From the NCBI GenBank assembly GCA_017795005.1, contig CP051242.1, positions 1 to 64,000 on the forward strand: 64,000 nt of DNA, written 5' to 3'. Positions 1 through 64,000 of this stretch are shown in pieces. The translations under genes were made by a program, and so were the position numbers. How positions within the stretch are numbered: position 1 is the first letter of the stretch; the number at the start of each line of letters is the position of its first letter. This DNA comes from Balneolaceae bacterium (GTDB lineage Bacteria; Bacteroidota; Rhodothermia; Balneolales; Balneolaceae). Under the pieces are notes generated by a model that had not been told where the DNA came from, made no database searches, and was given only the letters and a program-made list of their open reading frames with translations.

Positions 1-983
1 TCTTCCAGTAAAGCTCCTATATCGAATCTGGACTTTTGAATAAAACTTTCATCGTAATCATATCTTTGAAGAGATTTAATATCCTCAAATAGGCGGACCA
101 CTCGTTCCACCTGTTTCTGAGCGGTAGTCATATACTGTCCCTTTTTTTCATCATCCAGATTAGGGACCTGAATCATTTCCAAAGCTCCTGAAATTGTATG
201 TAATGGATTTCGAACTTCATGAGTAATATCAGCAAAGAACTGATTCTGTTTTTCATTCAGTTTTTTAAGTTGTTCGTTATCCGCCTTAAGAGTACCTGCC
301 ATTTTGTTAAGGGATTCAGCTAGCATTCCAAATTCATCGTTTCTGCTAACATTTAATTCCTTATCCAAATTACCGTCTGCAATTTCCAGAGCTGCTTCGT
401 TCAACTGTTTTATTGGCTTGGCGAGATATCTGGCAAAGAGTAAACTCACAATAAACACCACCATTATTGAGCCAATCATAGCTCCATAGATTAAATGTCG
501 AATGCTGGCTTCTGCAGCATATAAATCGTCTTTAAATTGACTTATTCTCAAATATTGAGCATCAGATCCATTAGTACCAATTCGTCTGAAGGAAATAAGT
601 TTATCAAGATTTTCTTCATTGATAATTACCTGTGCTTCACTGCCATCCAATTGTTGTTGTAACTCTGCATTTAGAAATTCTCTGGAATCAGACATTTCAG
701 AATTCGTTATAGGGGCGGTTACCAATAAATCCCCTGCTGAATCAAAAAGAGCAACATTATAACCTGTTAGCTCGGCTACAAAAGATGCATTTTCTAGGAG
801 TTCTTCGTTAGTGGTACTCTCCTCAAAAGATTGAGCAAAAGTGCGGGCATCGTTTTCAAATTTTTGGATTGCCTCTTCAAGCAGAAAACCGCGAATACTC
901 AATATTGCGTATGAGCTAATAACCACTACCCCAATTGAAAGTAGTGTTATATAAACAGCTGCAAGTTTAGCCTGAATATTCAT
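1..983 (-). CDS. Sensor histidine kinase, C-terminal end outside window
   Basis: Membrane sensor kinase that would phosphorylate the response regulator encoded just upstream. About 327 residues are visible from the ATG at 983. A first membrane segment (about residues 7-28) is followed by an extracytoplasmic sensor region to about 160. A second membrane segment (about 165-185) leads into a HAMP-like linker and a HisKA domain with the H-box THEVRNP, whose phosphoacceptor is H255. The ATPase domain lies beyond the window edge. The start codon overlaps the regulator's TGA stop by 4 bases (ATGA), so the two genes are translationally coupled. The stimulus cannot be inferred. Confidence 0.93.
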   Translation of the reverse strand, partial: MNIQAKLAAVYITLLSIGVVVISSYAILSIRGFLLEEAIQKFENDARTFAQSFEESTTNEELLENASFVAELTGYNVALFDSAGDLLVTAPITNSEMSDSREFLNAELQQQLDGSEAQVIINEENLDKLISFRRIGTNGSDAQYLRISQFKDDLYAAEASIRHLIYGAMIGSIMVVFIVSLLFARYLAKPIKQLNEAALEIADGNLDKELNVSRNDEFGMLAESLNKMAGTLKADNEQLKKLNEKQNQFFADITHEVRNPLHTISGALEMIQVPNLDDEKKGQYMTTAQKQVERVVRLFEDIKSLQRYDYDESFIQKSRFDIGALLE

Positions 984-1681
984 TTATGCAGGTATTCGCG
1001 ATTAAATCCGTAGCCAACTCCTCTGTAAGTTTTAATAAGCTTTCCTTCGTCTTTCATTTTAATCCGAAGGTTTTTGATATGGACATCCACGGTTCGGTCA
1101 AAAATATATTTCTCTTCATCAGAAATATGTTCCAGAATTTCATGCCTGCTATATACCAGTTTTGGATGCTGAAAAAACAACTCTGCAATGATGTATTCTG
1201 TGTGCGTTAAATCCACCTTTTCTTCATGGATGTACATTTCTTTTGCATCAGTATCCAGATACACATGATCGTACTGGAGCCAGTTACTTTTTTCGGGGTT
1301 TTGCCTTCTAAGCTGACTTTCAACATGTGCCTTAATAAGATTTAAACTTGCAGGTTTTTTGATATAATCATCTCCCCCAAGTTCTAAGCCTTCAATTTCG
1401 TCTTGTTCCTCATCTCTTGCAGTAAGAAATAACACGGGTATTTCATTAACTACAGGATGGTTTCTGATGTGAGTACAAATTTCTTTTCCATCATGATAAG
1501 GAACCATGATATCCAGAATCGCAAGCTCTAACTCATTTGCGTGATCATCAATAAACTTGTATGCCTCTTTCCCATCTTTAGCCCAATATACTTTGTATTC
1601 ATTCAGCTCGAGAAAATTTGCCAGCATTTCGCCAGATTCGATCTCATCTTCCACTAATAAAAGAGTATGTTTGTAATTCAT
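980..1681 (-). CDS. OmpR-family response regulator
   Basis: DNA-binding response regulator of 233 residues and partner of the adjacent kinase. The receiver domain (about 1-125) carries the acidic pair E11-D12, phosphoacceptor D57 in LAILDIMVPYHDG, the switch Thr in FLTARD and the conserved Lys in IKKP. The C-terminal half is a winged helix with the family signature DRTVDVHIKNLRIKM followed by YRGVGYGF. The gene is first in a regulator-kinase operon, and its stop overlaps the kinase start. The end repeat of the four-helix-bundle cassette lies within 30 bases upstream of its ATG, so its promoter may be in or beyond that cassette. The target genes are unknown. Confidence 0.95.
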   Translation of the reverse strand: MNYKHTLLLVEDEIESGEMLANFLELNEYKVYWAKDGKEAYKFIDDHANELELAILDIMVPYHDGKEICTHIRNHPVVNEIPVLFLTARDEEQDEIEGLELGGDDYIKKPASLNLIKAHVESQLRRQNPEKSNWLQYDHVYLDTDAKEMYIHEEKVDLTHTEYIIAELFFQHPKLVYSRHEILEHISDEEKYIFDRTVDVHIKNLRIKMKDEGKLIKTYRGVGYGFNREYLHK

Positions 1682-1708
1682 TATTTAAGTAGGCGGTTTA
1701 TTCAGTAA

Positions 1709-2143
1709 GCAGTAGCCAGTTTGATGGAATTATTTAAACTTTGACGGATTTTTCATCATAAAACCAAGTAGATTTCCAACTTCGGCATATTTTCCTGAAA
1801 GGTTGACTTTAGTTTCTTCGCTAATGTACCCGCAATTATAAGAAAAATCTATCCAAACAAGTGTTTCGCTACACTCGGCGTCACAATCCGAAAGTTTACT
1901 TATGAAATGTTTTGGATAGATTCTTTTTCTATACCCTTCAGCAAAATTAGCACACACCGATCTGGATGATCTGCGTATTTGGTCGGTCAAGGAATACTGT
2001 TCGTCTTTTGGAAAGTTTTTTGTTAAATGAAAAATCTCCATTGCTAGCTCATATGCTAGTTGGTAAGCTTTCAAATCTTTAAATCCCTGACTCATCTCCA
2101 CCTCATTTTCTAAAATAATTAAATACTGCAAACTGGCTACTGC
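1709..2143. repeat. Single-gene cassette bracketed by a 15-nt perfect inverted repeat
   Basis: The left arm GCAGTAGCCAGTTTG (1709-1723) is the exact reverse complement of the right arm CAAACTGGCTACTGC (2129-2143). Between them lies one small gene (four-helix-bundle protein) and almost nothing else: the left arm begins 6 bases after the gene's stop codon and the right arm lies 33 bases before its start. The arms contain drifting copies of one short word (CAGTA, GCAGTA, GCCAGT). No target-site duplication is obvious. Mobility is inferred, not shown. Confidence 0.7.
1730..2095 (-). CDS. Four-helix-bundle protein (S23 / 23S rRNA IVS-type family)
   Basis: Small helical protein of 121 residues in the family of proteins encoded in intervening sequences of bacterial 23S rRNA genes, which also includes Avd of diversity-generating retroelements. 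Family hallmarks are the start GFKDLKAYQLAYELAMEI, then LTDQIRRSSRSVCANFAEGY and a Glu-rich third helix. I chose the ATG at 2095 over the upstream ATG at 2131 because a strong Shine-Dalgarno (GAGGTGG) precedes it and homologues start there. It is not inside an rRNA gene here, and no reverse transcriptase is nearby. The molecular role of solitary members is unknown. It is bracketed by inverted repeats. Confidence 0.88.
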   Translation of the reverse strand: MSQGFKDLKAYQLAYELAMEIFHLTKNFPKDEQYSLTDQIRRSSRSVCANFAEGYRKRIYPKHFISKLSDCDAECSETLVWIDFSYNCGYISEETKVNLSGKYAEVGNLLGFMMKNPSKFK

Positions 2144-2200
2144 AAACTTTTTGTTTTATTAAAATGAAAGATGATAATTCACTAAGTTCAAGCAAAAAAA

Positions 2201-2998
2201 ATGACATATAATAATAAGGTTGTCTGGATAACTGGTGCTTCTTCAGGAATTGGTGAGGCTTTTGCAAAAGCTTTTTTTAATGAAGGAGCCAAACTTATTC
2301 TTTCATCACGAAGAGAAGAAGAATTACATCGCGTTATGACTAATCTTAGTGCTACTTCAGATAACTGCTATATACTCCCGTTGGATTTATCAAAACCTGA
2401 ATCACTCAAGAAAAAGTCGGAAGAAGCTCTATCGGCTTTTGGAAGAATAGATGTATTGGTAAATAATGGAGGAATTAGTCAGCGTTCGCTTTTCGCAGAA
2501 ACAGATATGGAAACCATTCGCCGACTGATGGAAGTTAATTTCTTTGGCTCTGCAGAATTAACAAGGGAAGTATTGCCTTCCATGATGGAACAAAAAAGTG
2601 GTCATATCATCGTTACAAGTAGTGTGGCAGGAAAATTCGGGACTAAATTTCGTTCGGGATATGCTGCGAGTAAACACGCTTTACAAGGACTTTTTGATTG
2701 TATCCGTCAAGAGATGTATGAGTATAATATTGGAGTTACTATAGTTTGTCCCGGCCCAATCAAAACGAATATTACTCAAAACTCCTTAACCGCAGATGGA
2801 AGTAACTTTGGGAAAATGGGAGATCTTCATAAATCTGCAATGGATGCAGATGAAATGGTTGCTCGAATCTGGAAAGATTTAAAAAAACAAAAAGAAGAGA
2901 TTTATATTTCGAGTCCAAAAGAAAGGCTGGCTCTATTAGTGAAGCGTATATCACCCAAATTACTGAATATTATTTTGAAAAACAGTAAAGTGACTTAA
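2201..2998 (+). CDS. SDR-family NAD(P)-dependent oxidoreductase
   Basis: Classical short-chain dehydrogenase of 265 residues, cytoplasmic. The Rossmann motif GASSGIGEAFA is near the N-terminus, followed by the NNGG motif of the cofactor fold, a catalytic Ser in VTSSVAG and the YAASK catalytic Tyr-Lys pair. The basic SSRREEE after the second strand suggests NADP(H) preference (inference). The substrate is unknown; the overall look resembles DHRS7-type members. It converges on the DUF58 gene and the two stops overlap by 4 bases. Confidence 0.93.
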   Translation: MTYNNKVVWITGASSGIGEAFAKAFFNEGAKLILSSRREEELHRVMTNLSATSDNCYILPLDLSKPESLKKKSEEALSAFGRIDVLVNNGGISQRSLFAETDMETIRRLMEVNFFGSAELTREVLPSMMEQKSGHIIVTSSVAGKFGTKFRSGYAASKHALQGLFDCIRQEMYEYNIGVTIVCPGPIKTNITQNSLTADGSNFGKMGDLHKSAMDADEMVARIWKDLKKQKEEIYISSPKERLALLVKRISPKLLNIILKNSKVT

Positions 2999-3915
2999 CC
3001 CAACCTTCTTCTCTTGTTCAAATACGCCAGTAAGGATTGATCAAATTGTCCTTCTGTGTCCATCTCTTCGAAATCAATTTCGAACTCACTGCAGGCCATT
3101 CTGAAAGCTTTGGTGTATTCCGCCACCTTCTTCTGGTAATCTGACCGGACTTGAGCAGGTATCACTTCAATTTCTGTTTCGCTTTCCATGTCCTCAAATA
3201 CAAAACGGTTATCTGAAAATGCCAACTCTCTTTCACTTCGTTTTTCCAGTACATTAAATAACAATACTTCATGCTTGCGGTGACGAAGATGTTTCAATGC
3301 AGATATCAAAGCTTCCTGCTGTTCTACATTTTCGAATAAATCAGTAATTATCACGACCAGACTACGATGATTCAGACGTTCTGCTATTTCATGAATTACC
3401 TGAGCAGATGCTGTTTTCCTCTTTTCTTCTGCGCTATCTTTTTCACGAACCAACTGTTTTTCCAGCTCCAGATAAATCTGACGAAGGTGGGCATACGTCC
3501 CTTTTGCCGGAATAAATGTCTCTATCTCAGAATGAAAAGGGATCAATCCACTGGCATCACGTTGCCGATGCATTAAATATAAAAGGGAAGCCGCGAAATG
3601 AGTTCCGTACCGAAGTTTACTCCACTCTCCAAAGTGCTTAAAGTTCATGGACGAGCTCGTGTCTAACAAAACATAACACCGAAGATTGGTTTCTTCTTCA
3701 TACTGCTTTACATAAAACCGCTCTTTCTTTCCATACTGCTTCCAGTCGATGTGCTTAAAATCATCTCCCGGATTGTAGGGACGGTGCTCTGCAAACTCCA
3801 CACTAAAACCGTGGTACGGACTTCTGTGCAATCCTGAAATAAAACCTTCCACAATTTTCTTAGCTCGTAATTCAAGGGATGAAAGCTTTGACAGTATTTC
3901 CGGTGTTAAAATCAT
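2995..3915 (-). CDS. DUF58 domain protein (vWA-like)
   Basis: Protein of 306 residues with the DUF58 signature: HRPYNPGDDFKHIDWKQYG, followed by a von Willebrand A-like fold whose first strand ends in LLDTSSSM, a MIDAS-type metal site. DUF58 proteins usually sit next to a MoxR-type AAA ATPase and are thought to work with it. No MoxR gene or other vWA gene is adjacent here, so its partner must be elsewhere. No signal peptide is visible, which fits a cytoplasmic or peripheral protein. The function is uncharacterised. Confidence 0.88.
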   Translation of the reverse strand: MILTPEILSKLSSLELRAKKIVEGFISGLHRSPYHGFSVEFAEHRPYNPGDDFKHIDWKQYGKKERFYVKQYEEETNLRCYVLLDTSSSMNFKHFGEWSKLRYGTHFAASLLYLMHRQRDASGLIPFHSEIETFIPAKGTYAHLRQIYLELEKQLVREKDSAEEKRKTASAQVIHEIAERLNHRSLVVIITDLFENVEQQEALISALKHLRHRKHEVLLFNVLEKRSERELAFSDNRFVFEDMESETEIEVIPAQVRSDYQKKVAEYTKAFRMACSEFEIDFEEMDTEGQFDQSLLAYLNKRRRLG

Positions 3916-4073
3916 AATGGATGGTAAAGCTAATTACTGAAAAAAGTGAATTTCTTTTGAATTGGAAACGCTTTCCCGTGTTTTCACTCTATTTCCTTCA
4001 CATAAACTTCTTATTCGGAGGATAACCTACATGTAGAAAATGAATAGAGGTAATTCATCATTATTTATACAAA

Positions 4074-5261
4074 ATGAAATTTTCGTCTGGCTTTTCATCA
4101 ACTTTAATTATCGTTTTTTTATTGCTCTTCTCCTATTTGATAAAAGCTCAGGAAGCAGAAGCCCCAATCATAACTTTAAGCCCTGAAAAGGGATTATGGA
4201 TAGAAAACCGGGATGGATCTATGGGGCTGAAACTAGGCATCCGGTTACAACAACAATTGGTAATTGAAACTCCTCTGTCTGGTGCGGAACCTGTACAAAC
4301 AAACTTCTTTATACGAAGAGGAAGGGTACAATTCAAAGGATATGTTTTGAATAAAAAACTCAATTACTTCATCCAATTGGGAATGGATCGGGGTCAGGTT
4401 ACTTTACTTAATGCAGAATACCGATGGAAGGCAACTTCAACCATGCAAGTTTCTGTCGGACAATTATTCCCAACTACCGGGCGGCAGTTTCAGACCATTT
4501 CCAAAAACCTACAGCTTGTTGACCGCTCCGATGTTACGCGGTTCTTTTTCACCGATTGGGACCTTGGTATCTCTGTTCGGAAATCATTTTTGGTTAACGA
4601 TCATCTTGCCTTAAAACTTGCAGTATCTGCCACTCATGGAGAAGGCAAAAATGTGGCTACAGCTCCCGGTAGATGGGCTTATGCCGGTCGGTTTGAAGTG
4701 CTGCCATTTGGACTATTTCACGCCAATGGCGATTACTCAGAAAGTGACCTTTATAGAGAACCAACTCCAAAACTTTCCATCGGGGCAGCCTGGCATTTAA
4801 ATCAGGATGCGTATGCCAAATATGGTGATACCGCCTGGGATGACCTTGATGATAACATTACTGAATATTATCTGGATGCTGTTTTTAAATACAATGGGTT
4901 TTCCTTTTTGGGAGAGTTCATTCACCGATCTGTGGATAATGAGCAACTGCTCTCGCCTACCAACAGCGTGCTATATTCCGAAAAAGTTAGTGGACAGGGA
5001 TTTTATGTTCAGGGTGGTAAGTTTGTCTCTGAATCCCTTGAACCCGTTTTCCGGATTAGCTATCTCAATCCGGATGATGAAAATCATACTTCCGTAAATA
5101 AATTCACTGAGCAGTGGAAATACAGTGTAGGATTGAATTACTTCCTGATCGGGCATAATCTGAAATTCCAGTCCCAACTTGGATATATTCAACAGGAATT
5201 TATGCATCAGAACTCAGAGTCATACTTTGAGATTCTGGCACAACTCACAATTAGTTTTTAA
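4074..5261 (+). CDS. OprP/OprO-like phosphate-selective porin family protein
   Basis: Outer-membrane porin of 395 residues with an N-terminal signal peptide ending near KAQEAEA. The mature part opens with GLWIENRDGSMGLKLGIRLQ and has alternating strands with RRGRVQFKGYVLNKKLNYFIQLGMDRG, the hallmark of the OprP/OprO family. The last residue is Phe, as in many outer-membrane barrels. It is followed after 11 bases by a DASS transporter, so the pair may move an anion across both membranes. The family name says phosphate, but a dicarboxylate or sulfate substrate is equally possible here. Confidence 0.85.
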   Translation: MKFSSGFSSTLIIVFLLLFSYLIKAQEAEAPIITLSPEKGLWIENRDGSMGLKLGIRLQQQLVIETPLSGAEPVQTNFFIRRGRVQFKGYVLNKKLNYFIQLGMDRGQVTLLNAEYRWKATSTMQVSVGQLFPTTGRQFQTISKNLQLVDRSDVTRFFFTDWDLGISVRKSFLVNDHLALKLAVSATHGEGKNVATAPGRWAYAGRFEVLPFGLFHANGDYSESDLYREPTPKLSIGAAWHLNQDAYAKYGDTAWDDLDDNITEYYLDAVFKYNGFSFLGEFIHRSVDNEQLLSPTNSVLYSEKVSGQGFYVQGGKFVSESLEPVFRISYLNPDDENHTSVNKFTEQWKYSVGLNYFLIGHNLKFQSQLGYIQQEFMHQNSESYFEILAQLTISF

Positions 5262-5272
5262 GGGTGATGTAA

Positions 5273-6673
5273 GTGAAACTTAATACCACACAGCGAATTG
5301 GTTTACTGGCAGGAGTCTTTGGTTTGATTGTCCCCTTTTTTCTGAACATTGCAGGACTTTCGGAAGCGGGACATGTCGCACTCGGAATTTTCTTCCTTGC
5401 AGCCGCCTTCTGGATGTTTGAACCTTTTCCAATCTACGCTACTTCGGTATTAGTGATATTTCTTCAGGTTCTATTGCTTAGTAAAGAAGGATTGATCTTC
5501 ACTAGCTCGGACTCTTCTTACTCACCTGACAGCTACACTGCATTTATCGGAACGCTTGCCAACCCCATTATTATCCTGTTTCTAGGTGGTTTTGTTCTGG
5601 CAGAAGCAGCCGTAAAATATAATCTCGATAAAAACTTAACAAGGATTCTTCTGAAGCCATTTGGTTCAAAACCCAAATTCATCCTGCTCGGTTTAATGGT
5701 TGTTACAGGAATACTTTCAGCATTTATGAGTAATACTGCCACTACCGCCATGATGATGACTGTGATTCTCCCGATAGTCGCCAGGCTGGAAAACAATGAT
5801 CCGCTTAAAATTGGTCTCGCGCTGTCCATTCCTTTCGCAGCAAACATTGGTGGAATTGCAACACCCATTGGAACACCACCAAATGCAGTGGTAATTGGCG
5901 CGCTTTCTCAACAGGGCATTAATATTCCTTTCGGAGAATGGATGATATTGGCGACGCCTTTGGTATTGGTTGCTCTTTTTTTTGTATGGATACTGCTTCT
6001 TGGAATGTTCAAACCCAAAACAGACTCCGTGCAAATTGACATGAGTGGTTCATTCAATACCACAAAAAACGCCTGGTTGTTATATATCGCGTTTGGTCTC
6101 ACTGTACTATTCTGGATCACCGAAAGTTTTCATGGCATTAAAAGCGCAATTATCGCCTTGATTCCGGTTGTGTTTTTAACGCTTACCGGAGTGGTTACCA
6201 AAGAAGACATACGCAAACTTCCATGGGAAGTACTATGGTTAGTTGCCGGTGGAATTTCGTTGGGGATTTCTATGAAAAGCACCGGACTTGCCGAGTGGAT
6301 TGTGGGCAGTATAGAATGGAACACTTTCGGATCAATTACTTTGCTAGTTGTATTTAGCGGAGTGGCAATTTTGATGTCGAATTTTCTATCCAATACAGTC
6401 ACAGCAACTTTACTAATTCCATTGGCAGTCAGTCTTGCTACTTCAGGCGTTGCTGGTGAAGGATTTAACCTGATTATTGTTAGTTTGGTAATTGGTATGA
6501 GCGCAAGCATGGCCATGATGCTGCCCATTTCAACACCGCCAAATGCAATAGCGATGAGTACCGGAGCCATCGAAACTAAACAAATGGCTAAAGCCGGAAT
6601 TTCTGTTGGAATCTTCGGACTGGTGTTAGTTATACTTTATGCCATTTTCTATTGGCCATTATTTTTAAACTGA
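5273..6673 (+). CDS. SLC13/DASS-family Na+-coupled anion symporter
   Basis: Inner-membrane transporter of 466 residues with about 11-12 hydrophobic segments. Both halves carry the SNT signature (MSNTATTAMMM and LSNTVTATLL) that coordinates Na+ and substrate in DASS carriers such as VcINDY, and both have the TPPNA loops. The start is GTG at 5273, preceded by AGGGTGATG as ribosome-binding site. Likely substrates are C4-dicarboxylates, sulfate or similar anions. It lies 11 bases behind the porin and 9 bases before a response regulator, which implies a single operon. Confidence 0.92.
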   Translation: MKLNTTQRIGLLAGVFGLIVPFFLNIAGLSEAGHVALGIFFLAAAFWMFEPFPIYATSVLVIFLQVLLLSKEGLIFTSSDSSYSPDSYTAFIGTLANPIIILFLGGFVLAEAAVKYNLDKNLTRILLKPFGSKPKFILLGLMVVTGILSAFMSNTATTAMMMTVILPIVARLENNDPLKIGLALSIPFAANIGGIATPIGTPPNAVVIGALSQQGINIPFGEWMILATPLVLVALFFVWILLLGMFKPKTDSVQIDMSGSFNTTKNAWLLYIAFGLTVLFWITESFHGIKSAIIALIPVVFLTLTGVVTKEDIRKLPWEVLWLVAGGISLGISMKSTGLAEWIVGSIEWNTFGSITLLVVFSGVAILMSNFLSNTVTATLLIPLAVSLATSGVAGEGFNLIIVSLVIGMSASMAMMLPISTPPNAIAMSTGAIETKQMAKAGISVGIFGLVLVILYAIFYWPLFLN

Positions 6674-6682
6674 GAGGAAACC

Positions 6683-7180
6683 ATGGATCATCAAATTTAC
6701 ATACTGGTTATTGAAGATGAACTCGAGGTGATGGACGCACTCGTCAAAGATCTCGAGGAATTTGAACAAAAATTCCCGGTAGAATCTGCCAATAATGCCG
6801 AAGAAGCTGAACAAGTCGTTCAAGGTATTGCTAATTCGGGAGATGAAGTAGGGTTGATTCTTTGTGATCACGTACTTCCCGGAAAGAATGGCGTTGATTT
6901 CCTCATAAGCATGGAATCCAATCAACTATTTACCGATTCCAGAAAAGTACTGGTTACAGGTCAGGCCGGATTGGAAGACACCATCGAAGCCATTAACAAA
7001 GCCCACCTTGATCACTATATCGCCAAGCCCTGGAAAAAAGAGGGTTTCCAAAAAGTAGTAGTCGATCAACTCACCAGTTTTGTAATTAAGAAAGGATACA
7101 ACCCACTTGAATTTATGAGTGTACTTAATAGTATTCGCCTCGCAGAGGCTCTGCGTGGAAGTCAACTTACCGATCACTAA
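6683..7180 (+). CDS. Single-domain response regulator
   Basis: Receiver-only regulator of 165 residues. The acidic patch is in VIEDE, the phosphoacceptor Asp in LCDHVLPGKNGVDF, the switch Thr in VLVTGQAG and the conserved Lys in IAKPWKKE. No output domain follows, only a short helical tail. A strong ribosome-binding site (GAGAGGAAACC) precedes the ATG. The next gene, a histidine kinase, starts 2 bases after its stop, so the two should form a signalling pair. Phosphotransfer or direct protein binding is the likely output. Confidence 0.93.
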   Translation: MDHQIYILVIEDELEVMDALVKDLEEFEQKFPVESANNAEEAEQVVQGIANSGDEVGLILCDHVLPGKNGVDFLISMESNQLFTDSRKVLVTGQAGLEDTIEAINKAHLDHYIAKPWKKEGFQKVVVDQLTSFVIKKGYNPLEFMSVLNSIRLAEALRGSQLTDH

Positions 7181-7182
7181 GC

Positions 7183-8604
7183 ATGGAACGTGGATTTCTA
7201 AATAACCGGGAAACGATTCTTAGTTTCATTAAGAGAGCGATTTCTGAATCCGAGGAATTGCAGACTATGGTGGTTCCGTTTTCGAGAGGTGATATTCTGT
7301 TTAAACAAGGCGACAGTCTGAAATACCTGTACCTGTTATTAAAAGGATCTGTCGGACTGAATCGCCGGAATGAGGATGGATATTCACTCGATTTACTGAA
7401 ACTGGAGCCTGGTCATTTTGTTGGAATCATGGCTTTCTCAACAGGAAAAGATTCCCTGACCACAGGTAAAGCATTGGAGGATTCAGAGGCGCTTAAAATT
7501 AGTCAAACCGAATTGGAGACTTACCTCAATGATCATCCTCGTTTGAGGCATCCGCTCCAGCAATTAATGATGAGTAACATGGCTGACCGGTTTATGAAGA
7601 ACCTTCAACTGGAATCGAAAATGCATCAGCTTAACGAAAAATTGGAAGAAGAAGGTGAGCAGCTTAAGGAGGCTTATAAACAGCTGGAAGAATCTCATCA
7701 AAAACTGGTACACCAGGAAAAAATGGCTACGCTTGGGGAATTGGTCGCAGGCTTTGCTCATGAAGTTAATAACCCGGCTTCCGCATTGTTGCGATCTTCA
7801 GAATCTTTGATTACTAATTTTGAAAAGCTTTCTGATAATGATTCTCTTTCCGGTATGTTCACGATCGGATTAAAATCAGCACCAATGAGTAGTGTCGACA
7901 TCAGAGAACGGATGATTTCAGCTCAAAAGCGATTTCCATGGGTTAGTGAAAGATCTTTAATTCGAAAAATAGCCCAGATGCCAGATAGTGCGCATGTTCT
8001 CATCGAGTCAACCCGAAAGAAAGTTCCAATTGAGAAAATGGTGCAGCAATTTGAAGCTGGTAAATTCATCCATAATATCCAGGTGGCCAGCGAGCGTATT
8101 GCAAACCTCGTTAAAAGTCTGAAAAGTTACAGCCGTCAGGATAATAATGAGGCGGAGCTTATTGATGTTCGGAATGGGATCAATGACACTATATTAGTAC
8201 TTAGTAATCGGCTGAAGTATTTGGATGTTCACTTAGAATTACTGGACATTCCCAAAACGAAAGGACATTTGGGAGAACTCAATCAGGTTTGGACCAATAT
8301 TATTGTTAACGCTTGTGATGTGCTTCCAAATGGTGGAATGCTTGTCATCAAAACAAAAGCAGAGGGAGAACATAAAATCATTATAGAAATTTCAGATAAT
8401 GGACCTGGAATTCCTGAAGAGCTTATCGATCGTATTTTTGAGCCCAATTTTACAACAAAAAATCAGGGTGCTAAATTTGGATTGGGATTAGGACTAGCTA
8501 TTTCTAATGAGATTGTACGTCAGCATGGAGGGTTTATCCGAGCCTCTAACAAAAAAGAAGGTGGTGCAAAGTTTGAAATAATCTTGCCGGTTAAACTAAC
8601 ATAA
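7183..8604 (+). CDS. Histidine kinase with N-terminal cyclic-nucleotide-binding domain
   Basis: Soluble kinase of 473 residues. Residues about 25-140 form a cNMP-binding/CRP-like domain (RGDILFKQGDSLKYLYLLLKG). A coiled coil (about 145-185) leads to a HisKA-like H-box (GFAHEVNNPAS). The HATPase domain has the N-box TNIIVNACD, DNGPGIPEE (G1), a Phe-box region EPNFTTK and GLGLGLAI (G2). No membrane segment is seen, so it senses a cytoplasmic ligand. Whether the sensor binds cAMP, another ligand or none is unknown. It is last in the porin-transporter-regulator-kinase operon. Confidence 0.93.
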   Translation: MERGFLNNRETILSFIKRAISESEELQTMVVPFSRGDILFKQGDSLKYLYLLLKGSVGLNRRNEDGYSLDLLKLEPGHFVGIMAFSTGKDSLTTGKALEDSEALKISQTELETYLNDHPRLRHPLQQLMMSNMADRFMKNLQLESKMHQLNEKLEEEGEQLKEAYKQLEESHQKLVHQEKMATLGELVAGFAHEVNNPASALLRSSESLITNFEKLSDNDSLSGMFTIGLKSAPMSSVDIRERMISAQKRFPWVSERSLIRKIAQMPDSAHVLIESTRKKVPIEKMVQQFEAGKFIHNIQVASERIANLVKSLKSYSRQDNNEAELIDVRNGINDTILVLSNRLKYLDVHLELLDIPKTKGHLGELNQVWTNIIVNACDVLPNGGMLVIKTKAEGEHKIIIEISDNGPGIPEELIDRIFEPNFTTKNQGAKFGLGLGLAISNEIVRQHGGFIRASNKKEGGAKFEIILPVKLT

Positions 8605-8688
8605 GAGGTAAAATGTAGATTTTTCGAATAGTTTTACACTTTTCATTCATTTTGCTAATTATTTATACAAATTAATACATAATTTTGA

Positions 8689-9147
8689 ATGATGTTTTAC
8701 GGTTCAAAATACCGCTCCTTTATTTCTCTTTTCTGTACAGCAGTACTGGTATGGAATATCTTTGGCTGGACTGCCTTAAAAATAGTTCAGGAGCATTTCC
8801 ATGAAGAGCACAGTTATTGTACGATGAGCTATTGTACGTGCCTTGTTGAGGATGGAGAAAAAATTTGTACATGTCATCATCATGAGATGAATGCAATGAA
8901 ACACTCAGAAAAGATGACCAAGAAAAGTGACGATCATTCACTGAATAATAGAAACTTTTGTCATTATGAAGTCCCTCATTCTGCATCTAAAGAAGCTTTA
9001 GTAGTCGCATCTTTTTCTGAAATAAAAGCCTCCATGTTAAAAGGTTTTAAATACCCTTCGGACCATACTTTACAAAAAAGTATTTTTTTAAAAGAAGCAC
9101 CTCAAGTAGGCTTCTCTCCCGCCCTTCTACGCCCTCCCCAGGTATAG
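8689..9147 (+). CDS. Cys/His/Met-rich membrane-anchored protein, possible copper binder
   Basis: I do not recognise a named family. The protein has 152 residues with one N-terminal hydrophobic segment (about 10-32). This is followed by a dense run of metal-ligand residues: EHFHEEHSYCTMSYCTC, then CTCHHHEMNAMKH and later His and Met. The C-terminal half is less distinctive and ends in ALLRPPQV. It precedes a metal-looking lipoprotein and an OprC-like TonB receptor, so a periplasmic copper-binding or sensing role is plausible (inference). Confidence 0.75.
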   Translation: MMFYGSKYRSFISLFCTAVLVWNIFGWTALKIVQEHFHEEHSYCTMSYCTCLVEDGEKICTCHHHEMNAMKHSEKMTKKSDDHSLNNRNFCHYEVPHSASKEALVVASFSEIKASMLKGFKYPSDHTLQKSIFLKEAPQVGFSPALLRPPQV

Positions 9148-9200
9148 TTTTCTTTCCCTCGGATTTATAAAAGAAAACCTAATACCTAATTCATAAAACT

Positions 9201-10007
9201 ATGTATAAGAATTCTATACTTAAAAAATTTTCAATTGTAATACTATTAGTTGTTGCTGCCATTTCATGCGACAGCTCAAATACTAACACTCCTGAACTTG
9301 AGGCGTCTTTACTCTCTACCGCCTCTATTGATGGATACACTGTCGAACTTTTTTCAGAAAACAACCTACGTTCCGGTTACAATAACTTGTACTGGAAAGT
9401 CTCAAAGGATGGAGAGGTCATAGAATTGGACTCCTTTTCTGCGATGCCGATTATGCACATGACACAAATGAGCCATTCCTGTCCTTACACTTCCCCCGAA
9501 ATGATGTCGGACTTTACAGACTATTATCAAAGTTCTGCTAATTTCATTATGCCTTCCGGAGAAATGGGATATTGGGAAGTTCAGCTTGAGTTCACAACGA
9601 AATCTAATGAAGCTATTTCAGGTGAAATAGATATCGAAGTAGAACCTTCATGGATGATTACGAGCGCACAAAGTAGCAATGGTAACGTATACTTTATCAG
9701 TTGGTATGCTCCTGAAACGCCTAAAACGGGAAATCAGGATTTAGCTTTTATGGTACACAAACGTGAATCAATGATGTCTTTCCCTGCTGTTTCCGATGCA
9801 GAACTTGAAGTATATCCTTACATGGATATGGGTGGCGGAGAAGGTCACTCAACCCCTTTCGAAACTCCTGCTGCAACTGGAGCGGGAATGTATGAAGGCT
9901 CAATTAATTACAGCATGAGTGGAACCTGGACTACAACAGTTACAGTAATGACTGAAGCTGATACCAGTTCAGCGGTTACTTTTGAATATAGCGTAAGAGC
10001 TCAATAA
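9201..10007 (+). CDS. YtkA/FixH-like lipoprotein
   Basis: Lipoprotein of 268 residues with a lipobox ending AAISC (C23). It appears to hold two beta-sandwich repeats like the YtkA/FixH-like family: the first has a Met/His/Cys-rich loop (MPIMHMTQMSHSCPY), the second a Met-rich segment (MDMGGGEGHSTPF). YtkA-like and FixH proteins are linked to copper handling and cytochrome oxidase assembly. It sits between a Cys/His-rich protein and a copper-type TonB receptor, so delivery or capture of copper at the cell surface or periplasm is the favoured role (inference). Confidence 0.8.
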   Translation: MYKNSILKKFSIVILLVVAAISCDSSNTNTPELEASLLSTASIDGYTVELFSENNLRSGYNNLYWKVSKDGEVIELDSFSAMPIMHMTQMSHSCPYTSPEMMSDFTDYYQSSANFIMPSGEMGYWEVQLEFTTKSNEAISGEIDIEVEPSWMITSAQSSNGNVYFISWYAPETPKTGNQDLAFMVHKRESMMSFPAVSDAELEVYPYMDMGGGEGHSTPFETPAATGAGMYEGSINYSMSGTWTTTVTVMTEADTSSAVTFEYSVRAQ

Positions 10008-10016
10008 CTTTTATAA

Positions 10017-10040
10017 GGATTCCGTCTTTTGGCGGAATCC
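10017..10040 (+). promoter_or_regulatory. Intercistronic hairpin
   Basis: Perfect 8-bp stem GGATTCCG / CGGAATCC with an 8-base loop, between the lipoprotein stop and the TonB receptor start. No T-run follows. It more likely tunes RNA stability or partial termination than ending transcription. Confidence 0.5.
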
Positions 10041-10054
10041 ATTGATTAATAATC

Positions 10055-12253
10055 ATGAAGTTTTTAAAACTATTCCTGTTATTTGGAATTGGTCTTCACG
10101 CCATTTCATTTTCGCAGACTCATACTCTTTATGTGTATGATGCAAAGAAAAAAACGCCTCTTGAAAATGCCCACATCATGCATAAGCAAAAAATGATTGG
10201 TTATACGAAGGCAGATGGCTCTGTGGAAATCAATCACGAGATAGAAGAAGTAATGATTCATTTACTCGGGTATCTCGAAACTACCTTCAGCATTTCTCAA
10301 TCAGCAGACACTGCTTTTGTAGTGCCTTCTGTTTATCAGATGGATGATGATATTGTTGTTTATGCACATGGTAATCAGCCGGACATCAATAATTATAAAA
10401 ACAGCTCTGCCCATCTTACTCTTGACCAGATGCTCGATAATGTTGATGGCGTTTCGATGATTCAGCGAGGCGCTTTTGCCTGGGAACCTATGATTAGGGG
10501 GCAGGATGATCAACGAATTAACCTGATGATTGATGGTATGCAGGTTTTTAAAGCCTGTGTAGATAAAATGGATCCTGTTACTTCTTATGTTGAAAGTGAT
10601 AACCTTTCCAAGCTCATAATTGACAAAAGTGGATCGGGAGTTGCTGAAAATGGAAATGGTAACTCCACTATTAATCTGATTACAAAAAAACCGGATTTCG
10701 AATCCTTCAAGTTAAATGTAAGTACAGGTGTACGATACCCGGATTTTTATCGGGTTATTTCCACGACTTCAGAAGTCTCATCAGAACAACATTCTTTCCG
10801 CTTTTCGGGAAGTATTAAACAAGCGGATGATTTTGTTGCAGGAGGCGACTCAAACATTAGTAACTCTGGTTTTGGTAAAGTGAATCTAAATCTTGCCTAC
10901 CGCTATAGAGCCGGTTCAGGAAATACGCTTGATATCAGTTACATTTTTGACGATGCCCGTGATGTAGGATATCCCGCCCTTCTAATGGATGCTACCCGCG
11001 CGCTTGCCAACATGCTCCGTGTTCAGTATAACTGGAATGAACCGGGAACTAATGTTTCAAATACTTCACTGCTTATTTATGCCAACACCATTGATCATGA
11101 AATGGATGATTACGAACGTGATGTAGCTAACCGTGCTGTCATGAGAAATATGTATATGCCTATGGCGGGAATCACCAAAACAGCGGGTGCCAAACTAAGC
11201 AGAAATCTTTCAATTGCTGAACAGCCCGTTTCTCTGTTTGTTGATGGATACATCTCGAAAGCATTTGGCGATATGATGATGATAAGCCTATTTGATATCG
11301 AAGATATGTATATCACTAATCTCGGAGATATTTATACCGGCAGTACGCGGGTTGGAGCGAAAACAAACTTCTTGTTTTCCGAAAATGTATTGTTAAAGCT
11401 AGAGGAAAGCCTCGAGTTTAATCGGGTAGAGCTGACTGACAAATCGTCTAAATCTTTTTTTGAAGGTTCTTATGGTAAAGAAGTTCAACCAAGAGCACGG
11501 TTCCTGTTTTCAAGTTCTGCACACTTAACATGGCTTCTAAATGATCGGTTAAGTCTAAGTACGAAGGGAATCTTTTCCCAGCGTCAGGCTAATTATATAG
11601 AACTATATGGTCATTACATCTATAATTACGTAGATGGGTTTTTCTATGATGGAAATCCATTTTTAAAACCTGAAACGACCTTAAATTCTGAAATTAATGC
11701 CCAGTATCAAATTGCAGAAAATGCTTTTTCTGTTTCGGCATACTACAAGCAAATCTACAATTATATTTCCGGCATGATAGATGAAGATATTTCTAATCAA
11801 TTCTATCAGTTTAAGCGCTATGACAATGTTGGCGATGCATATCTAACCGGCTTTGAGGTGCGATGGCTAAGTAACTGGACTCGTTCTCTTACCACCGACA
11901 TTCGTACTGCATATACGTATGCCCAGAATAAAACATTGGATGAACCTTTACCTTTAATTCCACCCGTGCATGGATCATTTCTCACTTCCTATTCTGCAAA
12001 TACGTTTTCTGTTTCAACTACTTTAGAATGGGCTGCTCAACAGCAGCGTATTGCTGAACAGACTAGCATTGAAGACCAAACTTCTGGTTTTGCCATTCTT
12101 AACTTTGAAGCGGGCAAAACCTGGGGAAATAAGCTGGAAACCCGATTAACTATTAATAATATTCTTGATCAATATTATAATCAACACACCAGTATTGGGA
12201 ACATTCCGGAAAGTGGTAGAAGTTTCATGATCACATTAAGCTACTCTCTATAG
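10055..12253 (+). CDS. TonB-dependent copper receptor, OprC/NosA-like
   Basis: Outer-membrane receptor of 732 residues: signal peptide (to about 21), a carboxypeptidase-regulatory-like domain (about 22-90), a TonB plug and a C-terminal barrel ending in LSYSL. The plug has GACVDKM-type chemistry: C168-x3-M172 in KACVDKMDPVTSY, matching the ACPNHMDPP segment of OprC/NosA. H348-x-M350 in DHEMDD corresponds to the second half of the CxxxM-HxM copper site described for OprC. Copper import across the outer membrane is therefore the best reading. It is last in a three-gene operon and is followed by a terminator. Confidence 0.87.
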   Translation: MKFLKLFLLFGIGLHAISFSQTHTLYVYDAKKKTPLENAHIMHKQKMIGYTKADGSVEINHEIEEVMIHLLGYLETTFSISQSADTAFVVPSVYQMDDDIVVYAHGNQPDINNYKNSSAHLTLDQMLDNVDGVSMIQRGAFAWEPMIRGQDDQRINLMIDGMQVFKACVDKMDPVTSYVESDNLSKLIIDKSGSGVAENGNGNSTINLITKKPDFESFKLNVSTGVRYPDFYRVISTTSEVSSEQHSFRFSGSIKQADDFVAGGDSNISNSGFGKVNLNLAYRYRAGSGNTLDISYIFDDARDVGYPALLMDATRALANMLRVQYNWNEPGTNVSNTSLLIYANTIDHEMDDYERDVANRAVMRNMYMPMAGITKTAGAKLSRNLSIAEQPVSLFVDGYISKAFGDMMMISLFDIEDMYITNLGDIYTGSTRVGAKTNFLFSENVLLKLEESLEFNRVELTDKSSKSFFEGSYGKEVQPRARFLFSSSAHLTWLLNDRLSLSTKGIFSQRQANYIELYGHYIYNYVDGFFYDGNPFLKPETTLNSEINAQYQIAENAFSVSAYYKQIYNYISGMIDEDISNQFYQFKRYDNVGDAYLTGFEVRWLSNWTRSLTTDIRTAYTYAQNKTLDEPLPLIPPVHGSFLTSYSANTFSVSTTLEWAAQQQRIAEQTSIEDQTSGFAILNFEAGKTWGNKLETRLTINNILDQYYNQHTSIGNIPESGRSFMITLSYSL

Positions 12254-12274
12254 CATTTTTATAACTAAGCTTCC

Positions 12275-12311
12275 AAACCCGATGCCGTCTTCAAAAAAAT
12301 GCATCGGGTTT
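12275..12311 (+). terminator. Rho-independent terminator after the TonB receptor
   Basis: An 11-bp perfect stem (AAACCCGATGC / GCATCGGGTTT) with a T-rich tail (TTTTATTTTG), 22 bases after the receptor stop. Confidence 0.85.
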
Positions 12312-12349
12312 TATTTTGTTTGATGAAAAATTATTCGAGATAATCAGAC

Positions 12350-12910
12350 ATGAAATGCTTAATTCTACTTTCTCTCATTTTAATTGGAGTACCTGCTTTT
12401 GCTCAGACTTCTTTGGGAATGGAAATGCAAGCCTATCCCGCTGGTATTGTTCCTGGCATTCGGTTTGATTTAGGAATTTCGGATCAACTGAATCTTACCT
12501 CAAGGATTGGCTATAATTTCACAGATCGCCGCAATTGGGGTGAGCATGATAATGAGGAAGGTGCTGGACCAGGATTTGGTTTAGGATTGGAGCGAACAGG
12601 TTTCTTAGCCCAAAACCTTTCCCTTCATGCACGAACCGATCTCTGGTTTATGGACATTGACTGGAGCGATCCGTACAGCGGTCCGATTCTTTGTGGGGCT
12701 TTACCCTGCCCTGATGAAATCGGAAAAACAAGCATTGTTATCCTTCAGCCTACCATTGGAATTGGATATTCTATTCCCTTTTCAAACCGATACTTTGTTA
12801 AACCTTCACTTTCCTTTGGCTATGAAATCAATATAAAAACAGAAGGTGAAGAGGTGGGTCAGGGGGCGATTTTATTGGTTGGGTTTCAACTCAGTAAGTC
12901 TTTTAAGTAA
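12350..12910 (+). CDS. Predicted outer-membrane beta-barrel protein
   Basis: Protein of 186 residues with a clear signal peptide (cleavage after PAFAQ). It has amphipathic alternating strands with Gly/aromatic patterns (LNLTSRIGYNF, GLGLERTGF, PTIGIGYSIPF, KPSLSFGYEI) and resembles small outer-membrane barrels of the OmpW/OmpA-barrel size class. I do not recognise a specific family. It lies beyond the terminator of the copper cluster and has its own transcription unit. Function unknown. Confidence 0.75.
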   Translation: MKCLILLSLILIGVPAFAQTSLGMEMQAYPAGIVPGIRFDLGISDQLNLTSRIGYNFTDRRNWGEHDNEEGAGPGFGLGLERTGFLAQNLSLHARTDLWFMDIDWSDPYSGPILCGALPCPDEIGKTSIVILQPTIGIGYSIPFSNRYFVKPSLSFGYEINIKTEGEEVGQGAILLVGFQLSKSFK

Positions 12911-12989
12911 CCTTTCTCATTCACGAGCGGAGCGACGTGATCTCCGAATTATCGGGTGATTTTGGAGATTGCTCAAAGCTTTATCTAGC

Positions 12990-13041
12990 TCCGATGCTCT
13001 GCGTTGGAGCGGTATAGTTACGAAGCAGAGCATCGTAACCA
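12990..13041. repeat. REP-like hairpin, copy A
   Basis: Perfect 11-bp inverted repeat CGATGCTCTGC (12992-13002) and GCAGAGCATCG (13025-13035). The core at 13001-13026 matches, at 21 of 26 positions, the reverse strand of the hairpin core at 28845-28870. Neither copy is in a gene. Confidence 0.75.
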
Positions 13042-13065
13042 GGTAAAATAGCTGTAAATAAGAGA

Positions 13066-13274
13066 TTATGATTTTTCAAACAACTTGACCTGATTTGGTT
13101 CAAAAGTTCCCAGCCATTTTGTTTGGCCATCTTTTAAAACACATTCTACTTCATATGCTAATCTAGGGTTATCAAATACTATCAACACTGTTCCCTTATC
13201 ACCCAGTTCAGCTTCAGGAACATCTTCATTTAGTTTTATTACTTCGACTAAATCATGTTCTTCAATTTTTCCAT
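13066..13274 (-). pseudogene. DUF4926 family protein, no in-frame start codon
   Basis: Reading from a short lead at 13274 gives an open frame with IEEHDLVEVIKLNEDVPE, then ELGDKGTVLIV and AYEVEC, and the end TFEPNQVKLFEK: the DUF4926 layout (about 69 residues). The only suitable ATG (13272-13274) is in another frame. One extra A in the A5 run just after it would join ATG-GAA to the frame, and 209 bases is one short of a codon multiple. So this is a one-base frameshift, a sequencing error or an unusual start. It begins 12 bases after the recQ stop. The family function is unknown. Confidence 0.75.
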
Positions 13275-13285
13275 ATCAAGAGCTA

Positions 13286-15457
13286 TTACTTCTTACTCGC
13301 CAGATAAAATAACTGCATAATGCGTAGCTCATCGTAACCGATTTGTTTGTTCAGCAAATCGTAGACCGGACGGAGCATTAGCGGACTTTTCTCATCCATC
13401 GCCTTCATCACCTGATCGCGTTGTCGATCTGAAAGAGAGGATGCCTGCAACAACCCATCCAATCGAAGATCATTGCCCTCATCCAGATATTTCTTTAAAT
13501 GAGTAAGTATGGTGACTTCTTTCACACCGTGTTCTTCTGCAAGTAATTTAATGGATTCCCCTTCATTGAAGGCTTCCGCAACAATCTGGTGTTTTTCGGT
13601 TGCAGTCGTTTTTTTGATTTTCTTTTGAAGCGATTTCTGCCTCTCCATGATATCATGTTCGGCAGTAAAAGTTTTAATAATTCCTATAAAAGAATCTCCA
13701 AATTTCTCCTTTTTTACTTTTCCAACTCCATATAAAGCCTCAAGCGCATCTTTATTCTGAGGAAAGTAATAAGCCATTTCTATGAGCGTAGTATCTGGAA
13801 AAATTGCATAAGGAGGCACATCATCAGCATCAGCAAGTTCTTTTCTCTTCACACGAAGTAATTCGAAAAGTTCTTCATTGTAGTTGTTCTCTACATCACT
13901 CGAAGTCCGGACAATAGTTTCTCCATCTATAGCTACATCGGTTCGATCCATAGTACCAAACACATTTTCATTTCCTTTCAATACCTGATGTCCCCGATCT
14001 TCCATCACCAGTACTCCGTATTCTCCTTTGCTGATATAATTCTGACGGAGTAATAATCTGGATAATTGAGTCCACTGATCCTTCGACCATTCCATTCCAA
14101 TTCCATAAGTCGAAATCTGATCATGCTCGTGTTCCAAAACCTTCTGATTTTTCGAGCCGCGGAGAATATCAATTACATGTCCGGCACCAAATGACTCTTC
14201 ACTCTTGATCATACAGCTCATAAACTTTTGAGCCTGAATGGTCATGTCTTCTACATCATCATCAACCGACAAGCAGTTGTCGCACATTCCGCATTCATCA
14301 TTAGGATAGGTCTCTCCAAAATAATCGAGCAATGGTTTACGACGGCAATCTAACGATTCAAGATATTTTACCAATTCCTTTAAGTGATTTTCAGCAACCT
14401 CTTTCTCATTACCGCTTTTCTGATTAATGAAATACTTAATCTTTTGAGTATCAGAATAACCAAAAAGAAGTATGCAATCAGATCGAAGACCATCACGGCC
14501 TGCACGACCTATTTGCTGGTAATAGGACTCAATATTTTGAGGCATATCGAAATGAACCACAAAACGAACATTCGGCTTGTTAATCCCCATCCCAAAAGCA
14601 ATCGTTGCTACGATAATCCGAACGTCGTCTCTGATAAACTCTCTTTGATTGATAGACCGCTCTCTGGAATTCAATCCGGCGTGATAAGGCTTCACAGAAT
14701 AGCCTTCCTGATCCAGTAAATACGCAAGTTCATCTACTTGTCTACGGGAAAAACAATAAATAATACCAGACTGGTTTTTTCGTGTATATAGAAAATCCAA
14801 CAACTGATTTTCCGGGTCTTTTTTATCTGCGATTTTCAGAAAAAGATTACTACGATCAAAGCTTGAGATAAAGGCTTCCGAATCTGTTAGATTCAAACTT
14901 TGTTTGATGTCTTCCTGAACTCTTGGTGTAGCTGTAGCGGTAAGTGCTATACAAACTGCTTCAGGGAAATCCTTTCGAAATTCAGTCATTTGTCGGTATT
15001 CCGGGCGGAAATCGTGTCCCCATTCCGAAATACAGTGCGCCTCATCAATGGTAAAGCAATCGATTTGGAGCTGTTTCAACATCTCCCTTGTACGGTCCAT
15101 CATTAGAGTTTCCGGGGCTAAATACAGTAACTTGATATCGCCACGCATCACACGTTTAACATTATAATCATATTCTTCAGGACGAAGCGAGCTATTCAGA
15201 TAAACAGCCGGTATATCGTATTCCCTGAGCTGTTCAACCTGATCTTTCATAAGTGAAATAAGGGGAGAAACAACAATCGTCATCCCTTCAAAAATCATGG
15301 CGGGAATTTGGTAGCAAAGCGATTTACCACCACCGGTTGGCATAATCACCAAGGCATCTTTCTTATCTAGTACCTGTGTAATTGCCGCTTCCTGCTGAAG
15401 TCGGAAGCTATCGTAGCCAAACGTCTCTTTTAAAATACTCTGCGCTCTATTTATCAC
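13286..15457 (-). CDS. recQ: ATP-dependent DNA helicase RecQ
   Basis: 3'-5' superfamily 2 helicase for recombination and fork repair, 723 residues. Walker A MPTGGGKS (about 39-46), DEAH box in TIDEAHCISEWGHDFRP, motif VI QQIGRAGRDG, and a zinc site with Cys in DCRRK and ECGMCDNC. After the winged helix come an HRDC domain (about 530-600) and a C-terminal HTH-type segment (about 625-665). The start is GTG at 15457, because no ATG occurs before the first conserved region. That GTG overlaps the stop of the GxxExxY gene and lies inside its end repeat. Confidence 0.97.
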   Translation of the reverse strand: MINRAQSILKETFGYDSFRLQQEAAITQVLDKKDALVIMPTGGGKSLCYQIPAMIFEGMTIVVSPLISLMKDQVEQLREYDIPAVYLNSSLRPEEYDYNVKRVMRGDIKLLYLAPETLMMDRTREMLKQLQIDCFTIDEAHCISEWGHDFRPEYRQMTEFRKDFPEAVCIALTATATPRVQEDIKQSLNLTDSEAFISSFDRSNLFLKIADKKDPENQLLDFLYTRKNQSGIIYCFSRRQVDELAYLLDQEGYSVKPYHAGLNSRERSINQREFIRDDVRIIVATIAFGMGINKPNVRFVVHFDMPQNIESYYQQIGRAGRDGLRSDCILLFGYSDTQKIKYFINQKSGNEKEVAENHLKELVKYLESLDCRRKPLLDYFGETYPNDECGMCDNCLSVDDDVEDMTIQAQKFMSCMIKSEESFGAGHVIDILRGSKNQKVLEHEHDQISTYGIGMEWSKDQWTQLSRLLLRQNYISKGEYGVLVMEDRGHQVLKGNENVFGTMDRTDVAIDGETIVRTSSDVENNYNEELFELLRVKRKELADADDVPPYAIFPDTTLIEMAYYFPQNKDALEALYGVGKVKKEKFGDSFIGIIKTFTAEHDIMERQKSLQKKIKKTTATEKHQIVAEAFNEGESIKLLAEEHGVKEVTILTHLKKYLDEGNDLRLDGLLQASSLSDRQRDQVMKAMDEKSPLMLRPVYDLLNKQIGYDELRIMQLFYLASKK

Positions 15458-15983
15458 TGATTTCTCTGATTGATAAGATTTTGATTTCCAGACTTTGAGT
15501 TAATAAATCGTTTTGGTCGCAAGCTTTCTTCTCCAAAATTGATTAATAATCCAACTTCCAAATTATAAGCCTTCAAATAGTTAAGAACCTGATTAGCGTG
15601 TCTGCTATTTATCTCGGAAACAGCTTTTAGCTCAAGTACGACTTGCTCATTGATGATAAAATCCGCTCTTCTAGTCCCAATTTGTATTCCATCATAATAT
15701 ACAGGCATTTCAACTTCTCTTGAAAAAGTAATTCCTGTCTTATTCATTTCATGAGCTAGACCTCTTTGATAAATAATTTCCGGATATCCATTTCCGAGGT
15801 AGGCGTGTAACCTCATAGCACATCCAATAATATCTCCAGTAAGCCTGCTAAATTTATATTCTTTATTGACGATTGATCTCATAGCTCTTTAATTAGGATT
15901 AACCTTTTCAAATAATGAGATCAATTAAACCATCAGTCCTTACAATTTGTATTATAATCAGGTCAATCAGAGAAATCTGTGAT
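15453..15983. repeat. Single-gene cassette bracketed by a 21-nt inverted repeat
   Basis: The left arm at 15453-15473 (ATCACTGATTTCTCTGATTG...) and the right arm at 15963-15983 are reverse complements at 20 of 21 positions. Between them is only the GxxExxY gene and an 80-base leader. The left arm contains that gene's stop codon and the recQ GTG start. The arms contain drifting copies of a short word (CTGATTT, CTGATTG). Mobility is inferred. Confidence 0.72.
15454..15882 (-). CDS. GxxExxY protein, PD-(D/E)XK nuclease-like
   Basis: Small protein of 142 residues named for the motif G32-YP-E35-II-Y38. It also has a recognisable PD-(D/E)XK core: D74 in RADFII and E84-L-K86 in VVLELKAV (PF13366 type). 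Nuclease activity is inferred from the fold; the biological role of the family is not established. A Shine-Dalgarno-like AAAGAG precedes the ATG. The stop overlaps the recQ start by 4 bases. The gene is bracketed by an inverted repeat that runs into its own 3' end. Confidence 0.9.
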   Translation of the reverse strand: MRSIVNKEYKFSRLTGDIIGCAMRLHAYLGNGYPEIIYQRGLAHEMNKTGITFSREVEMPVYYDGIQIGTRRADFIINEQVVLELKAVSEINSRHANQVLNYLKAYNLEVGLLINFGEESLRPKRFINSKSGNQNLINQRNQ

Positions 15984-16000
15984 CAAAAAGAGATAAAACG

Positions 16001-18829
16001 TTACTTACTCAAATACAAGCTCTTAAACTCATAAGGTTTTTTGAAATGTTCATCCTCAAAATCATCGGCAAAATAAATACTTTCGCCAGTGGACTTCATT
16101 TCAGGGCCCAATTCTTTTTTCACACCCGGAAATTTATCGAATGGAAATACCGGTTCTTTAATCGCCCAGTTTTTGAGCTTAGATTTTAAATCGAAGTCTT
16201 TGAGTTTGGCGCCCAGCATCACTTTAGTTCCGATGGCTGCCTCCGGAACCTGATTGGCTTTCGCAAGGAACGGTACCGTTCTGGTTGTTCTTGGATTGGC
16301 TTCAAGTACATACACTTTTTCGTCTTTTACTGCATATTGCACATTCAGAAATCCCTGGATCTTCATCGCCTCTGCAATGCGTTTCTGATAAGATGCGATC
16401 GTATCCTGTACTTCCTGGCTCAATGAGTACGGTGGAAGTACAGCTGTAGAATCTCCGGAATGAACTCCTGCCGGCTCAATGTGCTGCATCATTCCTGAAA
16501 TATGAAGCTGGTCTCCATCATAAACCGAATCCACATCAACCTCAATAGCATGCTCCAGATATTTGTCGATCAGGAAAGCGTTTTCGGGATGAGTTTTCAG
16601 AATATTTGCTACATACTTTTCAAGTTCCTCCTGTTTTACAGCAATTCTCATTCCCTGCCCCCCAAGAACATAACTTGGGCGTATCAATACAGGGTACCCG
16701 ATTCTTTCCGCAATTTCGAGTGCGCCATCTACATTGGTTGCCGTTCCATATTGAGGAAAGGGGATATCAAGGCGAATAAGCAGATCAGAAAATTCTCCCC
16801 GATCTTCAGCAAAATCGATCATCTCAAAATCGGTACCGAAAATCTTGATACCGGCTTCCACAAAACGCTTACCAAGTTTAAGCGCGGTCTGTCCACCCAC
16901 CTGAATAATCACTCCTTCTGCTTTTTCGTGCTCATAAATATCCAGCACCCGTTCCCAGTATACCGGTTCGAAGTACAGTTTATCCGCAATATCGAAATCG
17001 GTGGAAACAGTCTCCGGGTTACAGTTAATCATGATAGCTTCATAACCCATCTCCTTAGTTGCTAACGTGGCATGCACACAAGAATAATCGAACTCGATTC
17101 CCTGTCCGATTCGATTCGGACCACTTCCAAGAATGATTACTTTCTTTTTGTCTGTAACAATGCTTTCATTCTCTCCTTCATAGGCAGAATAATAGTAAGG
17201 CGTTTGCGCCGGGAATTCTGCGGCACACGTGTCTACAAGTTTGAAGGAAGGCTTTAGTCCCAATTCCAATCGTTTAGCTCTTACCTCATTTTCAGTAACT
17301 GTTGTGCCACTTTTGCTTGACAACCACGCTATTTGGGCGTCTGAAAAACCTGCCTGCTTTAATTCATAAAAATCATCTTTTGAAATTTCGTCCAGACTTT
17401 GACCTTCTGTTCGGTTTTCAAGAGAAACCATGTATCTAATTTGCTGAAGAAACCAAGCATCTACTTTAGTAATGTCTGCTATTTCTTCGACAGAAGCCCC
17501 AAGCTTGAACGCATTGCGAATCTGCATAGAACGGTCCCAATAAGGTTTCATCAGACGTTCCCGAACCTGTTTTCTATCAATTTCTTCATATCCATCCGCT
17601 CCAAGACCGTCACGACCTACTTCCATACTTTGCCAGGCTTTATTCAAAGCTTCAGGAAAGTTTCTACCAATACTCATTACTTCGCCAACAGCTTTCATCT
17701 GAGTTGATAACTCCTCATCCACGCCAGGAAATTTATCGAAGTTAAAACGAGGGACTTTACATACCACGTAATCAATGGAAGGTTCGAAACAGGCTGAAGT
17801 AGTTCCGGTTATTTGGTTCTTTAATTCGTCCAGTGTATAACCTACCGCTAATTTAGTAGCTACCTTTGCAATTGGATATCCAGTCGCTTTTGATGCCAGC
17901 GCAGAAGACCGACTCACCCTTGGGTTTATTTCAATGGCCACGAAACGGTCGCTTCCCGGTTCCATAGCAAACTGCACATTACATCCTCCGGCAAAGGTAC
18001 CAATTGAACGCATCATCTTGATGGCTGCATCACGAAGTACCTGAAGTTGTTTATCCGTTAATGTTTGAGTCGGAGCTACCGTAACAGAATCGCCTGTATG
18101 AACACCCATAGGATCCATATTCTCAATGGAGCAAATAATGACCACATTGTCATTGGCATCTCTCAATAGTTCAAGCTCGTATTCTTTCCACCCAAAAATG
18201 GATTCTTCAATCAACACCGAATGAACTGGGCTCATTTCCAGTCCGCGAAGCACCATTTTATCGAAATCTTCTTCATTCCAAACAATTCCGCCTCCAGCTC
18301 CACCCATGGTAAAGGAAGGACGAATTACTATTGGTAGTCCACCTAATTCTTCTTTGATTTCTTTTGCGTCCAGAAGTGATTCTGCTTGCCGACTACGACA
18401 TTGCATAATCCCAATTTCTTCCATCTTGTCGCGGAACAGCTGTCGGTCTTCTGTTAGTTCGACTGCATCAATATCAACACCAATAATCTTGATTCCCCGC
18501 TCATCCCAGAAACCTTGTTTTTCTAAATCACGGCATAAATTTAAACCCGTTTGGCCACCCATTGTTGGAAGTACAGCGTCCGGTTTTTCTTTGTCCACAA
18601 TTTCCCTGATCGAAGCTGTGGTCATAGGAAGCATATAAATGGCATCCGCCATGATTGGATCTGTCATTATAGTTGCCGGGTTCGAATTGATAAGAACAAT
18701 TTCATACCCTTCTTCCTGAAGTGAGCGGCAAGCCTGAGAACCTGAATAATCAAACTCACACGCTTGACCAATCACAATTGGTCCGGATCCGATGATGAGA
18801 ATTTTATGTATATCGTCGCGTCTTGGCAT
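16001..18829 (-). CDS. carB: Carbamoyl-phosphate synthase large chain, without MGS domain
   Basis: Makes carbamoyl phosphate from bicarbonate, ATP and ammonia for arginine and pyrimidine synthesis. Two ATP-grasp halves are present ([12 protein letters not shown] in the first; [12 protein letters not shown] in the second), with the oligomerisation segment between. It has 942 residues and ends about 30 residues after GPEMKSTGE, where E. coli CarB (about 1073) continues into the MGS-like allosteric domain. That domain is absent, so UMP/ornithine regulation should differ. From memory, shorter CarB proteins occur in other Bacteroidota. carA lies 12 bases upstream. Confidence 0.97.
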
Positions 18830-18841
18830 TTTTTAAATCTT

Positions 18842-19963
18842 TTAGGCGGTTACTGTCTTTTGTTCATTCATCAGATCAATAAACTGATCGAATAGGTATG
18901 CTGAATCGTGTGGTCCGGGAGAAGCTTCAGGGTGATATTGAACTGAAAATCCCGGAAAATTCTTGAATCTCAACCCTTCCACCGTCTGATCATTCAGATT
19001 GATGTGTGTGATCTTAGCCACTTCAGGTTTTACACTACTTTCTGTAACTGCAAAACCATGATTCTGAGTTGATATTTCTACTAACCCTGTTTCCAGATTT
19101 TTTACCGGATGGTTGGCACCTCGGTGACCTACGAACATCTTTCCTACTTCAATTCCTTCGCTCATTGCCATAAGTTGGTGGCCCAGGCAGATTCCAAACA
19201 ATGGCTTTCCGGTCGACTTTGCGTAATCAACAATCTCCAGTGCATATTCTCCGGTAGGATTCGGATCTCCGGGACCATTTGAGAAGAAGAACCCATCTGC
19301 GTCCCATGCTTTCACTTCTTCTAATGAAGCCTGCGCCGGAAATACTCTAAGTGTACATCCTCTGGCAATCAGGCTATTTATGATATTTTGTTTTATCCCA
19401 TAATCAAACGCAGCAACTTTAAATTTTGACTCTCCTTCAGGTTGAAAGGTTTGAGCCTCAGAACGTGTGACTTTCGTAGCAAGCTCCAAACCTTCCATGT
19501 CGTCCCAGTCTTTTGCCATTTGTACCAGTTTATTTTCATCCAATTCTGTTGAGGAAATAACGGCATTCATTACCCCTTTCTCTCTGATATGTCGAACAAG
19601 CGCTCTGGTATCTACACCAGAAATGCCAACAATCTCATTATCCTCAAGATATTCCTGCAGACTTCGGTCTGCCATTGGATTACTGAATTCCCATGAAAAT
19701 GCCCGGGTAATAATACCTGCCACCATCACTTTTCGGTGTTCATCATCTCTTGGCATGGTTCCATAATTACCAATGTGCGGATAGGTCATCATCATCAGCT
19801 GTCCGTAGTAGCTTGGATCAGTAAAGATTTCCTGATAGCCGGTCATGCTTGTATTAAAGCATAATTCGCCTCCGGTAATACCTTTGTATCCGACTGCCCA
19901 GCCGTGCGCTATCGTTCCATCACTTAATGCAAGGATGGCTTTTTTTCTTGGTTGAAGTGACAT
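18842..19963 (-). CDS. carA: Carbamoyl-phosphate synthase small chain
   Basis: Glutaminase subunit of 373 residues that feeds ammonia to CarB. The N-terminal CPSase small-subunit domain contains GYQEIFTDPSY and a conserved GVDTRALVRHI. The C-terminal class I glutamine amidotransferase has the nucleophile in LFGICLGHQ and the His-Glu pair in YHPEASPGP. It is first in the carA-carB operon. A 387-base leader with a strong hairpin precedes it. Confidence 0.97.
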   Translation of the reverse strand: MSLQPRKKAILALSDGTIAHGWAVGYKGITGGELCFNTSMTGYQEIFTDPSYYGQLMMMTYPHIGNYGTMPRDDEHRKVMVAGIITRAFSWEFSNPMADRSLQEYLEDNEIVGISGVDTRALVRHIREKGVMNAVISSTELDENKLVQMAKDWDDMEGLELATKVTRSEAQTFQPEGESKFKVAAFDYGIKQNIINSLIARGCTLRVFPAQASLEEVKAWDADGFFFSNGPGDPNPTGEYALEIVDYAKSTGKPLFGICLGHQLMAMSEGIEVGKMFVGHRGANHPVKNLETGLVEISTQNHGFAVTESSVKPEVAKITHINLNDQTVEGLRFKNFPGFSVQYHPEASPGPHDSAYLFDQFIDLMNEQKTVTA

Positions 19964-20350
19964 GGTTAACTCTGTTTTCGGTTTTGTGAGTGTGTGCTGT
20001 ATTGACCCACCCCTTTATCCCTTCCGATGGAGGGGAGACTCGTTGTTCTGTCAAGGAAATAAATCAACGTGTTTTCCTCTCCTTGGAGAGGAAACGAAGG
20101 TGAGGGTAATACATCAAAAAAAATCCGACTACGATACTCGCGTCGGATTTTTTGAAAATATGTTGAACTAAAAAAATGCATCAACTTTGCGATTGGTTTT
20201 TGGTTCGCTTGGTTGATATCTCAAAGCTATGGGTTGCTAACAATAAAATTGGTGTAAAAAGCTTTGTTGAAGTTTCATTAAGATAAGGAGTGAATAGATT
20301 CGATTCAATGTGAAACTAACTTACTTTTCCACAATTAATGCACATTATCT
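19964..20350. other. Gene-free stretch: car leader region
   Basis: 387 bases between carA and a small membrane-protein gene. It holds GA-rich repeat-like text (around 20010-20105, similar in style to the composite repeats at 26.5 and 29.4 kb) and the hairpin at 20118-20153. The rest (20160-20350) is AT-rich. The open frames inside (for example 72 codons on the minus strand) have repeat-derived sequence and look spurious. Confidence 0.6.
20118..20153 (-). terminator. Bidirectional-type terminator or attenuator in the car leader
   Basis: Perfect 12-bp stem AAAAAATCCGAC / GTCGGATTTTTT with a 12-base loop. On the minus strand the second arm ends in eight T. It can end the transcript of the upstream membrane-protein gene or act as an attenuator about 155 bases before carA. 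Confidence 0.75.
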
Positions 20351-20692
20351 CTATTTAGCTTTTGATAAAGAACTAAACAAGCTCCCAGTCAACGTAGCTA
20401 CTCCGCTTACCAATCCCCCCAGTATTCCCGTAATCAAAATCACCAGGTAAGGCGAACCTACTCCTAACATCTCGGCAATTCTGGTTGATAAAATTCCAGC
20501 GTTTGCAAAATGAATATACAATGCCTGACCTCCCCAAAGTAAAAACAGAGCCAGAAATCCCCACCCGAAAGAAGCCCCTCCGTTTTTTTTGAATTGATAC
20601 CCGAACATTAAACCAGGGATAGCAATGCTCCACCAAGGGAGAAACAGGTTTAGTAAAAAAGCGAGAATTAAGATTAATAGAGCTAATAGCAT
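20351..20692 (-). CDS. Small integral membrane protein
   Basis: 113 residues with about four hydrophobic segments (LLALLILILAFLLNLFLPWW, then SFGWGFLALFLLWGGQALYI and YLVILITGILGGLVSGVATL). The family is not recognised and no catalytic motif is visible. It follows the penicillin-acylase gene on the same strand, separated by a hairpin. Function unknown. Confidence 0.7.
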   Translation of the reverse strand: MLLALLILILAFLLNLFLPWWSIAIPGLMFGYQFKKNGGASFGWGFLALFLLWGGQALYIHFANAGILSTRIAEMLGVGSPYLVILITGILGGLVSGVATLTGSLFSSLSKAK

Positions 20693-20710
20693 TTCTAAAT
20701 TATGAATGTT

Positions 20711-20756
20711 AAATGCTCAATGTTAAATAAGGCGTACTATTTAACATTGAGCATTT
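20711..20756. repeat. Word-type palindrome 3' of the acylase gene
   Basis: Perfect 19-bp inverted repeat AAATGCTCAATGTTAAATA (20711-20729) and its complement (20738-20756) around an 8-base loop, 4 bases after the acylase stop codon. The arms reiterate TGTTAAAT. No T-run follows. Confidence 0.75.
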
Positions 20757-20760
20757 AGAA

Positions 20761-23178
20761 TTAATCATTGGTATTAAATTTTAAACTGTACTTATAATCC
20801 ATTGGTGGTTCTTTATAAAAATTCAATTCATAAAGCTCTCCTGTTCGCCAGTTTTCTAACATAGAATCGTAATTCGGTGAACCCGGATTTCCGGAAGCTC
20901 CTCCGGGATAAACTCCCCATCCTTTTACCTCAGGTCCTAGCTCTACCACCATTCTCCAGGAAGGCCCCCAGGTTCCTCTTGTTGCATTAATGGATTCTGA
21001 GTTGCCACTTGAAAACAAGTTCTGAGCTCCAAAGCCTGGGATAAAGGCTATATGATCGACATCGTTGTTAATCACAACTCCCCAATTCCAGTTTTCTCCA
21101 AAATCTCCATAAGCGTTTGTTAGTTCTTCTACGGTCTCTTTGAATGCATCAGTTACTACTCTTTCTCTGGTTTCTATTTCTTCTGTTTCGATGTTATCAA
21201 AGAACTCTAAGTCTTCTTCTGCTTGTATTACTTCAACGAGCCGGTCGCGGGAAGGCCAGCGAAGAGAAGCATCTGTAGAATTGTACTCGTCACTCAAAAT
21301 GGCATAATAGAAATTACTCCACCACCATCGGAAAATTCCCGGAGCTTTAAGATCAGAATTGTTGAAGAAATCCCATTTTTCAACTTCAGCAAGAATTTCC
21401 AGTTCAGCATCTGATAATCTTTCCCTGTTAATCCAGTCAACCATTTCCGGGAGTATCGTGGCCGCATGGTAGCTATAGTTATCCATTTGCATTTTCCGGA
21501 TATCATCAGCTGTAATATCCTCCATTTCTTCTAACAACTCGTTAATTCTTCTTCCCCTCTCAAATGGTGCAGAATCATCGTCCAGATAATAAGGATAATC
21601 TTCCGCAGCGGACTCCTGATTAGCTGAACTAACAAACCCTCTCTCTGGATTCTTAATATGAGGATTTTGTTCAAAAGGAATCCAACCCTGCCAGTCATAA
21701 AGCGGATCAGATCCATCACTTACCGTTCTTCCCTGATACTTCCACTTATTAGGTAGTTTTCCAGTTATCCAAATCCCTATATCTCCTTCAGAGTTAGCAA
21801 AAATAAAGTTTTGTGTAGGAGCAACATAATGAGAACCGGCTTCCCTGAAGTCTTCAAAAGTCTCCATTGTATTGAAACCGAAGAATGTTTTCAGATCATT
21901 GGATGGTTCATGTGCAATCCATCTCAATGCGTAGTACGAAGGGTTCCCTTCTTCATTAATTTCCGACTTGAACTCCGATACTGGTCCGTGATGAGTATAA
22001 AATACGGTATCTAACACCGTCTCTTCGCCTCTCACTATAATCTCCTCAATTCGCATGCTCGTAGGTTTCCATTCTCCATCATGCCAATATTCTTGTTTTG
22101 AAGCATCTTTGAATCTGATTTCATACCAATCCATTACGTCTGTTCCGGAATTAGTTGTTCCCCACGCTGCTTTTTCATTATACCCGACGATAACACCAGG
22201 ACTACCTTGCAGTGAAACTCCATAGGTGTTGATACCCGGAGCATTTAGTTGTACTTCGTACCAAATAGATGGAAGAGTTAATCCGAGGTGCGGATCATTA
22301 GCAAGAATCGGATATCCGGATGCCGTCTTGCTTCCATCAACTGCCCAGTTATTGCTACCAACTCCTTCCGGGCGTTCAAACTCTTCTAACTCAAGAGCAA
22401 GCGCAGGTTCGAATATAGAATCCGGGGCCTGAACTGGAAGAGGTTCAAAATCCCATACTCTGGATGGAGGAATGATTGGATCGTTTAATTCCGGTTTAAT
22501 GGTGAAAAATTTTTCGATAAAATCGTCTCCAAAGAACATTGCGGTATTGCTTGTTCTCGCATCACTGTTCCCTCCGGCAAGAGTACGGGTCATATTTTTA
22601 AGTAGATGTGCCGTTTTAATGAGTTCCCATTCTTCAGGTTCAAAATCTAAAATCTTGTATTCTAAGGGATAATCTTTTGGAGAAAGGGATGAGATATATG
22701 CATTAACCCCATCTGAATACGCATTTAATGCCGACCAAATTTCCTGATCCTGCTTTATAAACTCGATTGCTTTCTCAGCTCCGTAAGGCATTCCTAATCT
22801 ACGTGTACTTAAATCTCTGCTTAGAGTTCTTGATCCAAGTCTCTCAGAAAGTCGACCAGCTGCATCATAGGTTTGCATTTCCATTTGAAACAATCGGTCG
22901 CGGGCTGTTATGTAGCCTTGAACGAAATAGAGGTCATTTTTAGATTCTGCAAAAATGTGAGGCACTCTTCGCTCATCAAAATAAACTGACACCTCACCCT
23001 TTACTCCATCCAATAAAAACTCCGCAGATTGAGGCTCAGATAGTTCTGCATTAGCCCAGAAACCGGCATCCGGATCAAAAAACTTTCCCAATGGGGGAAT
23101 TGAACCAAATTTGGTATTGAGTGAGATCGTAAGAACGATCAGTATTATCAGAGAAGTAACAGGCTTTAAAAAGCGCAT
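20761..23178 (-). CDS. Penicillin acylase family protein (Ntn hydrolase)
   Basis: N-terminal-nucleophile amidohydrolase of 805 residues with an N-terminal hydrophobic segment (about 7-22) for export. The sequence VPHIFAESKNDLYFVQGY followed by ARDRLFQMEMQTYDAAGRLSE matches the alpha-chain start of the family. Autocatalytic cleavage is expected before S275 in EGVGSNNWAV, making Ser the N-terminal nucleophile of the beta chain. Natural substrates may be acylated amines such as N-acyl homoserine lactones or other amides (inference). Hairpins flank the gene at both ends. Confidence 0.93.
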   Translation of the reverse strand: MRFLKPVTSLIILIVLTISLNTKFGSIPPLGKFFDPDAGFWANAELSEPQSAEFLLDGVKGEVSVYFDERRVPHIFAESKNDLYFVQGYITARDRLFQMEMQTYDAAGRLSERLGSRTLSRDLSTRRLGMPYGAEKAIEFIKQDQEIWSALNAYSDGVNAYISSLSPKDYPLEYKILDFEPEEWELIKTAHLLKNMTRTLAGGNSDARTSNTAMFFGDDFIEKFFTIKPELNDPIIPPSRVWDFEPLPVQAPDSIFEPALALELEEFERPEGVGSNNWAVDGSKTASGYPILANDPHLGLTLPSIWYEVQLNAPGINTYGVSLQGSPGVIVGYNEKAAWGTTNSGTDVMDWYEIRFKDASKQEYWHDGEWKPTSMRIEEIIVRGEETVLDTVFYTHHGPVSEFKSEINEEGNPSYYALRWIAHEPSNDLKTFFGFNTMETFEDFREAGSHYVAPTQNFIFANSEGDIGIWITGKLPNKWKYQGRTVSDGSDPLYDWQGWIPFEQNPHIKNPERGFVSSANQESAAEDYPYYLDDDSAPFERGRRINELLEEMEDITADDIRKMQMDNYSYHAATILPEMVDWINRERLSDAELEILAEVEKWDFFNNSDLKAPGIFRWWWSNFYYAILSDEYNSTDASLRWPSRDRLVEVIQAEEDLEFFDNIETEEIETRERVVTDAFKETVEELTNAYGDFGENWNWGVVINNDVDHIAFIPGFGAQNLFSSGNSESINATRGTWGPSWRMVVELGPEVKGWGVYPGGASGNPGSPNYDSMLENWRTGELYELNFYKEPPMDYKYSLKFNTND

Positions 23179-23196
23179 TCTTAATTTTAAATTATG

Positions 23197-23237
23197 AATT
23201 TTGAATTATGTTGATTTAACATTCATAATTCAAAATT
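23197..23237. repeat. Word-type palindrome 5' of the acylase gene
   Basis: Perfect 14-bp inverted repeat AATTTTGAATTATG (23197-23210) and CATAATTCAAAATT (23224-23237), placed just after the stop of the amidinohydrolase gene. The sequence around it repeats GAATT/AATTATG words. It is very AT-rich, so chance palindromy contributes. Confidence 0.6.
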
Positions 23238-23249
23238 CAAAATTAATCA

Positions 23250-24146
23250 TTACCAAAGAAGCATTTTCATACAGAATACACTTCCACCACTTTTCAGGTA
23301 TTCTTCGGTACTGAATTCATGGACAATAAATCCCGCCTTTTCCATTGCTTTGTTTGCCTCAACACAACCTTCCTGAATAAATACATTTTTTCCATCCGGA
23401 CAAGTTGCATTACAAGCGAACAGTTCTGCTGCTTCGTGGTCGTTGGTATCAATCACGTTTGGAAATATTGCTCCAATCAATTTCAATCCCTCTTCAGTGA
23501 ACGCTTTTGAATAAATCATAACCGTCTCTTCATTCAGAACACAAAAACAGGTATCCAAATGATAAAACCGGTCATCAATAAGTTCCAAGGCTATAACAGG
23601 GGTATCAAAGGTTTCTGAGATATATTTATAAACATCCAAAGATGACCGGTACCCATATCCACCCCATATCAATCTTTTTTTGTGATGCCAGATTGCATCA
23701 CCCATTCCTTCAAAATCGGTGAATTTACTTTCATCCAGATGTACAATTTCATAACTGCTCTCTTCATACGCTTTCTGAATATGAGGCACTTCCCCTTTTC
23801 TTTGAGGAGCATGCATCACACTCATCACTACCTGTTTGGTTCCATCGGAAGTAATATTAGGAAGACTTTGATTTGCACAGAATACCATATCGGGATAACC
23901 TTCAGCTCCTTCAATCTCATGAACATACATTCCAAGGTCTTCATAGCCATTCTTTAACGCCTTCCACTCTTTTAGCGCTACTTCTTTATCAATATCCCCA
24001 ATATGACCTTTCATATGTGGGTTTATCACATACTTCACATCAAACTGAGATGGATTAACTACCAATACTTTTTCTGGTACTGGCATTGATTCCAAATCAG
24101 CAAGGTTAAAATCCAGCTGATCCAATTTAGTGACTACCTTTTTCAT
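23250..24146 (-). CDS. Amidinohydrolase (DDAH / arginine-deiminase superfamily)
   Basis: Guanidine-modifying hydrolase of 298 residues, cytoplasmic. The catalytic set can be read: D86 in YPDMVFCAN, E146 in FEGMGD, H196 in YHLDTCF and nucleophile C292 near the C-terminus in GGSVFCMKM. The order and spacing fit dimethylargininase-like members better than the longer bacterial arginine deiminases. The substrate (arginine, dimethylarginine or another guanidino compound) is not settled. It is transcribed toward the acylase gene. Confidence 0.88.
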   Translation of the reverse strand: MKKVVTKLDQLDFNLADLESMPVPEKVLVVNPSQFDVKYVINPHMKGHIGDIDKEVALKEWKALKNGYEDLGMYVHEIEGAEGYPDMVFCANQSLPNITSDGTKQVVMSVMHAPQRKGEVPHIQKAYEESSYEIVHLDESKFTDFEGMGDAIWHHKKRLIWGGYGYRSSLDVYKYISETFDTPVIALELIDDRFYHLDTCFCVLNEETVMIYSKAFTEEGLKLIGAIFPNVIDTNDHEAAELFACNATCPDGKNVFIQEGCVEANKAMEKAGFIVHEFSTEEYLKSGGSVFCMKMLLW

Positions 24147-24198
24147 TCCTTTTGAGATGTGCTTCCTTAAAATTTTCCCATCAAATTAGGAATAATCT

Positions 24199-25143
24199 CT
24201 ACCAGGATAAATCTTTTCTCTTCAAAAAACTCTCTATTTCCTGAGCCACATATGCATGCCCTCCTTCATCCCAATGCCATCCTCTTAAATGATCATTCTC
24301 TACGTTTAAAAATGATATTTTTTCATTTTTGAGATGATACTCCAGCGTCTTATCTCCCTTTTGAAGTCCAACAATAAATACGCTTCCCTTTTGTTCAGAA
24401 TATTTTTTCATTTTCGAAATGAGAGCAAAAGTTGGGTCTGTTTCCAGGAATATCTCCGGATATCTAAGTTTGTAATAAGAACTCACTGCAAGCCGACCCA
24501 AATACGACTTTGATGCAATGTCGCGCTCTTTATAAAACTGCCTGTATCCTTCTGGAACAGGTACTCCTTTCATAATTAATGAATCATTTTCCTCCAAAAA
24601 ATAAGGTTTATAAAAGTATCTGTATCTTAAATTCATCCGGTTATCGAGCCGGTCATTATCTGCACAATACATCAGAAATACTACTTCAGGACGGTAATAG
24701 TTGAAATTTTTTTGGAGAAGAATCCATTGCTGATCTGTTCCATATCCGCTTACTCCCAGATTGAACACATCAAGATTATTCAGGCTTTTATCTAAAACTT
24801 CTGTAAACCTGTCTTTTTCTTCCACATCATATCCCCATACAAAAGAGTCTCCCAAAACCATCATTCGCGGATTTACTCCGGGTTCGTGCTTTTCATCCCT
24901 GAACCCTCTGGAATTATGACGAACTGAAATTTCTTTCAGTCCTTTGAATGTACCGATTGTGTTTTTTGATGGAAACCAACCTAGTGTATCGTGATGTGAA
25001 TACATTAACGAACGCTCATCATTCTTAAGTGACAGTTCTGAATGAAACACACCTCTGAACATAAATTCTGCAACTATCAGAAAGGTAAAGGAAGGCACAA
25101 TAACCAAAAGGGTATTGGCAAGTAGATGCTTCTTTGTTTTCAT
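24199..25143 (-). CDS. SGNH/GDSL-type hydrolase-like protein, membrane-anchored
   Basis: 314 residues from the ATG at 25143, chosen over an upstream start at 25182 because AGAGGA lies 7 bases before it and the protein then starts with a typical export/anchor helix (HLLANTLLVIVPSFTFLIVA). The GDS block reads VLGDSFVWGYDV, a block III-like Asn is in CADNDR, and the C-terminal DEGGHAYVAQEI carries the Asp and His. It may be an esterase or sugar O-acetyl hydrolase acting at the periplasmic face. Substrate unknown. Confidence 0.83.
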   Translation of the reverse strand: MKTKKHLLANTLLVIVPSFTFLIVAEFMFRGVFHSELSLKNDERSLMYSHHDTLGWFPSKNTIGTFKGLKEISVRHNSRGFRDEKHEPGVNPRMMVLGDSFVWGYDVEEKDRFTEVLDKSLNNLDVFNLGVSGYGTDQQWILLQKNFNYYRPEVVFLMYCADNDRLDNRMNLRYRYFYKPYFLEENDSLIMKGVPVPEGYRQFYKERDIASKSYLGRLAVSSYYKLRYPEIFLETDPTFALISKMKKYSEQKGSVFIVGLQKGDKTLEYHLKNEKISFLNVENDHLRGWHWDEGGHAYVAQEIESFLKRKDLSW

Positions 25144-25304
25144 AGAGATATCCTCTAACTGCTGGAACAAGACTACAAGCAATCGGTTAATAGAGAGATA
25201 AAAGAAGCATTTGTTTCGAAATTATTTTGTTTGATAAAGGATCTGACTTAATTCACACCTTGATTCTCTCTATATTTCCCTTAAATAAAATTCTCTAAAT
25301 TTTG

Positions 25305-26495
25305 ATGCCCGATAAAAATCTAATCGTTGCTTTCGGTGGAATTTCACCTGAACATGAAGTCTCTGTTCTAAGTGCAATGCAGGTAATGTCTTCTCTCGAA
25401 GAAAGTTCCTATACAATCATTCCGCTCTATATCACCAAATCAGGTCGTTGGTTAACAGGGGAACTGCTTAAAGATTTATCTGAATACAAAGACATAAAAA
25501 AACTGGAAGAAAGTGCTGTATCCTGTGCTTTTGTTAAAGATGATATAGGAAGAACATTACTAAAAGAACAAGACAAAGGCGGACTCTTTTCGAAACCTCA
25601 GGCTTTTCCGGTTTACGCCGTTGTTTGTGCATTTCATGGAAGTGAAGGTGAAAACGGAGCTTTTCAGGGTGTCTGTGAAATGTTTAATGTTCCTTATACA
25701 GGAAGTGGTGTTCTCGGCTCTTCAGTTGGAATGGATAAAGTGAAAGCTAAGCAGCTTTGCGAAGCCAATAATATACCGGTAACCAATAGTCTGGATTTTT
25801 ACGAAAGTGATTGGGAAAAACATCAGGATACTATTTTGGAAGAGGCAAATTTATTAGGCTTTCCACTTGTGGTAAAACCCGCCACTTTGGGGAGCAGTAT
25901 TGGTGTTAGAAAAGTAGAAAGTCAGGATGATTTGATCGAAGCTGTTGAAACGGCATTCCGCTATGATGCCCATCTTCTTGTTGAAGAAGCCATTCACCCG
26001 CTCATGGAAATAAATTGTTCTGTACTTGGAACTGCCGAAAATTGTCGGGCTAGTGTATGCGAACGACCGCTTGGCAGTACTGAAACGCTCTCCTTTGAAG
26101 ACAAATATCAAAGTGGTGGTAGTGCCGAAAAAGGAATGGCTTCTGCAGACCGGGTTATTCCTGCAGACATCTCAGCCGAACTCACCGATACCATTCGAAC
26201 CATGGCTGTTCACATATTCAAAACCTTTGATGCTGCAGGTGTAGCAAGACTGGACTTCCTTGTCAATGCAGATACTGAACAAGTATTCTTTAATGAGATT
26301 AATACCATTCCCGGATCTTTTTCTTTCTATTTATGGGATAAATCGGATCTGAACTTTACTCAATTAATGGAAGAGTTAATCCAAATTGGCATTCAGCGAC
26401 ATCAGGCAAAAAATGGACGAATTCGCAGTTATGAAACCAACTTATTGAGCGAAAAAGCCGCGAAAGGAATCAAGGGTTTAAAGGGAATTAAGTAG
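25305..26495 (+). CDS. ddl: D-alanine--D-alanine ligase
   Basis: ATP-grasp ligase of 396 residues that makes D-Ala-D-Ala for peptidoglycan. The N-terminal block AFGGISPEHEVSVLSA, the ATP-grasp region KPATLGSSIGV, and the metal site FNEINTIPGS are clear. I start at ATG 25305; an adjacent TTG at 25302 is also possible. It is somewhat longer than E. coli DdlB (about 306), as in larger Ddl forms with insertions. The C-terminus is a short repetitive basic tail (GIKGLKGIK). Confidence 0.95.
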   Translation: MPDKNLIVAFGGISPEHEVSVLSAMQVMSSLEESSYTIIPLYITKSGRWLTGELLKDLSEYKDIKKLEESAVSCAFVKDDIGRTLLKEQDKGGLFSKPQAFPVYAVVCAFHGSEGENGAFQGVCEMFNVPYTGSGVLGSSVGMDKVKAKQLCEANNIPVTNSLDFYESDWEKHQDTILEEANLLGFPLVVKPATLGSSIGVRKVESQDDLIEAVETAFRYDAHLLVEEAIHPLMEINCSVLGTAENCRASVCERPLGSTETLSFEDKYQSGGSAEKGMASADRVIPADISAELTDTIRTMAVHIFKTFDAAGVARLDFLVNADTEQVFFNEINTIPGSFSFYLWDKSDLNFTQLMEELIQIGIQRHQAKNGRIRSYETNLLSEKAAKGIKGLKGIK

Positions 26496-26526
26496 TAAAT
26501 CCTCCTTTGAAGCCTGCCTTTTCGGC

Positions 26527-26655
26527 AGACAGGGAGGTGGATAGATTTGCGATAGTAAATCTAGACGGAGGATGTTCCAAGATTATGAATCTGGCTACAC
26601 CCCTTGGAAAAGTTGAAGAACCAGTTCAACTTTTCATCTCCCCTCCAAGGGAGAC
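26527..26655. repeat. Composite intergenic repeat, copy 1
   Basis: Block 26532-26574 matches 29417-29459 at 37 of 43 positions and contains a 20-base palindrome flanked by GGGAGGTGG and GACGGAGG. The element ends with CCCCTCCAAGGGAGAC near 26655. Inside is an extra 10-bp hairpin (AAAAGTTGAA at 26608-26617, complement at 26625-26634). It fills most of the gap between ddl and nadK. Confidence 0.8.
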
Positions 26656-26710
26656 TATTTCCTTAAATCAAGGTTCTTGTTGATCAGTAAGTTCGTTATT
26701 TTCAGTCATC

Positions 26711-27586
26711 ATGAAATTCGCTGTAGTTGCACATCCCGGGAAATACGAAGTTAAAGACATCATAAAGTCTACCATTAGTTGGGCAAGCAGCAATAAAGCT
26801 CATCTTCTATTATGTGAAGAAGTTTGTCAACAACTGAATATTCAGGAATCTGATACACTTACTATAACTGGTTCAGATAAGGATTCTATTTCAGAAAGTG
26901 ATGTTGTGTTAGTGATGGGTGGAGACGGTACTATTTTATACACAGCCAGGATTGCCCGAAATGCTGGCAAACCAATTCTTGGAATAAACAGCGGGCGTTT
27001 GGGGTTTATGACTAATATCCAATCCGACGAACTGGAAGAAGCGCTCAACTATGTTTTAAAAGGTGACTACACGCTCGATAAACGTCATTATCTGAAGGCG
27101 ACCGATAATTATGGGAATCAGTTTTATGCCTTAAATGAATTTCTCTTCACCCGGAAGGACACCACATCAATGGTGAACATCAGTGCAGAATATGACGGAA
27201 ATCTTATTAACACTTACTGGGCAGATGGTCTGATTGTGGCTTCTTCAACAGGTTCAACGGCATATAATCTTTCTTCCGGCGGACCTATTGTAGTTCCTGG
27301 TTCAGGAGTCGTTTTGGTAACCCCAATCAACCCGCATACGTTAACAACCCGACCACTGGTACTTCGGGCTGACAAACCTTTAACGGTAAAAGTGCAGCCT
27401 CAGCAAAGCGGAGTTATTTTTTCTTATGATGGTGTTATTTGTGATGAACAGGAATTACCATTGGAAGTTGAAATTATAAAATCAAAACTCTCGTTTAACC
27501 TGATTAATCTCCCGGGTCAGAATTATTTTGAAACGCTAAGAAAGAAATTGATGTGGGGACAAGACTCCCGGAGAATTAAGAATTAG
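26711..27586 (+). CDS. nadK: NAD kinase
   Basis: Phosphorylates NAD to NADP, 291 residues, cytoplasmic. The GGDGT signature (VMGGDGTILYTARIA), the NE/D-type segment ALNEFLFTRKD, the glycine-rich GSTAYNLSSGGPIV loop and the PINPHTLTTRPLV segment are all intact. It is monocistronic by appearance, between repeat-rich gaps on both sides. Confidence 0.96.
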   Translation: MKFAVVAHPGKYEVKDIIKSTISWASSNKAHLLLCEEVCQQLNIQESDTLTITGSDKDSISESDVVLVMGGDGTILYTARIARNAGKPILGINSGRLGFMTNIQSDELEEALNYVLKGDYTLDKRHYLKATDNYGNQFYALNEFLFTRKDTTSMVNISAEYDGNLINTYWADGLIVASSTGSTAYNLSSGGPIVVPGSGVVLVTPINPHTLTTRPLVLRADKPLTVKVQPQQSGVIFSYDGVICDEQELPLEVEIIKSKLSFNLINLPGQNYFETLRKKLMWGQDSRRIKN

Positions 27587-27611
27587 GTAAATTTTAAATG
27601 TTGAATTTGTT

Positions 27612-27680
27612 TGTCATTTCGAAGGAGCTAAGCGACTGAGAAATCTAAAAGAAGTACTAAATGGCTCGTTCGATATGACA
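27612..27680. repeat. REP-like element with TGTCATTTCGA / TCGATATGACA ends
   Basis: The ends TGTCATTTCGAA (27612-27623) and TTCGATATGACA (27669-27680) are imperfect inverted repeats. The inner text (GAAGGAGCTAAGCGACTGAGAAATCT) is split by a short spacer. From memory, this layout is common in gaps of Bacteroidota genomes. No coding potential. Confidence 0.7.
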
Positions 27681-27695
27681 AAATCGCAAAGGTTC

Positions 27696-27736
27696 AGCTG
27701 TTAGCCTTTTGTTAATAAATCAAAAAGCTAATAGCT
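27696..27736. repeat. Word-type imperfect palindrome upstream of mdh
   Basis: Arms AGCTGTTAGCCTTTT (27696-27710) and AAAAAGCTAATAGCT (27722-27736) pair at 13 of 15 positions. The word AGCT/TTAGC is reiterated again to about 27750 (GGCTAAAAGCTT). Confidence 0.6.
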
Positions 27737-27828
27737 ATCGGCTAAAAGCTTATACTTCATCATCTAAAATTCATAATTTCCAGATAGTTTAAATCGAAAC
27801 AAATAACCATTTAAAAGCTAAAAAATCC

Positions 27829-28785
27829 ATGAAAGTAACAGTTGTAGGAGCAGGGGGTAACGTAGGATCCACCGTGGCACTTAGTGTAGCTCAGCGTGAT
27901 TTCGCCAAAGAAGTAATTGCCGTAGACCTTGAGAGAAAAGACGGCGACAAAACATTTTATCCATCAAAAGGTCGGGCTCTGGACCAATGGCAGGTTTCCC
28001 CGATTTCTCTTTTTGATACACGCGTAAAAGGAACCACTGACTATGCGGATACTGCCGGTTCTGACGTGTGCGTGATTACAGCCGGCGTTCCGCGTCGCCC
28101 GGGTATGAGTCGTGATGACTTACTTTCTATCAATGCAAACATTGTTAAAAGCGTAACCGAGCAACTGGTTAAGCACTCTCCGGACACAATCATTATCGTA
28201 GTTTCTAACCCACTGGATGTAATGGTACAAGTTGCGAAAGATGCTTCCGGACTTCCTTACGAAAAAGTGATGGGAATGGCAGGTATTCTGGATACTGCTC
28301 GATACCGTGCTTTTATCGCAGAAGAATTAGATGTTTCTCCAAAAGATATTCAGGCTTTATTAATGGGTGGTCATGGTGATACCATGGTTCCGCTTCCAAG
28401 ATTTACCACATTATCTGGTATGCCTATTACCCATTTCATCAAAGAAGAACGATTGAATGAAATTGTTGAGCGTGCCAAAAAAGGCGGTGGTGAATTGGTT
28501 GGCTTGATGGGAACTTCCGCATGGTACGCGCCGGGAGCGGCTGCAGCTCAAATGGTGGAATCTATACTTCTTGACCAAAACCGAATTTTCCCTGTTTGTG
28601 CTCATATTGATGGTGAATACGGTGTGGATGATTTATACATCGGCGTTCCTGTTAAACTGGGCAAAGGTGGAATCAAAGAAGTGATTGAGGTTGAATTAAC
28701 CGATGCAGAACGCGATCTTTTACATGCATCTGCGAAAGCAGTGCGAGGTACTTTGGAAGAATTCAAAGCACTTCAAAATAAATAA
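27829..28785 (+). CDS. mdh: Malate dehydrogenase
   Basis: NAD-dependent malate dehydrogenase of the LDH-like type, 318 residues; TCA cycle, cytoplasmic. The nucleotide loop is VVGAGGNVGS and an acidic residue (VDLE) ends strand two, indicating NAD. The substrate loop GVPRRPGMSRDDLL has the double Arg that selects malate over lactate. The catalytic His is in GGHGDTMVPLPR. It has its own transcription unit and a strong 3' hairpin. Confidence 0.97.
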   Translation: MKVTVVGAGGNVGSTVALSVAQRDFAKEVIAVDLERKDGDKTFYPSKGRALDQWQVSPISLFDTRVKGTTDYADTAGSDVCVITAGVPRRPGMSRDDLLSINANIVKSVTEQLVKHSPDTIIIVVSNPLDVMVQVAKDASGLPYEKVMGMAGILDTARYRAFIAEELDVSPKDIQALLMGGHGDTMVPLPRFTTLSGMPITHFIKEERLNEIVERAKKGGGELVGLMGTSAWYAPGAAAAQMVESILLDQNRIFPVCAHIDGEYGVDDLYIGVPVKLGKGGIKEVIEVELTDAERDLLHASAKAVRGTLEEFKALQNK

Positions 28786-28824
28786 GTAAACAACGAGGAC
28801 TAAGGTTCTCACTACTTGCACTTT

Positions 28825-28897
28825 AATCCCGCTTCCCTCGCTCCGCGTCGTAACTATTGCACTCCGACGCGGAGCGAGGGAAGCGGGATTTTTTTCT
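28825..28897 (+). terminator. 26-bp hairpin terminator after mdh, REP-like copy B
   Basis: Perfect 26-bp stem at 28825-28850 and 28865-28890 around a 14-base loop (TAACTATTGCACTC), ending in a run of seven T. It is far longer than a normal terminator stem. Its core (28845-28870, reverse strand) matches REP-like copy A at 13001-13026 in 21 of 26 positions. It works as a terminator for mdh by position. Confidence 0.85.
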
Positions 28898-28900
28898 GAA

Positions 28901-29350
28901 TTATAAAATTTTGAAGCTTTCCATAATTGGCTTCAATTCACAAAACCTCTTATTGTAGTCAGCACTAACATGTGTACTTATACTAAGCGTATAATTTCTT
29001 TTTTGGATTGTATCTAAAACAGTAACATATAGAGTAAACCATTCTTGATCATTTCCTTGCTTTACTAAATGATATGGTCTTTTTTTGTTATTCAGATTGA
29101 CAAATCCCTCATCTACAATATTAAAATCTCTTTCCACATTCTTTATCTCTTCTTCCCAGTTCCATTCATCTGTGTAGTTAGTTTGAAGAACGTGAAATAA
29201 TTGCATGCTGTCTCCATTTACCTTACCAATTGTTAACCCTTCTGATAAATCAATTACTGATACATCGCAATTCTCAAAAAAACCCGACTTTTCTTTGACT
29301 TGATTACAATTTACAAATAGAAATAAAATCAGAATAAATATTACTCTCAT
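28901..29350 (-). CDS. Small lipoprotein, function unknown
   Basis: 149 residues from the ATG at 29350, chosen because the protein then begins with a compact lipoprotein signal (MRVIFILILFLFVNCNQ; lipobox Cys). An upstream ATG at 29368 would add six residues. The mature part has alternating hydrophobic and charged stretches and no motif I recognise. It converges on the mdh terminator. The adhesion or envelope role is open. Confidence 0.7.
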   Translation of the reverse strand: MRVIFILILFLFVNCNQVKEKSGFFENCDVSVIDLSEGLTIGKVNGDSMQLFHVLQTNYTDEWNWEEEIKNVERDFNIVDEGFVNLNNKKRPYHLVKQGNDQEWFTLYVTVLDTIQKRNYTLSISTHVSADYNKRFCELKPIMESFKIL

Positions 29351-29411
29351 TATAAAGTTTTCACCCAAATGATTTTGACATTAGTAAGATAAAAGATAAG
29401 AAAACTTATCT

Positions 29412-29526
29412 CTTAAGGGAGGTGGATTGATTTGCTATCGCAAATCAAGACGGAGGTTGTTGCTCCAATTTAGTACCCATATCTGACACCCCTCCCCGCT
29501 TCGCGGTACTCCCCTCAAGGGGAGAC
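29412..29526. repeat. Composite intergenic repeat, copy 2
   Basis: Block 29417-29459 is the partner of 26532-26574, with palindrome TGATTTGCTATCGCAAATCA. After a spacer it ends with CCCCTCAAGGGGAGAC near 29526. It lies between the lipoprotein and the NYN gene. Confidence 0.8.
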
Positions 29527-29553
29527 TTTGTAAAGATCCAGAGTTTAGGTAAC

Positions 29554-30369
29554 TCAGTTACCGCTTACCAGAACAATATTCTCAGCTACTAACCCTTTTT
29601 CATTCTCAATCACATCGAATTCAAAAATTAAATCGCGGCTGGGGATGTGGTTGGAATCCAGATTCTCTTCGAACTGTGAAATATGAGCAAATACTGTTTT
29701 ATATGGAGAGTCACAGTCTCTTGAATCGGTGATCCACAGATTATCAGTAAATTTGGACTGGAACCTCATAAAGCCATATCCATCAGAGTGAGAAAAGTCG
29801 TAACAAACACCTCGAACTCTGGAGCCTGGATCTCCCCAGGCATAGGGCGATTCAATGGGAAGCATTTTAGGTATCAGATATCCCGATACATAAGCATCCA
29901 CCGATTTTTTTAAGCCGGCAGATACATTATCAAAACCTATTAATTCCACTTTACAGCCTTTGTTTTGAATAGCATTTACCGCACTGCAATAACTACCATT
30001 ACTGCTCAATAACACAATCTTATCCAAAAACTCAGCCTGAACAAGCATATCTACTGCCATGTCCATATCAATAGTAGATTTCGATACTTTTTCGCCGGTG
30101 TCATGATTGGTATATACCTGAACCGGTTTCTCTATTACTTTATATTCGAAATCACGCAGCATATCGCAAAAACGTTTGTTGCGATCGCGGTATTCAGCAT
30201 CTGTTTTTAGGCGTTCTTCATCATAACATAAATACACATTCAAACGTGACGGCAAACCGCCATCTCTGCAGGCAAACTTTCTCAGGGTATCATATCTCAG
30301 CCCGTAACCACCGTTCATAGTTACATTAACGGCATCGACATAGATCCCAACTTTATATTGGTTACTCAT
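29554..30369 (-). CDS. NYN-domain protein with C-terminal cold-shock-like domain
   Basis: 271 residues. Residues about 5-165 form a NYN/LabA-type PIN-like ribonuclease fold: YVDAVNV (first Asp), then STIDMDMAVDML (catalytic acids) and VLLSSNGSY, where the usual GDxD-like motif is altered to SSNGS. Residues about 185-271 look like a cold-shock/OB domain (GYGFMRF, then FAHISQF and FEFDVIENEKGLVAENI). An RNA-processing enzyme with its own RNA-binding domain is likely. It lies 23 bases after the flippase gene and may share that transcript. Confidence 0.85.
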   Translation of the reverse strand: MSNQYKVGIYVDAVNVTMNGGYGLRYDTLRKFACRDGGLPSRLNVYLCYDEERLKTDAEYRDRNKRFCDMLRDFEYKVIEKPVQVYTNHDTGEKVSKSTIDMDMAVDMLVQAEFLDKIVLLSSNGSYCSAVNAIQNKGCKVELIGFDNVSAGLKKSVDAYVSGYLIPKMLPIESPYAWGDPGSRVRGVCYDFSHSDGYGFMRFQSKFTDNLWITDSRDCDSPYKTVFAHISQFEENLDSNHIPSRDLIFEFDVIENEKGLVAENIVLVSGN

Positions 30370-30392
30370 TGTTAATCCCTTTTTAAACCGAT

Positions 30393-31877
30393 TTAACTAC
30401 TCAGATCAGCTTTCCTAAAACCCAATCGATCACCGAAACTTATAATGCTGATCAAAAACAAAGCGCTAATTAATAATATTATTGAAGTGAGAATGTCCGA
30501 AAAAAATCGATCAGATAAAAAAGGCTTTACAAAAACAGTAATTGCCGTAACTCCAACTACAGCAAATCCTTGCCAGAGTTTATAAGGTACTTCGAAAGAG
30601 CTTACAGAATAACGATAAATCATCATCGCCATTACCAGATAACTTATCAAAGTAGCAATAGCGGAGCCGAGCATCCCATAGAAAGGAACCAGTAGAAAAT
30701 TGGCAATAATGGTAACTACTGCTCCTGATAAGGTAATTTGAGCCAGTCGTTTTGTTTTTTCTGCAATGAAAATTCCTGCTGAAAAATTAACATACCAACC
30801 CTGGAACCAGTACGCCATTAAAAGAAAAGGTACAATGGAAAGTCCCGCCCAATAATTTTCTCCAATTAAATAAGCATCTAAAAAAGGGACTTTAATGGAA
30901 ACAATTTGCTCTAAGAACAACGAAACGAACAGAAATACAACTGCGGCTGCAACATTAAAAAAGGTGAAAGCCTGAGCAAATAAATTAGGAGCTTCTTTGT
31001 CTTCGCTTTGCCTCATAAAGAATGGTTGCCAGGCCATTCGAAACATCTGAACCAACAATAGCATAAATACAGCCAATTTGTAGCAAGCGCTGTAGATTCC
31101 AATAATATCTTCTGGAGAATATCCTTCCCCATAAATAGCCAGTATTTCGGTATTTGACATCCCCTTCAGAAAAAACCTATCTAACCCTTCGTTTATGGCA
31201 TAACCCAATCCGGCTGGTATGAAAGGAAGTCCAAATGAAAATGCTTTTTGGAGATAGGCTTTATTCCATTCTCCTTTGAACATGGGCAGGGTAATCATGA
31301 AAATAACTACCGTGGTAATTCCGGATGCGATTAGGTTACTTATAAACACCGCTTCGATTCCATAATCAAGACCTAGAATCAGATAGAGATTTAAACCAAT
31401 AGTGATAAGAACATTTCCCGTTCTTAAAAACGCAAAAAGCCAAGCTCTTTGGGTTAATCTTAGCTCTGCAAATGGAACAATGGAAAGTGTGTCGAAAAAC
31501 AGGATACCAAGCATCATCAGGAAGATAGAATGCTCATCTACTCCTAAACTTAGAAGAGGTGAGAGCAATGGTTCTGCAATCCAAAGTACTCCTACTAAAA
31601 CAACAGATGCTCCAAATAGAAATAGCTGAATAGTTTTAAAATATCCCGAAGCCTGTTCTCTGTCTTTTCCATAACGTATATAGGATGATTCCATTCCCAT
31701 AGTGAAAAAGATATTCAGTAATACAATGGCTACATACACCAGACTTACTATTCCGTACTGATCCGATTCAAAAACCCCGGTATAAAGTGGAACCAGTAGG
31801 TAATTTATAAAACGGGCAAAGACACTACTAATGCCGTAAATAAGTGTGTCTGAAAAGAGTTCTTTAAGTTTTTTCAC
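30393..31877 (-). CDS. Polysaccharide flippase (Wzx/MATE-like)
   Basis: Integral membrane protein of 494 residues with about 12-14 hydrophobic segments, starting KELFSDTLIYGISSVFARFINYLLVPLYT, the typical opening of oligosaccharide flippases in the MATE superfamily. It would flip lipid-linked glycans for surface polysaccharide. No glycosyltransferase genes are nearby. Its start overlaps the aroQ stop by 4 bases, so it is translationally coupled to that unrelated gene. Confidence 0.9.
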   Translation of the reverse strand: MKKLKELFSDTLIYGISSVFARFINYLLVPLYTGVFESDQYGIVSLVYVAIVLLNIFFTMGMESSYIRYGKDREQASGYFKTIQLFLFGASVVLVGVLWIAEPLLSPLLSLGVDEHSIFLMMLGILFFDTLSIVPFAELRLTQRAWLFAFLRTGNVLITIGLNLYLILGLDYGIEAVFISNLIASGITTVVIFMITLPMFKGEWNKAYLQKAFSFGLPFIPAGLGYAINEGLDRFFLKGMSNTEILAIYGEGYSPEDIIGIYSACYKLAVFMLLLVQMFRMAWQPFFMRQSEDKEAPNLFAQAFTFFNVAAAVVFLFVSLFLEQIVSIKVPFLDAYLIGENYWAGLSIVPFLLMAYWFQGWYVNFSAGIFIAEKTKRLAQITLSGAVVTIIANFLLVPFYGMLGSAIATLISYLVMAMMIYRYSVSSFEVPYKLWQGFAVVGVTAITVFVKPFLSDRFFSDILTSIILLISALFLISIISFGDRLGFRKADLSS

Positions 31878-32308
31878 CCGTTAGTGGATAGTTGTTCCAA
31901 TGCCTGAATACCAAGTACATAGCTGTTTTTTCCAAAGCCGGTAATAATTCCGTTCATAACTTCACCGGTAAGTGATTTTTCCCGGAATTCCTCCCGTGCA
32001 TGAATATTGGAAATATGAACTTCTACTTTCGGAAATGAGACAGGTTCCAGTGCATCTCTTAATGCAACCGATGTATGTGTATACGCTCCAAGATTTGCTA
32101 CTATTCCTTCGGTTCCATCTTTCATAGACTCCTGAAGTTTATTGATGATCTCACCTTCAACATTACTTTGAAAGAATTCCAGATCATGATCAGGAAAATG
32201 CTCTGTAAGGAATGCATTTAACTCTTCCAGGGTACCGGTTCCATATACATTTGTATCACGGGTGCCAAGCATATTTAGGTTTGGACCATTTATAACTAAT
32301 ATTTTCAT
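31874..32308 (-). CDS. aroQ: 3-dehydroquinate dehydratase, type II
   Basis: Shikimate pathway enzyme of 144 residues (family about 145). The family signature INGPNLNMLGTRD, the loop NLGAYTHTSVALRDAL with the catalytic region, and VEVHISNIHAREEFREKS are intact. It overlaps the HIT gene upstream and the flippase downstream by 4 bases each, so it sits in the middle of a tightly packed operon. Confidence 0.96.
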   Translation of the reverse strand: MKILVINGPNLNMLGTRDTNVYGTGTLEELNAFLTEHFPDHDLEFFQSNVEGEIINKLQESMKDGTEGIVANLGAYTHTSVALRDALEPVSFPKVEVHISNIHAREEFREKSLTGEVMNGIITGFGKNSYVLGIQALEQLSTNG

Positions 32309-32703
32309 GCTTTCACCGCCTTACCTATAAGTTGAGCTAGCTCTTCCATTCGTTCTTTACTTACTTCTGTTTTACGTCCAAGGCTTACTGGTTGACCCTC
32401 AAAATAAATAGGTACTAAATGAACATGAGCATGCGGAACTTCCATACCTTCTACGATCACCCCGGTTCGAATTGTTCCCAAAGCCTCATCTATTCCAAGA
32501 GCTACTTTTTTGGAGAAGTTCATTAACCCGGTAAGCACTTCGTCTTCGAGATCAAAAATATAATCTACTTCCTTTTTAGGGACCACCAATGTATGCCCTT
32601 CTGAAATCGGATTAATATCCAGAAAGGCAAAATAAGAATCATCTTCTGCAATTTTGTAGCAAGGGATTTCCCCGTTTATGATTTTGGTAAAAATACTAGC
32701 CAT
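32305..32703 (-). CDS. HIT-family nucleotide hydrolase
   Basis: 132 residues, the usual size of Hint/HinT-like proteins. The family begins FTKIINGEIPCYKIAEDD and ends with the histidine triad HAHVHLVP. Such proteins hydrolyse adenosine phosphoramidates or acyl adenylates. First gene of the HIT-aroQ-flippase-NYN unit. Confidence 0.93.
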   Translation of the reverse strand: MASIFTKIINGEIPCYKIAEDDSYFAFLDINPISEGHTLVVPKKEVDYIFDLEDEVLTGLMNFSKKVALGIDEALGTIRTGVIVEGMEVPHAHVHLVPIYFEGQPVSLGRKTEVSKERMEELAQLIGKAVKA

Positions 32704-32774
32704 CTTATTTAATTGGTAAACGCTATCTTATGGAAGATACTATCTGAAACACAGAATTGCTCATGCACATATTT

Positions 32775-33269
32775 ATGAAGTATAAAGGTTTATATACTCT
32801 TTTTTTGATACTGGCTTTTGTAACCGTTAACGGATTTTCCCAATCTGCTGATATAATAGGATCTACTTCTGCCGAGCAAGTGAGGGAAGAGCATAGGATT
32901 TTTGATATTTATACCAAGAGATATCAACCAAATGCAGAAGCCATTAAATATCTGAGTGAGATTCAGGACTCCGTAACTATTCACGTACTTTTTGGAACCT
33001 GGTGCCATGATAGTAAAAAACAAATTCCTGCTTTTATGAAAACTCTGGAAGAGGCTAACAACCCAAAAATCAAGGTCGAATACATTGCTGTGAACAGAAA
33101 AAAAGCAGAGCCAAAAGCTGTAGTAGAGCGTTGGGGCTTGAAGCTTACTCCAACTTTTATTATCGTCAGGCGCAATAAAGAATTCGGAAGGATAATCGAA
33201 GAACCCATTACCAGTATAGAAGGCGATCTGGTAGATATTTTAAAATCCGGAGGACCTATAGATCAATAA
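32775..33269 (+). CDS. Exported thioredoxin-like protein with WCHDS motif
   Basis: About 164 residues from ATG 32775; ATG 32763 and TTG 32757 are alternatives in frame. A signal peptide (GLYTLFLILAFVTVNGFSQ) points to the periplasm. The thioredoxin fold is visible in HVLFGTWCHDSKKQIPAF and the cis-Pro region LTPTFIIV. The active site has one Cys (WCHDS) instead of CxxC, so classic disulfide exchange is unlikely. It may act as a monothiol isomerase, a redox-inactive chaperone or a binding protein. Confidence 0.85.
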   Translation: MKYKGLYTLFLILAFVTVNGFSQSADIIGSTSAEQVREEHRIFDIYTKRYQPNAEAIKYLSEIQDSVTIHVLFGTWCHDSKKQIPAFMKTLEEANNPKIKVEYIAVNRKKAEPKAVVERWGLKLTPTFIIVRRNKEFGRIIEEPITSIEGDLVDILKSGGPIDQ

Positions 33270-33345
33270 GGAACTTTTAATATGGTTTTCTCAATTTTTG
33301 ATTGAAAAGAACCTACTAAAAGCCTTATCTTTGGAGTCTGTGGCT

Positions 33346-33418
33346 GATCCGGTAGCTCAGTTGGTAGAGCAACTGCCTTTTAAGCCGTGGGTCGTGGGTT
33401 CGAGTCCCACCCGGATCA
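33346..33418 (+). tRNA. tRNA-Lys (TTT)
   Basis: 73-nt cloverleaf. The acceptor GATCCGG pairs fully with CCGGATC, the D-stem GCTC/GAGC is perfect, the T-arm reads GTGGG-TTCGAGT-CCCAC, and the anticodon loop is CTTTTAA (anticodon TTT). CCA is not encoded. The anticodon stem ACTGC/GCCGT has one mismatch (T29-C41). Confidence 0.95.
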
Positions 33419-33463
33419 CAAAATTATATCCCCTAAAGAGTTCATATTGACTCTCTCTTGACC

Positions 33464-33499
33464 AACCCCGTTCGATTGATCTCGGACGGGGTTTTCTTT
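33464..33499 (+). terminator. Terminator after tRNA-Lys
   Basis: Stem AACCCCGT (33464-33471) and ACGGGGTT (33486-33493) followed by TTCTTTT, about 45 bases after the tRNA. Confidence 0.8.
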
Positions 33500-35415
33500 T
33501 ATAAGGTAACTACGGGACGAAGTCGCTGTAGTCTCTTTTCGCCGATACCTCTGATTTTCATTAATTCATTTACCGATTTGAAACCGCCGTTTTGTTCCCG
33601 GTATTCAATAATACGTTTAGCATATGTTTCTCCAATTCCAGGAAGTAATTGCAGTGTAGCCTGATCAGCTGTATTTATATTTATTGGATAAACAACTTCT
33701 GCAGCATTTCCCTGACTTGCTTCTTTAGTTCTAAGTACAACTGACCCTATTTTTTCAGGATTTTTCCATATTCCAACTTTCTCTATCTCAGAAATAGATT
33801 GGTATTCTTTAAATGCAGATACTGAATCCGGATGTTGGGAATAATAATTTGAGAATAAACCGTACCCATTTTTCAGCATAGTTTGATTAAGCGGAAGGAA
33901 TCCACCATCGTAGTCTACTTCTACATACGCTCTGAAAGCGCCGTATCTGGATTTCGGAACACCTCCTCGAGGGCCTGACAACCTTACTTTTCTTCCTTCC
34001 AGCAAATTTCGAAGGTATCCTGCAGCTGCCCCCGAAAAATACTCGGATGAGTCTTCCCCAGCATAAAGAGAGGGAACATCCACTCCAAGCAATCGGACAG
34101 GATAGCCAAAACCAGGAAGTACTTCGATTTCAAATAGTCCACCATCTCTGATTGAATATACTGAGTACCATTCTTCTGAATTAACTTGCGGAGCTGGTGC
34201 TTCCATTTCCTGTTTAGCTCTTTTAAAAGCCCCCGAAAAATCTGCCGCATATTGGGCTGCGATTTCATCAGAATAAATAATCAGAATATTTTCATCGTTA
34301 TTAAATTCGGCGTTATTTGAAAAATTGTATGACCCTGTAACTGTTACAGCAACATCATTGGAATCCGGGTTCTCTGCATCTAATACCATCACTTTATGAT
34401 GTAACTTTCTGGTTTCTTTTGCAGGGAGAATCATTCTGTTAGCCAGTCTGGCTTCCGGTGAACCCCAGATATCACCTGCATTTCGATAACGACTGTAAAA
34501 ACCGGGGTCTATCACTCCTTCCAGTTTGATGTTACCTGAAGAAGAAACTTCCCACATTGTTTGGCTCAATGGAATAGTTGGAGTAATTGAAAAAGCCTGA
34601 AATTTAATATCCGTTTGAGCTTCTTCTTTAATCAGTTTAACCAATCTGTCACTTATACTCGGCTTACTTTTATCCCGATTTATTGGAGCGAAATAGATTT
34701 CGACCTTGGTACCATCAACGTCAAAAATGTGCTGACTAACATCCTTTTTGTCCTTGTGAAAAACTGCTTTTGTCGGGTTTGGCTCAGCGCTTTCACTTCC
34801 CCACATCTGATTAAACTCTTCCATATAAATCTGAGCAACCTCAGCATCTTTTATGACAACTACATTGTTTGTGTTATAAGCACCAGTGTATGTCAGGTTT
34901 GTTGAACCTGTCCAAACGATATCATCTTTTTTTGATGGAGTGAGATAATCAATCACTGCGAATTTATTGTGCATATCTGCTCCGGCATTTATCAGATTAT
35001 TATCCTCAATATTTCCAGGTTCCCGATAGATGTCTCCATCGTCATCGATTGAAATAATCCCGGCTTCTCCAAGTACCCTCCACATCTCTTCGTCTATATC
35101 TCTGCTATCATTACGATTATGATTATCCGTTACTATTCTAATCCTTACTCCCCTTTCTTTTGCCCTTACCAATGCAAATGCAATTCTCGGATGTTCCAGA
35201 TCATAAATGTTCAGATCCACACTAGCTTCTGCCGAATCAATTAAAGATTCAAGTGTACCTATCAAATCCCACTCATGATTACCTTGAGTGAAACTTATCC
35301 CTGAAGGCATGTTAAAATATACATTAATCCATTCCTGCCCATTATTTTGAGCTCTGACTTCGCTCCAAAAAACTATCCAGATAAGAAAAGGTAATATCAA
35401 TAATCTGTGGTGCAT
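33499..35415 (-). CDS. Secreted PLD-type nuclease with SNase-like and ComEA-like HhH domains
   Basis: 638 residues with a signal peptide (to about RAQ, residue 23). Two phospholipase-D domains follow: H149-x-K151-x4-D156 in MHNKFAVID and H339-x-K341-x4-D346 in LHHKVMVLD, each with a GS(T/Y)N(L/F) strand. Residues about 418-550 look like a staphylococcal-nuclease fold (RLLGVDVPS, then RYGAFRAYV and KNGYGL). Residues 578-636 are a ComEA-type helix-hairpin-helix (NINTADQATLQLLPGIG, then IRGIGEKRL). It probably cleaves or processes DNA outside the cytoplasm. PLD-lipase activity is less likely. Confidence 0.88.
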   Translation of the reverse strand: MHHRLLILPFLIWIVFWSEVRAQNNGQEWINVYFNMPSGISFTQGNHEWDLIGTLESLIDSAEASVDLNIYDLEHPRIAFALVRAKERGVRIRIVTDNHNRNDSRDIDEEMWRVLGEAGIISIDDDGDIYREPGNIEDNNLINAGADMHNKFAVIDYLTPSKKDDIVWTGSTNLTYTGAYNTNNVVVIKDAEVAQIYMEEFNQMWGSESAEPNPTKAVFHKDKKDVSQHIFDVDGTKVEIYFAPINRDKSKPSISDRLVKLIKEEAQTDIKFQAFSITPTIPLSQTMWEVSSSGNIKLEGVIDPGFYSRYRNAGDIWGSPEARLANRMILPAKETRKLHHKVMVLDAENPDSNDVAVTVTGSYNFSNNAEFNNDENILIIYSDEIAAQYAADFSGAFKRAKQEMEAPAPQVNSEEWYSVYSIRDGGLFEIEVLPGFGYPVRLLGVDVPSLYAGEDSSEYFSGAAAGYLRNLLEGRKVRLSGPRGGVPKSRYGAFRAYVEVDYDGGFLPLNQTMLKNGYGLFSNYYSQHPDSVSAFKEYQSISEIEKVGIWKNPEKIGSVVLRTKEASQGNAAEVVYPININTADQATLQLLPGIGETYAKRIIEYREQNGGFKSVNELMKIRGIGEKRLQRLRPVVTL

Positions 35416-35498
35416 GGATTTATAAGCATTGAATTATTAATAAATACCAAATTAATGTATTTTTCTTTACCCTCAAGTTAATTCTATATAAATCATCT

Positions 35499-35804
35499 AT
35501 GAATTCAGACTTATTTAATCCCCTTCGTTGGAATAAATCTTTTCTGGCTCTATTACTGGGAGCTTTTGTTTTAGTATGGTTTTCATTTATAGATGTGTAC
35601 AGCCTTAGTACCAGATGGGAGCTTAATGACCGAAAGAACGAATTGGAATTAAGAACAGAAGAATTGGCAAAAAAATCCGAAGTTCTTATAGAAAAAATGG
35701 GTTTGTTGGAAAATGACCCTGCTTTACTTGAGAAAATTGCACGCGAAGAATACGGGATGAGAAAACCCGGGGAAACAGTGTATAAAATTAAGTCTGAAAA
35801 ATAA
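35499..35804 (+). CDS. FtsB/DivIC-family septum formation protein
   Basis: 101 residues with one membrane segment (about 15-32) followed by a coiled coil (about 38-75) and the conserved end NDPALLEKIAREEYGMRKPGETVY. This layout is typical of FtsB/DivIC proteins, which act with FtsQ and FtsL in the divisome. It is upstream of a ROK kinase with a 39-base gap, and divergent from the nuclease. Confidence 0.9.
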   Translation: MNSDLFNPLRWNKSFLALLLGAFVLVWFSFIDVYSLSTRWELNDRKNELELRTEELAKKSEVLIEKMGLLENDPALLEKIAREEYGMRKPGETVYKIKSEK

Positions 35805-35843
35805 TCTAATTACCGAGTTAATTAATCGAATAAAATTTTTTGA

Positions 35844-36788
35844 ATGAAAGCGATTGCTATTGATCTGGGCGGTACGAACATTAAAACCGCAGTTGTTGAC
35901 AAAGAACTTGGTATTATTGAACAAAACTCAACTCCTACACATGCAAACCTGGGAAAAGATCATCTCCTCGACCGGGTTGCCAGCACTATTCAGGGACTTG
36001 TAAAAAAAGATGGTGTAATCGGAATTGGTATGGGTTTGCCGGGTTTGATAAATCTCGATCAAACCACTGTTACACATGCTCCAAATCTTCCCGGATGGGA
36101 ATATGTTAATGCTGCAGATGAGATTAAAGCGCGAACCGGGTTACCCTGTAAAATTGAAAATGATGCTAATGTAGCAGCCCTTGGATCACTTCATTTTGGT
36201 GTGGGTCAGAAGTTTGAAAGTTTCATAATGATTACTCTAGGAACAGGGCTGGGAGGCGGTATCATTTTCAACAAACAACTTTTCAGGGGTACACATGGGA
36301 TGGCTGCTGAATTAGGTCATGTAATTATTGATTATCATGGACCATTATCTAACAGTGTTACAAGAGGGACTATTGAAGCCTATGTTGGACAACGTTTTTT
36401 AAGCAGGTTTGCTTCAGATATGATTAGTCAGCATCCTGAAAACGACTTGTACAAAAAATTCAGTAGGGATTACGATAAGCTTGAACCTATTGATCTGACT
36501 CTTGAAGCAAATTTAGGTAATGAGCTCGCAATCGAAATTCTGGAAAAAACCGGGCAACGTTTGGGGTATGCGATAATTAATTATACCCATATGATGGATA
36601 TTCGGAAATATGTGCTCAGTGGTGGCGTTTCAAAGGCTGGTAAGTGGTTATTTGACCCCGCCAGAGATATCGTAGCCAAACATATGATGATGCCTTTTCA
36701 GGAGGGCTTTGAATTGGTTTATGAAGATCTTGGAAATGACAGTTCATTATTGGGAGCTGCTGGTTTAGCTTTCGACTCTTTCTCATAA
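35844..36788 (+). CDS. ROK-family kinase lacking the Cys zinc motif
   Basis: Sugar kinase of 314 residues. The phosphate loop is DLGGTNIK, the catalytic D107 is in ENDANVAA, and the adenosine loop TLGTGLGGG is intact. In place of the CxCGxxGC zinc cluster it has S169, S171 and T176 in SNSVTRGTIEAY, though the Glu and H159 remain. So it folds without that zinc or binds it differently. A glucokinase role is possible. It sits between divIC-like and lptD. Confidence 0.88.
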   Translation: MKAIAIDLGGTNIKTAVVDKELGIIEQNSTPTHANLGKDHLLDRVASTIQGLVKKDGVIGIGMGLPGLINLDQTTVTHAPNLPGWEYVNAADEIKARTGLPCKIENDANVAALGSLHFGVGQKFESFIMITLGTGLGGGIIFNKQLFRGTHGMAAELGHVIIDYHGPLSNSVTRGTIEAYVGQRFLSRFASDMISQHPENDLYKKFSRDYDKLEPIDLTLEANLGNELAIEILEKTGQRLGYAIINYTHMMDIRKYVLSGGVSKAGKWLFDPARDIVAKHMMMPFQEGFELVYEDLGNDSSLLGAAGLAFDSFS

Positions 36789-36799
36789 TCAAATAATAC

Positions 36800-39463
36800 A
36801 TGCTGAATGGCGCATTAACATATATAGGTAGGTATGTTTTCAGTATTTGCCTGATATGCGCTACCACTTCATCTTATATTCTAAGTCAGGAACAGCCAGA
36901 CTCAACTTCCGCAACTATTGTTCAGCCTTCTGATTCCATACCTTTAAATAATTCAAGTCAAACTGTACCTCCCGATGCCGTTGAGTTTGAGTCCTCAGAT
37001 TCACTTATTGTTGATTTCAGATCCGGGCGTACAGCTACTCTTTTTGGCTCCTCTAAGGTAAGTCACCCTTCCGGAATATTAACTTCCGGGGAAATTGAAA
37101 TGGACCTGGAACTCAATACGGTCGAAGCCACCGCATCAGCCCCGGAAGATACCTTATCGATGCCGGTTCTCACACGTGAAAGTGATGAAATCAGAAGTAA
37201 CCGGATACTCTTTAATTACAAAACAAAAAAGGGAAAGTTTGAAGCTGCCCGTGTAAAAGTTGGAGAAGGACATTTAATCGGGTCGAAGGTTAAAAATGTA
37301 AGTGAGACCGAAGTTTTTATTGAAGATGGAATTTATTCTACTTGCCCACCTGATTATTTGTATTACTATATAAAAGCAAAGAAAATGAAGGTGGTAGATC
37401 AGGATGAAATATTCTTTACAAATGCCCGGCTTTACATTCTTGATATTCCATACCCCTTAGTTTTTCCATTTGGATATGTACCTTCTGGAATTGATCAAAA
37501 ACGCTCTGGTTTACTTACGCCTACGTATATATTTGATGCTCAGGCCTCAAGAGGTATTGGGTTAAATAACGTAGGATGGTTTCAGTATGTAAGCGATTAT
37601 TTTACTACTACATTAAGCGCTGATATTTATACATCCGGAACCTTTGCCTTTCAGAACAGGAACCAGTACTCGAAAACGGATACTTTTAACGGATCAATAA
37701 ATATTGGATACTCCTTAGATCAAGGGCTGGAACCAACGGATCCGAGCTTTACTAGAAGAATTAATAAGTCATTAAGTATTCAACACCGGCAAACTATATC
37801 ACCCTTTGCTTCCCTTTCAGCAAACATAAACCTTAGAACAGCTGATTATATTCGTGCAAACTCTATTGAAATAGATGAACGTGCTCAGACATCTTCTAAT
37901 TCTAAAACAAGTTATACATACAAACACCCGGAAAATATTTTTAGCTTTGGTACTAATATTCAATTAAATCAGAACTTTTTTAATAATAGCACCTCTTTAG
38001 GTGGGCCTAATGCTACATTCAGTCTTAAAACTTTTTCTCCATTTAAGGGCTCCGGAAATGATCCAAAATGGTATGAAAACATTTCCATACGCTACAACAA
38101 TACCTTAAACTCCGAATTTGATTACCGGCCAATTGATGGGGATTCAGCTGAAACCTCTTTTTTAGATGCTTTATTTAATCCTGACGAATATCGGGAAGCT
38201 ACAGGAAATAACGATCATTTTAGGATTGGTTTCAGACAAACTGCTTCGTTAAACCTGGGGCAACTTTTCCCAAGTCAGTATATTAATTCATCAGCAGGTT
38301 TTAATGTTAATGAATATTGGTTCCCAACTTCTGTACGACAAACATTCAATGCTGATTCAAACGAAGTTGAAACTAATAAAGTAATTGGTTTTGCCTCTGC
38401 AAGAGACTTCAGTACATCACTATCCCTCTCAACAACAATCTATGGTTTATCAAACAGAAAAATTGGAAACCTGGAAGGATTCAGACACACTCTTCAACCC
38501 CGTATTTCTCTGAGTTACAGACCCGATTTTAGTGAAGAAAAATGGGGTTATTACAGAACGGTTCAGACAGATACCCTTGGAAATACACGCCGATATAGTA
38601 TTTTTCAAGATGAAGTATTTAATGGACCCGGAAGTGGTGAACAACGATCCCTTTCCGTTCAAATTCAAAATATATTTGAAACCAAGGTGGTAAAAAGAGA
38701 CACTACCGGAGAGAAAACTGAAAAAAACCTTAAGCTAATCGACAACCTTTCCCTTGGGGCTTCTTATAACTTTGCAGCCGATAGTCTGAATCTTAGTCAA
38801 CTTAATACTTCATTCAGATCGAGTGCGATCAATGGGATTAATATCAATGCCAGCGCTCGTTTTTCTTTTTATCAACGAAATGAGGATGGAAGAATCATTA
38901 ATCAGTTTTTGATAGAAAACGGAAAGAAATTGGCTCAACTTGAAACCTTTAACGTTACTGCAAGCACATCGTTTCGGGGTGGAAACGGAAGGGTAAAAAC
39001 ATTTACACCCATATATCGCAGAAAATATGACCCTTTTAATCAAGGAATTTTCAGCGCTATCGACCCTGGTTTTGGATATGAACCTGTTGCTCCTCTTAAC
39101 TCTCCCTGGAGTTTTACTTTAAATTTCAATTATCGCTGGACATACCGCTTCAATCAATCCCCAACAAAAAGTGCGGTATTGAATGCCAATGGAATAACAT
39201 TTAATCTTACACCTAAGTGGCGTTTTAATACCAGTCTTGGATATGATTTTATAGCAGAAGAACTTACCCCTACTCAGTTTGGTTTAAACCGAAGTCTGGA
39301 ATGCTGGGATCTTACCTTCAGAATAAGTCCATTTGGAGAAAATCAGTTTTATTTGTTTCGTTTGACTGTAAACAGCTCCCAAATGCAGACCTTATTCCAG
39401 AAATTACCGGTGCTAAAAAACCTGGAAAGAAACTCCGATCGGCGTACAGCAAGGTCATACTAG
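36800..39463 (+). CDS. lptD: LptD-like LPS-assembly outer-membrane protein
   Basis: 887 residues. A signal peptide (to about SQ, residue 30) is followed by an OstA-type beta-jellyroll (about 70-200; TATLFGSSKVSHPSG, then SNRILFNYKTKKGKFEAARV). The LptD barrel then begins (DIPYPLVFPFGYVPSGIDQKRSG) and ends as a long stretch of transmembrane strands. It delivers LPS to the outer leaflet. Its start lies 11 bases after the ROK gene stop. Confidence 0.88.
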   Translation: MLNGALTYIGRYVFSICLICATTSSYILSQEQPDSTSATIVQPSDSIPLNNSSQTVPPDAVEFESSDSLIVDFRSGRTATLFGSSKVSHPSGILTSGEIEMDLELNTVEATASAPEDTLSMPVLTRESDEIRSNRILFNYKTKKGKFEAARVKVGEGHLIGSKVKNVSETEVFIEDGIYSTCPPDYLYYYIKAKKMKVVDQDEIFFTNARLYILDIPYPLVFPFGYVPSGIDQKRSGLLTPTYIFDAQASRGIGLNNVGWFQYVSDYFTTTLSADIYTSGTFAFQNRNQYSKTDTFNGSINIGYSLDQGLEPTDPSFTRRINKSLSIQHRQTISPFASLSANINLRTADYIRANSIEIDERAQTSSNSKTSYTYKHPENIFSFGTNIQLNQNFFNNSTSLGGPNATFSLKTFSPFKGSGNDPKWYENISIRYNNTLNSEFDYRPIDGDSAETSFLDALFNPDEYREATGNNDHFRIGFRQTASLNLGQLFPSQYINSSAGFNVNEYWFPTSVRQTFNADSNEVETNKVIGFASARDFSTSLSLSTTIYGLSNRKIGNLEGFRHTLQPRISLSYRPDFSEEKWGYYRTVQTDTLGNTRRYSIFQDEVFNGPGSGEQRSLSVQIQNIFETKVVKRDTTGEKTEKNLKLIDNLSLGASYNFAADSLNLSQLNTSFRSSAINGININASARFSFYQRNEDGRIINQFLIENGKKLAQLETFNVTASTSFRGGNGRVKTFTPIYRRKYDPFNQGIFSAIDPGFGYEPVAPLNSPWSFTLNFNYRWTYRFNQSPTKSAVLNANGITFNLTPKWRFNTSLGYDFIAEELTPTQFGLNRSLECWDLTFRISPFGENQFYLFRLTVNSSQMQTLFQKLPVLKNLERNSDRRTARSY

Positions 39464-39470
39464 AAGTTTA

Positions 39471-40067
39471 TTATCGACCTAAATTGGCCAGGTATTTCAC
39501 AACATACTTGCCAATTACGTCGAACTCGAGATTAACCTTATCGCCGGTTTTCTTGTTTTTCAGATTGGTGTGCTCCCATGTATAAGGGATAATGGCTACG
39601 GTAAATTCATTTCCCTCTTCACGGGCAATGGTCAAACTAATCCCTTCCGTGGTAATACTTCCTCTTCCAACAATCATTGTTTCAAATTCCTCAGGAAACT
39701 GAACAGATATCAACCATCCGGTTTCTTCTTTTTCCATAGAAGTGATTTCTCCTACCGTATCTACATGCCCTTGAACCAAATGTCCTTCAATACCAGTTTG
39801 CAAAGTTAAGGATCGTTCCAGGTTTACTTCATCACCCTTTTTTAAATCCCCCATAGTTGTCTTTCGGAGCGTTTCTTCCACACTCTGAACCGTAAAAGTC
39901 TCAGTATCGAACCTTGTTACCGTATGACAAGCTCCATTTATAGAGATGCTCTCATCAATATGGCATGATTCGGCAAAAGAACATTGAATGGTAGTTTCTA
40001 ATCCACCACCATTTAAGCTTTTAATGGATATAATTTTGCCTGTTTCCTGTACAATTCCTGTAAACAT
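39471..40067 (-). CDS. ribE: Riboflavin synthase
   Basis: 198 residues; dismutates two lumazine molecules to riboflavin. The two internal barrels are visible: the first starts MFTGIVQETGKI, the second has GHLVQGHVDTVGEI. It converges on lptD with a 7-base gap and lies 10 bases after ribD on the same strand, forming a ribD-ribE unit. Confidence 0.95.
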   Translation of the reverse strand: MFTGIVQETGKIISIKSLNGGGLETTIQCSFAESCHIDESISINGACHTVTRFDTETFTVQSVEETLRKTTMGDLKKGDEVNLERSLTLQTGIEGHLVQGHVDTVGEITSMEKEETGWLISVQFPEEFETMIVGRGSITTEGISLTIAREEGNEFTVAIIPYTWEHTNLKNKKTGDKVNLEFDVIGKYVVKYLANLGR

Positions 40068-40077
40068 AATCTAAATT

Positions 40078-41208
40078 TTAAAGATAGCCGGATAATAAAA
40101 TATCATCACCTGCTTTTGTCCAAGTGACTTCTTTTAATTCGGTGATATCCCGCATTTTATTAATTCCCAGATTTAAAATGGAACGTGTTCCTCCCCCTAA
40201 CAATTTTGGAGAAATAAATAGTTCGAGTTTATCAACCAATCCAGCTTTTAACAAAGCCGTTGATAATTGCTGACCTCCTTCTACCAAAACCGAAGTAATG
40301 TCTCTGGCACCTAATTCCTTAAATAATTGCTGTAAATTGGTATGTCCGTCTTTCTTTGAAACCTGAATTACTTCCCCTCTGAAATAATTCTGCTTCATTA
40401 ATTTAAGCATTGGGTCTGCATCTGATTCTGATGCCTTCTTATTCCAAGTTGCAACAATGGTTTTCTCCTCATGTTTATCAGAGAATAAATTCAGTTCTCT
40501 GGGCAACTCGTAAGGTCCATCTATCACAATTCTTTTGGGCTGTCTCCCGGACACATGGCGTACTGTTAGGGACGGGTTATCTACCATTGCCGTTGACCTA
40601 CCAACCAAAACTGCGTCATATTTAGCTCTCCACTCATGCACAAGTTTTCTGGAAGCTTTTCCAGAAATCCATTTTGAGTCTCCATCGGGAGCGGCCGTAT
40701 AACCATCCGCTGTTTGAGCCACTTTTAACGTTATAAATGGACGTCCAAAAGTCTGATGATGAATAAAAAACTCATTCAGGCTTTCTGCTTCTTTTTGCAT
40801 AATTCCGACATCCACTTGAATACCTGCATTTCTTATTTCAGAAAGACCAGCCCCATTCACTTTTGAGTTAGGATCCTTGTGAGCAACAACTACTCTTGAA
40901 ATTGGTAGTTCAGACAGCATTTTTGAGCAGGGCGGAGTTTTACCAAAATGAGCACAAGGTTCCAGAGATACATAAACCGTTGCATCTTTGAGCTCTTTTT
41001 TATCCTTAACCGACTCTACTGCATTTACTTCAGCGTGAGCTTCACCATATTTTTGATGATAACCGGCACCAATTCTTTCCCCATCTTTAGAAACAATTAC
41101 ACATCCAACCATTGGATTAGGAGAAACATAGCCCTCTCCTTTACGGGCTAAATCAAGAGCCTGCTGCATCCAAAAGCTATCTTTCTCATGCTGCTTAATT
41201 TTTTTCAT
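40078..41208 (-). CDS. ribD: Bifunctional riboflavin biosynthesis deaminase/reductase
   Basis: 376 residues. The N-terminal deaminase has the zinc site HAEVNAV and PCAHFGKTPPC. The reductase (about 155-376) has GSKWISGKASRKLVHEWRAKYDAVLVG and VEGGQQLSTALL. It catalyses the second and third steps of riboflavin synthesis. First in the rib pair, followed by ribE. Confidence 0.96.
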   Translation of the reverse strand: MKKIKQHEKDSFWMQQALDLARKGEGYVSPNPMVGCVIVSKDGERIGAGYHQKYGEAHAEVNAVESVKDKKELKDATVYVSLEPCAHFGKTPPCSKMLSELPISRVVVAHKDPNSKVNGAGLSEIRNAGIQVDVGIMQKEAESLNEFFIHHQTFGRPFITLKVAQTADGYTAAPDGDSKWISGKASRKLVHEWRAKYDAVLVGRSTAMVDNPSLTVRHVSGRQPKRIVIDGPYELPRELNLFSDKHEEKTIVATWNKKASESDADPMLKLMKQNYFRGEVIQVSKKDGHTNLQQLFKELGARDITSVLVEGGQQLSTALLKAGLVDKLELFISPKLLGGGTRSILNLGINKMRDITELKEVTWTKAGDDILLSGYL

Positions 41209-41254
41209 ACCTTAAATTAGGAAGCTTTTCGCTTGCTTAAAAACCTTATTCAAT

Positions 41255-41288
41255 AAAAAAGGCGAAAACTTACGTCTTCGCCTTTTTT
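41255..41288 (-). terminator. Terminator after the PpiD-type gene
   Basis: 12-bp stem AAAAAAGGCGAA / TTCGCCTTTTTT; on the minus strand it runs into T-rich sequence. It separates the chaperone gene from ribD. Confidence 0.85.
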
Positions 41289-41303
41289 TAAAAATCATTC
41301 GTT

Positions 41304-43076
41304 TTATCGAAGAACTCGGGCTCTGTTATCAGTGATTTCAGCCTCTTGCTTTAATTCTTCCAACCATATAGACATATACTTTTGTCCAACCTGTTGTTCT
41401 AGTTCAGCTCTTATCTGGTTAGCTGTAGCCTGATTAAGACCAGAAGCGTCCGGTTTTGTGATGTTAGTAACTTCGATAACATATGCACCATTCTGGCCTT
41501 TCAGAACCCCTGAAGTCTGACCTTGACTCATACTAAAGATTGACCCTATAATTCCAGGCTCCCGTCCTGCACCAGTAATTACCACGCTACTTGCAGCAAG
41601 ATTATCCATACTCTGGATTTCTTTTGATGAAGACGCACTTAGTGCTTCCAGTGAACCATTAGCAGCCATCATATTTTGTACTTTAGCAATTGTGGCAGCT
41701 TTACGCTTATCATTTCTTACTTGAACATCAATCTGAGCTTGAACATCCTCAAAAGGTCGATACCCTTCTTTTGTTTTCTCTTCCAACTTGATAACCACAA
41801 AACGAGAATCTAATTCTAAAGGAGTGGAAATATCGCCTTCATCGGCACGGGCAAAGAAGTCCAAAGCCTGCTGACTGGAACCAAGTCCGGAAATAAATGA
41901 ATTTCCTTTAGTAGCAAACACTTCCTGAATAGTTAAACCTGCTCTTTCAGCTTCTTCTTCAAAACTGCTTTCTTCGTCAGCAAAATATTGAAACTCATCT
42001 GCTGTTTCTGCTGCATCATCTACAGTAGATGGCAGTGCCTCAAAAGGTCTTGAAAGAACTGCGAATTGGATTTCATCTCCATTATCAGCGAGTTTTTTAA
42101 TTACAACTGCGCTAGCTGGTAGCTTGATAACACTAGTAACTTCTCCGACTGCAACATCAAGAACAGGAGCATATTCTTCACGAATTTCTGATTCTTTTAC
42201 AAAAACACCATTATAAGGAGTTGTTGATTGTTGGCGAAGCAAGAAAAGAGAATCATCTTCTGTAGCGGCAAAATCTCCTCTCAGGTCCTCAACTTCGCCA
42301 ATAATAGTTGCAGTATCTTCTGGTGTTGGAAGTGTACTGAAGGAAACAAATTTTGCACGATAAGACTCTTCACGCTTGTATCGTTCTTTATTCTCGTTGT
42401 AATACGCTCTTAAATCTGAATCTGAAACTTCGATTTCAGCATCCTCAATCTCATTATATGGGAAACGAATGAAAGAGAACTCGGCAAAGCTGTTTCTTTT
42501 AACGTATTCATTCAGAACTTCCTGGTCTGTTACCTGAAGACCGGCAGTAATAAAGTTACGGAGCTTATCCTGACGTCTTTTCTGACGTAATTGAAGCTCG
42601 ATTGCAATGGCTTCCTGAGAATACTGTCCTGAACCAAGAATATTTTCTACCGCAAAAGGATCAACTGTTCCGTCTTCTCTACCAAAATATTGACGAATAA
42701 TTGGATCCGGATTATCTCCGTATGCCATGTCAATAACTTCCTGATCAGTTACTGTAATTCCAAGCTCGTCCATTTTTTGTTCTAGTAAAGCCGCACTTAC
42801 CAAATCTTCCCAAACCTGAGACTCATAAACAGCTCTGGCTTCAGCTGACATTGAAACTCCTGTTTGCTGTGTGTATGCATTGGAGTAATATTGAACTCTG
42901 CTGTTATACTCTTCATAACTGATTGGTTCGCCATTTACACTTCCTAAGGCTCTTGGAGTAGCAGATAATGCATTGGGATCAAACACATCCATGATTACCC
43001 ATAACAGTCCAAAAGAACCAATTAAAATCCATAAGATAATACCTGTATTATCTCTAAATTTTCCCATTACACCCAT
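41304..43076 (-). CDS. PpiD/SurA-type membrane-anchored peptidylprolyl isomerase
   Basis: 590 residues with an N-terminal membrane anchor (about 10-30; ILWILIGSFGLLWVIMDVF), a SurA-N-like chaperone domain (about 40-200) and a parvulin-like region with duplicated PPIase segments. This arrangement is typical of PpiD, which helps outer-membrane proteins fold after export. The parvulin domain is weakly conserved, so catalysis is uncertain. Confidence 0.85.
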   Translation of the reverse strand: MGVMGKFRDNTGIILWILIGSFGLLWVIMDVFDPNALSATPRALGSVNGEPISYEEYNSRVQYYSNAYTQQTGVSMSAEARAVYESQVWEDLVSAALLEQKMDELGITVTDQEVIDMAYGDNPDPIIRQYFGREDGTVDPFAVENILGSGQYSQEAIAIELQLRQKRRQDKLRNFITAGLQVTDQEVLNEYVKRNSFAEFSFIRFPYNEIEDAEIEVSDSDLRAYYNENKERYKREESYRAKFVSFSTLPTPEDTATIIGEVEDLRGDFAATEDDSLFLLRQQSTTPYNGVFVKESEIREEYAPVLDVAVGEVTSVIKLPASAVVIKKLADNGDEIQFAVLSRPFEALPSTVDDAAETADEFQYFADEESSFEEEAERAGLTIQEVFATKGNSFISGLGSSQQALDFFARADEGDISTPLELDSRFVVIKLEEKTKEGYRPFEDVQAQIDVQVRNDKRKAATIAKVQNMMAANGSLEALSASSSKEIQSMDNLAASSVVITGAGREPGIIGSIFSMSQGQTSGVLKGQNGAYVIEVTNITKPDASGLNQATANQIRAELEQQVGQKYMSIWLEELKQEAEITDNRARVLR

Positions 43077-43212
43077 AATAGGTATCCTCTAAATCGTACT
43101 TAAAAAATTTGTATTTCAATTTCTTTCATGGAGCAACAACCACTCCAAATCGTAAGCTTGGAAATATAAGCCAATACCTAAGTAATTGAAAGCCTGTGTT
43201 GCGTGATAAGTG

Positions 43213-44145
43213 TTAAAATATCTCTACCAGGCGCATATGTTTGAGGTATTTCTTAGGATCGTCCTGTATTCCTTTGATCAGCTCGTTCAGATTTACGGTA
43301 AGGCTATCCAAATTATTGTATAAAGAGGGGTCGTTAACCATTTTGCCTAAGGTCCCTTCTCCAATATCAATTTTAGAAAGTATGCTGTTGATTGATTCTG
43401 TACTCTCCTGTAATTCAATACTTAAAGCGTCTAATTTATCACTGAACTCCTGAAGGTCTGCAATCATACTTTCTATATCGCCTTTACTTGAGTCGCTAAG
43501 CTCGCTTACATTTCTAAGCGTATTTCTGGCGTCAACAATCATTGAGTCTATTTCTACCTTTCGGTCTTCAATAATTGAGTTTATAGACTCTGTAGTTTCT
43601 TTAAAATTTGATATCGTTCCTGAAATATCTTCTGAGCTTCTTTGCTGAAGATTTAAAAAAGACCGTATCAATTGATTAGTTAATTCTAGAGTTGTAGCAA
43701 CAGAGTCGGTAATGGATGTCCCTTTTTCAGTGAAGGAGTCCAGTAATCCTTCCTTCTGAATACCTTCAATAAAATCACCCCACTCAATAAATTCGGTGTC
43801 CTCAGATTTCACAATTTCGATAGTAGCTGTTCCTATAAAATCAGGGGTGACAAGCCTTGCTTTAGAACCAACCGGAATGTTAATTGGCTCGGTAATGCTT
43901 ATTGTTACTTGGGTACTGTCACCTTCAGGTATAAAAATCATTTCCTTCACCTTACCTACTTTAAAGCCATTAAGAAACACATCGCTACCTTTAATCAAAC
44001 CATTAACCCTGTCGTATTTTGTATACACAACATCTGTACTGGAAAAGAAGGGCTCGTCCTGCATAATCCGAAACCCTAAATAGGCAACAAAAATTGCTGC
44101 TAATACAATTAATCCAATTTTTAATTCATTACTTAGATTATTCAA
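43213..44145 (-). CDS. MlaD-family MCE protein
   Basis: 310 residues: one N-terminal membrane segment (about 9-25), an MCE domain (about 35-120; RVNGLIKGSDVFLNGFKVGKV) and a long C-terminal helical coiled-coil region. It binds lipid and is the periplasmic part of an Mla-type ABC system. It follows the ATPase gene by 10 bases. Probably keeps outer-membrane lipid asymmetry or moves lipids between membranes. Confidence 0.9.
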   Translation of the reverse strand: MNNLSNELKIGLIVLAAIFVAYLGFRIMQDEPFFSSTDVVYTKYDRVNGLIKGSDVFLNGFKVGKVKEMIFIPEGDSTQVTISITEPINIPVGSKARLVTPDFIGTATIEIVKSEDTEFIEWGDFIEGIQKEGLLDSFTEKGTSITDSVATTLELTNQLIRSFLNLQQRSSEDISGTISNFKETTESINSIIEDRKVEIDSMIVDARNTLRNVSELSDSSKGDIESMIADLQEFSDKLDALSIELQESTESINSILSKIDIGEGTLGKMVNDPSLYNNLDSLTVNLNELIKGIQDDPKKYLKHMRLVEIF

Positions 44146-44155
44146 ACTTCATCCT

Positions 44156-44908
44156 TTACAATTTTTCCGATTTTGTAATCTGATATTCACTTGCCGTAGT
44201 GAAATCTACAAGAGGCTCATAGTCGCTATCCTGCATTTCTTCAACCGTTCCAAACCAGCTAAGTTTCTTTTCATCTAAAAATGCAACTTTTTCAGCAATA
44301 GTAAGCACACTATGCATATCATGTGTAATTACAATAGATGTAATGTCTAAACTATCTGCCATATGAATGATTAACTCATTAATTTCTTCAGAAGTTTGAG
44401 GATCAAGACCTGATGTTGGTTCATCATATAATAAGTACTGTGGCTTCAAAATAATAGCCCGGGCAACACCCACCCTTTTCCGCATACCACCGGATAAGGA
44501 AGATGTCGGCTTCTCTCCAGCACCAACAAGGTTTACCATTTCCAATGCTTCTTCCACATTTGCATGAATTTCGTCCTCGCTTTGATCTGTAAAATATCTT
44601 AGCGGAAATGCGATATTCTCAAATGTACTTATAGAATCAAATAATGCCGCCCCTTGAAATAAAATCCCAAACCGCTGTCTCATTTTCCGTAATTCAGAAT
44701 ATGAGAGGCAAAACAAATCACTTCCATCGATAAAAATTTTCCCTGAGTCTGGATAGAGTAACGCATTCAGGTGTTTTAGCATGACAGATTTCCCACATCC
44801 TGACTTACCGATAATAGCTAAGGTTTCCCCATCCTGAATTTTAAAAGATACATCTTCCCAAATCAGGTGGTTTCCAAAGCTTTTAGTAAGATTTTTTATC
44901 TCTATCAT
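44156..44908 (-). CDS. MlaF-type ABC transporter ATP-binding protein
   Basis: 250 residues; ATPase of the lipid-transport complex. Walker A GKSGCGKSVMLKHL, signature LSGGMRKRVGVARA, Walker B YLLYDEPTSGLDP and the switch His in VITHDM are all intact. It lies 4 bases from the permease gene upstream. Confidence 0.94.
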   Translation of the reverse strand: MIEIKNLTKSFGNHLIWEDVSFKIQDGETLAIIGKSGCGKSVMLKHLNALLYPDSGKIFIDGSDLFCLSYSELRKMRQRFGILFQGAALFDSISTFENIAFPLRYFTDQSEDEIHANVEEALEMVNLVGAGEKPTSSLSGGMRKRVGVARAIILKPQYLLYDEPTSGLDPQTSEEINELIIHMADSLDITSIVITHDMHSVLTIAEKVAFLDEKKLSWFGTVEEMQDSDYEPLVDFTTASEYQITKSEKL

Positions 44909-44912
44909 AATC

Positions 44913-45650
44913 TTATAACAACAATGCAGCTAACACAAAATCTGCTAATAGTACATAAATACACCCAAGTACTGTGGCTTGTGTAGTTGCGTTACCAACT
45001 CCTTCAGCACCTCCAAATGCAAAATAGCCTTTAAAACAAGAAATGGATGTAATTACAAATCCGAACACAAATGATTTAACTACTCCAAAAATTACATCTT
45101 CAGGGTAAAAAAATTGTCGCGCTCCCTGCATAAACTCAGCAGAAGGAAGTATTCCATCAAGCGATCCTGCAAGAATTCCTCCCACGATCCCTGTAGTTGC
45201 TGCGACAACATAAAGCACAGGAAACATACAAAGCCCGGCTAAAACTCTCGGCACCACTAAAAATGTAACGGAGTTAAATCCCATTGATTCCAATGCATCA
45301 ATTTGTTCACTAACTCTCATGGTACCTAATTCAGTAGAAATTCTTGCCCCTACTTTTCCGGCAAGAACTAACCCTCCTATTACGGCTGCTAACTCAATAA
45401 CGATAGATTGTCCCACAATTGAACCTACAATTGAAACCGGATATAAATCCGTATCCAGCTGATAAGCAGTTTGTAATGTGAGAACGGCCCCGGTAAAAAA
45501 ACCAGTAAGCATTATTATTGGAATAGATTCATACCCTATCTTTACAAACTCGCTAAAAAGATTTTTTCTATAGGTACTAAATTCTGTTACCGAACGTAAA
45601 GCCTGATACAGAAGCAGAGAATATTGACCAAATTGTTTAATAGAATCCAT
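44913..45650 (-). CDS. MlaE-type ABC transporter permease
   Basis: 245 residues with about five to six membrane segments. It has the family core IELAAVIGGLVLAGKVGARISTELGTMRVSEQIDALESMG. First gene of the mlaE-mlaF-mlaD operon, divergent from porQ. Confidence 0.94.
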   Translation of the reverse strand: MDSIKQFGQYSLLLYQALRSVTEFSTYRKNLFSEFVKIGYESIPIIMLTGFFTGAVLTLQTAYQLDTDLYPVSIVGSIVGQSIVIELAAVIGGLVLAGKVGARISTELGTMRVSEQIDALESMGFNSVTFLVVPRVLAGLCMFPVLYVVAATTGIVGGILAGSLDGILPSAEFMQGARQFFYPEDVIFGVVKSFVFGFVITSISCFKGYFAFGGAEGVGNATTQATVLGCIYVLLADFVLAALLL

Positions 45651-45759
45651 CGAGTAAAACTTAGTCGCTCTCTAGCAGTTGATAATAATAATGTTAAATA
45701 CTTGCTCCGTCATTTATTTATATTACAAAACATTCGTATCAATTGTCATTTCAAAAACC

Positions 45760-46746
45760 ATGAATAAGATACACAAGATCCTTTGCTTATTGATTTTATT
45801 TTTTTGTTCAGACATCGTCTCTGCTCAAACAAATAATTCTTCTATTTTCAGGTTTCTGGATATCACTCCATCAGCCAAGTTAGCCGGACTTGGAGGAAAT
45901 CATGTTGGTTTATTTGAAGCAAATTCTTCTGTTTTTTATTTAAACCCTGCTTATCTGACACCAGCTACATCGAAAAACGTTTCCGCTACATTTGTGAATT
46001 ACCTGGCAGATTCAAGAATCGGGTTTGCAAATGGAGCATATAATATCAAAGATATTGGGACTCTGGGAATTGGGCTTCGTTATGCCGGATATGGTGAACT
46101 GGATGAACTGGATGAAAATGGAACCCGTCTTGGTTCTTTTAATGCGAGTGATATTTCACTGACTACGGGATTAAGTACCATGCTTAATGAAAAGCTTTCT
46201 GCAGGCGCTGCGGTTGATTTAATTCACTCCTCATACCAAAATTATAATTCCAGTGCGATCACCGCTTCGGGAGGTATTTATTATTTAGATAAGGAAACTA
46301 ATTTCAGCGCCGGACTATCCTTTAGGAATCTTGGTGATCAAATTGACTATTACAATGGATTCAGGGAAGATATTCCTTTCGATATATCTGCTGGTATTTC
46401 AAAAAAACCCGAAAAATTTCCTTTTCATTTACATCTCACACTAAGACAACTAAATAACTGGGATTTAAGAGTGCCCGGTGAGTCAGAAACTCCTGCATTT
46501 CTTGATAATCTGTTTCGGCATGTAATTTTTGGTGGCGAAGCTTCATTTAGTGAAAATTTTAAATTTCGGCTTGGTTACAACCGATTACTTCATGAACAAA
46601 CAAAGACCAACGATTCTTTTGATTTTGGAGGGGTAAGTCTGGGAGTTGGTTTAAAAATCAAAGGTATTAACATTGACATGAGCCGAAGCTCATATAGTAG
46701 TGTTGGCGGTATCGTACAAATTAGCATAAGCTCTCAACTGAATTAA
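45760..46746 (+). CDS. PorQ-like type IX secretion outer-membrane protein
   Basis: 328 residues from ATG 45760, chosen over 45679 because the protein then begins with a clean signal peptide (KILCLLILFFCSDIVSAQ). It resembles PorQ, a beta-barrel of the PorV/FadL-like class: SIFRFLDITPSAKLAGLGGNHVGLF, then NPAYLTP. PorQ works with PorZ and PorV in surface attachment of sorting-domain proteins. No other T9SS gene is nearby. Confidence 0.85.
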   Translation: MNKIHKILCLLILFFCSDIVSAQTNNSSIFRFLDITPSAKLAGLGGNHVGLFEANSSVFYLNPAYLTPATSKNVSATFVNYLADSRIGFANGAYNIKDIGTLGIGLRYAGYGELDELDENGTRLGSFNASDISLTTGLSTMLNEKLSAGAAVDLIHSSYQNYNSSAITASGGIYYLDKETNFSAGLSFRNLGDQIDYYNGFREDIPFDISAGISKKPEKFPFHLHLTLRQLNNWDLRVPGESETPAFLDNLFRHVIFGGEASFSENFKFRLGYNRLLHEQTKTNDSFDFGGVSLGVGLKIKGINIDMSRSSYSSVGGIVQISISSQLN

Positions 46747-46865
46747 TTTGTCCGCAGAAAATCATTTTTTCTGTATCGGTATTTATATATTTGCTTTTCG
46801 AGAAATTCAATAGACCTATCGCTTCTATTTAATTTAGAAACCATTGAACATTTAGAAATTTACTG

Positions 46866-48050
46866 ATGATCAGATATTTTACAGCCGGGGAATCACATGG
46901 ACCTGGTTTAACGGGTATAGTAGAAGGACTACCTGCAGGCTTACCAATTACTGAGGATGAAATTGCTGAACATCTTGCACGAAGACAGGAAGGATACGGT
47001 CGTGGTGGGCGTATGGCTTTTGAAAAAGACAGGGCAATAATTAGTTCAGGAGTTCGATTTGGGAAGACTATCGGCGGTCCGGTAGCTTTATATATGGAAA
47101 ACCGGGCATTCCAAAAGGATAAAGATGGTTGGCCGGTTGTGATGAATAAAGAGACCGAAGCTGATGGAATTGAAAAAATCACCCTTCCGCGACCAGGTCA
47201 TGCCGATTTAGTTGGAGCTCAAAAATATCGTTTCGATGATATCAGACCTGTAATTGAACGTTCAAGTGCTCGTGAAACAGGGATGCGTGTGGCAACTACT
47301 GCTATCGCGAGAAAGCTACTCAAGCATTTTGGAATTGAAATTGGTGGACATGTATTACGAATTGGCGAGGCAGGGTACAAGTCCTGGGATCAAATTCGTG
47401 AAATAGCAGACCCTGTTTCGGTTAAGGGTGCCGAACATCTGTACAAAACCGCTGATCGTTCAGAAGTACGTTGTCTTGATGAAAATCTCTCAGCTGAAAT
47501 GGTTGAAGAAATAAAGAAATATCGTAAAGCAGGTTCTTCTTTAGGAGGTGTCTATGAAATTATTATAACAGGAGTTCCTGTGGGCTTGGGAAGTTTCACC
47601 CATTGGGATAAAAAACTGGACGGTATGATAGCTCAGGCAATTATGGGAACTCAGGCAATGAAGGGTGTTGAAATTGGTTTAGGATTTGAATCCGGTGCCA
47701 GACCTGGACATCAGGTACATGATGAAATAACACACGATGGAAGTTCTTTTAAACGAAACACTAATAGAATGGGTGGCATTGAAGGTGGAATGAGTACCGG
47801 AATGCCAATAATTGTTCGTGGAGTTATGAAGCCTATTCCAACCATGCTTAATCCGTTAAGTACAGTAGATATGCATTCTCTAAAGGAAACAGAAACACGA
47901 TATGAACGCTCAGATGTCTGCGCTTTACCAAGAGCAGTTGTAGTAGCTGAGTGCGTACTTGCCCCAGTAATAGCCAATGCTTTTCTGGAAAAATTTGGGG
48001 GCGACTCCATTAGTGAAATTGAAGAACGTTTTAAGAATTACAATCCATAG
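46866..48050 (+). CDS. aroC: Chorismate synthase
   Basis: 394 residues; makes chorismate from EPSP using reduced FMN. The signature AGESHGPGLTGIVEG, the loop RRQEGYGRGGRM and GGIEGGMSTGMPI are intact. It is followed by a TPR gene whose GTG start overlaps its stop. aroQ is in a separate unit. Confidence 0.97.
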   Translation: MIRYFTAGESHGPGLTGIVEGLPAGLPITEDEIAEHLARRQEGYGRGGRMAFEKDRAIISSGVRFGKTIGGPVALYMENRAFQKDKDGWPVVMNKETEADGIEKITLPRPGHADLVGAQKYRFDDIRPVIERSSARETGMRVATTAIARKLLKHFGIEIGGHVLRIGEAGYKSWDQIREIADPVSVKGAEHLYKTADRSEVRCLDENLSAEMVEEIKKYRKAGSSLGGVYEIIITGVPVGLGSFTHWDKKLDGMIAQAIMGTQAMKGVEIGLGFESGARPGHQVHDEITHDGSSFKRNTNRMGGIEGGMSTGMPIIVRGVMKPIPTMLNPLSTVDMHSLKETETRYERSDVCALPRAVVVAECVLAPVIANAFLEKFGGDSISEIEERFKNYNP

Positions 48051-48376
48051 TGAGTTCTAAAATTCCAACACTGGCTGCCCGAGTTAGAGAGAATCCTAAT
48101 GATTCACTTTCTAAATTTGCTCTGGCTTTGGAATTGCTAAAACTTAATCAGATCTCAAAAGCAAAGTTACTTTTTGAAGATATTGTACATAATGATCCGG
48201 GTTACGTCGGCGTTTATTATCACCTGGCTAAACTGTATACTGAAATAAACGAGAACAAAAAGGCACTTGAGACCTATAAGGAAGGAATCAGGATTGCAGA
48301 ACAATCTAATGATGAGCATTCTAAATCGGAATTGAAGGGTGCATTACTTGCTCTCGAACTAGAAATGGACGACTAA
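48050..48376 (+). CDS. TPR-repeat protein
   Basis: 108 residues with about two to three TPR helices (GYVGVYYHLAKLYTEINENKKALETYKEGIRIAEQ). No signal peptide is visible, so it is probably cytoplasmic. The start is GTG at 48050, overlapping the aroC stop by 1 base. It precedes the LysM gene by 2 bases. Scaffold for an unknown partner. Confidence 0.83.
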   Translation: MSSKIPTLAARVRENPNDSLSKFALALELLKLNQISKAKLLFEDIVHNDPGYVGVYYHLAKLYTEINENKKALETYKEGIRIAEQSNDEHSKSELKGALLALELEMDD

Positions 48377-48378
48377 TT

Positions 48379-49338
48379 ATGAAGTTTTTATCTTCTTTTT
48401 TCGGCTTATTGATCATACTGAGTATCTCTCTTTTAGCTCAGGAACAAAAAACATATACCATTAAGCAAGGAGAGACCTTATACAGTATTTCCAAGGCTTT
48501 AAATGTTACTGTTGCTGAGCTCCAACAATGGAATGACCTTTCTGATAATACCATATCAATTGGGGATGAGCTCATCTATTATGATTCAACAACTGAGCAA
48601 CCATCTACTAATGAAACTCCTGTAAAGTCATTAATAGAGATTTCTGCACCACCGGAAAACACGTACTATACCGTTAAAAGTGGAGATAACCTTACGATTA
48701 TCGCACGCCAACATGATATGACGGTAGAAGAGCTTAAAGAACTAAATAATCTGAACAGTGATTTAATTAGCATTGGACAACAGCTTAGTGTCAGAAAGCT
48801 TGTCGACAGTGTTGCTCCATCTGCTTCTGAGTTTTCTGAGGAATCAGAACCACAAGGATCATTCGCGGTATATACGGTAGAATCAGGTGAAACCTCTACA
48901 GATATATTAAAGAAGTTCAAAATGACTCAGAGAGAACTTCAGGAATTAAATCCGGAGGTGAATATTGCCGCTCTGGATCGGAATCAAAAAATTACAGTGC
49001 TTTTGCCTCCGTCACGCTCTTATGCCAATCCCTATGAAAATAAAGCTTCCCTTCAGGATTTAGGAACTGTTGGTGCCAGTTTATATCAGTCTGATGAACT
49101 TGGGAACACAACGACAAATGGTGAGTTATATAATCCCGATGAACTTACTGCTGCCCACTCAAATATTGCTCTGGGCACAATTATTTTTATCGAAAACCCT
49201 GAAACTAAAACCGGTATCTATGTTCGTATTAACGACCGAATCACAGAATCCGGGCTGAAACTTTCTGCCAAAGCTTTCCGAATATTGGGGCTCGAAACTC
49301 TCACTAACCCTACGGTTACCATTTATACAGAAAGCTGA
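48379..49338 (+). CDS. LysM protein with C-terminal RlpA-like domain
   Basis: 319 residues. A signal peptide is followed by three LysM-like modules: about 25-70 (TYTIKQGETLYSISKALNV), about 93-140 (YYTVKSGDNLTIIARQHD) and about 160-210 (VYTVESGETSTDILKKFKM). The C-terminal about 95 residues resemble an RlpA double-psi barrel (TVGASLYQSDELG, then NGELYNPDELTAAHSNIALGT and VRINDR). It probably binds and remodels peptidoglycan, perhaps acting on naked glycan as RlpA does. The stop overlaps the protease start by 3 bases (TGATG). Confidence 0.88.
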   Translation: MKFLSSFFGLLIILSISLLAQEQKTYTIKQGETLYSISKALNVTVAELQQWNDLSDNTISIGDELIYYDSTTEQPSTNETPVKSLIEISAPPENTYYTVKSGDNLTIIARQHDMTVEELKELNNLNSDLISIGQQLSVRKLVDSVAPSASEFSEESEPQGSFAVYTVESGETSTDILKKFKMTQRELQELNPEVNIAALDRNQKITVLLPPSRSYANPYENKASLQDLGTVGASLYQSDELGNTTTNGELYNPDELTAAHSNIALGTIIFIENPETKTGIYVRINDRITESGLKLSAKAFRILGLETLTNPTVTIYTES

Positions 49339-50066
49339 TGAATAACCCTGTAAAGCAATACTTCTCCAATACGCATACACTGCTTTACAGCTTCCTTTAT
49401 AGTTTACCTTTGTTCCTGATTTACGAAGGCTTAATAATTATTTCCCAACCTAACGCTGAGCAAATTGTGAGAATCAGCGTAGATGTATGGATGAAATCTG
49501 TTTTTACTTATTTCGGAGTAAATGCAGTTTCATTTTCTCTTCTGGTAATGATGCTACTTGGTTTCTTTATTCTATACAAAGAGAGAGAACGCTTAAAAGA
49601 ACTTCGATTCTCTTATTTTCCAATCATGTTGGTAGAATGCCTGATATATGCGATAGTGATTGCATTTATCAGCAATACTCTTGTTTCCCTGATCTTTAAC
49701 ATGAGTGCCAGTGAACCAATACAATCTCTTTCTTACCTTCAAAAACTTGCCCTTTCTTTAGGTGCCGGACTTTATGAAGAACTTTTCTTCCGGGTAATTT
49801 TAGTCTCTTTGTTGATACTTTTGTTTAACAAAATATTCGGCAAAAAATGGGCCGCTGTTACAGCTGCCGTAACCTTATCTGCGCTGCTTTTTAGTGCTGT
49901 GCATTACACCGGTTCAATGGGAGATATGTTTACCCTAAATTCTTTTGCCTACCGTTTTCTTTTTGGACTGATTTTAAATGGGCTTTATGTTTGGAGAGGA
50001 TTTGGCGTAGCAGCCTGGACACACGCCCTTTATGATGTACTCGTCATTAGTTTTCTAGGCGGTTAG
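49338..50066 (+). CDS. CPBP-family intramembrane metalloprotease
   Basis: 242 residues with about seven to eight membrane segments. The motifs are the Glu pair in LYEELFFRV, a His in SAVHYTG, and HALYD near the C-terminus. Family members include CAAX prenyl proteases and bacteriocin-immunity-type proteins. It ends the aroC-TPR-LysM operon. The substrate is unknown. Confidence 0.9.
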   Translation: MNNPVKQYFSNTHTLLYSFLYSLPLFLIYEGLIIISQPNAEQIVRISVDVWMKSVFTYFGVNAVSFSLLVMMLLGFFILYKERERLKELRFSYFPIMLVECLIYAIVIAFISNTLVSLIFNMSASEPIQSLSYLQKLALSLGAGLYEELFFRVILVSLLILLFNKIFGKKWAAVTAAVTLSALLFSAVHYTGSMGDMFTLNSFAYRFLFGLILNGLYVWRGFGVAAWTHALYDVLVISFLGG

Positions 50067-50219
50067 TTTTTGACAAATCCCCCAATCAAAATTTTCTATT
50101 ATCCTATTGGGGCTTAGTTAGTTATACTTCAATATTAAAACATTAAATTTTTATTTTTTGTTTACATAAGTAATAAAAATTGTCGTATTTAGTATTGTAT
50201 TATTTTAGAAAGGGAAATT

Positions 50220-50786
50220 TTGAACAAAAATCATAAAAAAAAGCAACAGGAGTTCAATGATGAGGTTATCCCTCATTTAGATTCCCTTTATAATTTTGGT
50301 CTGCGACTTACTTCAGACCCAAGTGATGCTGAAGATCTTGTTCAGGATACTATTGTTAAAGCCTTTCGTTTTTTTGACAGCTATGAAAAAGGAACCAATG
50401 CTAAAGCCTGGTTATTCCGGATTCTAAAAAACTCATTTATAAATAATTACCGGAAGAATCTGAAGAAACCTCAGGAAGTTGATTATGACGAAGTGTCCTC
50501 ATTCTATGAAAATATAAGAGCAGAACGAACAGACACTTCTGATTTAGAGCATCTTATTTTCAGAGACTTAATGGATGATAATTTTTCTAAGGCCTTATCT
50601 AAGCTACCTGAAGATTTCCGAACGGTGGTTCTTCTTTGTGATGTGGATGGTTTCACCTATGAGGAAATATCTAATATGCTGGATGTTCCAATTGGTACTA
50701 TTCGTTCCAGACTTCACAGGGGTAGAAATTTGTTGAAAACAGAGCTCTACGAATACGCTAAAAAAAGAGGGTATACAGACGACTAA
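50220..50786 (+). CDS. ECF-type RNA polymerase sigma factor
   Basis: 188 residues. Region 2 is visible in DLVQDTIVKAFRFFDSY followed by NAKAWLFRILKN, and region 4 in LPEDFRTVVLLCDVDGFTYEEISNMLDVPIGTIRSRLHRGR. It resembles the SigW/SigR group. I start at TTG 50220, since no ATG is available and GGGA precedes it. No anti-sigma gene is adjacent, which is unusual. It converges on a histidine kinase gene with a 2-base gap. Confidence 0.93.
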   Translation: MNKNHKKKQQEFNDEVIPHLDSLYNFGLRLTSDPSDAEDLVQDTIVKAFRFFDSYEKGTNAKAWLFRILKNSFINNYRKNLKKPQEVDYDEVSSFYENIRAERTDTSDLEHLIFRDLMDDNFSKALSKLPEDFRTVVLLCDVDGFTYEEISNMLDVPIGTIRSRLHRGRNLLKTELYEYAKKRGYTDD

Positions 50787-50788
50787 TT

Positions 50789-52090
50789 TTATCCTCTGAC
50801 CTCTAATATTATTCTCATCGTTGTTCCCTTCCCCAATTCGGATTTATGCACAAATACCTTTCCTGAATGGTATTCTTCAATGATTCTCTTGGTTAGACTC
50901 AACCCTAATCCCCACCCCCTTTTCTTAGTGCTAAAACCGGGTCGAAATACCGTTTTAAATTGATTTAATTCAATTCCTGATCCGGAGTCTTCAATATCGA
51001 TGATTACTTCTGTTCCCTTAACCACAGAACTGACCGCAATAAAAGCGGATGAATCTTTCCTATTTAAGGCGTCCATGGCATTCTTTACAAGATTTTCAAT
51101 AGCCCATTGAAACAGCTCCGGGTTTAGGCTCACTTTTGCATCTGCTAATAACGATTTCCGAACTTCGACGCCTTTCCCCAGTTTTGGCAATCTCCGCTCC
51201 ATATACTCTACCACTTCTTCCAAACTGGGTCGGATTTCTACAAGTTCAAGCTCAGGGGAAGATCCAATTTTACCAAACCGTTCAGCAACATTACTCAGCC
51301 TTTGAACATCATTTTCAATTTCTGTAATGAGTTTTGATGCAGACTCATCATTTCCATACTCGTCTTTAAATAAATGTATCCATCCAAATAAACTTGAAAT
51401 TGGAGTCCCTAATTGATGGGCTGCTTCTTTAGCCATTCCAACCCAAAGGTTAGATTGTTCGGTCCTGGTAATACTTCTATAAGTAGTATATCCGATTCCA
51501 AGCAGCAAACTTAAAATTACAATCTGGATATAAGGGAAATACCTGAGTAAGCGAACGGTAGGACTCTCACCATAATACACATATTGAGCAATTCGGCGGT
51601 TTTCATCCCCAATTACAATTTCGATTGGAGGATTATAGCTCTTCAGGTTTTGTACCAAATCCAGACTATCGCTTTTACTTTTCAATTTGGAAGCTTCTAC
51701 GTTTCGGAACCCCAATAACACTTCATTCGAATCAACCAGTACTGCCGGAACTTTGAAATTACCTGCTTCATCCAGAATAAGTTCATCCGTAACAAAATCA
51801 CGGGAGCTTCTAAGACTCTCTACTTCAAATAACTCCTCAACTAAACTATCGGGAACATCCGGATTTTGAGCCAGCTCAGTTGCCACATCCATCAACTGCA
51901 TACTTGCCTGTTGGTGCACGGGCAAGGCATTAAACTCAATTGCTTTAGCCCAAAGCTCTACACTTACCCGCTCCTGTTCAAGTATTTTGCCTACCAGATA
52001 ATTGTTATAAATCAATGATCCTGCACCCAAAAGAAGGAGAAAAATAATAAGTAAAAGCTTAATCCAGCCTGATTGTGCAAAGAGATTCAT
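50789..52090 (-). CDS. Sensor histidine kinase, membrane-bound
   Basis: 433 residues. Two membrane segments (about 10-30 and about 180-200) flank an extracytoplasmic region of about 150 residues. The H-box is EAAHQLGTPISSL; the ATPase domain has the N-box WAIENLVKNAMDAL, DSGSGIEL and GLGLSLTKRI. The HQLGTPISSL-type H-box is the HAMP-less kind common in Bacteroidota. No response regulator is adjacent. It may pair with a remote regulator. Confidence 0.93.
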   Translation of the reverse strand: MNLFAQSGWIKLLLIIFLLLLGAGSLIYNNYLVGKILEQERVSVELWAKAIEFNALPVHQQASMQLMDVATELAQNPDVPDSLVEELFEVESLRSSRDFVTDELILDEAGNFKVPAVLVDSNEVLLGFRNVEASKLKSKSDSLDLVQNLKSYNPPIEIVIGDENRRIAQYVYYGESPTVRLLRYFPYIQIVILSLLLGIGYTTYRSITRTEQSNLWVGMAKEAAHQLGTPISSLFGWIHLFKDEYGNDESASKLITEIENDVQRLSNVAERFGKIGSSPELELVEIRPSLEEVVEYMERRLPKLGKGVEVRKSLLADAKVSLNPELFQWAIENLVKNAMDALNRKDSSAFIAVSSVVKGTEVIIDIEDSGSGIELNQFKTVFRPGFSTKKRGWGLGLSLTKRIIEEYHSGKVFVHKSELGKGTTMRIILEVRG

Positions 52091-52146
52091 ATAAACAATT
52101 TATTGCTGAAATATAGTAAAGCAAAAGGATGTACCTAAAACAAAAA

Positions 52147-52171
52147 AGCCAGTATAAAAAATATACTGGCT
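52147..52171 (-). terminator. Terminator after clpX
   Basis: 10-bp stem AGCCAGTATA / TATACTGGCT with a short A-rich loop; on the minus strand six T follow. Ends the tRNA-tig-clpP-clpX group. Confidence 0.83.
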
Positions 52172-52179
52172 GTTAAAAC

Positions 52180-53433
52180 TTATGCTGAAGCTTTTTGCTT
52201 TTCATATACAGGAGGCGCTTTTTTGTCAATTGTCTCCTTAGTTATGATACATTTTTTCACGTTTTTCATCGACGGAAGGGTGAACATGATATCAAGCATA
52301 GAGGCTTCAAGAATAGATCGAAGTCCACGGGCGCCGGTTTTTCTGGCTTTTGCTTTCTTCACAATAGCTTTCAATGAATCCTCTTCAAACTCGAGCTCTA
52401 CATTTTCCATTTTAAAGAGCTTCTTATACTGCTTTACTATCGCGTTCTTCGGAGTTTGAAGAATATCCAAAAGTGCTTCATCAGAAAGCTCATGCAATCC
52501 ACAAATAACCGGAATACGACCGATTAATTCAGGAATTAGTCCAAATTGCTGTAGATCTTCCGGCTCGATATAGGTGAAAATTTCTGGGTCTTCCTTATCA
52601 AATTTAACCTGCTCTTTGGTATGGAATCCCATAGCGCTCGTAGAAAGTCGGCGGGAGATAATTTCTTCCAGGCCTGCAAAAGCACCACCGCAAATAAAGA
52701 GAATGTTGGAAGTATCAAGTTGAATAAAACTTTGCTCAGGGTGCTTTCTTCCTCCTTTTGGTGGAATATTAGCTACAGTGCCTTCCAGAATTTTTAATAA
52801 AGCCTGCTGAACTCCTTCACCACTTACATCCCGTGTGATAGAAGGATTGTCACTTTTCCGAGCTACTTTATCTACTTCATCTATATATACTATACCGCGC
52901 TTTGCTCTTTCAACATCATAATCGGCTGCCTGTAGTAAATTGCTTAAGATACTTTCCACATCTTCGCCTACATAACCTGCTTCTGTAAGTACGGTTGCAT
53001 CGGCAATAGTAAACGGAACATCAATTACTTTAGCTAATGTACGGGCAAGTAATGTTTTTCCACTTCCGGTTGGTCCAAGCAACGCGATGTTACTTTTCTC
53101 GATCAGCGTATCATCCAGTTCCAGGCTTTCGTTACTGATTCGTTTGTAGTGATTGTATACCGCGACAGATAAGGTTTTTTTAGCCTGCTCCTGGCCGATT
53201 ACATACTCATCAAGTTTTGCTTTTATTTCAACAGGCTTGAGGAGTGGCTTGTATGATTTTTCACGTCGACGTGCTAAGGATGCCAAATCACTTTTGATAA
53301 TACTTGAGGCGTCTTCCACACACCGGTCGCATACATAAACACCGGGACCAGCAACCATACTATTCACTTCCAGACTGGAGCGTCCACAGAACGAACAGTT
53401 GACAATATCGTTATTTTTTTCGTTGTCGCTCAT
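52180..53433 (-). CDS. clpX: ATP-dependent Clp protease ATPase subunit ClpX
   Basis: AAA+ unfoldase of 417 residues that feeds ClpP. The N-terminal zinc domain has four Cys (CSFCGRS, then CDRC). Walker [16 protein letters not shown], Walker [10 protein letters not shown], the pore motif GYVG and the arginine-finger region follow. It lies 27 bases after clpP. Confidence 0.97.
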
Positions 53434-53460
53434 TTTCTGCTAAAACTAATAAAAATCTGA

Positions 53461-54114
53461 CTATTTAGCAGGTTGTGCCCTTGCAATTACATTATCAACC
53501 AATCCGTACTTCTTAGATTCTTCTGCGGTCATCCAGTTGTTTCGGTCAGAATCATTGATAATATCTTCCAGCGTTTTGCCCGCATGATCTGCAATAATCT
53601 GGCTTAGCTGCTTTTTTGTGCGGATAATTTCTTTTGCTTCAATTTCGATATCACTTGCCTGACCCTGAACACCACCAAGAGGTTGGTGAATCATAACTCG
53701 TGCGTTTGGAAGACAACTTCTCTTTCCTGCAGTTCCAGCTGTTAAAAGTACTGCGCCCATACTTGCCGCCATCCCCATGCATGTTGTAGCAACATCACAT
53801 TTAATATGTTGCATGGTATCATAAATAGCTAAACCTGAAGAGACTACCCCACCCGGGCTATTTATATACAGGTTGATATCTTTTTCTGGGTCTTCTGATT
53901 CAAGGAAAAGCATCTGGGCCACGATAGTACTTGCAACCACATCATTGATCGCACTCCCCAGGATGATAATCCTATCTTTAAGTAGACGGGAATAAATATC
54001 ATAGGCACGTTCGCCACGGCTTGTTGTTTCGATAACCATTGGAACCAGATTGTTCTCTATGGGCTGATGACCGTTTTCGTAAAGGGGTTGTTCAAAAATG
54101 GGTTGCTTTATCAT
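53461..54114 (-). CDS. clpP: ATP-dependent Clp protease proteolytic subunit
   Basis: Serine peptidase of 217 residues. The catalytic S118 is in [11 protein letters not shown]143 in MIHQPLGG, and the Asp in the DSDRNNWM segment. The start at 54114 gives a normal propeptide-length N-terminus. It lies 15 bases after tig, and with clpX forms the standard tig-clpP-clpX order. Confidence 0.97.
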
Positions 54115-54129
54115 GGCTGTCTGAATGAA

Positions 54130-55407
54130 TTATTTCTTTTTCTTGGACTTCTTTTCCTGAAACTTACGATACGCGTCTTTGTCCAACTCTTTGATAGTTA
54201 CCTCATCCTGAAGTTTGTCAAATACTTTGTTCTCTCTGATACTGCTTCGGAGTGATTCGAGCAAATTCGGGTTTTGAGCGTAATAACCTTTCAACTGATC
54301 TACAGTAGCACCGTATCGTGCAGCTTCGATGGAAATGAACTCATCGATATCTTCGGGTTTTATTTCGATATCTTCAAATGTTTCTTGCAATTTTTGACTT
54401 ATGAAATACCACTTGGCTTCCCGCTTAGCCTGCTCAGTCATTTCCTCTCTATATGCTTCCTCATCAAAGTTTTCCGGAAGTTTATTCCCGTACTGCTGCT
54501 TTAATTGTTGAACATAAGAGCTTTTAACCTGCTCAGTAAATGCAACCGGAACGTCAAAATCGTGCGCATCCACTAAGGTTTCAACCACTTCATTTCTGAA
54601 CATATCATCCGAAGTTTGATCATAATACTGCTGCATTCGGCTCTTGATGAAACTCTTGAATTCGTCTTCATTTGTAGCTTCACCGTTGCTGTTTTTCTTG
54701 ATGAATTCCTCATTCAGTTCAGCCTTGATTGGCTTTTGAACTTTTTTAACGGTGATTTTAATCTCTTCTTTGTCACCGTCATGATTCATCTTCATTTCCA
54801 CCACATCGCCAGCCTTATGACCTTTAAGTGCCTTCAGGAAATCAGCTGTGCTTTCTTCTCTTAGATCGAGAGTTTGATCTTCGTCCAAATCGCCATGTGT
54901 GATGGACTCTACATCTACAACTACCCGGTGGTCTTTTGTGATTTTGGCGTCTACATCTTCCCAGCTGCTTTCACGCTCCAGGCTACGTTCGATTTCTTCT
55001 TTAACTTCTTCGTCAGTTACATCGTGAACCATTTTGTTCACTTTCATTTTTTTAAGATCAGCAACCTTTACTTCTGGCTTAGCTCCTATTTTGAAAACAA
55101 CTTCCAGCTCATCGTTTTCCCACTGGAAATCGATCATTTGAGTTTCACCAACAGGATTGTGCTCTTCTACTACGTCTTTTTCAAATACTTCCTGGATGTA
55201 TTTGTTGATTTCTTCGATCTCGATATCATTTCCAAATCTCTTTTTAACTAAAGACATTGGAACTCTTCCCGGACGGAAACCCGGTAATGAGATTTGCCCC
55301 TGATACTTTTTAAAAGCTTTGTCGAATTTAGGTTGTAGTTCTTCCCGGTTGGCTTTAAGGGTTACTTCTTTATCAACAGAAGTAATTTCTTTCACAGAAA
55401 TATTCAC
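54130..55407 (-). CDS. tig: Trigger factor
   Basis: Ribosome-bound chaperone of 425 residues. The N-terminal ribosome-binding domain has GFRPGRVPMSLVKKRFG. A FKBP-like domain (about 150-235) and a helical C-terminal domain follow. The C-terminus is lysine-rich. It is the first protein gene of the tig-clpP-clpX unit. Confidence 0.95.
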   Translation of the reverse strand: MNISVKEITSVDKEVTLKANREELQPKFDKAFKKYQGQISLPGFRPGRVPMSLVKKRFGNDIEIEEINKYIQEVFEKDVVEEHNPVGETQMIDFQWENDELEVVFKIGAKPEVKVADLKKMKVNKMVHDVTDEEVKEEIERSLERESSWEDVDAKITKDHRVVVDVESITHGDLDEDQTLDLREESTADFLKALKGHKAGDVVEMKMNHDGDKEEIKITVKKVQKPIKAELNEEFIKKNSNGEATNEDEFKSFIKSRMQQYYDQTSDDMFRNEVVETLVDAHDFDVPVAFTEQVKSSYVQQLKQQYGNKLPENFDEEAYREEMTEQAKREAKWYFISQKLQETFEDIEIKPEDIDEFISIEAARYGATVDQLKGYYAQNPNLLESLRSSIRENKVFDKLQDEVTIKELDKDAYRKFQEKKSKKKK

Positions 55408-55469
55408 GTGTGCTCCGCTTTGTTTTGTGGATTCAATAAATAAAAAACAGGATAGTTTGGATAGGAAAG

Positions 55470-55553
55470 TACGAGAGGGGGGACTCGAACCCCCACGCCG
55501 GTTAAGGCACTAGATCCTAAATCTAGCGTGTCTACCAATTCCACCACTCTCGC
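55470..55553 (-). tRNA. tRNA-Leu (TAG)
   Basis: 84-nt tRNA with a long variable arm (class II). The acceptor GCGAGAG pairs with CTCTCGT including a terminal G-U wobble, the anticodon loop is TTTAGGA (anticodon TAG) on a CTAGA/TCTAG stem, and the T-arm is GGGGG-TTCGAGT-CCCCC. It lies 62 bases upstream of tig on the same strand. Confidence 0.95.
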
Positions 55554-55683
55554 AAATTTCAGAGCTTGCAAAGTTAAGGGTTATTGAATTTAAAATCCAT
55601 ATTGGATATTGAATTAATTCTTCTTTCTCTTCACTCTAAGAATACTATTTTAGAACAGACTGGTCTCACTTCATTTCAACATT

Positions 55684-56010
55684 ATGTACTATAATCTCCG
55701 ATACATTTATATAACTACATCAAGTAAAGAAGAAGCCAAATTAATAGGCCGGGACCTGGTTGAACATCGGTACGCTGCATGTATCAATATTATTGATGGA
55801 ATGGAATCAATTTTCAGGTGGCACGGCAAGATAGAAGAATCAAATGAATGTGTATTAATTGCTAAAACCCACTATTCAAAAGTTCAAAAGCTTACCGAGC
55901 GCGTAAAAGAACTTCACAGCTATGATTGTCCCTGTGTAGTATCTATGACTTTGACAGAAGATGAAGGAAATAAAGATTACTTAGACTGGCTCACCCGGGA
56001 ATCGAAATAA
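55684..56010 (+). CDS. cutA: CutA-family divalent cation tolerance protein
   Basis: 108 residues, the normal CutA size. The core is YITTSSKEEAKLIGRDLVEHRYAACINI, then SIFRWHGKIEESNECVLIAKT. A trimeric ferredoxin-like fold is expected. Despite the name, the family's role in metal tolerance is not firm. It converges on the cysH gene with a 1-base gap. Confidence 0.93.
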   Translation: MYYNLRYIYITTSSKEEAKLIGRDLVEHRYAACINIIDGMESIFRWHGKIEESNECVLIAKTHYSKVQKLTERVKELHSYDCPCVVSMTLTEDEGNKDYLDWLTRESK

Positions 56011-56011
56011 A

Positions 56012-56671
56012 TCAGCTATGCAAACCACACTCAGATTTGCCCGTTCCATTCCATCTGCCTTCTCTCCCCGTTCCTTTTATTGTACAATGAGTACACCCTA
56101 ATGAACTGAAACCCACTTGCTCGAGGGGGTGGCGAGGAAGTCCAAAGTATTCAAAATAATCTTTCACCTGTGCCTCGGTCCAATCGATTAGCGGGTAAAA
56201 TCTATAGATATCACTTCGCTCCTGAAAAATATCCAAACCCGAACGATAGCCATTCTGATAGCCAAGTAAACCTGATATCCATACATTATGATTGTTTTTC
56301 ACCTTTTCAAGTGGAGCAACTTTGTTAATTCCACAACATGCATCGGGGTCTGATTCCCAAAGTTGTGAAACTCTTGCCGCTTCATGTTCCTCAACTCTTG
56401 GTTTATGAGTGATAATATTCAGATCGAACTGACGGATAAGCTCTTCTTTATATTCATGCGTTTCTGAAAATAGAAATCCAGTATCAACAAAATGAATAGG
56501 GAAATCGGGTTTTACTCTGGCAAGAATATGAAGCAATAGAACTGATGTTGTTCCAAATGAAGTGGTAACCAATGCTTTATCTCCAAACTTATTGAGTATG
56601 TAAGCCAGTCGTGCATCTACCAAAGATGACGATAGAGATTGATTAATACTTTTGAGTTTGAGAGAGTGCAT
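56012..56671 (-). CDS. cysH: Phosphoadenylyl-/adenylyl-sulfate reductase
   Basis: 219 residues; reduces activated sulfate to sulfite in sulfur assimilation. The four Fe-S ligands are CCGINK and CTHC, which mark the [4Fe-4S] type that uses APS. The catalytic Cys is in ECGLH at the C-terminus. The PP-loop-like N-terminal fold has TTSFGTTSVLLLH. No other cys gene is nearby. Confidence 0.93.
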   Translation of the reverse strand: MHSLKLKSINQSLSSSLVDARLAYILNKFGDKALVTTSFGTTSVLLLHILARVKPDFPIHFVDTGFLFSETHEYKEELIRQFDLNIITHKPRVEEHEAARVSQLWESDPDACCGINKVAPLEKVKNNHNVWISGLLGYQNGYRSGLDIFQERSDIYRFYPLIDWTEAQVKDYFEYFGLPRHPLEQVGFSSLGCTHCTIKGTGREGRWNGTGKSECGLHS

Positions 56672-56788
56672 AATTCAATCTCTTTAAAAACAACCTGTCT
56701 AGCAATTATTTCGTCCCAAAAACGATAAATTTTAATGGAACCGCTTCCTCGGGGTTTTAATTGGCTAAATATTCCTCAATTCTGCCTT

Positions 56789-57964
56789 TTAGTTTGAAGG
56801 TATTCTTAGTATCGCTTCCACAGCCGGCTTCGGAGATAAATCGCGGTTAAAAGGCAATGGATAATTTGTTCTGTTTTCGATTGGGTATCCATTTTTCCAG
56901 CTCATGCTATCATGAACTCCCCAAAATGTAACTCTGTCGATTTTGTCTCTTTTAGAATAAAAAATCTCAAAAATTTCCTTGTACCGATCTGTAACCTGTT
57001 GTTGAACTTCATCCGGTAATCCATTTTGGTAGGGATCTAAAAACTCTTTGAATTCTTCGAGTTGGTACTGTGGATGAAGCATTCCTGTACCGATAATTTG
57101 TCCTTCTTTTGTTAACGGAAGTACATCTATATCCATCTCAGTAATCATCACCTTTACACCGAGTGTGGCAAATGAATCGATAGCAGCTTCAATATATTCA
57201 TTTTTAGGATAGTTTAACCCCCAATGCCCCTGCATCCCTATTCCATCAATACGGATTCCTTCTTTTTGAAGCATTCGAACCAATCGCATAATCCCATCAC
57301 GTTTAGCCGGACGCCAGGCATTAAAGTCGTTATAGTATAATTCAGCTTCCGGAGCATATTCGCTTGCAAATTGAAATGCCTTTTGCACCATCAAATCTCC
57401 ATCACCAACACCATTTACCCAAGTTGTAGGGCGGTAAGAACCATCGTTATCAATTACCTCATTCACAACATCCCAGGCATGAATGCGACCGGCATATCTA
57501 CCGGCAATCACTTCAATATGACTTCTCATTCTCTCTATCTGTTCTTCAGGTGTATTTGGGTTCCCGTCTTCATCCTGAAAAAACCAGGCTGGCGTTTGAT
57601 TGTGCCAAACCAAGGTATGCCCAATTATGAACATCTCATTCTTTTCTCCAAATTCTACAAAGCTATCAGCCGGACCAAAGTTGTATACACCTGGCTGTGG
57701 GTTCACAGGACCTGCTTTTAATACATTTTCTGCCGTGATGGTATTAAACTCCTTCTTTACCAAAGCTGCAACATCCACATCTGTCTCAGATGTTATGCCT
57801 ACATTAACTGCCGTACCCATCATAAACGCGTCGCTATATGCTTCATTCAGCGTCAGGTTTTTATTGAATTCTGAGGGCTCTGAGCAACTAACCACAGCAG
57901 CGAGCAAAACTAAAAACAGCTTCGTTTTATTACTTTTCACCAATTTTAAAACCTTTTGCATCAT
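56789..57964 (-). CDS. GH10 endo-1,4-beta-xylanase, lipoprotein
   Basis: 391 residues. The lipobox VVSC puts it on a membrane surface. The GH10 catalytic residues are the acid/base Glu in WDVVNEVID and the nucleophile Glu in ITEMDIDV. HTLVWHNQTPAWFF is the substrate-cleft segment. It cuts xylan to oligosaccharides. It lies 45 bases after the GH43 gene, so the two are probably co-transcribed. Confidence 0.95.
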   Translation of the reverse strand: MMQKVLKLVKSNKTKLFLVLLAAVVSCSEPSEFNKNLTLNEAYSDAFMMGTAVNVGITSETDVDVAALVKKEFNTITAENVLKAGPVNPQPGVYNFGPADSFVEFGEKNEMFIIGHTLVWHNQTPAWFFQDEDGNPNTPEEQIERMRSHIEVIAGRYAGRIHAWDVVNEVIDNDGSYRPTTWVNGVGDGDLMVQKAFQFASEYAPEAELYYNDFNAWRPAKRDGIMRLVRMLQKEGIRIDGIGMQGHWGLNYPKNEYIEAAIDSFATLGVKVMITEMDIDVLPLTKEGQIIGTGMLHPQYQLEEFKEFLDPYQNGLPDEVQQQVTDRYKEIFEIFYSKRDKIDRVTFWGVHDSMSWKNGYPIENRTNYPLPFNRDLSPKPAVEAILRIPSN

Positions 57965-58008
57965 ATCAGAATTTTTAAAGAAAGTATAAATTAATACACC
58001 TCAAAATA

Positions 58009-60279
58009 CTACTTAATTAGGGTCATTTTTTTGATACTGTAAAACTCATCTGCCTTCAGCTCGTAAAAATATACTCCACTAGTAAAACGACTTGCCTCAA
58101 ATGTGACAGTATGGCTCCCTGATAATTTAAACCCATCTGCTAAAGTTGCCACTTTTTGACCCAAAACATTATATACGGTAAGTGATACCTGTGTAGCTTC
58201 GGGCAGGTAATAACTGATCGTTGTATTTGGATTAAACGGGTTAGGATAGTTTTGATTTAACGAGATTGATACAGGTCTTGTATTATCTTCAGAATTAGTT
58301 GCACTAGGAATGGGCACTCGTTTAGGTGTAAATCGTATGTTTTGAATATTGAATAACTCCACACCTTCTGAACCTGAAAATTTCAGATAAAGATCATGCC
58401 TTCCTGATATAGAATCAACCGGAGCTTCGAATTCCTGAAAAGTATTCAGATCACCTGTCGATGCAATCTGGATTTCTGATATTTTTGTACCTGTATCTAA
58501 AGAGTCGATCCAAATTTCTATCAACCCACCTGATTCACTGGAAGCTTCTATCACGATTTTATCCGGTGTTCTCTGATAATCAAAACCACCAACTTCCGGC
58601 AATTCTTCTTTACCAAATTCTACACCTCCATACATTGCCCATCCACCATTTACTATTTCTTCCAGTGCATCATTTTTCGGATCTACTCCCGAATAATTTG
58701 CCGGGTCCTGACCCCAAATACTGGAATATGCATCTCGATAGATATATAAGTCGAAATAGGCGCTGGTACCTTGTGTATAAAGACCTTGCTTGTTTCCTGT
58801 AAAGCAATAAAACTGACAAATATTATCTTGTGAAATATTCATATCAGTAACATCAATATTTCGACCTACCTGAGTCCAGTTGTGGCCGTCTGCACTATAA
58901 TATCCAGCTATTTCATTCTCAATTCTTTCCAGTTTTAACCAAACGATACTTCCTATTTCATTGGGTTCATCATAATCTCTTCGATCAAAACTAAATACGA
59001 ACTCAGGGTTACCTGATGCATCAGCCGTGCTCAATATTTTAGCTGATAAATTTTCTGAACCATTTATTATCTGCAACCCGGCTCCTTCTAATGAACTGCT
59101 TGCAGATACATCAACCCTTGTAATTAAGGTATATTGATGTTCTCCATCATTTTTAATAAGAGTATTCCGGGACCTGCTCCCCGCAATCAAATGCAACCAA
59201 CCAGGTCGGTTATCGAGAGAATAAACTGAACCGGTTTTTTCCCCTAAAAAAGACCAATCCGGATTTAAAACCGATGAATCAAACATATCAGACTTAGGAA
59301 CCATCCATGATACCCCTTCACTTGGAAGTGCCGGAGCTGTGGTAGCCTCATCTAATGGGTATGCAAATTCAGGAAATCCATCTTCGTCATATGTAATCTC
59401 TAATAACAATCCCTGACGCCCTTGTCCATCCCAGTTTCTTTGATGACTATGCCCTATAACCCAGCTGGTACTATCGTCCAGCAGTACTGCCGGTGATATG
59501 TGGTTTGGAGTATTATAACTCCCCCGTTGACCAAAATTCATTGGCTCCGGTTTTACCTCCCAGTCTTCCTGATCTGTAGAAAGAGTATCACTTCTCATTA
59601 CATACTGAACTCCGGCTAAATTTTCAGCAAAGCTGTAATAGTAATAGCCATTATACTTCCACATAACAGGACCTTCAGCCCAACCATACGGATATCCATT
59701 TTCGCCTTCGGGATTCAACCAACTTATGTCTAATGTATTTATAGGCTGTCCATTATCACCTAATTCTAAAATGGTATTTCGATCTCTTCCCGGTTTAGCC
59801 AGCATATACCATTTACCATCATCATCAATAAATATTGAATTATCTACTCCAAGGCCGGGTAATCCAGCGGGCACATTCACTCGGGTTGGGTCACTCCAGG
59901 GTCCTTCCGGATTATCGGCTGTTACAAAATACATTGATCCTCCACCTCTTCCGAAATAATGCCAATATGTTCCATTATAAAGAACCGTATGTCCACCCCA
60001 AACTCCTCCACTTGGATTATTTCCATAGACAGACCAATTTGGTTTTACCGGTTGAGCAATTACTTCCCAGTGCACAAGGTTAGATGAGCGATAAATTCGT
60101 GGAGTCGGATTGAAAGACGAACCTGAGGTGTAAAAATAATCACCGATTTTTGTGAGTGTAGGATCGGGATGATCCCCCGGAATTACCGGGTTAACATAGG
60201 TTTCAAAGGAAGGTGATTGTGCAAATAAAAGATTTACACAAAAGAGAAGGATGCTAATTACCAGAACATGGAGTTTCAT
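58009..60279 (-). CDS. GH43-family glycosidase with CBM6-like and T9SS sorting domains
   Basis: 756 residues. A signal peptide leads to a five-bladed GH43 domain (about 30-330) with the base Asp in GDHPDPTLTKIGDYFY and the acid Glu in GWAEGPVMW. A beta-sandwich (about 345-540) and a CBM6-like region (about 560-680) follow. The C-terminus (about 685-756) is a type IX sorting domain (NYPNPFNPNTTISYYLP). It is probably a beta-xylosidase or arabinofuranosidase exported to the surface. It acts with the adjacent GH10 on xylan. Confidence 0.92.
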   Translation of the reverse strand: MKLHVLVISILLFCVNLLFAQSPSFETYVNPVIPGDHPDPTLTKIGDYFYTSGSSFNPTPRIYRSSNLVHWEVIAQPVKPNWSVYGNNPSGGVWGGHTVLYNGTYWHYFGRGGGSMYFVTADNPEGPWSDPTRVNVPAGLPGLGVDNSIFIDDDGKWYMLAKPGRDRNTILELGDNGQPINTLDISWLNPEGENGYPYGWAEGPVMWKYNGYYYYSFAENLAGVQYVMRSDTLSTDQEDWEVKPEPMNFGQRGSYNTPNHISPAVLLDDSTSWVIGHSHQRNWDGQGRQGLLLEITYDEDGFPEFAYPLDEATTAPALPSEGVSWMVPKSDMFDSSVLNPDWSFLGEKTGSVYSLDNRPGWLHLIAGSRSRNTLIKNDGEHQYTLITRVDVSASSSLEGAGLQIINGSENLSAKILSTADASGNPEFVFSFDRRDYDEPNEIGSIVWLKLERIENEIAGYYSADGHNWTQVGRNIDVTDMNISQDNICQFYCFTGNKQGLYTQGTSAYFDLYIYRDAYSSIWGQDPANYSGVDPKNDALEEIVNGGWAMYGGVEFGKEELPEVGGFDYQRTPDKIVIEASSESGGLIEIWIDSLDTGTKISEIQIASTGDLNTFQEFEAPVDSISGRHDLYLKFSGSEGVELFNIQNIRFTPKRVPIPSATNSEDNTRPVSISLNQNYPNPFNPNTTISYYLPEATQVSLTVYNVLGQKVATLADGFKLSGSHTVTFEASRFTSGVYFYELKADEFYSIKKMTLIK

Positions 60280-60350
60280 AAAGGTCGGGATTGAATTATA
60301 AAAGCGCTTTCACATTAAATGTAATTATTACACTTATAATTACAAAAACC

Positions 60351-63300
60351 TTATTTTATAAGTAGCATTCTTCTTGTCAGGATTTGATCACCAACAACAA
60401 GCCTGTAAATATAAACCCCGGATGCTTGAGCAGATGCATCCCAGTATACCGAATAGCTTCCGGAAGCCTTTACTTCATTTTGTAGCTCAGCAACCTGTCT
60501 TCCAAGTATATCATATACAGTTAACCTGACGTTTATTCTCTCTGGTAATTCAAATTCAATTCGGGTTCCGGGGTTAAATGGGTTAGGATAGTTTTGCTCC
60601 AGTTTAATGTCTTTAGGAAGGGCTATAATATTTTCGAGATTTGTCTCTACTTCCGGGTCATCACTTCCAGGTGACCCATGCTTCATTGTTGAAGCTCGCC
60701 AGACTGATGGATCATCCGGATTTGCGGTTCCATTTACATCTTTAGTAACCAACGAAAAACCGTCCCCGTCAGCAGTTTCGGGCCATGGTAACTCGTCTCC
60801 ATATTCCATTTCGATAAGGGTATCACCAGCTGGGGAAGCTAAAACTATCCGTTCTCCGGTATTATCCAGTGCCCCTTCAAATTCGTCAAAGGCATCAAAC
60901 TGATACCGCTCTTTAAAACGCTCTTTATTTGATGCAAGAACTATAAATTCTCCGGGATTTATTTCTCCTTCAGTAAACTGATACTCTATTCCATCAGCAA
61001 AATAAATGCCATCAAGTGACAATGTATCCGTTCCAGTATTTTTAAGTTCAATAAATTCGAAATTGCCATCAGCAACTTCTGCTTCTGGCAGTGGATGGTA
61101 TTGAATCTCCGTAAGTCTGAGATTTTCCAAACCATTGGTAATTACAAGCTCTTGTTCGTTAACGGCACTCCATTCTGCGTTCTCGATTAGTCTAACTTTT
61201 ACGACTGTATTCTCCTCCAGTATAACTGGTTCGCTGTATAACAAAGCGGAGTCATGCAGAAAACCGTTATCATAAGGGTCGATGCCATTGAGTGTAAAAT
61301 ATATATCGCCTTCCAGGTCTTCGAAAGTTAAAGTATCACCTGGATTTATGATGCCATCAGATGCCTTTCCATTTATTAAAATTTTAGGGGGCAATATTGA
61401 AGGAATCCAACCTGCATCAATAAGCTGGTCTAAAAATATTTCATGTCTTTGAGGAAAATATTCTTCGATGAAATATGAAATCTGAGTATCCCAGTGTTCT
61501 TTGGTATATAACTCAGGTGAACCATACTGAGGGTGTACATCTCTACGGTAATCCCCCCATCTCGCAGATTCTGTGATAATAGCGAGTTCCAGCTCTGAAG
61601 CTCTTCTTAAAAGACGTTCAATATTTGCTTCAGGTGTAAGTGCCCCTCCATTATAAAAGTGTTTGTAAACTCGATCGCCAACCAGCATTCGGAAATGTGG
61701 GCTTGCTATCAGGTTGTTGAAAAAACCAGTTGGACGACCATTGTTAATAATGTCCAGATTAAAGTCATCCGCTTGTTCCAGAATGTGCTCAGCATCCCAA
61801 CTGATAAACCGAAAGCCATTTCCCGGATGTTCCCGGTTACGAATGGCAGTCCAGTTTTTACTATCCCAATCCCAGTTTGCTCCGAAATAATTTATCAGCA
61901 TATAGTCGATAAAATTTTCCAGATCCAGATAGCTTTCTCTTGAATTATTATCCGACCCATCCTCGTTTTTCCCGATTAATCGGTAATAATTCTCATCCAC
62001 AGTCATATCGTTATCCAGCAGATCGTCCATTTCATTCCATGCATCTTTAGTACCTGAAACTAGTTCGGCCCAATCTTTTATTACATCGTAATCTTCTTCA
62101 TCACCGCCTAAATGTCTTTGCCCAAAATCTTCCCTGATTCGTTCTGTAGGGTTATAAATCCCCCAGTATAGCCCATTAATAAATACATGCATATATCTAC
62201 CAGTGCCTGCAGGGTGACCCATATCGAGTTGAGTGTCTTTAGCCCATACATCGCGAATGAGTGTTGCCTGTGGACGGTCACGAGCACGTCGGTTCAGCCA
62301 GCTGTTTCCATAGGTAGCCCTCAATACAATAGAGTTGAAGTTCTCTCCTACATCTTCACCAAAAAAAGGATGCTCTAAACGGGTATTACCGTACTTCTCC
62401 TTAAAAGAAATGCGAAATGAATGCTTGGGTGTTTTTTCTGCCAACCGACTTGCAAATCCATTAAGCTCTAATCCTGCATTTTCCTGAAAATCCAACCCTT
62501 CTTCCGCATTGAAAACTTCAATCGAAACCGGCCTTTCCCATCCCTTTCCCGGATCGCTCCCGTAATTACCGGTATAAATATAAATTCCACCTGAATCGGG
62601 ATTAGGATTATGGGAAAAAAGGTGATCTATATCCGTAACTATAGATAATGCCGGTAACGATAAAAATGCATCCTCTAATAAATTTCTGTATTCCCGATCC
62701 CTTTGGATTTCCGGATCCATTTCATAATCTGCAGTCGCTACCCCATCACTTTCATAGTATTCGCCCCAGATATCAGGGTAGCCAGGAGGATCATTTGGTT
62801 GACGTATGATATCATCAATAAAGAGATAGCTTGAAGTTGATACCGGACTTTGATACTCACCAATTACTGAAACAGCCCTGATTACTGTTGTAGTAGTGAC
62901 AGAAACAGGATCTGTATAAGAAATACCATTTTCAGGATCAGGTACGCTCCCGTTAGTTGTATAGTATATATTGGAATTTAGATTTTCGGCTGTAATCTCG
63001 AGAAGGAAGGTTTCATCATAATACCCATGAGAAACAGAAAAGACCGGAGGCGTTAATTGATTGGTTCCGCTTATGATATTTACAGCGCCTGGAGTAGGTG
63101 TTGAAGTACGAAAGTAGTTGTCGTTCTCATAACTGTAGGAATAATCATTTTCCAGTGGAGGGAAACCTTCTAACACAGAAATTGGATTACCTTCCTCATC
63201 GTATAATCCAATAAACTCTCCTTCATTGTTAATCTTGAAATTGGTATGTAATTCGTTAGCGGGGTTGTTATGATCTTTTCCGGAGGCAATCAAAAGGAGA

Positions 63301-63560
63301 AATTCGCCGGGATTTAAGGTAATCTCAGGAAATATCCACTTTGATTTTTCATCAGGGTTATCGGTTAATGTCCAGCCAGCCAGATTTACAACTTCCTCAC
63401 TAAAGTTATATAGCTCAATCCAATCAGAATAATCTCCGTCTTTGTCTACCAACCCTGATGAATTAGAAGCAACGATCTCATTAATACGGATATGTTGTTG
63501 TGCCATAGCACAAACCGAGACTACAAGTATTAATAACAAGCTCGTTAAAAACTTCCGCAT
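60351..63560 (-). CDS. CotH-kinase / lamin-tail protein with T9SS sorting domain
   Basis: 1069 residues with a signal peptide (to about AMAQ). A lamin-tail domain (about 25-155) and a chitobiase-type beta-sandwich (about 168-245) are followed by a CotH domain (about 330-720) with FRISFKEKYG, then RDVWAKDTQLDMG and the catalytic-like ISWDAEH. A second lamin-tail domain (about 805-970) leads to the sorting domain (NYPNPFNPGTRIEFELP). Surface or secreted. CotH proteins can phosphorylate protein; whether this one does is unknown. Confidence 0.9.
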   Translation of the reverse strand: MRKFLTSLLLILVVSVCAMAQQHIRINEIVASNSSGLVDKDGDYSDWIELYNFSEEVVNLAGWTLTDNPDEKSKWIFPEITLNPGEFLLLIASGKDHNNPANELHTNFKINNEGEFIGLYDEEGNPISVLEGFPPLENDYSYSYENDNYFRTSTPTPGAVNIISGTNQLTPPVFSVSHGYYDETFLLEITAENLNSNIYYTTNGSVPDPENGISYTDPVSVTTTTVIRAVSVIGEYQSPVSTSSYLFIDDIIRQPNDPPGYPDIWGEYYESDGVATADYEMDPEIQRDREYRNLLEDAFLSLPALSIVTDIDHLFSHNPNPDSGGIYIYTGNYGSDPGKGWERPVSIEVFNAEEGLDFQENAGLELNGFASRLAEKTPKHSFRISFKEKYGNTRLEHPFFGEDVGENFNSIVLRATYGNSWLNRRARDRPQATLIRDVWAKDTQLDMGHPAGTGRYMHVFINGLYWGIYNPTERIREDFGQRHLGGDEEDYDVIKDWAELVSGTKDAWNEMDDLLDNDMTVDENYYRLIGKNEDGSDNNSRESYLDLENFIDYMLINYFGANWDWDSKNWTAIRNREHPGNGFRFISWDAEHILEQADDFNLDIINNGRPTGFFNNLIASPHFRMLVGDRVYKHFYNGGALTPEANIERLLRRASELELAIITESARWGDYRRDVHPQYGSPELYTKEHWDTQISYFIEEYFPQRHEIFLDQLIDAGWIPSILPPKILINGKASDGIINPGDTLTFEDLEGDIYFTLNGIDPYDNGFLHDSALLYSEPVILEENTVVKVRLIENAEWSAVNEQELVITNGLENLRLTEIQYHPLPEAEVADGNFEFIELKNTGTDTLSLDGIYFADGIEYQFTEGEINPGEFIVLASNKERFKERYQFDAFDEFEGALDNTGERIVLASPAGDTLIEMEYGDELPWPETADGDGFSLVTKDVNGTANPDDPSVWRASTMKHGSPGSDDPEVETNLENIIALPKDIKLEQNYPNPFNPGTRIEFELPERINVRLTVYDILGRQVAELQNEVKASGSYSVYWDASAQASGVYIYRLVVGDQILTRRMLLIK

Positions 63561-63602
63561 AATTAAATCTAATAACCGGAGATTAAATAGAAAGTAACCC
63601 TT

Positions 63603-64000
63603 TTATTTAATCAGGAGCATCTTTTTAACAAATAACTGTCCACCGGCCTCTAACTTATAAATATACATTCCACTAGCTTGAGCAGATGCGTCCCAGTAAA
63701 CTGAATAGGAACCTGCGGCCTTTACTTCATTTTGTAGCTCAGCAACCTGTCTTCCAAGTATATCATATACAGTTAGCCTGACATTCATTCGCTCGGGTAA
63801 TTCAAATTCAATTCGGGTCCCAGGGTTAAATGGATTAGGATAGTTTTGTTCCAGTTTAATGGCATGTGGTACATTTTTGTCTTCCTCTTCATTTGAGACA
63901 AGAGTACTATTTGAAGAACCTGGAGTTCCTCCTTCGGTAGCAGAAGCAGCCCAATTTGAAGGAACAAGATTATCAGATGCAGAGCTGGTAAGTTCAATCG
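63603..64000 (-). CDS. C-terminal part of a T9SS-secreted protein (5' truncated)
   Basis: About 131 residues in one open frame that continues past the window edge: IELTSSASDNLVPSNWAASA, then EGGTPGSSN (a lamin-tail end) and the sorting domain NYPNPFNPGTRIEFELPERMNVRL...KKMLLIK. An ATG inside the frame at 63788 is not the true start. Its sorting domain shares 58 identical bases with the upstream CotH protein, pointing to recent duplication or conversion. Confidence 0.9.
   Translation of the reverse strand, partial: IELTSSASDNLVPSNWAASATEGGTPGSSNSTLVSNEEEDKNVPHAIKLEQNYPNPFNPGTRIEFELPERMNVRLTVYDILGRQVAELQNEVKAAGSYSVYWDASAQASGMYIYKLEAGGQLFVKKMLLIK

Follow-up and report, generated by a model that had tools for sequence, protein, structure and literature searches.

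An IVP gene cassette outside rRNA, enclosed by inverted arrays of seven-nucleotide repeats in a Balneolaceae genome

Genes of the IVP/S23 family are commonly annotated as 'four helix bundle protein', without a function, and the spread of the rRNA intervening sequences (IVSs) is a long-standing question. The IVS in helix 45 of the Coxiella burnetii 23S rRNA comprises ~440 nt with an S23 ORF and a 28-bp terminal stem, and is subject to RNase III cutting (PMC4990558). Dispersed heptamers have been described as GGGAATC in Xanthomonas, with 70-75 inverted pairs, and GGGGATT in Nostoc (PMC4692102), as TAACTGA in Beggiatoaceae (PMC4679880) and as GGGACCG in Geobacter (PMC2700814), and heptamers are the commonest class of simple sequence repeat (SSR) in many bacteria (PMC4679880). 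The dispersed heptamers of these several phyla are without an agreed origin, and the open-access literature that we searched contains no link between IVP genes and heptad arms or dispersed heptamers.

A minus-strand gene at 1730-2095 of the window (the whole 64-kb stretch of DNA analysed here) encodes a protein of 121 aa, with its stop at 1730, an ATG at 2095 and a TTG at 2131 as an alternative upstream start. The original prediction, made from the sequence, had placed it in the 23S-IVS/Avd family, and profile searches agree: the gene matches PF05635 (23S_rRNA_IVP) with E 1.9e-31 and 108.8 bits against a cut-off of 33.8, and TIGR02436 with E 6.7e-29. Its AlphaFold model is a four-helix bundle (pLDDT 94.7), which Foldseek matches to 2gsc, 2rld and 4dwl. 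The solved IVP relatives 2gsc and 2rld (the latter BT_0352 of the commensal B. thetaiotaomicron) have five chains per deposited structure. Xcc0516 is a solved IVP from Xanthomonas campestris, of the genus with the GGGAATC repeats, and consists of five four-helix bundles according to a title cited in PMC10053308. Downstream of the gene lies an OmpR-type response regulator (RR; 980-1681, minus strand; Response_reg and Trans_reg_C by domain matches) and on the other side a short-chain dehydrogenase (SDR; 2201-2998, plus strand), a divergent RR-SDR pair that is kept in ~28 relatives. The regulator, which starts at 1681 on the strand of the IVP gene, is the close, co-oriented neighbour that had been predicted; the locus has no Rfam rRNA match and, as proposed, lies outside rRNA genes.

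The gene is enclosed by a perfect 15-nt inverted repeat at 1709-1723 and 2129-2143, as had been noted at the outset. Perfect inverted 13-mers spanning 300-700 bp occur as two pairs in the 64 kb; the 15-nt pair is one, and the other likewise flanks a small gene, of the GxxExxY family. The 15-nt repeat is nested in a 33-nt pair (1704-1736 and 2116-2148, 79% complementary) and forms the perfect core of a longer structure, two tandem arrays of a 7-nt unit in inverted orientation. In the sense of the gene, the 5' arm (the right one, 2119-2150) reads AGTTTGC, AGTAGCC, AGTTTGC and AGTATTT, and the 3' arm (the left one, 1702-1725) is the complement of AGTAAGC, AGTAGCC and AGTTTGA; autocorrelation has its maximum at lag 7 in both (0.56 left, 0.52 right). 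These heptad-array arms were overlooked in the original prediction and are the decisive feature, since it is their period, not their sequence, that the family shares across phyla. The exact 15-mer has no second real copy in the genome, and the cassette DNA occurs once. A match at C1:3724393 was ruled out as a second insertion: window positions 1 to ~24387 equal C1:3722685-3747071, so that the contig begins and ends with one ~24.4-kb stretch. The contig had not been circularised, and copies in this terminal redundancy are not real duplicates.

At this locus the cassette is an insertion. The RR-SDR intergenic region measures 519 bp here, and in the five closest relatives, where a search for the empty site had been proposed, it is empty at 39-50 bp (49, 39, 50, 39 and 39 bp in L023-L027). 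The inserted DNA extends approximately from 1700 to 2185 (~470 bp; about 450-470, the ends being blurred by divergence), with ATTCAGTAAG on the left and ATTCACTAAG on the right as a candidate target duplication; none is clear at the other empty sites, and at those compared none is convincing. Empty sites were identified for four further IVP cassettes of the same genome. Compared with G001, G002 and G014, the other cassette sites measure ~430-500 bp filled and 11-35 bp empty: the interval between umuD and umuC is 501 bp with the IVP gene and 35 bp without it, and a site in an acyl-CoA operon is 446 bp filled and 12 bp empty. On a Nostoc edaphicum plasmid, an IVP insertion between nrdB and nrdA is bounded exactly by TAGGGAG arrays when set against an empty Calothrix site. 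Filled and empty versions of one site with precise ends, the mark of a mobile cassette, are at hand, and no long DNA arrived with the cassette, because the flanks outside it match those of the relatives. No recent transposition pair, in the sense of a near-identical cassette at two sites, was found. On plasmids 1 and 2 of Calothrix brevissima (L308 and L309), an IVP gene with AGGGTGT arrays stands beside a phage-integrase-family gene; this was rejected as a transposition pair because the neighbouring genes are also common to both plasmids of the one strain, which makes it a shared segment.

The genome, which is 99.5% complete, contains 14 distinct PF05635 genes. Most have inverted arms whose left side matches the right, which differ in sequence at each locus and which are mostly 7-nt periodic. 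Arms missing near other family members had been named as what would speak against the original prediction; the same 15-mer is indeed missing there, and the arm architecture is common to the family. For a wider survey, the genomes of 84,980 species were scanned and the best 80 matches taken, which come from many phyla and gave 77 usable loci. Arms, defined by a left-right arm score of at least 14, were found at 52 of the 77 loci and in none of 385 length-matched segments of the same loci, about one third of the loci falling under the threshold. Two of 150 control ORFs reached it, one of them an unlisted IVP gene. In an independent set of viral contigs, 18 of 23 IVP loci have arms, with lag 7 dominant in most; one query of phage records returned no IVP match. 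Flank autocorrelation across the survey is strongest at lag 7 (z=14.1), followed by lag 14 (z=11.8) and lag 8 (z=8.0), and the dominant lag is 7 at 53 and 8 at 21 of the 77 loci. In the 5' arm, read in the sense of the gene, AG recurs roughly once every 7 nt (0.97), and CT is scarce (0.20). Arms range from ~14 to >80 nt with a median of 35 nt, equal to five units; the agreement of 5 x 7 = 35 nt with a five-subunit ring may be a coincidence. No rRNA match was obtained among the 14 own-genome and 80 survey IVP loci.

Comparison of orthologous sites (recN, radC, dinB, comM, recA and others) shows that the arms vary between species and that a left arm agrees more closely with the right arm of its own species than with that of another (paired Wilcoxon p=7e-4, an approximate value as the rows are related). 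The two arms evolve in concert, and they travel with the gene: at radC, the genome of the window (G000) has a comM-type cassette, arms included, that shares AACAAGGAATTTT in the arm, and three relatives have a different IVP subfamily at this site. Slippage, which would alter the repeat units, and hairpin-templated repair, which would keep the arms alike, would together be an adequate explanation for arms that stay matched yet shift. At recN, dinB and recA, some diverged IVPs have one position common to several species, a pattern that resembles long residence and counts against the mobile reading. In L074 and L085, a stop breaks the IVP frame after 90 and 33 codons, respectively, and the cassettes are still recognisable; this suggests decay after insertion.

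Hairpins of this design also occur without a gene. Short-looped solo hairpins whose arms have a 7- or 8-nt period were counted in sampled sequence of two groups of relatives. Four relatives with IVP genes yielded 11 in 864 kb, all from three of the four, and five relatives without IVP genes yielded none in 1.17 Mb, one of the five being hairpin-rich and equipped with GxxExxY genes; the binomial p=8e-5 ignores phylogeny and composition. The window contains two, at 20698-20769 and 23182-23252. At the site orthologous to the latter, G026 carries an entire IVP cassette, its arms made of 8-nt units, and G001, G002 and G011 carry solo hairpins with changed repeats; related hairpins are scattered through G001, G002, G014 and G026. 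In the genus g4, a hairpin built of 8-nt repeats, with no gene, occupies the RR-SDR intergenic region itself (GTGTTAAA GTGTTTAT GTGTTACA GTGTTAAG in L032); a G-A/C-T change in it between G005 and G032 is compensated. A distinct, non-heptad dispersed repeat lies at ~20000-20108 of the window and has several matches in G001, G002, G011 and G014.

The GxxExxY gene of the window (TIGR04256, PF13366 PDDEXK_3; 15454-15882, minus strand) is located between recQ-like and carB-like genes and is enclosed by inverted 36-nt arms (81%) at 15450-15986. Among relatives from the same bacterial order, inverted arms reach a score of 14 at 12 of 30 GxxExxY loci and in 1 of 120 controls. Their units are 8-10 nt long, for example CACAGAGTTCACAGAGT; the periods are 10 and 8, and lag 7 gives no signal, compared with z 13 at lag 7 for IVP flanks in the same order. 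The period thus goes with the enclosed protein, and its difference in a second small gene family suggests a rule, by which the enclosed protein sets the period, and not a single oddity.

Like an rRNA IVS, the window cassette is ~430-470 nt long, contains one PF05635 ORF and has terminal complementary arms that close a predicted large RNA stem-loop. Folding of the window transcript, a check suggested at the outset, predicts a structure of -122.6 kcal/mol (z -4.9) that is closed by a stem of the two arms; in the survey, flank-flank pairing of at least 12 bp is obtained at 66 of 77 loci and, with a foreign right flank, at 26 of 77. Unlike an rRNA IVS, the cassette lies between protein genes and belongs to a multi-copy family, and its arms are 7-nt tandem arrays, a period measured at non-rRNA loci alone. 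By protein and anatomy, the cassette resembles an rRNA IVS, and it may work like one, but it is placed outside the rRNA location that defines these elements.

On balance, our data lean towards a compact mobile cassette, IVS-like but located outside rRNA, in which the ring-forming IVP protein reads the repeats and which a host enzyme copies. The IVP ring, with five members in the solved relatives, would read the repeats in single-stranded DNA or RNA, one unit per subunit; the five-chain relatives, the tandem arms and a period that follows the enclosed protein point in this direction. The arms may pair in the host transcript, which would extrude the cassette as a stem-loop closed at its base, in the way of an rRNA IVS, for cutting by RNase III. 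The complex of IVP and repeat could then lead to copying of the cassette, and of gene-less hairpins in trans, to new intergenic sites by the host enzyme.

The arms resemble the dispersed bacterial heptamers, by comparison with published repeat descriptions, in being 7-nt tandem units that are intergenic and often form inverted pairs. This raises the possibility, which we put forward tentatively and with less confidence than the reading of the cassette itself, of a class of mobile cassettes defined by the period of their ends and not by their sequence. Inverted tandem arrays would be read by an oligomeric, cargo-encoded protein (7/8 nt for IVP, 8-10 nt for GxxExxY); the dispersed heptamer repeats and hairpins of many bacteria would derive from such cassettes, and rRNA IVSs would be the rRNA-resident branch of the class. 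There is a real chance that the cassette class itself is new. Seven-nucleotide inverted arrays around a ring-forming protein would tie together IVP genes, the spread of rRNA IVSs and the heptamer repeats, and the heptad-arm architecture makes the IVP question testable with a defined protein and repeat, a measurable period and pairs of empty and full sites.

The strong predicted stem could also belong to a resident module for RNA processing or autoregulation, in which pairing of the arms within the operon mRNA governs IVP translation or divides the transcript, presence and absence reflecting ordinary horizontal gain and loss. An IVP start codon inside an arm (L006) and the several sites kept between species would suit such a module, as would the orientation of the cassettes, which are sense to co-directional neighbours in 60 of 65 cases and antisense in 5. 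We consider it unlikely, in view of the dispersed gene-less copies, the exact ends at intergenic sites with otherwise syntenic flanks, and the cassette replacement at radC. For a mobile IVS-like cassette, the sense bias fits dependence on read-through, although native operon genes share this bias; the antisense cassettes, and that in the Nostoc nrdBA operon, which is also antisense, count against such dependence because read-through would not express the gene.

The cassettes also share with MITEs and REPINs (RAYT) their small size, intergenic position, inverted repeats and dispersed gene-less copies. A MITE-like DNA element would have its terminal inverted repeats recognised in trans by a transposase of the Y1/RAYT type or by a GxxExxY nuclease-fold protein, with IVP as a passenger. 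The cassette indeed contains no transposase, as originally predicted; five Y1 transposase genes are present elsewhere in the genome, none of them at the window cassette, and the PDDEXK_3 gene of the window is packaged in a similar style. The ends of the IVP cassettes nevertheless vary from copy to copy, with a common period and symmetry only, unlike those of MITEs that depend on one transposase, and a MITE with conserved ends was rejected because the arm sequence differs at each locus. The Y1 loci carry hairpins of their own that are not heptad-based, and Y1 is absent from the near-complete IVP-bearing genomes G007, G008, G064 and G035; on these grounds Y1 is not required for the presence of the cassettes and was rejected as a required partner. 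PF13366, for its part, is absent from the IVP-bearing genomes G008, G014 and G034. A passenger role of IVP in such an element therefore appears improbable.

Much less probable still is retro-mobility, in which a reverse transcriptase would copy the folded cassette RNA, in the manner of diversity-generating retroelements (DGRs) or group II introns, and IVP would act like Avd. The four-helix-bundle model of the window IVP does match the Avd structure 4dwl (TM 0.80/0.89 in Foldseek), with a weak NCBIfam Avd score (37 bits, under the cut-off of 80), and the predicted RNA fold and the sense bias would be compatible with this route. The cassette was predicted to be free of a reverse transcriptase, and no RVT_1 domain was found in the whole 99.5% complete genome despite its 14 IVP copies; no DGR partner was seen, and a DGR was rejected on the lack of a reverse transcriptase in the genome. 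Of the non-autonomous mobile or IVS-like element first proposed, the insertion with its empty sites, the multi-copy family and the IVS anatomy stand. No mover was found for it, given the genome without a reverse transcriptase and the near-complete IVP-bearing relatives without Y1.

That there is no element at all, heptad arrays and palindromes arising from slippage and quasipalindrome repair with IVP genes adjacent by chance, would agree with the abundance of heptamer SSRs (PMC4679880) and with arms that diverge fast yet stay matched, and can be dismissed as highly improbable on the excess of arms over the control segments, the confinement of solo hairpins to IVP-bearing genomes among those sampled and the dependence of the period on the enclosed gene family.

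Eight of the 14 own-genome IVP genes adjoin repair or chromosome genes, namely umuD/umuC, scpB, smc, recN, dinB, comM/priA, recA and radC (L005, L008, L013, L014, L016, L017, L018 and L019). A role in DNA repair was rejected as a general rule, because ScpB is the one such neighbour among the 80 survey loci. Between smc and ispH, an IVP cassette is found in G000 and G001, and G002 instead holds another small ORF (MALIKDYKISVIEKDG...) preceded by the heptads AATTAAGAATTTTTCAATTAAGAATTAGGA (L162, near 1159-1493). At L098, two IVP genes (440-793 and 2139-2486) with different heptad arms lie on one 3.4-kb contig.

Follow-up and report, generated by a model that had tools for sequence, protein, structure and literature searches.

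A nuclease-fold gene of the GxxExxY family, located between carB and recQ in a bacterium of the Balneolaceae, is enclosed by inverted arms of short repeated words that are inherited together with it, and related hosts hold different versions of this unit, or none, at the same junction. Its leader contains a promoter-like motif that also precedes genes for DNA uptake. We give about an even chance to the explanation that best accommodates these observations, namely that the unit is a selfish mobile cassette of a single gene, which would be expressed along with the DNA-uptake regulon and would spread through homing-like exchange.

Organization of the cassette

The window, by which we mean the whole stretch of 64,000 nucleotides analysed here, contains a cassette of approximately 0.5 kb sited between carB and recQ (Table 1). 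As originally predicted, a 21-nt inverted repeat, paired at 20 of its 21 positions, encloses the GxxExxY gene together with its leader, leaving 80 bases from the arm to the ATG. The pairing was found to reach beyond this repeat, to 36 nt at 81%. At the downstream end, the stop codon of the nuclease gene and the start of recQ share bases (GTGA) that lie within the right arm. Since the promoter-like motif lies between the arms, a transcript begun there would contain the right arm and lack the left one. Neither this motif nor the exchange of cassettes described below figured in the original prediction.

Table 1. Features of the cassette, its neighbours and the comparison cassette in the window.
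Feature	Position	Strand	Remarks
Left (upstream) arm	15963..15983	(-)	Extended match 15951-15986
Right (downstream) arm	15453..15473	(-)	Contains GxxExxY stop codon and recQ GTG start; extended match 15450-15485
Promoter-like motif TTGTAAGGA-N16-TCTCA	15916..15945	(-)	In leader, between the arms
GxxExxY gene	15454..15882	(-)	142 aa; PD-(D/E)XK nuclease fold, RecB/Cas4 type (predicted)
recQ	13286..15457	(-)	Downstream neighbour
carB	16001..18829	(-)	Upstream neighbour
Four-helix bundle gene (TIGR02436)	1730..2131	(-)	Comparison cassette, like layout

The packaging is as had been claimed: one small nuclease-fold gene, repeats at the ends and no transposase. The proposed likeness to the four-helix cassette also held, 11 of the 14 distinct four-helix genes of the genome having such arms. 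These gene counts take account of the contig end, which repeats the first 24,387 bases (window positions 1-24387 correspond to G000:C1:3722685-3747071), probably as an assembly overlap of a circular chromosome; the corrected numbers are therefore three GxxExxY genes rather than four, and 14 four-helix genes rather than 15. The arms of the carB–recQ cassette are nearly unique in the genome, and the idea that they are copies of a genome-wide repeat was rejected. No other copy of the 21-mer occurs in the window at up to three mismatches (0.01 expected), and a search with the 19-base arm core at up to two mismatches returned only weak matches from the rest of the genome.

Among 50 scorable open reading frames in the window, three reached an arm score of at least 13: the GxxExxY gene, the four-helix gene of Table 1 and an open reading frame at 20761-23178. 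The last has matching ends at 20698-20757 and 23190-23244 (score 17.5), and local imperfect palindromes are also present in the DNA around both of its ends.

The GxxExxY protein as a predicted nuclease

In profile searches, the GxxExxY protein scored over the cut-offs for TIGR04256 (134.9 bits versus 35) and for PF13366 (PDDEXK_3; 128.4 bits versus 22), the latter being its sole Pfam match above cut-off. The D74 and E84-x-K86 residues to which the original prediction had pointed are present (as E84-L-K86 in this protein) and are conserved: D74, E84, K86, Q98 and Y102 do not vary among 56 sequences and stand in the right order for a QxxxY nuclease of the RecB/Cas4 type. The G32-x-x-E35-x-x-Y38 motif is likewise invariant in the 56 relatives. 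A structure model of the protein (pLDDT 88.6) most closely resembles the Cas4-type SSO0001 (4ic1; Foldseek E 1e-4, Z 9.8). Together, these results argue for a PD-(D/E)XK fold of the RecB/Cas4 branch, and nuclease activity is predicted. Other fold matches, including restriction enzymes and Hjc, gave Z scores within the middling background and were set aside; identity with a known defence gene was also rejected, the matches, mainly to Cas4b, being weak and sub-domain.

Purifying selection acts on the gene (omega 0.03-0.25). For one pair of cassettes, its synonymous divergence was 0.67 compared with 1.97 for carB, a difference that fits a later exchange.

Joint inheritance of arms and gene

GxxExxY and four-helix genes are widespread, and neither is known to have an assigned function. 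The GxxExxY family is present in 196 of 392 genomes of the phylum. When public genomes were scanned, the 80 top-ranking loci yielded 73 genes of the window's subfamily that could be scored, mostly from Bacteroidota and also from Anabaena; the arm samples are best matches to the queries and no random draw. An arm score of at least 13 was obtained for 53 of the 73 genes, as opposed to 6 of 280 neighbour genes in the same loci. In loci from the wider phylum, 17 of 25 GxxExxY genes had arms at a score of 15, compared with 1 of 38 comparison genes. The expectation that every GxxExxY gene in the phylum would have similar arms therefore holds as a rule, but not universally.

Arms in the window's subfamily often have TGTCTGAAC on the outside and then TGATT words spaced roughly nine bases apart, whereas those beside GPGLLE-type proteins are made up of CACAGAG-like words. 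Genes for G-x-G-F/Y proteins had 47 TGATT arms and no GAG arms, genes for GPGLLE proteins none and 31, so that neither a TGATT arm with a GPGLLE protein nor a GAG arm with a G-x-G-F/Y protein was seen; this association largely reflects one deep split. When four word labels were placed on a tree of 99 proteins, 16 changes were required, compared with 43.5 for shuffled labels, and none of 200 shuffles gave a number as low. Since the type of word in the arms tracks the protein clade, the arms travel with the gene, the two being inherited jointly.

A phage origin was rejected: there was no match in phage records, and the family was met in one viral contig and eight plasmid records. At one locus, in Spirosoma oryzae (L246), the arm sequence recurs in several nested copies on both sides of the gene.

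Replacement and loss at the carB–recQ junction

We read 41 carB–recQ junctions of the bacterial family, window included. A nuclease match is present in 16 of them, two of which (L076, L093) hold truncated genes. Empty junctions, which the original prediction had proposed to seek in relatives, do exist (G006, L074; 15 nt). Remnants, either one arm or the motif without a gene, persist at some of the other junctions. At this site, the left and right arms of the same cassette are more similar to each other (14.4) than arms compared across genomes (10.4; 0 of 20,000 permutations).

The history of the cassette differs from that of its flanks. In L070 and L077, the proteins encoded on either side are 95% identical and the nucleases 48%; at the DNA level, identity is 85% in carB, 78% in recQ and 54% in the cassette, and the borders of divergence are sharp, coinciding with the stop codon of carB and the start of recQ. 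Over the junctions, nuclease distances showed no significant correlation with flank distances (Mantel correlation 0.10, p 0.18). Purely vertical descent at this site is rejected on account of this disagreement between cassette and flanks. Related hosts hold different cassettes between carB and recQ, which have been replaced and lost.

The order carB–GxxExxY–recQ without arms, which the original prediction had named as evidence to the contrary if found in distant relatives, occurs in a mild form, in four species of one genus with nearly identical flanks in which the arms have decayed. Retention of the gene in these species implies that, after its fixation, it can do without the arms. In all four (L063-L066), the GxxExxY reading frame crosses what was the right arm and continues uninterrupted into recQ, which points to a possible nuclease–RecQ fusion.

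Two further observations concern this junction. A Y1 transposase gene stands downstream of the motif in L085 and L088, where relatives hold GxxExxY. In L069, from the same genus as the window host, the 3' end of carB, an arm and the motif are tandemly duplicated beside the cassette.

A second site in Mucilaginibacter

Cassettes of the same subfamily were also found in Mucilaginibacter (the genus of L234), where they lie between ruvX and a methyltransferase-like gene (gene names as read from the sequence). A sister genome, L356, is empty at this site, with flanks 94-96% identical; it differs over the whole intergenic stretch, and neither a target-site duplication nor an exact end is definable. 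Four of the 17 cassettes at this second site are inverted, L374 and L401 being counted as one locus, and orientation changes four times on the tree, at least two of these changes being forced by well-supported branches. Exchange is apparent here too: in L384 and L386 the flanking proteins are 95% identical, whereas the nucleases are 65% identical and come from two clades. The cassette in the window is not a local oddity, but belongs to a common kind, whose members are often exchanged or inverted at junctions like these.

Tandem pairs of cassettes exist (L335/L342). In nine genomes we found no near-identical copies at different places within one genome, the one close pair being a tandem duplication, so that no recent jump is seen.

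Outside its own arm, L386 retains a short stretch left over from an arm of the other type. In L370, L378 and L396, the same Mucilaginibacter junction is occupied by an unrelated gene, whose protein begins like MEKKNLFEEIKHLNSIGQEYW, which makes the junction a hot spot for genes of different kinds.

A motif in common with DNA-uptake genes

Exact matches to a stricter form of the promoter-like motif, TTGTAAGGA-N14-GGTCNNAC, number 58 over nine genomes of the family, three of which contribute none, compared with zero for the reversed control. With one mismatch allowed, 52 sites were counted in two genomes versus two control sites. Genes 3' of the motif include comEC, YifB/ComM, radC and ssb, as named by NCBIfam, the ComEC fragment being over the ComEC N-terminal cut-off alone. 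The motif also precedes genes for an integron integrase, RAYT and Y1 transposases, and DUF559, GIY-YIG, four-helix and GxxExxY proteins. Nine of the 16 carB–recQ cassettes carry it with exact spacing, and several others with a spacing of 15 or 17. The other two GxxExxY genes of the window's genome are without it, and few of the GPGLLE-type copies read in the family (two) have it.

Arms accompany some classes of motif-driven gene and not others. They were scored on 9 of 10 four-helix, 5 of 7 DUF559, 4 of 5 RAYT/Y1, 2 of 6 GIY-YIG and 1 of 1 GxxExxY genes, as against 0 of 12 comM, radC, ssb, integrase and nucleotidyltransferase genes (comEC was unscorable). Judged by sequence, the arms of DUF559 and RAYT genes are mostly hairpin-like, whereas those of four-helix and GxxExxY genes are not.

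In two genera (L422:956-2377 and L432), one copy of the motif has an ECF-like sigma gene upstream, whose matches to ECF sigma factors are below cut-off (best E 5e-11). The gene 3' of this copy encodes a protein with TPR repeats and what looks like a membrane segment, and is anti-sigma-like. The motif is likely to be an ECF promoter, linked to the sigma factor by position only, and the L422/L432 sigma gene is a candidate regulator of the DNA-uptake regulon. Our searches turned up no competence regulator for this bacterial group.

Proposed mechanism and alternatives

We envisage a mobile cassette that combines a RecB/Cas4-type nuclease gene and a promoter-like site with two inverted arms of short repeated words. 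It occupies intergenic sites beside stop and start codons and is there repeatedly replaced by another cassette, lost or, at the second site, flipped. Since the GxxExxY gene has the motif of DNA-uptake genes, we propose that it is expressed at competence, so that the nuclease would be made as single-stranded DNA enters the cell. The enzyme may then cut at or near an arm-like sequence, or at an arm hairpin, on an allele lacking the same cassette. For the original suggestion that the nuclease could act on the repeat, the agreement between arm type and protein clade offers indirect support. Repair from the incoming DNA would copy the cassette in, a homing-like exchange by way of putative natural transformation. 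On this scheme the cassette would be a minimal selfish element, spreading as bacteria take up DNA. Replacement as such could also come about by differential loss from tandem pairs, of which L335/L342 is an instance, or by homologous recombination in the flanks without any nuclease. Counting against the scheme are also the lack of the motif in the other two copies of this genome, the decayed arms in four species that retain the gene, and the lack of any sign of a recent jump.

It is conceivable, albeit unlikely, that the arms act at the level of RNA, as they do in 23S rRNA intervening sequences: read-through from carB would pair the arms, RNase III would excise the insert and leave the carB and recQ messages unharmed, and the gene would be a passenger. 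There is good precedent in Coxiella (PMC4990558), RNA folding of the entire stretch pairs the two arms (z = -3.1), each left arm resembles the right arm of its own genome, and four-helix cassettes of like layout encode the intervening-sequence protein family PF05635. However, a transcript from the cassette's own motif, lying as it does between the arms, would be without the left arm, and the RNA reading leaves unexplained both the inverted cassettes and the tracking of nuclease clade by arm words. A known RNA was rejected, an Rfam search of the stretch giving no match.

We regard it as quite unlikely that the cassette is a non-autonomous element whose arms are used in trans by another enzyme, for example a RAYT/Y1 transposase of the same regulon, with the nuclease as cargo or accessory. 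RAYT/Y1 genes do have the same motif and are flanked by arms of their own, and two relatives carry a Y1 transposase in the carB–recQ junction, but RAYT and DUF559 arms are mostly palindromic, resembling REP hairpins, which GxxExxY arms are not, and the latter track the GxxExxY clade. A role for the nuclease as a host DNA-uptake gene that trims incoming or displaced strands, with the arms as relics of its arrival, seems distinctly improbable in view of its patchy presence (half of the phylum's genomes, as given above), the frequent loss and decay at the carB–recQ site and its replacement by much diverged versions. Consistent with such a role are the motif common to comEC, comM, radC and ssb, purifying selection, the Cas4/RecB-type fold, and the retention of the gene, fused to recQ, where the arms have decayed.

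Comparison with known systems

The nearest known kind of element is the 23S rRNA intervening sequence. That of Coxiella burnetii has a 28-bp terminal stem and heptameric repeats, and is excised by RNase III (PMC4990558). Intervening sequences with an S23p/four-helix open reading frame resemble the cassette in size (approximately 0.4-0.55 kb), in having one small open reading frame, terminal inverted repeats and short tandem words beside the reading frame (the heptamers in Coxiella), and in the absence of a transposase. The cassette differs in encoding a nuclease-fold protein rather than S23p/four-helix, in its intergenic position between the protein genes carB and recQ rather than within 23S rRNA, and in the DNA-uptake-type promoter motif between its arms.

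Free-standing homing endonuclease genes share with the cassette a small nuclease gene at one intergenic site, absence from some relatives and exchange at the same site, the cassette being known from patterns of presence, absence and exchange alone. No RecB/Cas4-type homing nuclease with word-type arms was found in the literature searched. RAYT elements similarly comprise a single small gene between inverted units, and in this bacterial family have the same promoter motif; they combine a Y1/HUH enzyme with palindromic REP hairpins, whereas the cassette combines a PD-(D/E)XK protein with non-palindromic arms. Cas4/RecB nucleases such as SSO0001 have the fold, the D/E/K centre and QxxxY in common with the cassette protein, which differs in being a stand-alone protein of 142 aa with no CRISPR link at the loci read. 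As in transposons and MITEs, the inverted termini are inherited with the element.

In the portions of the literature available to our search, GxxExxY is scarcely named, with a passing mention as a gene beside a reverse transcriptase, absence there being no proof. Seen as units of ends plus gene with a recognizable promoter, GxxExxY and four-helix genes acquire a testable biology. A broader and more tentative proposal, which we think somewhat doubtful, is that in Balneola-type bacteria a guild of cassettes (GxxExxY, four-helix, DUF559, RAYT and some GIY-YIG) is governed with the transformation genes by one ECF-like sigma switch. Its elements would cut, fold and copy at the entry of single-stranded DNA, with transformation as the transmission route and the arms as enzyme targets.

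If expression is timed to DNA uptake, selfish elements would be tied directly to the control of natural transformation, which bears on whose interest transformation serves. The most surprising part is the motif common to cassette families and DNA-uptake genes, from which a regulon can be predicted, and a candidate sigma factor named, for this bacterial group. At L125, L136, L148 and L160, integron-type integrase genes have the comEC/ssb motif and are without arms.
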